DNA of 16,040 nt from Candidatus Undinarchaeales archaeon SRR5007147.bin71 (lineage in GTDB: Archaea; Undinarchaeota; Undinarchaeia; Undinarchaeales; Undinarchaeaceae). The stretch's first letter is position 1, and every line of letters starts with the position of its first letter. The notes beneath the pieces are model-generated. The model did no database searches. It was not told the DNA's origin and worked only from the letters and a program-made list of their open reading frames with translations. Below, one piece after another: positions 1 to 16,040 of the stretch. The translations under genes and the position numbers were made by a program. Where the stretch lies: contig DVAE01000037.1 in assembly GCA_014189675.1 (NCBI GenBank), forward strand, positions 1 to 16,040. The letters run 5' to 3'.

Positions 1-131
1 GTTATCGGACTTAGGTCTATCAAAGGTCTTGCTGTGCTGGACACAGCGCCGGAACCTATAGCTCCCGCTGACACTGTCCCCAGTACAAAGACAAGCGCTG
101 TCGCTACAAGAAAAATTCTCAGTTTTTTCAT
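1..131 (-). CDS. Partial small signal-peptide protein, possibly pilin-like (3' end outside window)
   Basis: Reading the minus strand from ATG at 131 gives 43 codons that stay open to the window edge. The N-terminus is a clear Sec-type signal: MKKLR, then a hydrophobic stretch of about 15 residues ending ...GTVSA, a likely cleavage site near residue 22. The next visible segment is rich in Gly, Ser and Ala. The start codon lies immediately after the stop codon of the upstream TrbC/VirB2-like gene (stop at 134-132), so the two are almost certainly one transcript and may be coupled; no Shine-Dalgarno site is visible here. By position and signal peptide it could be a second VirB2-like subunit or another secreted partner, but the part that would decide this is outside the window. 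Codons for residues about 24-33 lie in a 33-bp segment repeated at 1766-1798. Confidence 0.6.
   Translation of the reverse strand, partial: MKKLRIFLVATALVFVLGTVSAGAIGSGAVSSTARPLIDLSPI
31..63. repeat. Dispersed 33-bp repeat, copy 1 (inside the partial signal-peptide gene)
   Basis: Matches 1766-1798 at 29 of 33 positions in the same orientation. It contains the inverted repeat GCTGTG-N5-CACAGC (31-47). Similarity stops sharply on both sides. Lies within the minus-strand signal-peptide gene. Confidence 0.55.
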
Positions 132-461
132 CTATACAAGATAATTTATTATTGGAACTGCAAGTAGTATTCCGGCATATCCAAGTATCACTGCGAGCAT
201 TTGCTTCTTTATCTGTTCGCGCTCTGCAGGATTTCCTGATGCCGCCGACCATTGCATGAAATTGTATGCAAGAGCAAGCGCAACCGCTGCTGTTGCTATT
301 CCCTTTATCAAAGCATAGGCATTCCAAAAGGGCTGTAGTATCTCATCCGGCACTGCGCTCGTGTTGGGCGCTGTGATTGCATAGGCTGCATTGCAAAGCA
401 CAAGAAGTCCAGCAAGAGAACTTCCTGCGATTTTACTTACCTTCATCACCAGCTTTTCCAT
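132..461 (-). CDS. TrbC/VirB2-like pilin-type membrane protein
   Basis: A 109-residue protein. A signal peptide covers about residues 1-28 (basic start, hydrophobic core, ending AAYA before ITAPN). Two hydrophobic helices follow, at about 48-68 and 87-108, joined by a polar loop containing GNPAEREQIKKQ. Short mature length, two helices and a GNP-ExR-KKQ linker are the layout of TrbC/VirB2 proteins, which in bacteria form conjugative or type IV secretion pili; archaeal members are mostly uncharacterised. The start is supported by GAGGTGA at 472-466, a seven-base match to the archaeal anti-Shine-Dalgarno sequence, four bases before ATG. A possible TATA-like GTTAAATAG (504-496) would start the transcript just before it. 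The signal-peptide gene at 131 follows directly. Assignment is by layout and motif, so the export or adhesion role is an inference. Confidence 0.65.
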   Translation of the reverse strand: MEKLVMKVSKIAGSSLAGLLVLCNAAYAITAPNTSAVPDEILQPFWNAYALIKGIATAAVALALAYNFMQWSAASGNPAEREQIKKQMLAVILGYAGILLAVPIINYLV

Positions 462-465
462 AAGC

Positions 466-472
466 TCACCTC
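466..472 (-). promoter_or_regulatory. Strong Shine-Dalgarno site of the TrbC/VirB2-like gene
   Basis: The minus strand reads GAGGTGA four bases before the start at 461. This matches the archaeal anti-SD complement GGAGGTGATC over seven bases. It stands out because other genes here appear leaderless or coupled by overlap, and it chooses this ATG over the internal Met6. Confidence 0.6.
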
Positions 473-495
473 TACTCTTAAAGTGTCACAGAAAT

Positions 496-504
496 CTATT
501 TAAC
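496..504 (-). promoter_or_regulatory. Possible TATA element for the pilin-like pair
   Basis: GTTAAATAG on the minus strand is centred near 500. A start site 26 bases downstream would fall near 474, giving a leader of about 13 nt that begins almost at the Shine-Dalgarno site. The match to a TATA box is moderate. Confidence 0.35.
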
Positions 505-539
505 TCGAATCCCATGTAGCTGTGGGTGAACAAGAAAAG

Positions 540-547
540 TTTATAAG
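540..547 (+). promoter_or_regulatory. TATA box for the 25-residue microprotein
   Basis: TTTATAAG preceded by purine-rich AAGAAAAG, a plausible BRE. Its centre is about 26 bases before the ATG at 569, the spacing expected for a leaderless archaeal transcript. Confidence 0.6.
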
Positions 548-568
548 CCTTCTTCCTTTACATCGCGC

Positions 569-646
569 ATGAACAAGCTCCTGGTTGGGGGTGTCGTCGT
601 CCTTATCGCGGCCGCTCTCGTCTATTACTTCATGTACATGCAGTAA
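569..646 (+). CDS. Single-helix membrane microprotein, 25 residues
   Basis: ATG at 569, TAA at 644-646. The product starts MNKLLVGG, runs through one hydrophobic helix of about 18 residues (roughly 4-21), and ends YMQ. No family is recognised. The case for a real gene is the well-placed TATA box (540-547), which would put the transcript start on the ATG itself. It stands alone, divergent from the TrbC/VirB2-like pair, with no close downstream partner. G+C rich codons (GTCGTCGTC, GCGGCCGCT) contrast with the AT-rich sequence on both sides, consistent with coding selection. A possible role is a small membrane subunit or regulator; the sequence gives nothing more specific. Confidence 0.5.
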   Translation: MNKLLVGGVVVLIAAALVYYFMYMQ

Positions 647-741
647 TTACTGACATTTTTTGAACTTATTTTTCTTAGCTCAGGCTTTAATGTCTTAATA
701 AGATGCGTAAAGAATAATAAGTTCGAGTTCCAATTGTTTTT

Positions 742-1164
742 ATGCGTCCCAAATCAGTATTCTATTCAGCACCCAAAGGGGAGCTCAGGACTATAAGTGG
801 AACAGCTCAGGATAATTTTGGTCGCTGGAATAAGGGTTTTCTTGTTGTTGTAGGAGACGCCGGCTCTGATTGTGGCTTTCTAAACAGCAATATAATCTAT
901 ATATCTGGAGACGCCGGTGAGAATCTTGGCGGAGAAAATACGGGTACAATAATTGTCGAGGGATCAATAGAGTCTTTACACGAAAAAGCATCTGGGACAA
1001 TTATAGCTTCTGAAGTTTCAGATTCAAAAGGAAGGGACTGGCTCGAGCCCGATGGTCGGAAAGCAAAAAGAATAATCGCCAAGGTGAAAAAAAAGCTCAT
1101 GAAAAAGGGGCTTGAAAAGGATCTCAAACATCAGAGCTTAGAGCTAAGCTGGGTTGATTTATGA
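742..1164 (+). CDS. Orphan GXGXG-type beta-helix protein (GltB C-terminal / FwdC-like fold)
   Basis: 140 residues. Residues about 30-75 carry a repeat of about 18 residues with glycine turns: GDAGSDCG at 38-45 and GDAGENLG at 56-63, each followed by a beta strand (IIYIS, TIIVEG). This is the signature of the GXGXG right-handed beta-helix found in the alpha subunit of glutamate synthase and in subunit C of formylmethanofuran dehydrogenase. There it is a structural domain rather than a catalytic one. Here it is alone, with a highly basic Lys-rich tail at about 108-130 and no enzyme partner nearby. The DNA repeats too: GGAGACGCCGG at 857-867 and 907-917. Weak AT-rich sequence near 711-720 could be its TATA element. 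The stop overlaps the following microORF (ATGA at 1161-1164). Fold call is moderate; function unknown. Confidence 0.6.
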   Translation: MRPKSVFYSAPKGELRTISGTAQDNFGRWNKGFLVVVGDAGSDCGFLNSNIIYISGDAGENLGGENTGTIIVEGSIESLHEKASGTIIASEVSDSKGRDWLEPDGRKAKRIIAKVKKKLMKKGLEKDLKHQSLELSWVDL

Positions 1165-1241
1165 AATCTAAAAACTCAGAAAATATGAGCGGTGAGGAAA
1201 AGTATATAGGCGAAGTTGATGTGTTTGAGATTAGGAGATAA
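1161..1241 (+). CDS. Possible 26-residue microORF or decayed gene
   Basis: ATG at 1161 overlaps the stop of the preceding gene in an ATGA junction, and TAA lies at 1239-1241. The product (MKSKNSENM...EVDVFEIRR) is polar with no membrane segment or recognised family. The same ATGA overlap is used at 1723, 2085 and throughout the polymerase operon, so the start is plausible. However, bases 1250-1279 just after it resemble the 3' end of the DUF5652-like gene at 1843 (KKDFLGRKIK then a stop, against KKDILGRKLK), and VDVFEI loosely resembles LGVLEI of that protein. It may therefore be the remains of a broken paralogue rather than a functional microprotein. Confidence 0.3.
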   Translation: MKSKNSENMSGEEKYIGEVDVFEIRR

Positions 1242-1249
1242 CCAGGAAG

Positions 1250-1282
1250 AAGAAGGACTTTCTTGGAAGAAAAATAAAGTAG
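1250..1282 (+). pseudogene. Possible 3' remnant of a DUF5652-like gene
   Basis: Bases 1250-1279 match 2047-2076 at 26 of 30 positions. Read in the matching frame they give KKDFLGRKIK followed by TAG (1280-1282), against KKDILGRKLK near the end of the DUF5652-like protein. The four base changes give one synonymous and two conservative residue changes (I/F and L/I). The frame is closed by TAG at 1232, so no intact gene is present. The tract is purine rich, so a chance match is not excluded. Confidence 0.3.
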
Positions 1283-1726
1283 ATGGCTAAAGACCTTGAA
1301 AACGATCTGGAGAAAGCCCGAGTTCGTACAGAGGCAGTTATACAGCAATGCAAGGTTGCATTAGAGGATTATCACACCGCAGAGGAACATGCAAGTGAGA
1401 TGCTGGCAAGGATCTGGCTTCTCTACGATGACATTGAAGTTCAGCAGGTATGGCCCGACCACGAAGACCGAATTCTTGAACTACAGGAGGAATATGTCCG
1501 GCTGGGAGGGAGTGCAAACAACAGGCTCATTGCAAAGGTTAAGAATTTTGAATCGATTATGAAAGAAAAAGTAACTGGCATAAAAGATTCCATAGGGCTA
1601 ATAGAAGAAACCCGGCAGGAGACTGAGGAGGATGCTGAGTTCTTCAATAACATTACAGCAGAGATGCAGAGAGTCGCAGATGCTCTTGAAGAAATCAGGA
1701 ACACCTTTCAGAGGGAGACAGCATGA
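1283..1726 (+). CDS. Coiled-coil protein of unknown function
   Basis: 147 residues, almost all helix-forming and charged, with heptad-like hydrophobic spacing over about residues 5-45 and 85-145. The middle (about 45-75) has LLYDDIEVQQVWPDHEDRI, a possible break between two helices. There is no signal peptide, membrane segment, cysteine pair or catalytic motif apart from an isolated Cys23. It starts right after the TAG that ends the possible remnant at 1282 and has no strong Shine-Dalgarno site. Its stop overlaps the ATG of the cysteine-rich microORF (1723-1726). Such proteins are often scaffolds or partners of another subunit, but no partner can be named from context. Confidence 0.55.
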   Translation: MAKDLENDLEKARVRTEAVIQQCKVALEDYHTAEEHASEMLARIWLLYDDIEVQQVWPDHEDRILELQEEYVRLGGSANNRLIAKVKNFESIMKEKVTGIKDSIGLIEETRQETEEDAEFFNNITAEMQRVADALEEIRNTFQRETA

Positions 1727-1812
1727 AATGCATAATTTGTGGATGCAGAGAGCACTGGCTTATAGGCTGTGTTGGACACAGCTCCGGAACTTGTAGCTGC
1801 GCAAAAAAATAA
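1723..1812 (+). CDS. Possible 29-residue cysteine-rich microprotein
   Basis: ATG at 1723 overlaps the stop of the coiled-coil gene (ATGA), and TAA lies at 1810-1812. The product starts MKCIICGCREHW and ends CSCAKK. It has six cysteines in 29 residues (positions 3, 6, 8, 16, 24, 26) plus His11 and His19, suggesting a metal-binding mini-knuckle. The overlap implies coupled translation with the coiled-coil protein. Against a real gene: 33 bases of it (1766-1798) repeat a segment of the minus-strand signal-peptide gene at 31-63 at 29 of 33 positions, and here too the minus frame reads TSSGAVSNT, like IGSGAVSST there. The stretch may be a relic of that gene family or a mobile motif. Confidence 0.35.
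   Translation: MKCIICGCREHWLIGCVGHSSGTCSCAKK
1766..1798. repeat. Dispersed 33-bp repeat, copy 2
   Basis: Second copy of the segment at 31-63, with the hairpin GCTGTG-TTGGA-CACAGC (1766-1782) kept intact. The four differences are neither mostly synonymous in the plus frame nor in the minus frame, so the sequence does not say which strand, if either, was under coding selection. Confidence 0.55.
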
Positions 1813-1813
1813 A

Positions 1814-1821
1814 TTTATAAA
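1814..1821 (+). promoter_or_regulatory. TATA box for the DUF5652-like / YhbY pair
   Basis: TTTATAAA preceded by an A-rich tract, centred about 26 bases before the ATG at 1843. This predicts a leaderless transcript covering the DUF5652-like gene and the overlapping YhbY gene. Confidence 0.65.
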
Positions 1822-1842
1822 CTACTAAACACACTTTAGTCT

Positions 1843-2088
1843 ATGGTAAATTATGCTATGCTGATTTCAAATCCGACATACCCTTTGTTCTGGCTTGCTT
1901 TAATCTGGGCAGTAATCTGGAAAGGATTTGCTTTGTGGCATTCCGCAAGAAATCTGCAGAAGAAATGGTTCATTGCCTTGCTACTTATTAACACACTTGG
2001 TGTTTTGGAAATAGCCTACTTGTTTCTGTTCAGGAAGGACCGCTTCAAGAAGGACATTCTTGGAAGGAAACTGAAGAAAGGGAAATGA
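1843..2088 (+). CDS. DUF5652-like small membrane protein
   Basis: 81 residues with two hydrophobic helices, at about 14-32 and 42-61, a short WKGFALWHSAR loop after the first, and a Lys/Arg-rich C-terminal tail ending in KKGK. The pattern W-KG-ALW-AR-..-KKWFIALLLINTLGVLEIAYL is the one I know from the DUF5652 family, small two-helix proteins common in uncultured archaea and candidate-phylum bacteria; their function is unknown. The basic tail should face the cytoplasm. The TATA box at 1814-1821 places the transcript start on its ATG. Its stop overlaps the start of the YhbY-like gene (ATGA at 2085-2088), so the two are probably made together, hinting at a membrane-linked role near ribosomes. 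That link is inference. Confidence 0.65.
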   Translation: MVNYAMLISNPTYPLFWLALIWAVIWKGFALWHSARNLQKKWFIALLLINTLGVLEIAYLFLFRKDRFKKDILGRKLKKGK

Positions 2089-2357
2089 GCTCTGAATTTC
2101 CTCCTGGCATCAAAAAGAGGGCCAATCAACTTCCTCCTTCTATTCGTGTCGGTAAATCAGGTCTTACAGAGCAGGCAATAACTGAGATAAAAGCCCGGCT
2201 TGAGAAGGATGAACTAATTAAGGTCAAATTTCTCAATACAGCAATAAATGACAACAAGAAAGAGCTCTTCAAAGAACTCGCAGAGAGAACTGACTCAGTT
2301 CTCGTGCTTACCGTAGGATTTACAGCAAGTCTCTACAAAAAGAAATCATCTAAATAA
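2085..2357 (+). CDS. YhbY/CRM-domain RNA-binding protein
   Basis: 90 residues forming a single CRM (CRS1/YhbY) domain, an RNA-binding fold related to KH. Seen directly: a basic N-terminal helix (GIKKRANQL), the strand IRVGKSGLTE with its GKSG loop at 23-26 (the domain's GxxG signature), a helix (QAITEIKARLEK), strand IKVKFL, helix (KKELFKELAERTDSV) and strand VLVLTVGFTASLYKK. Bacterial YhbY binds pre-50S ribosomes, and archaeal stand-alone members are thought to act in ribosome assembly or RNA processing. The start overlaps the preceding stop by ATGA, without its own Shine-Dalgarno site. Its last eight bases overlap the 3' end of the convergent gene at 2350-2577. Confidence 0.85.
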   Translation: MSSEFPPGIKKRANQLPPSIRVGKSGLTEQAITEIKARLEKDELIKVKFLNTAINDNKKELFKELAERTDSVLVLTVGFTASLYKKKSSK

Positions 2358-2577
2358 TTGCCAGTCTGGAGAGTGAAAGTCCAACCCATATTACAAGTGC
2401 CAGGTACAATATTGCGACTCCCTTGTTCAGAGGGAAGTCAAAAAAATATTTCGCATATTTAGAGTACCAATGCTTTACTTTGTTGTGTAGTTTTCCCTTC
2501 GAAAAAGCCATTACAAAGTATATACTGCTGTCTAAAACGAAGAGGTAGTACACGATGGCTTCAAATCCCCATGCCAT
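2350..2577 (-). CDS. Small two-helix membrane protein, unrecognised
   Basis: 75 residues. One hydrophobic segment at about 5-25 (EAIVYYLFVLDSSIYFVMAF), a basic aromatic middle (KGKLHNKVKHWYSKYAKYF) and a second hydrophobic segment at about 53-74 (GVAILYLALVIWVGLSL). No family is recognised. A TATA box (2598-2606, minus strand) sits about 26 bases before the ATG, giving a leaderless transcript and supporting this start. It is convergent with the YhbY gene, overlapping it by eight bases, and divergent from the 5S rRNA promoter. The Lys/His/Tyr-rich central loop could contact lipid head groups or nucleic acid; that is a guess. Confidence 0.6.
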   Translation of the reverse strand: MAWGFEAIVYYLFVLDSSIYFVMAFSKGKLHNKVKHWYSKYAKYFFDFPLNKGVAILYLALVIWVGLSLSRLAII

Positions 2578-2597
2578 ATTCGTTCTAAAGTTTCTTA

Positions 2598-2606
2598 CTA
2601 TATATA
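2598..2606 (-). promoter_or_regulatory. TATA box of the 75-residue membrane protein gene
   Basis: The minus strand reads TAAGTATATATAGT over 2610-2597. The core is centred about 26 bases before the ATG at 2577, as expected for a leaderless transcript. Confidence 0.6.
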
Positions 2607-2644
2607 CTTAAGCGCGCTTCCTGCTGTTTAAAGTTACCACAAGC

Positions 2645-2652
2645 CTTATATA
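2645..2652 (+). promoter_or_regulatory. TATA box of the 5S rRNA / tRNA unit
   Basis: CTTATATA centred near 2649. A start 26 bases downstream falls at 2675, the first base of the predicted 5S rRNA. No other TATA box is obvious until after tRNA-Lys, except a weak CCTATAACC near 2834-2842. Confidence 0.65.
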
Positions 2653-2674
2653 CCAAAGTGTACTCATAAATGGA

Positions 2675-2792
<118 letters not shown>

Positions 2793-2884
2793 ACCATACT
2801 CATCCGCTTGCGGAGATCACCGATGTCAGGCCACCTATAACCCCCTCAACAGACTTGCAATATCAGTCGGGAGTCTCGCAAAAT

Positions 2885-2957
2885 GCCCTGATGGTGTAGT
2901 GGTTTAGCATACGACCCTGTCACGGTCGTGACCTGGGTTCAAATCCCAGTCAGGGCG
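2885..2957 (+). tRNA. tRNA-Asp (anticodon GTC)
   Basis: Acceptor arm GCCCTGA pairs with TCAGGGC, discriminator G at 2957. The anticodon stem CGACC/GGTCG encloses loop CTGTCAC with anticodon GTC. The T arm contains GGTTCAAATCC. CCA is not encoded and no intron is seen. Confidence 0.96.
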
Positions 2958-2991
2958 CTTGGCCCACGCAACACCAAAAAGGGCCTAAACC

Positions 2992-3065
2992 GGGCCCGTA
3001 GCTCAGGCTGGGAGAGCGCCTGGCTTTTAACCAGGGTGTCGCGGGTTCAAATCCCGTCGGGCCCA
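2992..3065 (+). tRNA. tRNA-Lys (anticodon TTT)
   Basis: Acceptor arm GGGCCCG pairs with CGGGCCC, discriminator A at 3065. The anticodon stem CCTGG/CCAGG encloses loop CTTTTAA with anticodon TTT. The T arm contains GGTTCAAATCC. No intron, no encoded CCA. It is separated from tRNA-Asp by 34 bases that contain the inverted repeat GGCCC (2961-2965) / GGGCC (2981-2985). Confidence 0.96.
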
Positions 3066-3087
3066 TAGCCCAGAAGAGTGCAGAAGA

Positions 3088-3102
3088 CTGCCCAAGAGGC
3101 AG
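3088..3102 (+). promoter_or_regulatory. Small hairpin upstream of rpoH
   Basis: CTGCC-CAAGA-GGCAG, a perfect 5-bp stem with a 5-nt loop. It lies between tRNA-Lys and rpoH, just before a possible Shine-Dalgarno AAAGGA at 3103-3108. It could be a tRNA-trailer or leader structure; no TATA box is visible in this gap. Confidence 0.35.
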
Positions 3103-3117
3103 AAAGGATATTCATAA

Positions 3118-3363
3118 ATGGCAGAAGAGAAATCAACATTCGATGTGTCGGCACATTCACTTGTTCCGAAACACGAAATACTGGAAGAAAAAGATGTCGA
3201 GATTGTACTGGCAAAGTATGGAGCAGAGCGCCGACAGCTTCCTAAGATTCCCAAAAATGATCCGGCTATCAAGGGTCTGAAAGCTTCAAAGGGCCAAGTC
3301 ATCCGTATCAACAGAAAAAGTGAGACGGCTGGCAAAACAATTTATTATAGGGTTGTGATTTAA
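3118..3363 (+). CDS. rpoH: RNA polymerase subunit H (Rpb5 C-terminal-type)
   Basis: 81 residues, the usual archaeal length, corresponding to the C-terminal assembly domain of eukaryotic Rpb5. Visible family features are HSLVPKHEILEEKDVE near residues 13-28, LPKIPKNDPAIK near 41-52 and the conserved C-terminal GQVIRINRKSETAGKTIYYRVV. RpoH docks on the large-subunit jaw of RNA polymerase near downstream DNA. It opens the polymerase operon: its TAA (3361-3363) is followed directly by the ATG of rpoB''. A weak AAAGGA lies about 10 bases before the start. The N-terminal 20 residues are acidic and less conserved. Confidence 0.95.
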   Translation: MAEEKSTFDVSAHSLVPKHEILEEKDVEIVLAKYGAERRQLPKIPKNDPAIKGLKASKGQVIRINRKSETAGKTIYYRVVI

Positions 3364-4836
3364 ATGGACCGTCGCTCGCTTGTCAACAAATTTTTTGAAG
3401 AAAACGGACTTGTGGAGCACCATATATCTTCATATAACTCATTTATTGAAACTGGTCTGCAGAGTGTCATAGACGAAATAGGAGTCATAAATCCTGATAT
3501 TGAGGGTTTTGAAGTCCGCCTTGACGGAATCCGTGTTGGAAAGCCTTCCATCAAAGAAGCAACTGGTGCTGTCAGGCAAGTTCTTCCAAACGAAACCCGT
3601 CTTCGAGACTTAACTTATGCATCTCCTCTTATACTTGAGCTTACTCCAATTCAAAATGAAGTTGAGCAACCTAAAATGGAAGTTCCAATTGGTTCTCTCC
3701 CAACAATGCTTCGCTCAAAAATTTGTAATTTATACGGAATGGACCGAGAAGAGCTTATAGATGCTAATGAGGATCCAAATGACCCTGGCGGATATTTCGT
3801 TGTAAATGGAACAGAGCGTGTTCTAATACTTGTTGAGGATTTGGCTCCTAATCTAATGAATGTCAGCCACGTTAAGCTGGGTCCAACAACTGAGACTGCA
3901 AGAGTCTTCTCTGAAGGAGGCTGGTACCGAAGGAGAAATTCAGTCAGCAGAAAGAAAGACGGCGGTCTAATTGTGGAAATGCCTCCCTTCTCAAAACCAG
4001 TTCCTTTTGTCGCAGTTCTAAAAGCTCTCGGGATGGAAAAGGATTCTGACATAGTCAGAGAAGTTGCAAGTACTCCTTCGCTGGCATCAGAGCTTTATGT
4101 AAGTTTCGAGGAGTCAGAGGAAGCAAAGAACAGGAACGAGGCACTTGACCTTCTCGGAAAAAAGGTAGCTTTCGGACAGGAAAAGGAAGCCCGGATGGAG
4201 AGAGCAGAAAGAGTTCTGGACACATTCCTTCTTCCTCATATAGGGACTATGCCTGAAGACAGAATTTACAAGGCAGTCTACTTGTGCCGAATGGCAAACA
4301 GGGTAATCAGGTTGCACCTTGGTATGGTAGAAGTTGATGACAAGGATCACTACTCGAATAAAAGGCTTGGTCTGGCAGGAAGCCTTCTCGAAGATCTTTT
4401 CAGAGTTGCCTTCAGGGCTCTTGTCAACAATACGACCTATTCACTTGAGAAAGCATACAAAAGGAACAGAAAGCTTGCGATAAGAAATTCAATCCGGAGC
4501 AATTTCCTTACAGAAAGAATCCAGCACGCCGTTGCTACTGGTGCATGGATTGGGAGTAGGCAGGGTGTTTCTCAACATCTTGACAGAATGAATTACATAT
4601 CTTCTATTTCCCACAGGAGACGCGTTAGATCTCTGCTTAGTACTACTCAGCCTCACTTCGAAGCCCGTGACCTGCATTCCACTCACTGGGGGAGACTATG
4701 TCCGTCCGAAACTCCTGAAGGTTCTAACATCGGACTTGTGAAAAATCTTTCACTTACTACTAAACTTACAACGCAGTCAGACGACGCTCTTATTGAAGAG
4801 ACTCTTAGAAAGCGGGGAGTTAAGAGAATAGAATGA
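3364..4836 (+). CDS. rpoB2: RNA polymerase subunit B'' (N-terminal part of split B)
   Basis: 490 residues matching the N-terminal half of the second-largest RNA polymerase subunit: protrusion, lobe and the start of the fork region. Direct signs are YFVVNGTERVLI near residue 143, GRLCPSETPEGSNIGLVKNLSL at about 442-463 (the ETPEG fork element), and RSNFLTERIQHAVATGAW near 380. Splitting of B into B'' and B' is known in many euryarchaea and some other archaea and is not a frameshift: the end and the next start form a tidy ATGA overlap at 4833-4836 and both halves keep full conserved blocks. No intein or insertion is seen. Confidence 0.97.
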   Translation: MDRRSLVNKFFEENGLVEHHISSYNSFIETGLQSVIDEIGVINPDIEGFEVRLDGIRVGKPSIKEATGAVRQVLPNETRLRDLTYASPLILELTPIQNEVEQPKMEVPIGSLPTMLRSKICNLYGMDREELIDANEDPNDPGGYFVVNGTERVLILVEDLAPNLMNVSHVKLGPTTETARVFSEGGWYRRRNSVSRKKDGGLIVEMPPFSKPVPFVAVLKALGMEKDSDIVREVASTPSLASELYVSFEESEEAKNRNEALDLLGKKVAFGQEKEARMERAERVLDTFLLPHIGTMPEDRIYKAVYLCRMANRVIRLHLGMVEVDDKDHYSNKRLGLAGSLLEDLFRVAFRALVNNTTYSLEKAYKRNRKLAIRNSIRSNFLTERIQHAVATGAWIGSRQGVSQHLDRMNYISSISHRRRVRSLLSTTQPHFEARDLHSTHWGRLCPSETPEGSNIGLVKNLSLTTKLTTQSDDALIEETLRKRGVKRIE

Positions 4837-6653
4837 TGGAAAGACCAACTGACGTATATCTCAATGGAAGAATTATCGGCAATACAGATGATGCTATCAA
4901 GCTTTCTGATGAGATGAGGAACCTAAGAAGGCAGAGCGTTATTGCATCGGATGTCAGCATATCATACATTGATTCTGAAAACGAGCTTCATATAAACACT
5001 GACGAAGGGCGTGTTGTCAGACCTCTTATTCGCGTTGAAAAAGGAGTTCCAATTCTCACTGAAGATTATCTTAACAAAGTAAAGAACGATGAGATGTCAT
5101 GGGGGGATCTTGTCCGAAGAGGGATAATTGAGTACCTTGACGCTTCAGAAGAGGAAAATACCTATATAGCTCTCAATGAATCCGACTTGACTGATGAGCA
5201 CACTCATTTGGAGCTGGATCCGGCAACAATGTTCGGAGTATGCGGAAATTTTGTTCCCTTCCTTAACCATAACATGGCAACCCGTGTCACCCTCGGTGCA
5301 AATATGTCCAAACAGGGTAGTGGACTTTATGCTTCCAATTACTCAATTAGAACTGATACACAGAAACACCTTCTCAATTATGCTCAGATGCCAATAGTCA
5401 AGTCAGTCCCAATGGATTTAGTGAATTATGATGAAAGACCCTCAGGACAAAATCTTGTTGTAGCTATTCTTTCACAAGGAGGGTATAATATGCAGGATGC
5501 TATCATATTAAACAAGGCATCAGTCGAGCGCGGAATAGGCCGCTCTGTTGCCTTCAGAACTTACAAAGCATCTGAACAGAGGTATCCTGGTGGTCAGGTT
5601 GACTCAATAGAAGTTCCTGACAAGGAAGTGAGGGGTTATCGTTCCGAGACTTGTTATAGGCACCTCGGGGAAGATGGAATCGTTGAGCCCGAATCAATAA
5701 TAGGGGAAGAAGACGTTATACTAGGTAAGACATCCCCTCCTAGATTCCTTGAGGTTATGGAGGAGTTCGGAATCTCTGTTAAAAACAGGAGAGAAAGTTC
5801 ACTTGCAGCAAAGACTGGTGAAGGAGGAATAGCAGATACAGTTCTTATTTCAGAGAATCTCGAAGGAGACAAACAGGTCAAGGTAAAACTTCGTGATCAA
5901 AGAATTCCTGAGCTTGGAGACAAGTTCTCATCAAGGCACGGTCAAAAAGGTGTCATTGGTCAGGTTCTCCCTCAGGAAGATGCTCCCTTCACAGAAGCTG
6001 GAATAATTCCAGATCTCATAATTAACCCGCACGCAATTCCTTCAAGGATGACTATCGGTCAGTTGCTTGAGTCAATAGGTGGAAAACTCGGCTCTCTAGA
6101 AGGAAGGAAAATTGACGCCAGTCCCTTCACAGGGGAGGCAGAAGGGGACATGAGGTCACAGCTTGAGACTCACGGTTTCACAAATACCGGAAAAGAAGTT
6201 ATGTATAATGGGGTGACTGGGGAAAGACTTGAAGCGGAAATTTTCATTGGAGTTGTCTATTATCAGAAGCTCAAGCATATGGTCGTTGACAAGATAAGAG
6301 CCCGTTCAAGGGGTCCTGTTCAGATACTAACAAGACAGCCAACTGCAGGAAAGGCAAGAGATGGGGGTCTGAGAGTAGGAGAAATGGAAAAGGATACCTT
6401 TGTAGCACACGGGGCGGCACTCCTTTTGAAGGAGCGGCTCCTTGACGAGTCAGATAAAACAACTGTTCCTGTTTGCAGTAGTTGCGGTCTTGTCTCTGTA
6501 TATGACAGATTCAGGGATATGTATTTCTGTACAGTATGTGGTGAGAACATCGAAGCAAAGATGGTCGAGATGTCTTACGCATTCAAACTGCTTCTTGATG
6601 AAATGAAGTCACTGTGCATTTACCCAAGACTTTTAATTGGTGATAAAGGATGA
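4833..6653 (+). CDS. rpoB1: RNA polymerase subunit B' (C-terminal part of split B)
   Basis: 606 residues completing subunit B. Conserved blocks: GYNMQDAIILNKASVERG near residue 217, KFSSRHGQKGVIGQ near 363 (hybrid-binding domain), the YYQKLKHMVVDKIRARSRGP region near 475, and QPTAGKARDGGLRVGEMEKD near 500 (anchor and clamp contacts). The C-terminal clamp carries a zinc site with Cys548, Cys551, Cys566 and Cys569. The start overlaps the B'' stop (ATGA) with no convincing Shine-Dalgarno site, so equal dosage of the two halves probably comes from termination-reinitiation. The stop overlaps the rpoA' start the same way at 6650-6653. Confidence 0.97.
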   Translation: MMERPTDVYLNGRIIGNTDDAIKLSDEMRNLRRQSVIASDVSISYIDSENELHINTDEGRVVRPLIRVEKGVPILTEDYLNKVKNDEMSWGDLVRRGIIEYLDASEEENTYIALNESDLTDEHTHLELDPATMFGVCGNFVPFLNHNMATRVTLGANMSKQGSGLYASNYSIRTDTQKHLLNYAQMPIVKSVPMDLVNYDERPSGQNLVVAILSQGGYNMQDAIILNKASVERGIGRSVAFRTYKASEQRYPGGQVDSIEVPDKEVRGYRSETCYRHLGEDGIVEPESIIGEEDVILGKTSPPRFLEVMEEFGISVKNRRESSLAAKTGEGGIADTVLISENLEGDKQVKVKLRDQRIPELGDKFSSRHGQKGVIGQVLPQEDAPFTEAGIIPDLIINPHAIPSRMTIGQLLESIGGKLGSLEGRKIDASPFTGEAEGDMRSQLETHGFTNTGKEVMYNGVTGERLEAEIFIGVVYYQKLKHMVVDKIRARSRGPVQILTRQPTAGKARDGGLRVGEMEKDTFVAHGAALLLKERLLDESDKTTVPVCSSCGLVSVYDRFRDMYFCTVCGENIEAKMVEMSYAFKLLLDEMKSLCIYPRLLIGDKG

Positions 6654-9211
6654 GCAAGTTCATAAAAAGTAAAATAGACAGTATAGAGTTCAGAATGCTT
6701 TCCCCTAAAATGATTAAGAGGATGGCTGTTGCTAAAATAATTACTCCTGATACTCATGACACTGACGGATATCCTATCAAATCAGGTCTTATGGATCCCC
6801 GCCTAGGTGTTATAGATCCTGGTCTCAGGTGCAGAACCTGCAAAAGCAAGATGGGTGAATGCCCAGGACACTTCGGATTTATAGATCTTGCAAGACCTGT
6901 TATTCATGTTGGCTACAATAAGCTGATCTACAATACTCTTCGTGGAACCTGCAGACCCTGTGGTCGAATTCTCATGCCTCAAAGCGATATAGATGATTAC
7001 AAACTGAAGCTTAGAGAGGCCAAGGATCTTGGTGCTGAAGAGTTCGAGGACATGGTTAAGAAAACAACAACTGAAGCCAGAAAGCCAAAAGCCTGCGCCC
7101 ACTGTTCTGAGAAAAAACTGAAAATCAAATTTGACAAGCCAACTGGCTACACAGAAGATGGGGACCGGATTATGCCGACTGAGATAAAAGAGTGGTTCGA
7201 AAAAATACCGGATGATGATATTCTTCTATTCGGACTAAGCCCCGAGAGTTCAAGACCAGAGTGGGCAATACTAACCGTTGTTCCGGTTCCTCCAGTTACT
7301 ACAAGACCGAGTATTACACTTGAAACAGGAGAGCGTTCCGAAGACGACCTTACTCACAAACTTGTTGATATAATTCGTCTGAACCAGAGGCTTCGCGAGA
7401 ACATAGAAGCAGGAGCTCCTCACCTAATTGTTGAGGATCAGTGGGAGCTTGTTCAGTACCACGTAACTACCTTGATGGACAATGAAGTAACCGGCGTTCC
7501 AACAGCAAGGCACATGTCAGGAAGACCTCTCAAAACACTCAAACAGAGGCTGAAGGGAAAAGAAGGTCGATTCAGGTCAAGCTTAGCAGGGAAGCGCGTT
7601 GACTTCTCCGCAAGAACTGTAGTTTCTCCTGACCCAAACATCAGCATAGATGAGGTAGGAATCCCGTATGAGATTGCCACAGAGCTCACAATACCTGAGA
7701 GAATTACTACTCTTAACAAGGACAGAATTTTGAACTATGTTAAAAACCGTGACAAATATCCAGGGGCAAACTATGTACTCAGACCTGATGGAAGAAGAAA
7801 GAGGATAAGTTCGGAAAGTATCGATGAAATCCTGGAAGAATTAGATGTTGGATACATAGTTGAGAGGCACCTCATCGACGGTGACATAGTTCTCTTTAAC
7901 AGGCAGCCTTCTCTTCACAGAATGTCAATGATGGCGCACAGAGCCAGAATTCTCCCAGGAAAGACATTCAGGCTAAACCTTTGCGTTTGCACTCCTTACA
8001 ATGCTGACTTCGACGGGGACGAAATGAACCTTCACGTTCCTCAGACTGAAGAGGCAAGAACTGAAGCCCGTCTTCTGATGTCAGTCCAGAATCAGATAAG
8101 ATCTCCAAGATTCGGAGGTCCTATAATCGGTTGCATACACGATCACATTTCAGGACTTTACTCTCTCAGCAACGACGAATTCAATTCCAAGGAAGCGTTC
8201 CAGCTGGCTACACGAGCAGGGTACACAGACGAGTTTAAACACGGTTCAGGAAAGGTACATGGACGAGATATTATCAGCCTTTTCATCCCCGATAATATAA
8301 ACATGGAATACACTGCCAAAGACAAGGAAACGGTCGTCATACAAAAAGGAGTTCTCAAAAAGGGCTCAATTGACGAGAAGTCTGTCGGAGTTATGTCCGG
8401 AAAGCTTCTTGATGAAGTTCTCAGAAAACACGGACCTGAGGGAGCAAAAGTCTTCCTTAACTCAATCACAAAACTTGCTATTGCATATCTTGACAAGAGA
8501 GGATTCACAACCGGTCTTGATGAGGAAGACCTCCCTGAAAAGACAATGAAAGAAATTTCTAATGTTCTTTCCGGCGCAGAGAAAAAGGTTGACGAATTGG
8601 TTTCAAAATATCGTAAAGGAAAGCTCGCCCCATCCAAGGGAAAGAGTGTAATCGACACACTTGAGGAGCTAATTATGGTAGAGCTGAACAATGCAAGGAA
8701 TAAAGCAGGAACTCTTGCAAAAGACCATCTCGAGGAGAATAACTTCGCACTTCTCATGGCAAAGACCGGAGCCAGAGGAAGCATGCTCAACATAACTCAA
8801 ATGTCTGCGTGCATCGGTCAGCAGGCTATCAGAGGTCAGAGAATTCTCAGAGGATACAGGGAAAGAACTCTTCCTCACTTCTCCAGGAACGATCTTGGTT
8901 CAAGGGCTCATGGATTCGTTACTTCAAGTTACAAGAGTGGCATGGATCCTATTGAATTCTTCTTCCACGCAATGGGTGGTCGCGAATCACTTACAGACAC
9001 AGCAATGAGGACTCCAAAATCAGGTTATCTCCAGCGCAGGCTTATCAACGCAATGCAGGATATTATTGTTGACTACAACGAGACTGTCAGAGATGGTCGC
9101 GGAGTCATTATACAGTTCAGCTACGGTGAAGATGGAATAGATCCGGCAAAGACCGATCTTGGAAGGTCTGTTAATCTAGAGAAAACATTAAAGGATGTGG
9201 AAAATAAATGA
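6650..9211 (+). CDS. rpoA1: RNA polymerase subunit A' (N-terminal part of split A)
   Basis: 853 residues of the largest subunit. A clamp zinc site near the N-terminus has Cys61, Cys64, Cys71 and His74, followed by a second cysteine set (CRPCG near 96 and CAHC near 149). The catalytic motif [10 protein letters not shown] lies at 451-460, with Asp453, Asp455 and Asp457 as the magnesium ligands. Also seen are the rudder/lid region [23 protein letters not shown] near 305, [14 protein letters not shown] just before the active site and the bridge-helix entry [19 protein letters not shown] near 778. Length is normal for archaeal A'. The split from A'' falls after the bridge helix, and the genes overlap by ATGA at 9208-9211. 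No intein. Confidence 0.98.
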
Positions 9212-10347
9212 GTGATAGTTCAAAATCAAGAGAAGAGAATGAAATTTTACTACCTCCTAAGCTAAAGAAAGCAGCCGAGGACTTTGCATCCAAGACAAAG
9301 ACACGGAAACAGTCTGAGGACTTTCTCAATCTTGTCACTTCAACTTACATTAAGGCGAAGGTCGAGCCCGGAGAGGGTGTCGGGGTCGTTGCTGCACAGT
9401 CTCTGGGAGAGCCTGGAACTCAAATGATGATGAGAACCAAGCACTACGCTGGAACTGCCATGGACGTTACACGCGGTCTTCCAAGACTTATTGAAATCTT
9501 CGATGCAAGAAGAACTCCGAAGACGCCAATGATGGAAATTTATCTAGATAAGGCTAACAATACAATTGAAAAGGCTGAGTCTATGGCTCATCGTCTTAAG
9601 GAGACCAGAATAAAGAACATAATGACTGAAATGTCTACGGACTTCGCAAAATATTCTGTTACAGTTACTCTTGACAGAAATGAGCTGAAAAAGCGCAACA
9701 TCACTCCAAAGAAACTTGAGAACACACTTGTTGAGATATACGGAAACAGAATATCTGTCGAGGGTGGAAACAAGGTAGTCGTAAAAACAGAGAAAAAAGT
9801 CGCGTCTCTTTTGCAGAAGCTAAAGGAAGATTTGCGCGAAACTCACCTTTCCGGAATTGGAGGAATAAGCTATGTCGTGGTGCAGAAGAAGGATCGCGAC
9901 TACATTCTCTACACAAGTGGAACTAATCTAAAGGATGTTCTTCTTGTCCCTGGTGTTGATTCTTCTCGAACTAAGAGCAACGATATACTTGAGGTGGAGA
10001 AAGTATTCGGAATAGAGGCTGCAAGAAATATGCTTGTCGAGGAGACAATTCTTACACTTGATGATGCCGGATTGTCTGTTGACAACAGGCACATAACTCT
10101 TGTCTCTGACACAATGTGTGCTGATGGCCGAGTGAAGGCTGTAGGAAGGCACGGAATTTCCGGGGACAAGGCATCGATTCTGGCAAGAGCTAGTTTCGAG
10201 GAGACAGTGAAACACCTTCTCAAGGCTGCTGCATACAATGAAGAGGACCCACTCAACGGTGTTGTTGAGAACATAATTGTCGGGCAGGTAATAAATCTTG
10301 GAACAGGCGTTCCAGAGCTCATAATGAAAAAGGTAGATGAGAAATGA
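9208..10347 (+). CDS. rpoA2: RNA polymerase subunit A'' (C-terminal part of split A)
   Basis: 379 residues completing the largest subunit. Near residue 57 is [19 protein letters not shown] followed by RTKHYAG, the trigger-loop region that closes on the incoming nucleotide. Further on are [20 protein letters not shown] near 89 (cleft and jaw), [16 protein letters not shown] near 243 and the conserved end with [17 protein letters not shown] near 303. The start overlaps the rpoA' stop and the stop overlaps the nusA start (ATGA at 10344-10347). In many archaea rpl30e lies between rpoA'' and nusA; here the two genes overlap, so it is absent from this site. Confidence 0.97.
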
Positions 10348-10751
10348 CGCTTCTCATAACAAATGATACACTTTCTCTTGTAAGTGCTCTTGAGAAAATC
10401 TCAAATGCCCGTGTTATTGAATGTATTGATTCTGAAAAAGAACTTATATTTATTGTCCAAGAGGGAGACGCCCGAATTGCAATTGGGAAAAACGGGGAAA
10501 ACGCAAAGCGCTTGTCCAGAGATGTAGGAAAAAATGTCCGAATTGTTGAGATTTCAGAGGACCCAGTAAAGTTCGTCAAGAATTATCTCGGAACTGGAAT
10601 TGACTACTCTGCTGAACTCAAAGAAGGCAGTATCATAATCAATACAGACGACTACAATAAGGGAAGAATAATAGGAAAAGGCGGCACAAAGGTTAAAATA
10701 CTAGGCTCCTTACTAAAAAGGCACTATAATTTACAGGTAAAAGTAAACTAA
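10344..10751 (+). CDS. nusA: NusA-like KH-domain protein
   Basis: 135 residues, the short archaeal NusA: two KH RNA-binding domains without the N-terminal polymerase-binding domain and S1 domain of bacterial NusA. The GxxG loops are visible as GKNG at 48-51 (in [15 protein letters not shown]) and GKGG at 111-114 (in [14 protein letters not shown]). It probably binds nascent RNA and may assist transcription elongation, termination or ribosomal RNA synthesis; the archaeal role is poorly defined. Its position between polymerase and ribosomal protein genes is the conserved archaeal arrangement. The start overlaps the rpoA'' stop by ATGA and its TAA shares one base with the rps12 ATG (TAATG at 10749-10753). 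Confidence 0.93.
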
Positions 10752-11188
10752 TGGCAAGAAAACCAACAGGACTCTATACGGCAAGAAAGCTTAAGAAGAG
10801 AAGGCAGCGCTTCAGATGGAGTGACCGCCTCTACAAAAGGCGAGCTCTTGCTCTAAACATCCGCTCTTCTCCTCTTGCTGGAGCTCCGCAGGCTAAAGGT
10901 ATAGTACTGGAGAAAGTCGGTCTTGAGGCAAAACAGCCAAACTCGGCTATCCGAAAGTGTGTCAGAGTCCAACTTACAAAGAACAACAAACTAGTCACAG
11001 CCTTTATGCCTGGAAATAATGCTATCAGTTTCATAAATGAACACGACGAAGTTGACATCGTAGGAATCCGCGGTCCAATGGGTAAATCAAAGGGGGACAT
11101 CCCTGGTGTACGATTCAAGGTTATCAAAGTTAATGGAATTTCCCTTCCGGAACTCATCAAGGGAACAAAAGAGAGGTCGCTTAAGTAA
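10751..11188 (+). CDS. rps12: Small ribosomal subunit protein S12 (uS12)
   Basis: 145 residues, the usual length for archaeal uS12 (eukaryotic S23 type). The basic N-terminal tail ([13 protein letters not shown]) is followed by the decoding-centre loop [10 protein letters not shown] with PNSAIRK at 63-69, and then by the region [25 protein letters not shown] near 106-130. uS12 sits at the 30S decoding site facing EF-2 and the EF-1 alpha complex, both encoded just downstream. ATG overlaps the nusA stop by one base, and its own TAA overlaps the rps7 ATG by one base. Confidence 0.97.
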
Positions 11189-11790
11189 TGAATTTCAAAG
11201 TTTTTGGAAAATGGGACTCTACAAATCTTGTGGTCAGGGACATTGGTATTAGAGCTTACCTTAACACGGGAGGAAATACGGTTCCTCACTCTTATGGAAA
11301 GTATGCCAAGGTAAAATTTGGAAACTCACATTATTCAATGGTCGAGAGGCTTGCAAACAAGATGATGGTCACAGGACATCTTAAGGACAACAGAACGCAC
11401 AAGAAAGCCAGCGGTCGCGACTCTGGAAAGAAACAAAAGGCCCTCAAATCCGTCAGAAAGTCTCTTGAAATCATTGAAAAAAAGACATCAGAAAATCCTC
11501 TTCAAGTTCTTATCCGTGCAGTGGAATATAGCGCCCCAATTGAGGAGACAACAAGAATAAGGCAGGGTGGAATTATAGCCCATAGGCCTGTTAACGTTGC
11601 TCCAATCAGAAGGGTTGACCTGGCACTCAGATTTCTCAGTCACGGAGCAAGTGCACGATCCTTCAAGTCAAAACAGAGTGTAGAAACTTCTCTTGCTGCA
11701 GAGATTATTGCGGCAGGAAGCGGAGATCAGAAGTGCTATGCTGTTAGCAAGAGAGACGAGCTTGAGAGAGTCGCAGCAAGCGCACGCTAA
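11188..11790 (+). CDS. rps7: Small ribosomal subunit protein S7 (uS7)
   Basis: 200 residues, normal for archaeal uS7, which is longer at the N-terminus than the bacterial form. Recognisable blocks are VERLANKMM near 52, NPLQVLIRAVEYSAPIEETTRIRQGG near 102-127 and the C-terminal RRVDLALRFLSHGA followed by a stretch ending AEIIAAG and AVSKRDELERVAASAR. uS7 organises the 30S head and contacts the exit-site tRNA and mRNA. Start is the TAATG overlap with rps12, and the stop is followed after five bases by fusA. Confidence 0.96.
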   Translation: MNFKVFGKWDSTNLVVRDIGIRAYLNTGGNTVPHSYGKYAKVKFGNSHYSMVERLANKMMVTGHLKDNRTHKKASGRDSGKKQKALKSVRKSLEIIEKKTSENPLQVLIRAVEYSAPIEETTRIRQGGIIAHRPVNVAPIRRVDLALRFLSHGASARSFKSKQSVETSLAAEIIAAGSGDQKCYAVSKRDELERVAASAR

Positions 11791-11795
11791 TTAAA

Positions 11796-14000
11796 ATGGG
11801 ACGAAGAGAAGATTTAATTGAGAAAATAAAGGAATTAATGAAGACTCCTGATAAAATCAGGAATATGGGGATCATAGCCCACATCGACCACGGCAAGACA
11901 ACACTTTCCGACAGTCTTCTTGCAGATTCAGGTCTTATATCTGAAGATCTCGCTGGGCAGCAGAGGGCTCTCGATTTCGACGAGCAGGAACAGGCTCGAG
12001 GAATAACTATTAACGCGGCCAATGTTACACTGGTTCACAACTCTGAGGGAGAGGACTATCTTATAAATCTTATTGACACTCCAGGTCACGTTGACTTTGG
12101 AGGTGACGTCATCAGAGCAATGAGAGCAGTTGACGGCGGATTAGTTCTCGTTGACGCTGTTGAAGGCTGCATGCCCCAGACAGAAACAGTTCTAAGGCAG
12201 GCTATTAGAGAGCGGGTGAAGCCGCTTCTTTTCATAAACAAAGTTGACAGACTTATAAGAGAGCTTAAACTGACTCCTGAACAGATGCAGGAGCGTTTTG
12301 TAAAAATAATCGCAAAGGTAAATCAGTTAATAGCAAAAAACCTCCCAAAAGATTTCGAAAATGACTGGAAGGTCAGAGTTGAAGACGGCTCTGTCATGTT
12401 CGGCTCAGGTTTCCATCGCTGGGCACTTTCCGTTCCTCACATGAAGGAGCTCAAGATATCATTCGGTGACATAATCAATGCATATAGTGAGGGAGACGAC
12501 AAATGGAAGGAGCTAGCAGACAAAGCACCTCTTTCAAAAATTGCCCTCGATCTTGTTGTCAAGCACCATCCAAGCCCTATCGAGTCTCAGAAATACAGAA
12601 TACCTGCAATCTGGCCAGGGGAAGATGAGGAAGTAATGGCTCAACTCAGCTCCTGTGACAAGGATGGTCCTGTGGCTTTTATGATAACTAAGATCCACGC
12701 AGATCCTCACGCTGGAGACGTAGCTCTTGGAAGGCTATACTCGGGAACACTCAGGTCCGGAACGGATCTACACTTAATAAACGCAAAACAGGATTTCAGG
12801 ATTCAACAGTTGGCTCTTTACATGACAAATGACAGAGTCCAGATTGAAGAAGTTCCTGTTGGAAATATTGTTGCTGTAAGTGGCCTCAAAACAGCCCGTT
12901 CTGGAGAAACGGCGTGCTTGCCTTCACAGATAATAGAGCCATTTGAAAGGATTCAGGAGACTGAGCCAGTTGTCACAGAGGCAATAGAGGCGAAGAGTAC
13001 AAAGGACCTTCCAAAACTCGTCGAAGTTCTTTACAGAATTGCAAAGCAGGATCCTGCAATCCATATTGAAGTCGATGAAGAAACTGGGGAGTGCAAAATG
13101 TCCGGGACTGGAGAACTTCATCTAGAAATCTGGAAGTACAGAATAGAGAATGATCACAATATTCCTATTAATTCATCTGATCCAATTGTAGTTTACAGAG
13201 AAACTATTGACACTATGAGTCCTCAGCTCGAAGGAAAGAGCCCGAACAAGCACAACAAATTCTACATCAGTGTTCATCCACTGGAAGAGGAAATCTCCGA
13301 TGCAATTTTAAAAGGTGACCTTCCACAGGGTCGAATAAAGAAGAAATCACAAAAAGAGATTGTAAAGAAATTCGCAGGGCTTGGAATGGACAGCAAGCTT
13401 GCAAAGGGAGTTGCAAGCATTCACGGAAACAACATATTCATGAGCGTCGTCAAAGGAGAAGTTCACCTTGGAGAGGTAATGGAGTTGTGCATGGACGGAT
13501 TTGATGATGTTATAAAGAAGGGTCCGCTTTCAAATGAACGATGTGCCGGACTAAAAGTTGTTCTTCACGATGTCAAGCTTCACGAAGATGCTATTCACAG
13601 AGGTCCTGCACAGGTAATCCCTGCAGTAAGGAATGCAATAAAGGCGGCGATGCTTACTTCCGGAGTACTTCTCACAGAACCTGTTCAGAAGGTCTTCGTC
13701 CGCGTTCCAGAGACTCACATGGGAGCCGTAAACAAGGAAATGCAAGGAAGGCGTGGTCAGATACTTGATATTCAGCAGGAAGGGGACCAAATGGAGATAG
13801 TCGCAAAGGCACCAGTGGCGGAAATGTTCGGATTTGCAGGTGATATAAGGAGCGCTACTGAAGGAAGAGTACTGTGGAGCACTGAAGGTGAAGGATTTGA
13901 GAAGCTTCCTCAGGATTTACAGGCAAAAACAGTGTCTGAAATCAGAGGCAGGAAGGGTCTTAGTGAGAATCCACAGACACCTAGCGACTTGCTCGGTTGA
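11796..14000 (+). CDS. fusA: Elongation factor 2 (translocase GTPase)
   Basis: 734 residues, full length for archaeal EF-2. GTPase motifs: AHIDHGKTT at 28-36 (G1), DTPGH from Asp94 (G3) and NKVD at 148-151 (G4). In domain IV, LHEDAIHRGPAQVIPAV contains the histidine (His601) that archaea and eukaryotes convert to diphthamide. EF-2 uses GTP to move tRNAs and mRNA through the ribosome. It follows rps7 by five bases, so it is part of the same operon, and is the last gene before a clear new promoter. The start has no strong Shine-Dalgarno site. The C-terminal tail after about residue 705 is polar and variable. Confidence 0.98.
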   Translation: MGRREDLIEKIKELMKTPDKIRNMGIIAHIDHGKTTLSDSLLADSGLISEDLAGQQRALDFDEQEQARGITINAANVTLVHNSEGEDYLINLIDTPGHVDFGGDVIRAMRAVDGGLVLVDAVEGCMPQTETVLRQAIRERVKPLLFINKVDRLIRELKLTPEQMQERFVKIIAKVNQLIAKNLPKDFENDWKVRVEDGSVMFGSGFHRWALSVPHMKELKISFGDIINAYSEGDDKWKELADKAPLSKIALDLVVKHHPSPIESQKYRIPAIWPGEDEEVMAQLSSCDKDGPVAFMITKIHADPHAGDVALGRLYSGTLRSGTDLHLINAKQDFRIQQLALYMTNDRVQIEEVPVGNIVAVSGLKTARSGETACLPSQIIEPFERIQETEPVVTEAIEAKSTKDLPKLVEVLYRIAKQDPAIHIEVDEETGECKMSGTGELHLEIWKYRIENDHNIPINSSDPIVVYRETIDTMSPQLEGKSPNKHNKFYISVHPLEEEISDAILKGDLPQGRIKKKSQKEIVKKFAGLGMDSKLAKGVASIHGNNIFMSVVKGEVHLGEVMELCMDGFDDVIKKGPLSNERCAGLKVVLHDVKLHEDAIHRGPAQVIPAVRNAIKAAMLTSGVLLTEPVQKVFVRVPETHMGAVNKEMQGRRGQILDIQQEGDQMEIVAKAPVAEMFGFAGDIRSATEGRVLWSTEGEGFEKLPQDLQAKTVSEIRGRKGLSENPQTPSDLLG

Positions 14001-14013
14001 TAGCGAAAAATCA

Positions 14014-14022
14014 CATATAAAC
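14014..14022 (+). promoter_or_regulatory. TATA box of tuf
   Basis: CATATAAAC preceded by GAAAAA. A start site about 26 bases on would fall near 14044, giving a leader of roughly 50 nt. The overlapping palindrome just downstream is itself TATA-like (TATATATA) and could be the real element, moving the start to about 14053. Confidence 0.55.
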
Positions 14023-14034
14023 CTATATATAGGT
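14021..14034. promoter_or_regulatory. Perfect 14-bp palindrome in the tuf promoter (candidate operator)
   Basis: ACCTATATATAGGT is identical to its reverse complement over all 14 bases. It lies immediately beside the TATA box CATATAAAC and before the likely transcript start. This is where an archaeal dimeric repressor would block TBP/TFB or polymerase. It may instead simply be a symmetrical TATA box. Confidence 0.45.
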
Positions 14035-14055
14035 GTAATAACATCATAATGCTCG

Positions 14056-14077
14056 CGATTATGGCATGACCATATCG
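14056..14077 (+). promoter_or_regulatory. Hairpin in the tuf 5' leader
   Basis: CGA plus TATGG (14056-14064, with one unpaired T at 14059) pairs with CCATA plus TCG (14070-14077) around the loop CATGA. This gives eight pairs with one bulge, ending six bases before the Shine-Dalgarno site. The stem includes part of a possible six-codon upstream ORF (14049-14069). Confidence 0.4.
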
Positions 14078-14082
14078 TTCGC

Positions 14083-14088
14083 AAGGAG
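14083..14088 (+). promoter_or_regulatory. Shine-Dalgarno site of tuf
   Basis: AAGGAG lies nine bases before the ATG at 14098. It sets tuf apart from the operon genes upstream, which use stop/start overlaps. Confidence 0.6.
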
Positions 14089-14097
14089 AAAAAAAAC

Positions 14098-15378
14098 ATG
14101 GCAGACAAAGCACACATGAATCTGGTCTTCGTTGGCCACGTGGACCACGGAAAGTCCACCTCAGTCGGAAGAGTACTGTTTGATACAGGAAACATCCCTG
14201 AGCAGGAAATGAAGAAGATCCAGGAGGAAGCGAAGACTCTGGGTAAGGAGACATTCGGATTGGCTTTCGTCATGGACAGGCTAAAGGAAGAGAGAGAAAG
14301 AGGTCTGACCATTGATGTAGCTCATAAGAAGTTCAAGACTCAGAAGTACGACTTTACGATCATTGACGCACCCGGTCACAGGGACTTCGTCAAGAACATG
14401 ATCACAGGCGCTTCCCAAGCTGATGCAGCTGTTTTGGTCGTTTCGGCCAAAGAGGGAATTCAGCCACAGACTAAGGAGCACGCATGGCTTCTTAAAACAC
14501 TCGGCGTTAACCAGCTAATCGTAACCATCAACAAGATGGACGAAGTAGACTGGAAGGAAGAGCGCTTCAATGAAGTCAAGAAGACTGTTGAAGACCTTCT
14601 AAAGCCGGTCGGAGTAAAGGTTGATGAAGTAACTTTCATCCCAACAGCAGCTTTCGTAACAGGAGAGAACATGACAGCAGATGCTGGAGAGCATATGGGA
14701 TGGTACAAGGGACCTTCACTTATCAAGCATTTCGACGAGCTAGTTCCGCCTGAAAAGGCAACAGACAAGCCACTCAGGATGCCAATCCAGGATGCATACA
14801 GCATTACTGGTGTTGGTGTTGTTCCTGTTGGCCGTGTTGAATCAGGACTTCTCAAGCCAGGCATGAAGCTGGTATTCCAGCCAAGCGGGGCAACTGGAGA
14901 AGTTAAGACTGTTGAGATGCACCACGAACAGCTTCCACAGGCTGAGCCTGGGGATAATGTCGGAATAAACGTTCGCGGCCTTGACAAAGGCTCGGTAAAG
15001 CGCGGAGATGTAGCTGGAGAAGTAAGCAATCCACCTCAGGTCGCAGAGACCTTCGAGGCACAGGTTGTTATTCTACAGCACCCGAGCGCAATAACCGCAG
15101 GATACACACCGGTAATCCACTGCCACACAGCGCAGGTAGCTTGCACAATTGAAGAGATTGTCAAGAAGATGGATCCGAAGACAGGGCAGGAAGTAACTGA
15201 GAACAAGGAAATGCTCAAGTCTGGCGACTCTGCAGTCATCAGGTTTAGACCAACTAAGCCATTTGTTCTGGAGACAGCCGCTGATTTCCCACCTCTTGGT
15301 AGATTTGCTATCAGGGATATGGGAGCAACAGTCGGTGCTGGTGTAGTTACTAAGATAACAGCTAAGAAGTCTGACTAA
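14098..15378 (+). CDS. tuf: Elongation factor 1 alpha (aEF-Tu type)
   Basis: 426 residues, full length. GTPase motifs are GHVDHGKST at 13-21 (G1), DAPGH at 90-94 (G3) and NKMD at 145-148 (G4). The switch I region [12 protein letters not shown] near 66-76 is of the archaeal/eukaryotic EF-1 alpha type, as are domain II and III blocks such as [19 protein letters not shown] near 233 and the end [19 protein letters not shown]. It carries aminoacyl-tRNA to the ribosome as a GTP complex. Unlike the genes before it, it has its own promoter, a leader with a hairpin and a Shine-Dalgarno site, consistent with separate high-level expression. Codon usage looks tighter and more G+C-ending than in the polymerase genes. 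Confidence 0.98.
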
Positions 15379-15398
15379 GCAAATAAAAATATAGTGAA

Positions 15399-15424
15399 GG
15401 GGAAAAGGAGTTTTTCTTTTCCTC
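15399..15424 (+). promoter_or_regulatory. Hairpin and U-rich tract in the tuf-rps10 gap (attenuator or terminator)
   Basis: GGGGAAAAG (15399-15407) pairs with CTTTTCCTC (15416-15424) through nine pairs, one of them G-U, around an 8-nt loop. A pyrimidine-rich run with TTTTCTTTTT (15431-15440) follows, directly before the rps10 ATG. It could end or attenuate tuf transcripts. A TATA-like AAAAATATAG near 15385-15394 precedes it, so it may also be the rps10 leader. No Shine-Dalgarno site is present. Confidence 0.4.
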
Positions 15425-15440
15425 TCCACCTTTTCTTTTT

Positions 15441-15752
15441 ATGACTACAAAAGCAAGAATAAGACTAACAAGCAGAAAAATAGACCTTCTTAATGATATT
15501 TGCAATAAGATAAAGGACATTGCTTCTGACAGCAAGGTAAAGTTCGCAGGACCTATTTCACTTCCTACAAAGAAACTCAAGGTCACCACTCGCAAGTCGA
15601 CGGATGGAGAGGGTACAGCGACTTTTGATCGCTGGGAGATGAGGATTCACAAGCGTCTGATGGACGTCGAGCCGAATGAGAGGGTCATGAGGCAAATTAT
15701 GCGAATACCAATTCCGGATGCTGTTGATATTGAAATTCAGGTCAAAACTTAA
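15441..15752 (+). CDS. rps10: Small ribosomal subunit protein S10 (uS10)
   Basis: 103 residues, the usual archaeal length. Family features are KARIRLTSRKIDLLNDICNK at the start, GPISLPTKKLKVTTRKS near 38-54, RWEMRIHKRLMDVEPNERVMRQIMRIPIPDAVDIEIQ to the end. uS10 is in the 30S head and its gene follows tuf in most archaea. The gap of 62 bases from tuf contains a hairpin and U-rich tract, and ATG follows the U-rich run directly with no Shine-Dalgarno site. The stop (15750-15752) is followed at once by AT-rich sequence and the repeat array. Confidence 0.97.
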   Translation: MTTKARIRLTSRKIDLLNDICNKIKDIASDSKVKFAGPISLPTKKLKVTTRKSTDGEGTATFDRWEMRIHKRLMDVEPNERVMRQIMRIPIPDAVDIEIQVKT

Positions 15753-15753
15753 G

Positions 15754-15761
15754 TTTTATAT
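15754..15761 (+). promoter_or_regulatory. TATA-like element before the repeat array
   Basis: TTTTATAT begins two bases after the rps10 stop. If used, transcription would begin near 15784, at the first degenerate repeat. It may instead be part of the U-rich termination region of rps10. Confidence 0.35.
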
Positions 15762-15783
15762 CCTAGCCTTTCTATAATTAGTT

Positions 15784-15803
15784 TCTAAAGTTGGTTATAT
15801 AAC
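15784..15803. repeat. Degenerate half unit at the left end of the array
   Basis: CTAAAGTTGGTTATATAAC resembles the right half of the full units (TTAAAATTGG then TTACTATGTAAC). It contains the perfect 10-bp palindrome GTTATATAAC at 15794-15803. It abuts the left arm of unit 1; its own left half is not clear. Confidence 0.5.
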
Positions 15804-15852
15804 GCCGAGGTCAGACATAGACCTTAAAATTGGTTACTATGTAACCCTCGGC
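15804..15852. repeat. Dyad repeat unit 1 (49 nt)
   Basis: Arms GCCGAGG (15804-15810) and CCTCGGC (15846-15852) are perfect inverted repeats. Inside, ACATAG pairs with CTATGT. Two alternative local hairpins are also possible: AGGTC-N7-GACCT and GGTTAC-TAT-GTAACC. Identical to unit 3 over all 49 bases. Followed by a 20-nt spacer starting TCAGAAGA. No coding frame is evident. Confidence 0.8.
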
Positions 15853-15872
15853 TCAGAAGAATTCAACACAAA

Positions 15873-15921
15873 GCCGAGGTCAGACGCAGACACTGCAATT
15901 GGATACTGCATAACCCTCGGC
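15873..15921. repeat. Dyad repeat unit 2 (49 nt, diverged core)
   Basis: Same arms and same length as units 1 and 3, but the core differs. The inner stem ACATAG/CTATGT becomes ACGCAG/CTGCAT, so two of the pairs changed together, while one position becomes C/A (G-U in a minus-strand RNA). The local hairpins of units 1 and 3 are largely lost. A 12-nt spacer TCGCATAAGCTC follows. Confidence 0.75.
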
Positions 15922-15933
15922 TCGCATAAGCTC

Positions 15934-15982
15934 GCCGAGGTCAGACATAGACCTTAAAATTGGTTACTATGTAACCCTCGGC
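15934..15982. repeat. Dyad repeat unit 3 (49 nt)
   Basis: Identical to unit 1, exactly 130 bases downstream. The 20-nt spacer after it differs from the spacer after unit 1 at one position, so a 130-bp block (unit, spacer, unit, spacer) seems to have been duplicated. Confidence 0.8.
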
Positions 15983-16002
15983 TCAGAAGAAGTCAACACA
16001 AA

Positions 16003-16040
16003 GCCGAGGTCGCATAATCTGGTATTGCGCTGGGTTGCTA
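16003..16040. repeat. Start of a fourth, broken or truncated unit
   Basis: The left arm GCCGAGG recurs at 16003-16009, again 130 bases after unit 2, but then reads TCGCATAA, which is the start of the spacer after unit 2, rather than the core. This looks like an internal deletion or array end. The rest of the window shows nothing recognisable. Confidence 0.5.

Follow-up and report, generated by a model that had tools for sequence, protein, structure and literature searches.

Tandem hairpin units in front of a tRNA-Ser gene of an Undinarchaeota genome, probably copies of a gene-less miniature mobile element

The array that closes the contig analysed here is best read as three tandem copies of a gene-less miniature mobile element lying at the 5' end of a tRNA-Ser(GCT) gene, a reading to which we give a probability of about 0.7. 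By sequence comparison, we could establish the anatomy of the units, the confinement of these hairpins to tRNA ends, their insertion polymorphism at sister loci, the existence of several families and the presence of analogues elsewhere in the phylum. The window, i.e. the whole stretch of 16,040 nucleotides that was analysed, is the complete contig C23 of the 39-contig, 624-kb genome SRR5007147.bin71 (G000, largest contig 54,083 bp), and the contig end falls inside the tRNA.

Two related genomes were used for comparison, G001, taken as GCA_002687935.1 (largest contig 173,317 bp), and G002, taken as GCA_002495465.1 (19 contigs, largest 75,044 bp; for both, cf. Table 1 of PMC7414124). The three are all marine Candidatus Undinarchaeales of the phylum Undinarchaeota (PMC7414124), and the tRNAs of each were annotated. 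On contigs C7, C11, C12, C13 and C16 of G002, runs of N are flanked on both sides by identical stretches of 18-24 nt, which look like assembly scaffolding gaps and not like biology.

The array and the tRNA-Ser gene that follows it

The three full 49-nt units of the preliminary description were recovered at the positions listed in Table 1, units 1 and 3 being identical, with starts 130 nt apart, and the two 20-nt linkers differing by a single base. Each unit starts with GCCGAGGTC, continues with TCAG, a stem-loop and AAC, and closes with CCTCGGC; linker included, the inserts of units 1, 2 and 3 measure 69, 61 and 69 bp. The predicted fold of unit 1 has an energy of -21.9 kcal/mol, with a z value of -5.1 in comparison with shuffled sequences. 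The starting segment GCCGAGGTC corresponds to the first 9 bases of tRNA-Ser(GCT), copied in each unit. What had been described as a broken unit after the array is the 5' part of this tRNA gene, since GCCGAGGTCGCATAATCTGGTATTGCGCTGGGTTGCTA, which follows unit 3 and its 20-nt linker, is the 5' start of the truncated tRNA-Ser and, at the G001 locus, a complete tRNA-Ser(GCT) stands directly after the array. The statement that the array fits no tRNA pattern has thus to be given up, the units being copies of the 5' end of the following tRNA gene, while the absence of a CRISPR pattern stands: the spacers are 20 and 12 nt long, one of them recurs, and the repeats copy a tRNA end. An integron attC site was also rejected, as the arms do not match RYYYAAC/GTTRRRY by eye. 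The proposal to read past position 16040 in order to count further units has lost its object, because the contig runs into the tRNA-Ser and the array is over before 16003.

Upstream of unit 1, the segment TTGGTTATATAAC (about 15790-15803) resembles by eye the 3' half of a unit and is absent at the same place in G001. The order of the putative rps10 ORF and the array is the same in G001, where the Ser(GCT) locus consists of EF-1A, the following ORF, the units and the complete tRNA. Since the TATA-like box is located upstream of the array, the units would lie in the 5' leader of the tRNA, and the array is probably transcribed as a tRNA-Ser leader. A search of the whole 624-kb G000 with the unit, allowing up to 3 mismatches, gave no further copy (0 for the reversed-pattern control). 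No Rfam 15 family reached its gathering score between 15380 and 16040, a region where the tRNA, being truncated, lacks the length to score.

Growth by duplication of a two-unit block, as first proposed, accounts for the identity of units 1 and 3, but G001 has two units, and the duplication is insufficient by itself, considering that units of the type of unit 2, with the same kind of linker, are present at other tRNA-Ser genes; linker L2 also follows such a unit at the tRNA-Ser(TGA) of G001. Judging from these sequences, repeated insertion or exchange among tRNA-Ser genes is also involved in the growth of the array.

Table 1. Coordinates of the array features and of inserts at other loci of G000
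Feature	Contig	Position	Strand	Basis
ORF, putative rps10 (assignment of the preliminary description)	C23	15441..15752	+	ORF list; G001 synteny
TATA-like box TTTTATATC, putative promoter of the tRNA-Ser transcript	C23	15754..15762	+	sequence; conserved in G001
Unit 1: tRNA 5'-end copy GCCGAGGTC, hairpin TCAGA..TAAC, complement CCTCGGC	C23	15804..15852	+	
Linker L1 TCAGAAGAATTCAACACAAA	C23	15853..15872	+	sequence
Unit 2: inner stem with compensatory changes, CATAG/CTATG to CGCAG/CTGCA	C23	15873..15921	+	
Linker L2 TCGCATAAGCTC	C23	15922..15933	+	sequence
Unit 3, identical to unit 1	C23	15934..15982	+	
Second linker L1, 1 base different from the first	C23	15983..16002	+	sequence
tRNA-Ser(GCT), 5' part, cut off by the contig end	C23	16003..16040	+	sequence; orthologous G001 locus
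Family B insert, tRNA 3' end	C34	2756-2843		
Family B insert, tRNA 3' end	C32	16810-16889		
Family B insert, tRNA 3' end	C4	2169-2255		
Family B insert, tRNA 3' end	C29	8634-8690		
Family B insert, tRNA 3' end	C30	10130-10183		
Family B insert, tRNA 3' end	C14	22654-22726		
Family D insert, 3' end of a protein gene	C33	about 5090-5200	-	

Hairpin families at tRNA ends

A scan of the three whole genomes, on both strands, for TCAGA, a stem of at least 5 and TAAC (family A) yielded 5, 6 and 2 matches in G000, G001 and G002, respectively, and all 13 are located at tRNA ends, in forward orientation at 5' ends and inverted at 3' ends. The inverted body was found at the 3' ends of Ser(TGA) in G000 and G001, its counterpart in G002 being decayed, and of Ser(GCT) in G001. 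When the stem was not required, TCAGA..TAAC did no better than the reversed control, so that the stem matters. The outer arm is a copy of about the first 9 nt of the adjoining tRNA, and this copy is complemented by the arm that follows the hairpin. The outer arm reads GCCGCGATC at Ser(CGA) of G000, GCCGCGGTC at Ser(TGA) of G002, GGGCCTGTGGTC at Val(CAC) of G001 and G002, and, at His, GGCCCGGAT in G000 and G002 and GGTCCGGAT in G001. The body is TCAGA/TAAC at the Ser and Val genes and a TCAAA/TAAC variant at His.

In 6 of 10 family A inserts, at Ser, Val and His genes, pairing with the own tRNA end beats pairing with every foreign one; a seventh pairs fully or nearly with its own end by eye, and the remaining three are decayed. 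The seven own-matching inserts comprise five at Ser genes, the Val insert of G002 and a His insert; one of the seven, unit 1 at Ser(GCT) of G001, is an orthologue of unit 1 in the window. At Val(CAC) of G002, the stretch matched by the complement arm is nt 1-10 of the tRNA; it includes nt 8-10, beyond the acceptor stem, and this rules out that the arm derives from a shrunken tRNA copy as its 3' acceptor strand. Over seven aligned units, 6 of the 16 stem pairs change on both sides, against 0-1 in slid-partner controls, a covariation that supports, without proving it, a kept structure, the sequences being few and related. A family A model run over 197 archaeal genomes matched the three congeners only, apart from two weak 20-bit matches (contig C7 of G005, and G154) that are taken as chance.

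A rival reading is a structured leader RNA, in which the units would be a selected cis-acting part of the pre-tRNA-Ser, serving its processing or regulation. The position of the array between the TATA-like box and the tRNA, the compensatory changes in the inner and outer stems and the conserved TCAG/AAC internal loop are consistent with such a role, as is the presence of an RNase P RNA in G001 and G002; the archaeal RNase P RNA was not found in G000, where it is probably missing from incompleteness of the metagenome-assembled genome (MAG). The His inserts, moreover, are kept in all three congeners, a persistence that could hint at function. Nevertheless, the presence of the units varies among congeners, and the motif is inverted at tRNA 3' ends, where the sense RNA would differ. 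Folding with ViennaRNA gave an acceptor probability of 0.07 for the native sequence, 0.05 with the arm scrambled and 0.99 for the tRNA alone, which speaks against this role, albeit as a weak test that ignores tertiary structure. Taken together, we regard the leader RNA as unlikely, although it is the strongest of the rivals to the mobile-element reading. The same folding, with the same weakness, gives no support to the idea that the complement arm shields tRNA folding by hiding the displaced end.

Family A is not alone. At the 3' ends of tRNAs, other hairpin bodies are present, each then followed by a copy of the 3' end of that tRNA, from the T-loop onward. Family B has 10 matches in G000 and 4 in G002, some of them weak; the six G000 inserts of Table 1, each followed by the 3'-end copy of its own tRNA, have in common a core like TTTTTGCCGAGGAGCAAAGCGACGAGGGAAAAA. 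Families C and D are further hairpin bodies at tRNA 3' ends, and family E belongs to 5' ends, those of Thr(TGT) in G001 and of Asn in G002; the Asn gene of G001 has it in shortened form. Pro(ggg) and Ser(tga) show perfect tandem copies. The inserts, of about 50-150 bp and devoid of genes, share hairpin families and narrow sizes across many tRNAs.

The concentration at tRNA ends was quantified in G000. A repeat of at least 11 nt of the own 3' end is present nearby for 13 of the 39 tRNAs, compared to 14 of 2000 random windows; two of these 13 reflect shared T-arm sequence (at Asp, a neighbouring tRNA, and at Val(CAC), an unrelated T-arm-like stretch), which leaves 11. Close direct repeats of 16 nt or more number 23, of which 12 are located at tRNA ends, while tRNAs with 200-nt margins represent 2.9% of the genome; the 12 include the array of the window, which the script had listed as elsewhere owing to the truncated tRNA.

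Analogous, but different, inserts were found in two other families of the phylum, at Thr(GGT), Ala(GGC), Tyr, Lys and Gln in G005 and at Thr(GGT) and Phe in G003, raw matches that on reading proved to be neighbouring tRNAs or chance being omitted from this tally. Those at Thr(GGT), Ala(GGC) and Tyr of G005 (L300, L311 and L325) form a separate family of multi-hairpin 5' inserts, in which approximately the first 14-15 nt of the tRNA are copied.

Insertion at sister loci and a possible mechanism

Among the options of the preliminary description, a miniature inverted-repeat element comes closest, as units of this kind prove to be insertions whose sites stand empty in sister genomes. In 19 filled/empty pairs among G000, G001 and G002, covering family A and four other hairpin families, the native flank matches at 31-40 of 40 positions beyond the insert, where it adjoins the outer copy of the tRNA end, and at 5-19 of 40 next to the tRNA; the pairs were selected for a filled appearance in one of the genomes, and several have an empty partner in common, so that they do not amount to 19 independent events. 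At Ser(CGA), G001 is without a unit, and in G000 a single unit of 61 bp directly abuts the 5' end of the tRNA. The Ser(GCT) locus of the array gave no empty site, being filled in both G000 and G001 and absent from G002.

Direct repeats of the tRNA end stand on either side of the inserts, and the tRNA stays intact. Most tRNAs have two identical end copies and, because of this identity, replacement of the end looks the same there as its duplication. Two loci suggest, from their sequences, that the insert supplies a new end while the old one is pushed outward, which is the mark of end replacement of the integrase type. The first is a protein gene of G000, which we take to be KBL-like from its C-terminus and which has the family D insert of Table 1 at its 3' end: its working end is recoded, and the native end, as found in G002, is left downstream, outside the insert. 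Going by this gene, the elements are not limited to tRNAs. The second is the tRNA-Ser(TGA) of G001 (C10:45017-45101), which has inserts on both sides and the acceptor GCCGAGG/CCTCGGC, compared to GCCGCGG/CCGCGGC in G000, and whose outermost 5' copy is ACCGTGG. As far as these alignments go, replacement appears clear at the KBL-like gene and is only compatible with the data at the tRNA-Ser(TGA), where the acceptor switch could also be a gene conversion from another tRNA-Ser gene.

Considering the units as a mobile element, insertion would leave the tRNA intact and add, outside the insert, a further copy of the tRNA end, which would be the outer GCCGAGG arm of the unit. The body of the element would contribute the hairpin (TCAG, variable stem-loop, AAC), the linker and an arm that complements the displaced acceptor strand. 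The target would most simply be recognised as DNA, at the acceptor-stem sequence, because family A sits inverted at tRNA 3' ends and the acceptor stem reads alike both ways. Recombination may be carried out by an integrase-type enzyme acting in trans, with the hairpin as its presumed recognition site, and the elements would bring no benefit to the host. Against this reading it can be argued that the complement arm has no accepted mechanism, and that one hairpin family is found at many tRNAs with the end of each, for which a conventional att site would need target copying or repeated exchange of ends.

The search for a mobilising enzyme covered the Phage_integrase domain PF00589, Y1 transposases and reverse transcriptases, in MAGs that are incomplete: PF00589 was not found in G000-G005, nor was a Y1 transposase (Y1_Tnp, for IS200/605-type mobility) in the six genomes, or a reverse transcriptase, for retro-insertion, in three. 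The result for PF00589 bears on a second rival, according to which the units are what is left of ordinary viral or plasmid integrative elements, worn down at tRNA att sites to attL-attR with little between and sometimes re-duplicated in tandem. In archaea, tyrosine integrases act at the 3' ends of tRNAs, or at the 5' half in the case of the pTN3-like ones, and always restore the tRNA (PMC8371274), and partial tRNA copies beside integrated elements are common in archaea (PMC9897764); the replaced end of the KBL-like gene would fit as well. Besides the negative result for PF00589, however, IMG/VR gave no exact match to the family A, B and C patterns, and random decay would not leave the same body of about 60 or 110 bp in inserts of shared hairpin families and narrow sizes. 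We consider such remnants improbable, slightly more so than the leader RNA. Replication slippage or template switching at tRNA palindromes, producing quasi-palindromes and tandem copies with no mobile element at all, agrees with units built as quasi-palindromes on the tRNA end, with the complement arm reaching past the acceptor stem at Val of G002 and with the perfect tandem copies at Pro(ggg) and Ser(tga), and may still explain the complement arm and the tandem growth, but as a complete account it is very unlikely, since it would not carry a shared TCAGA/TAAC body between unrelated Ser, Val and His (TCAAA/TAAC) loci in both orientations.

Significance and comparison with known systems

Returning to the mobile-element reading, the Undinarchaeota might, as a tentative extension that we hold at somewhat less than even odds, harbour a distinct class of gene-less mini-elements with several families, which would use both tRNA ends and occasionally the ends of protein genes, replace the gene end, construct a foldable arm that complements the displaced end and depend on an unrecognised enzyme. 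No earlier description of such elements was found in the openly accessible literature, outside of which most subscription papers lie. tRNA genes are classic landing sites of viruses and plasmids, and here gene-less pieces of about 50-150 bp are found at roughly one third of those in a single tiny archaeal genome. If confirmed, the elements would offer a natural system for studying the minimal size of an integrating element, the enzyme that moves it and a two-sided targeting of tRNA ends, as well as the way in which tRNA processing handles hairpin leaders and trailers. In practice, such repeats may break assemblies at tRNA genes, the present contig ending in one, and they could pass for tRNA fragments.

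The inserts work like a miniature integrative element, and we file them neither with the tyrosine-integrase elements, because no integrase was found, nor with the classic MITEs, because they have no fixed duplication length and no shared terminal repeats. Like MITEs and mobile hairpins, they are short, gene-less and palindromic, with several near-identical copies and empty sites; the duplicated stretch, however, ranges in length from about 9 to 40 nt, and the outer arms change from one tRNA to the next. Rickettsia palindromic elements and REP/BIME sequences are likewise short, dispersed, hairpin-forming and gene-less, but, unlike the present inserts, they are not known to be directed to tRNA ends or to carry a copy of the target end. 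The RtT repeats of E. coli tyrT (Rfam RF00391) are 178-bp tandem units, located at a single tRNA 3' end of which they include a copy. The array resembles them as tandem repeats beside a tRNA gene with an end copy, and differs in that the inserts are genome-wide and belong to several families.

The mobile hairpin elements of organelles, among them double-hairpin elements, RHE (PMC2800124) and GC clusters of yeast like GC42 (PMC4478555), are similarly tiny, palindromic and gene-less, vary in presence among close relatives and have no known enzyme of their own; they are mainly intergenic, and the flanking duplications reported for them are none or 2-3 bp, whereas the present inserts stand at tRNA ends with end copies of 9-40 bp. 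Casposons, too, belong to archaea, and some have settled at the 3' end of a tRNA or protein gene, where they duplicate 1-27 nt of the target, median 15 (PMC4046053). They are, however, large and carry Cas1, PolB and terminal inverted repeats, none of which was seen in the inserts, and the latter use both 5' and 3' ends. In comparison with the tyrosine-recombinase elements of archaea (PMC8371274), the inserts measure about 50-150 bp instead of kilobases, have no genes and no PF00589 found, and consist of few hairpin families spread over many tRNAs with an arm complementary to the displaced end. Nevertheless, the two have in common the insertion at a tRNA end, the intact tRNA, the repetition of the tRNA end in direct orientation at either border and, as far as the two loci above suggest, the displacement of an old end.
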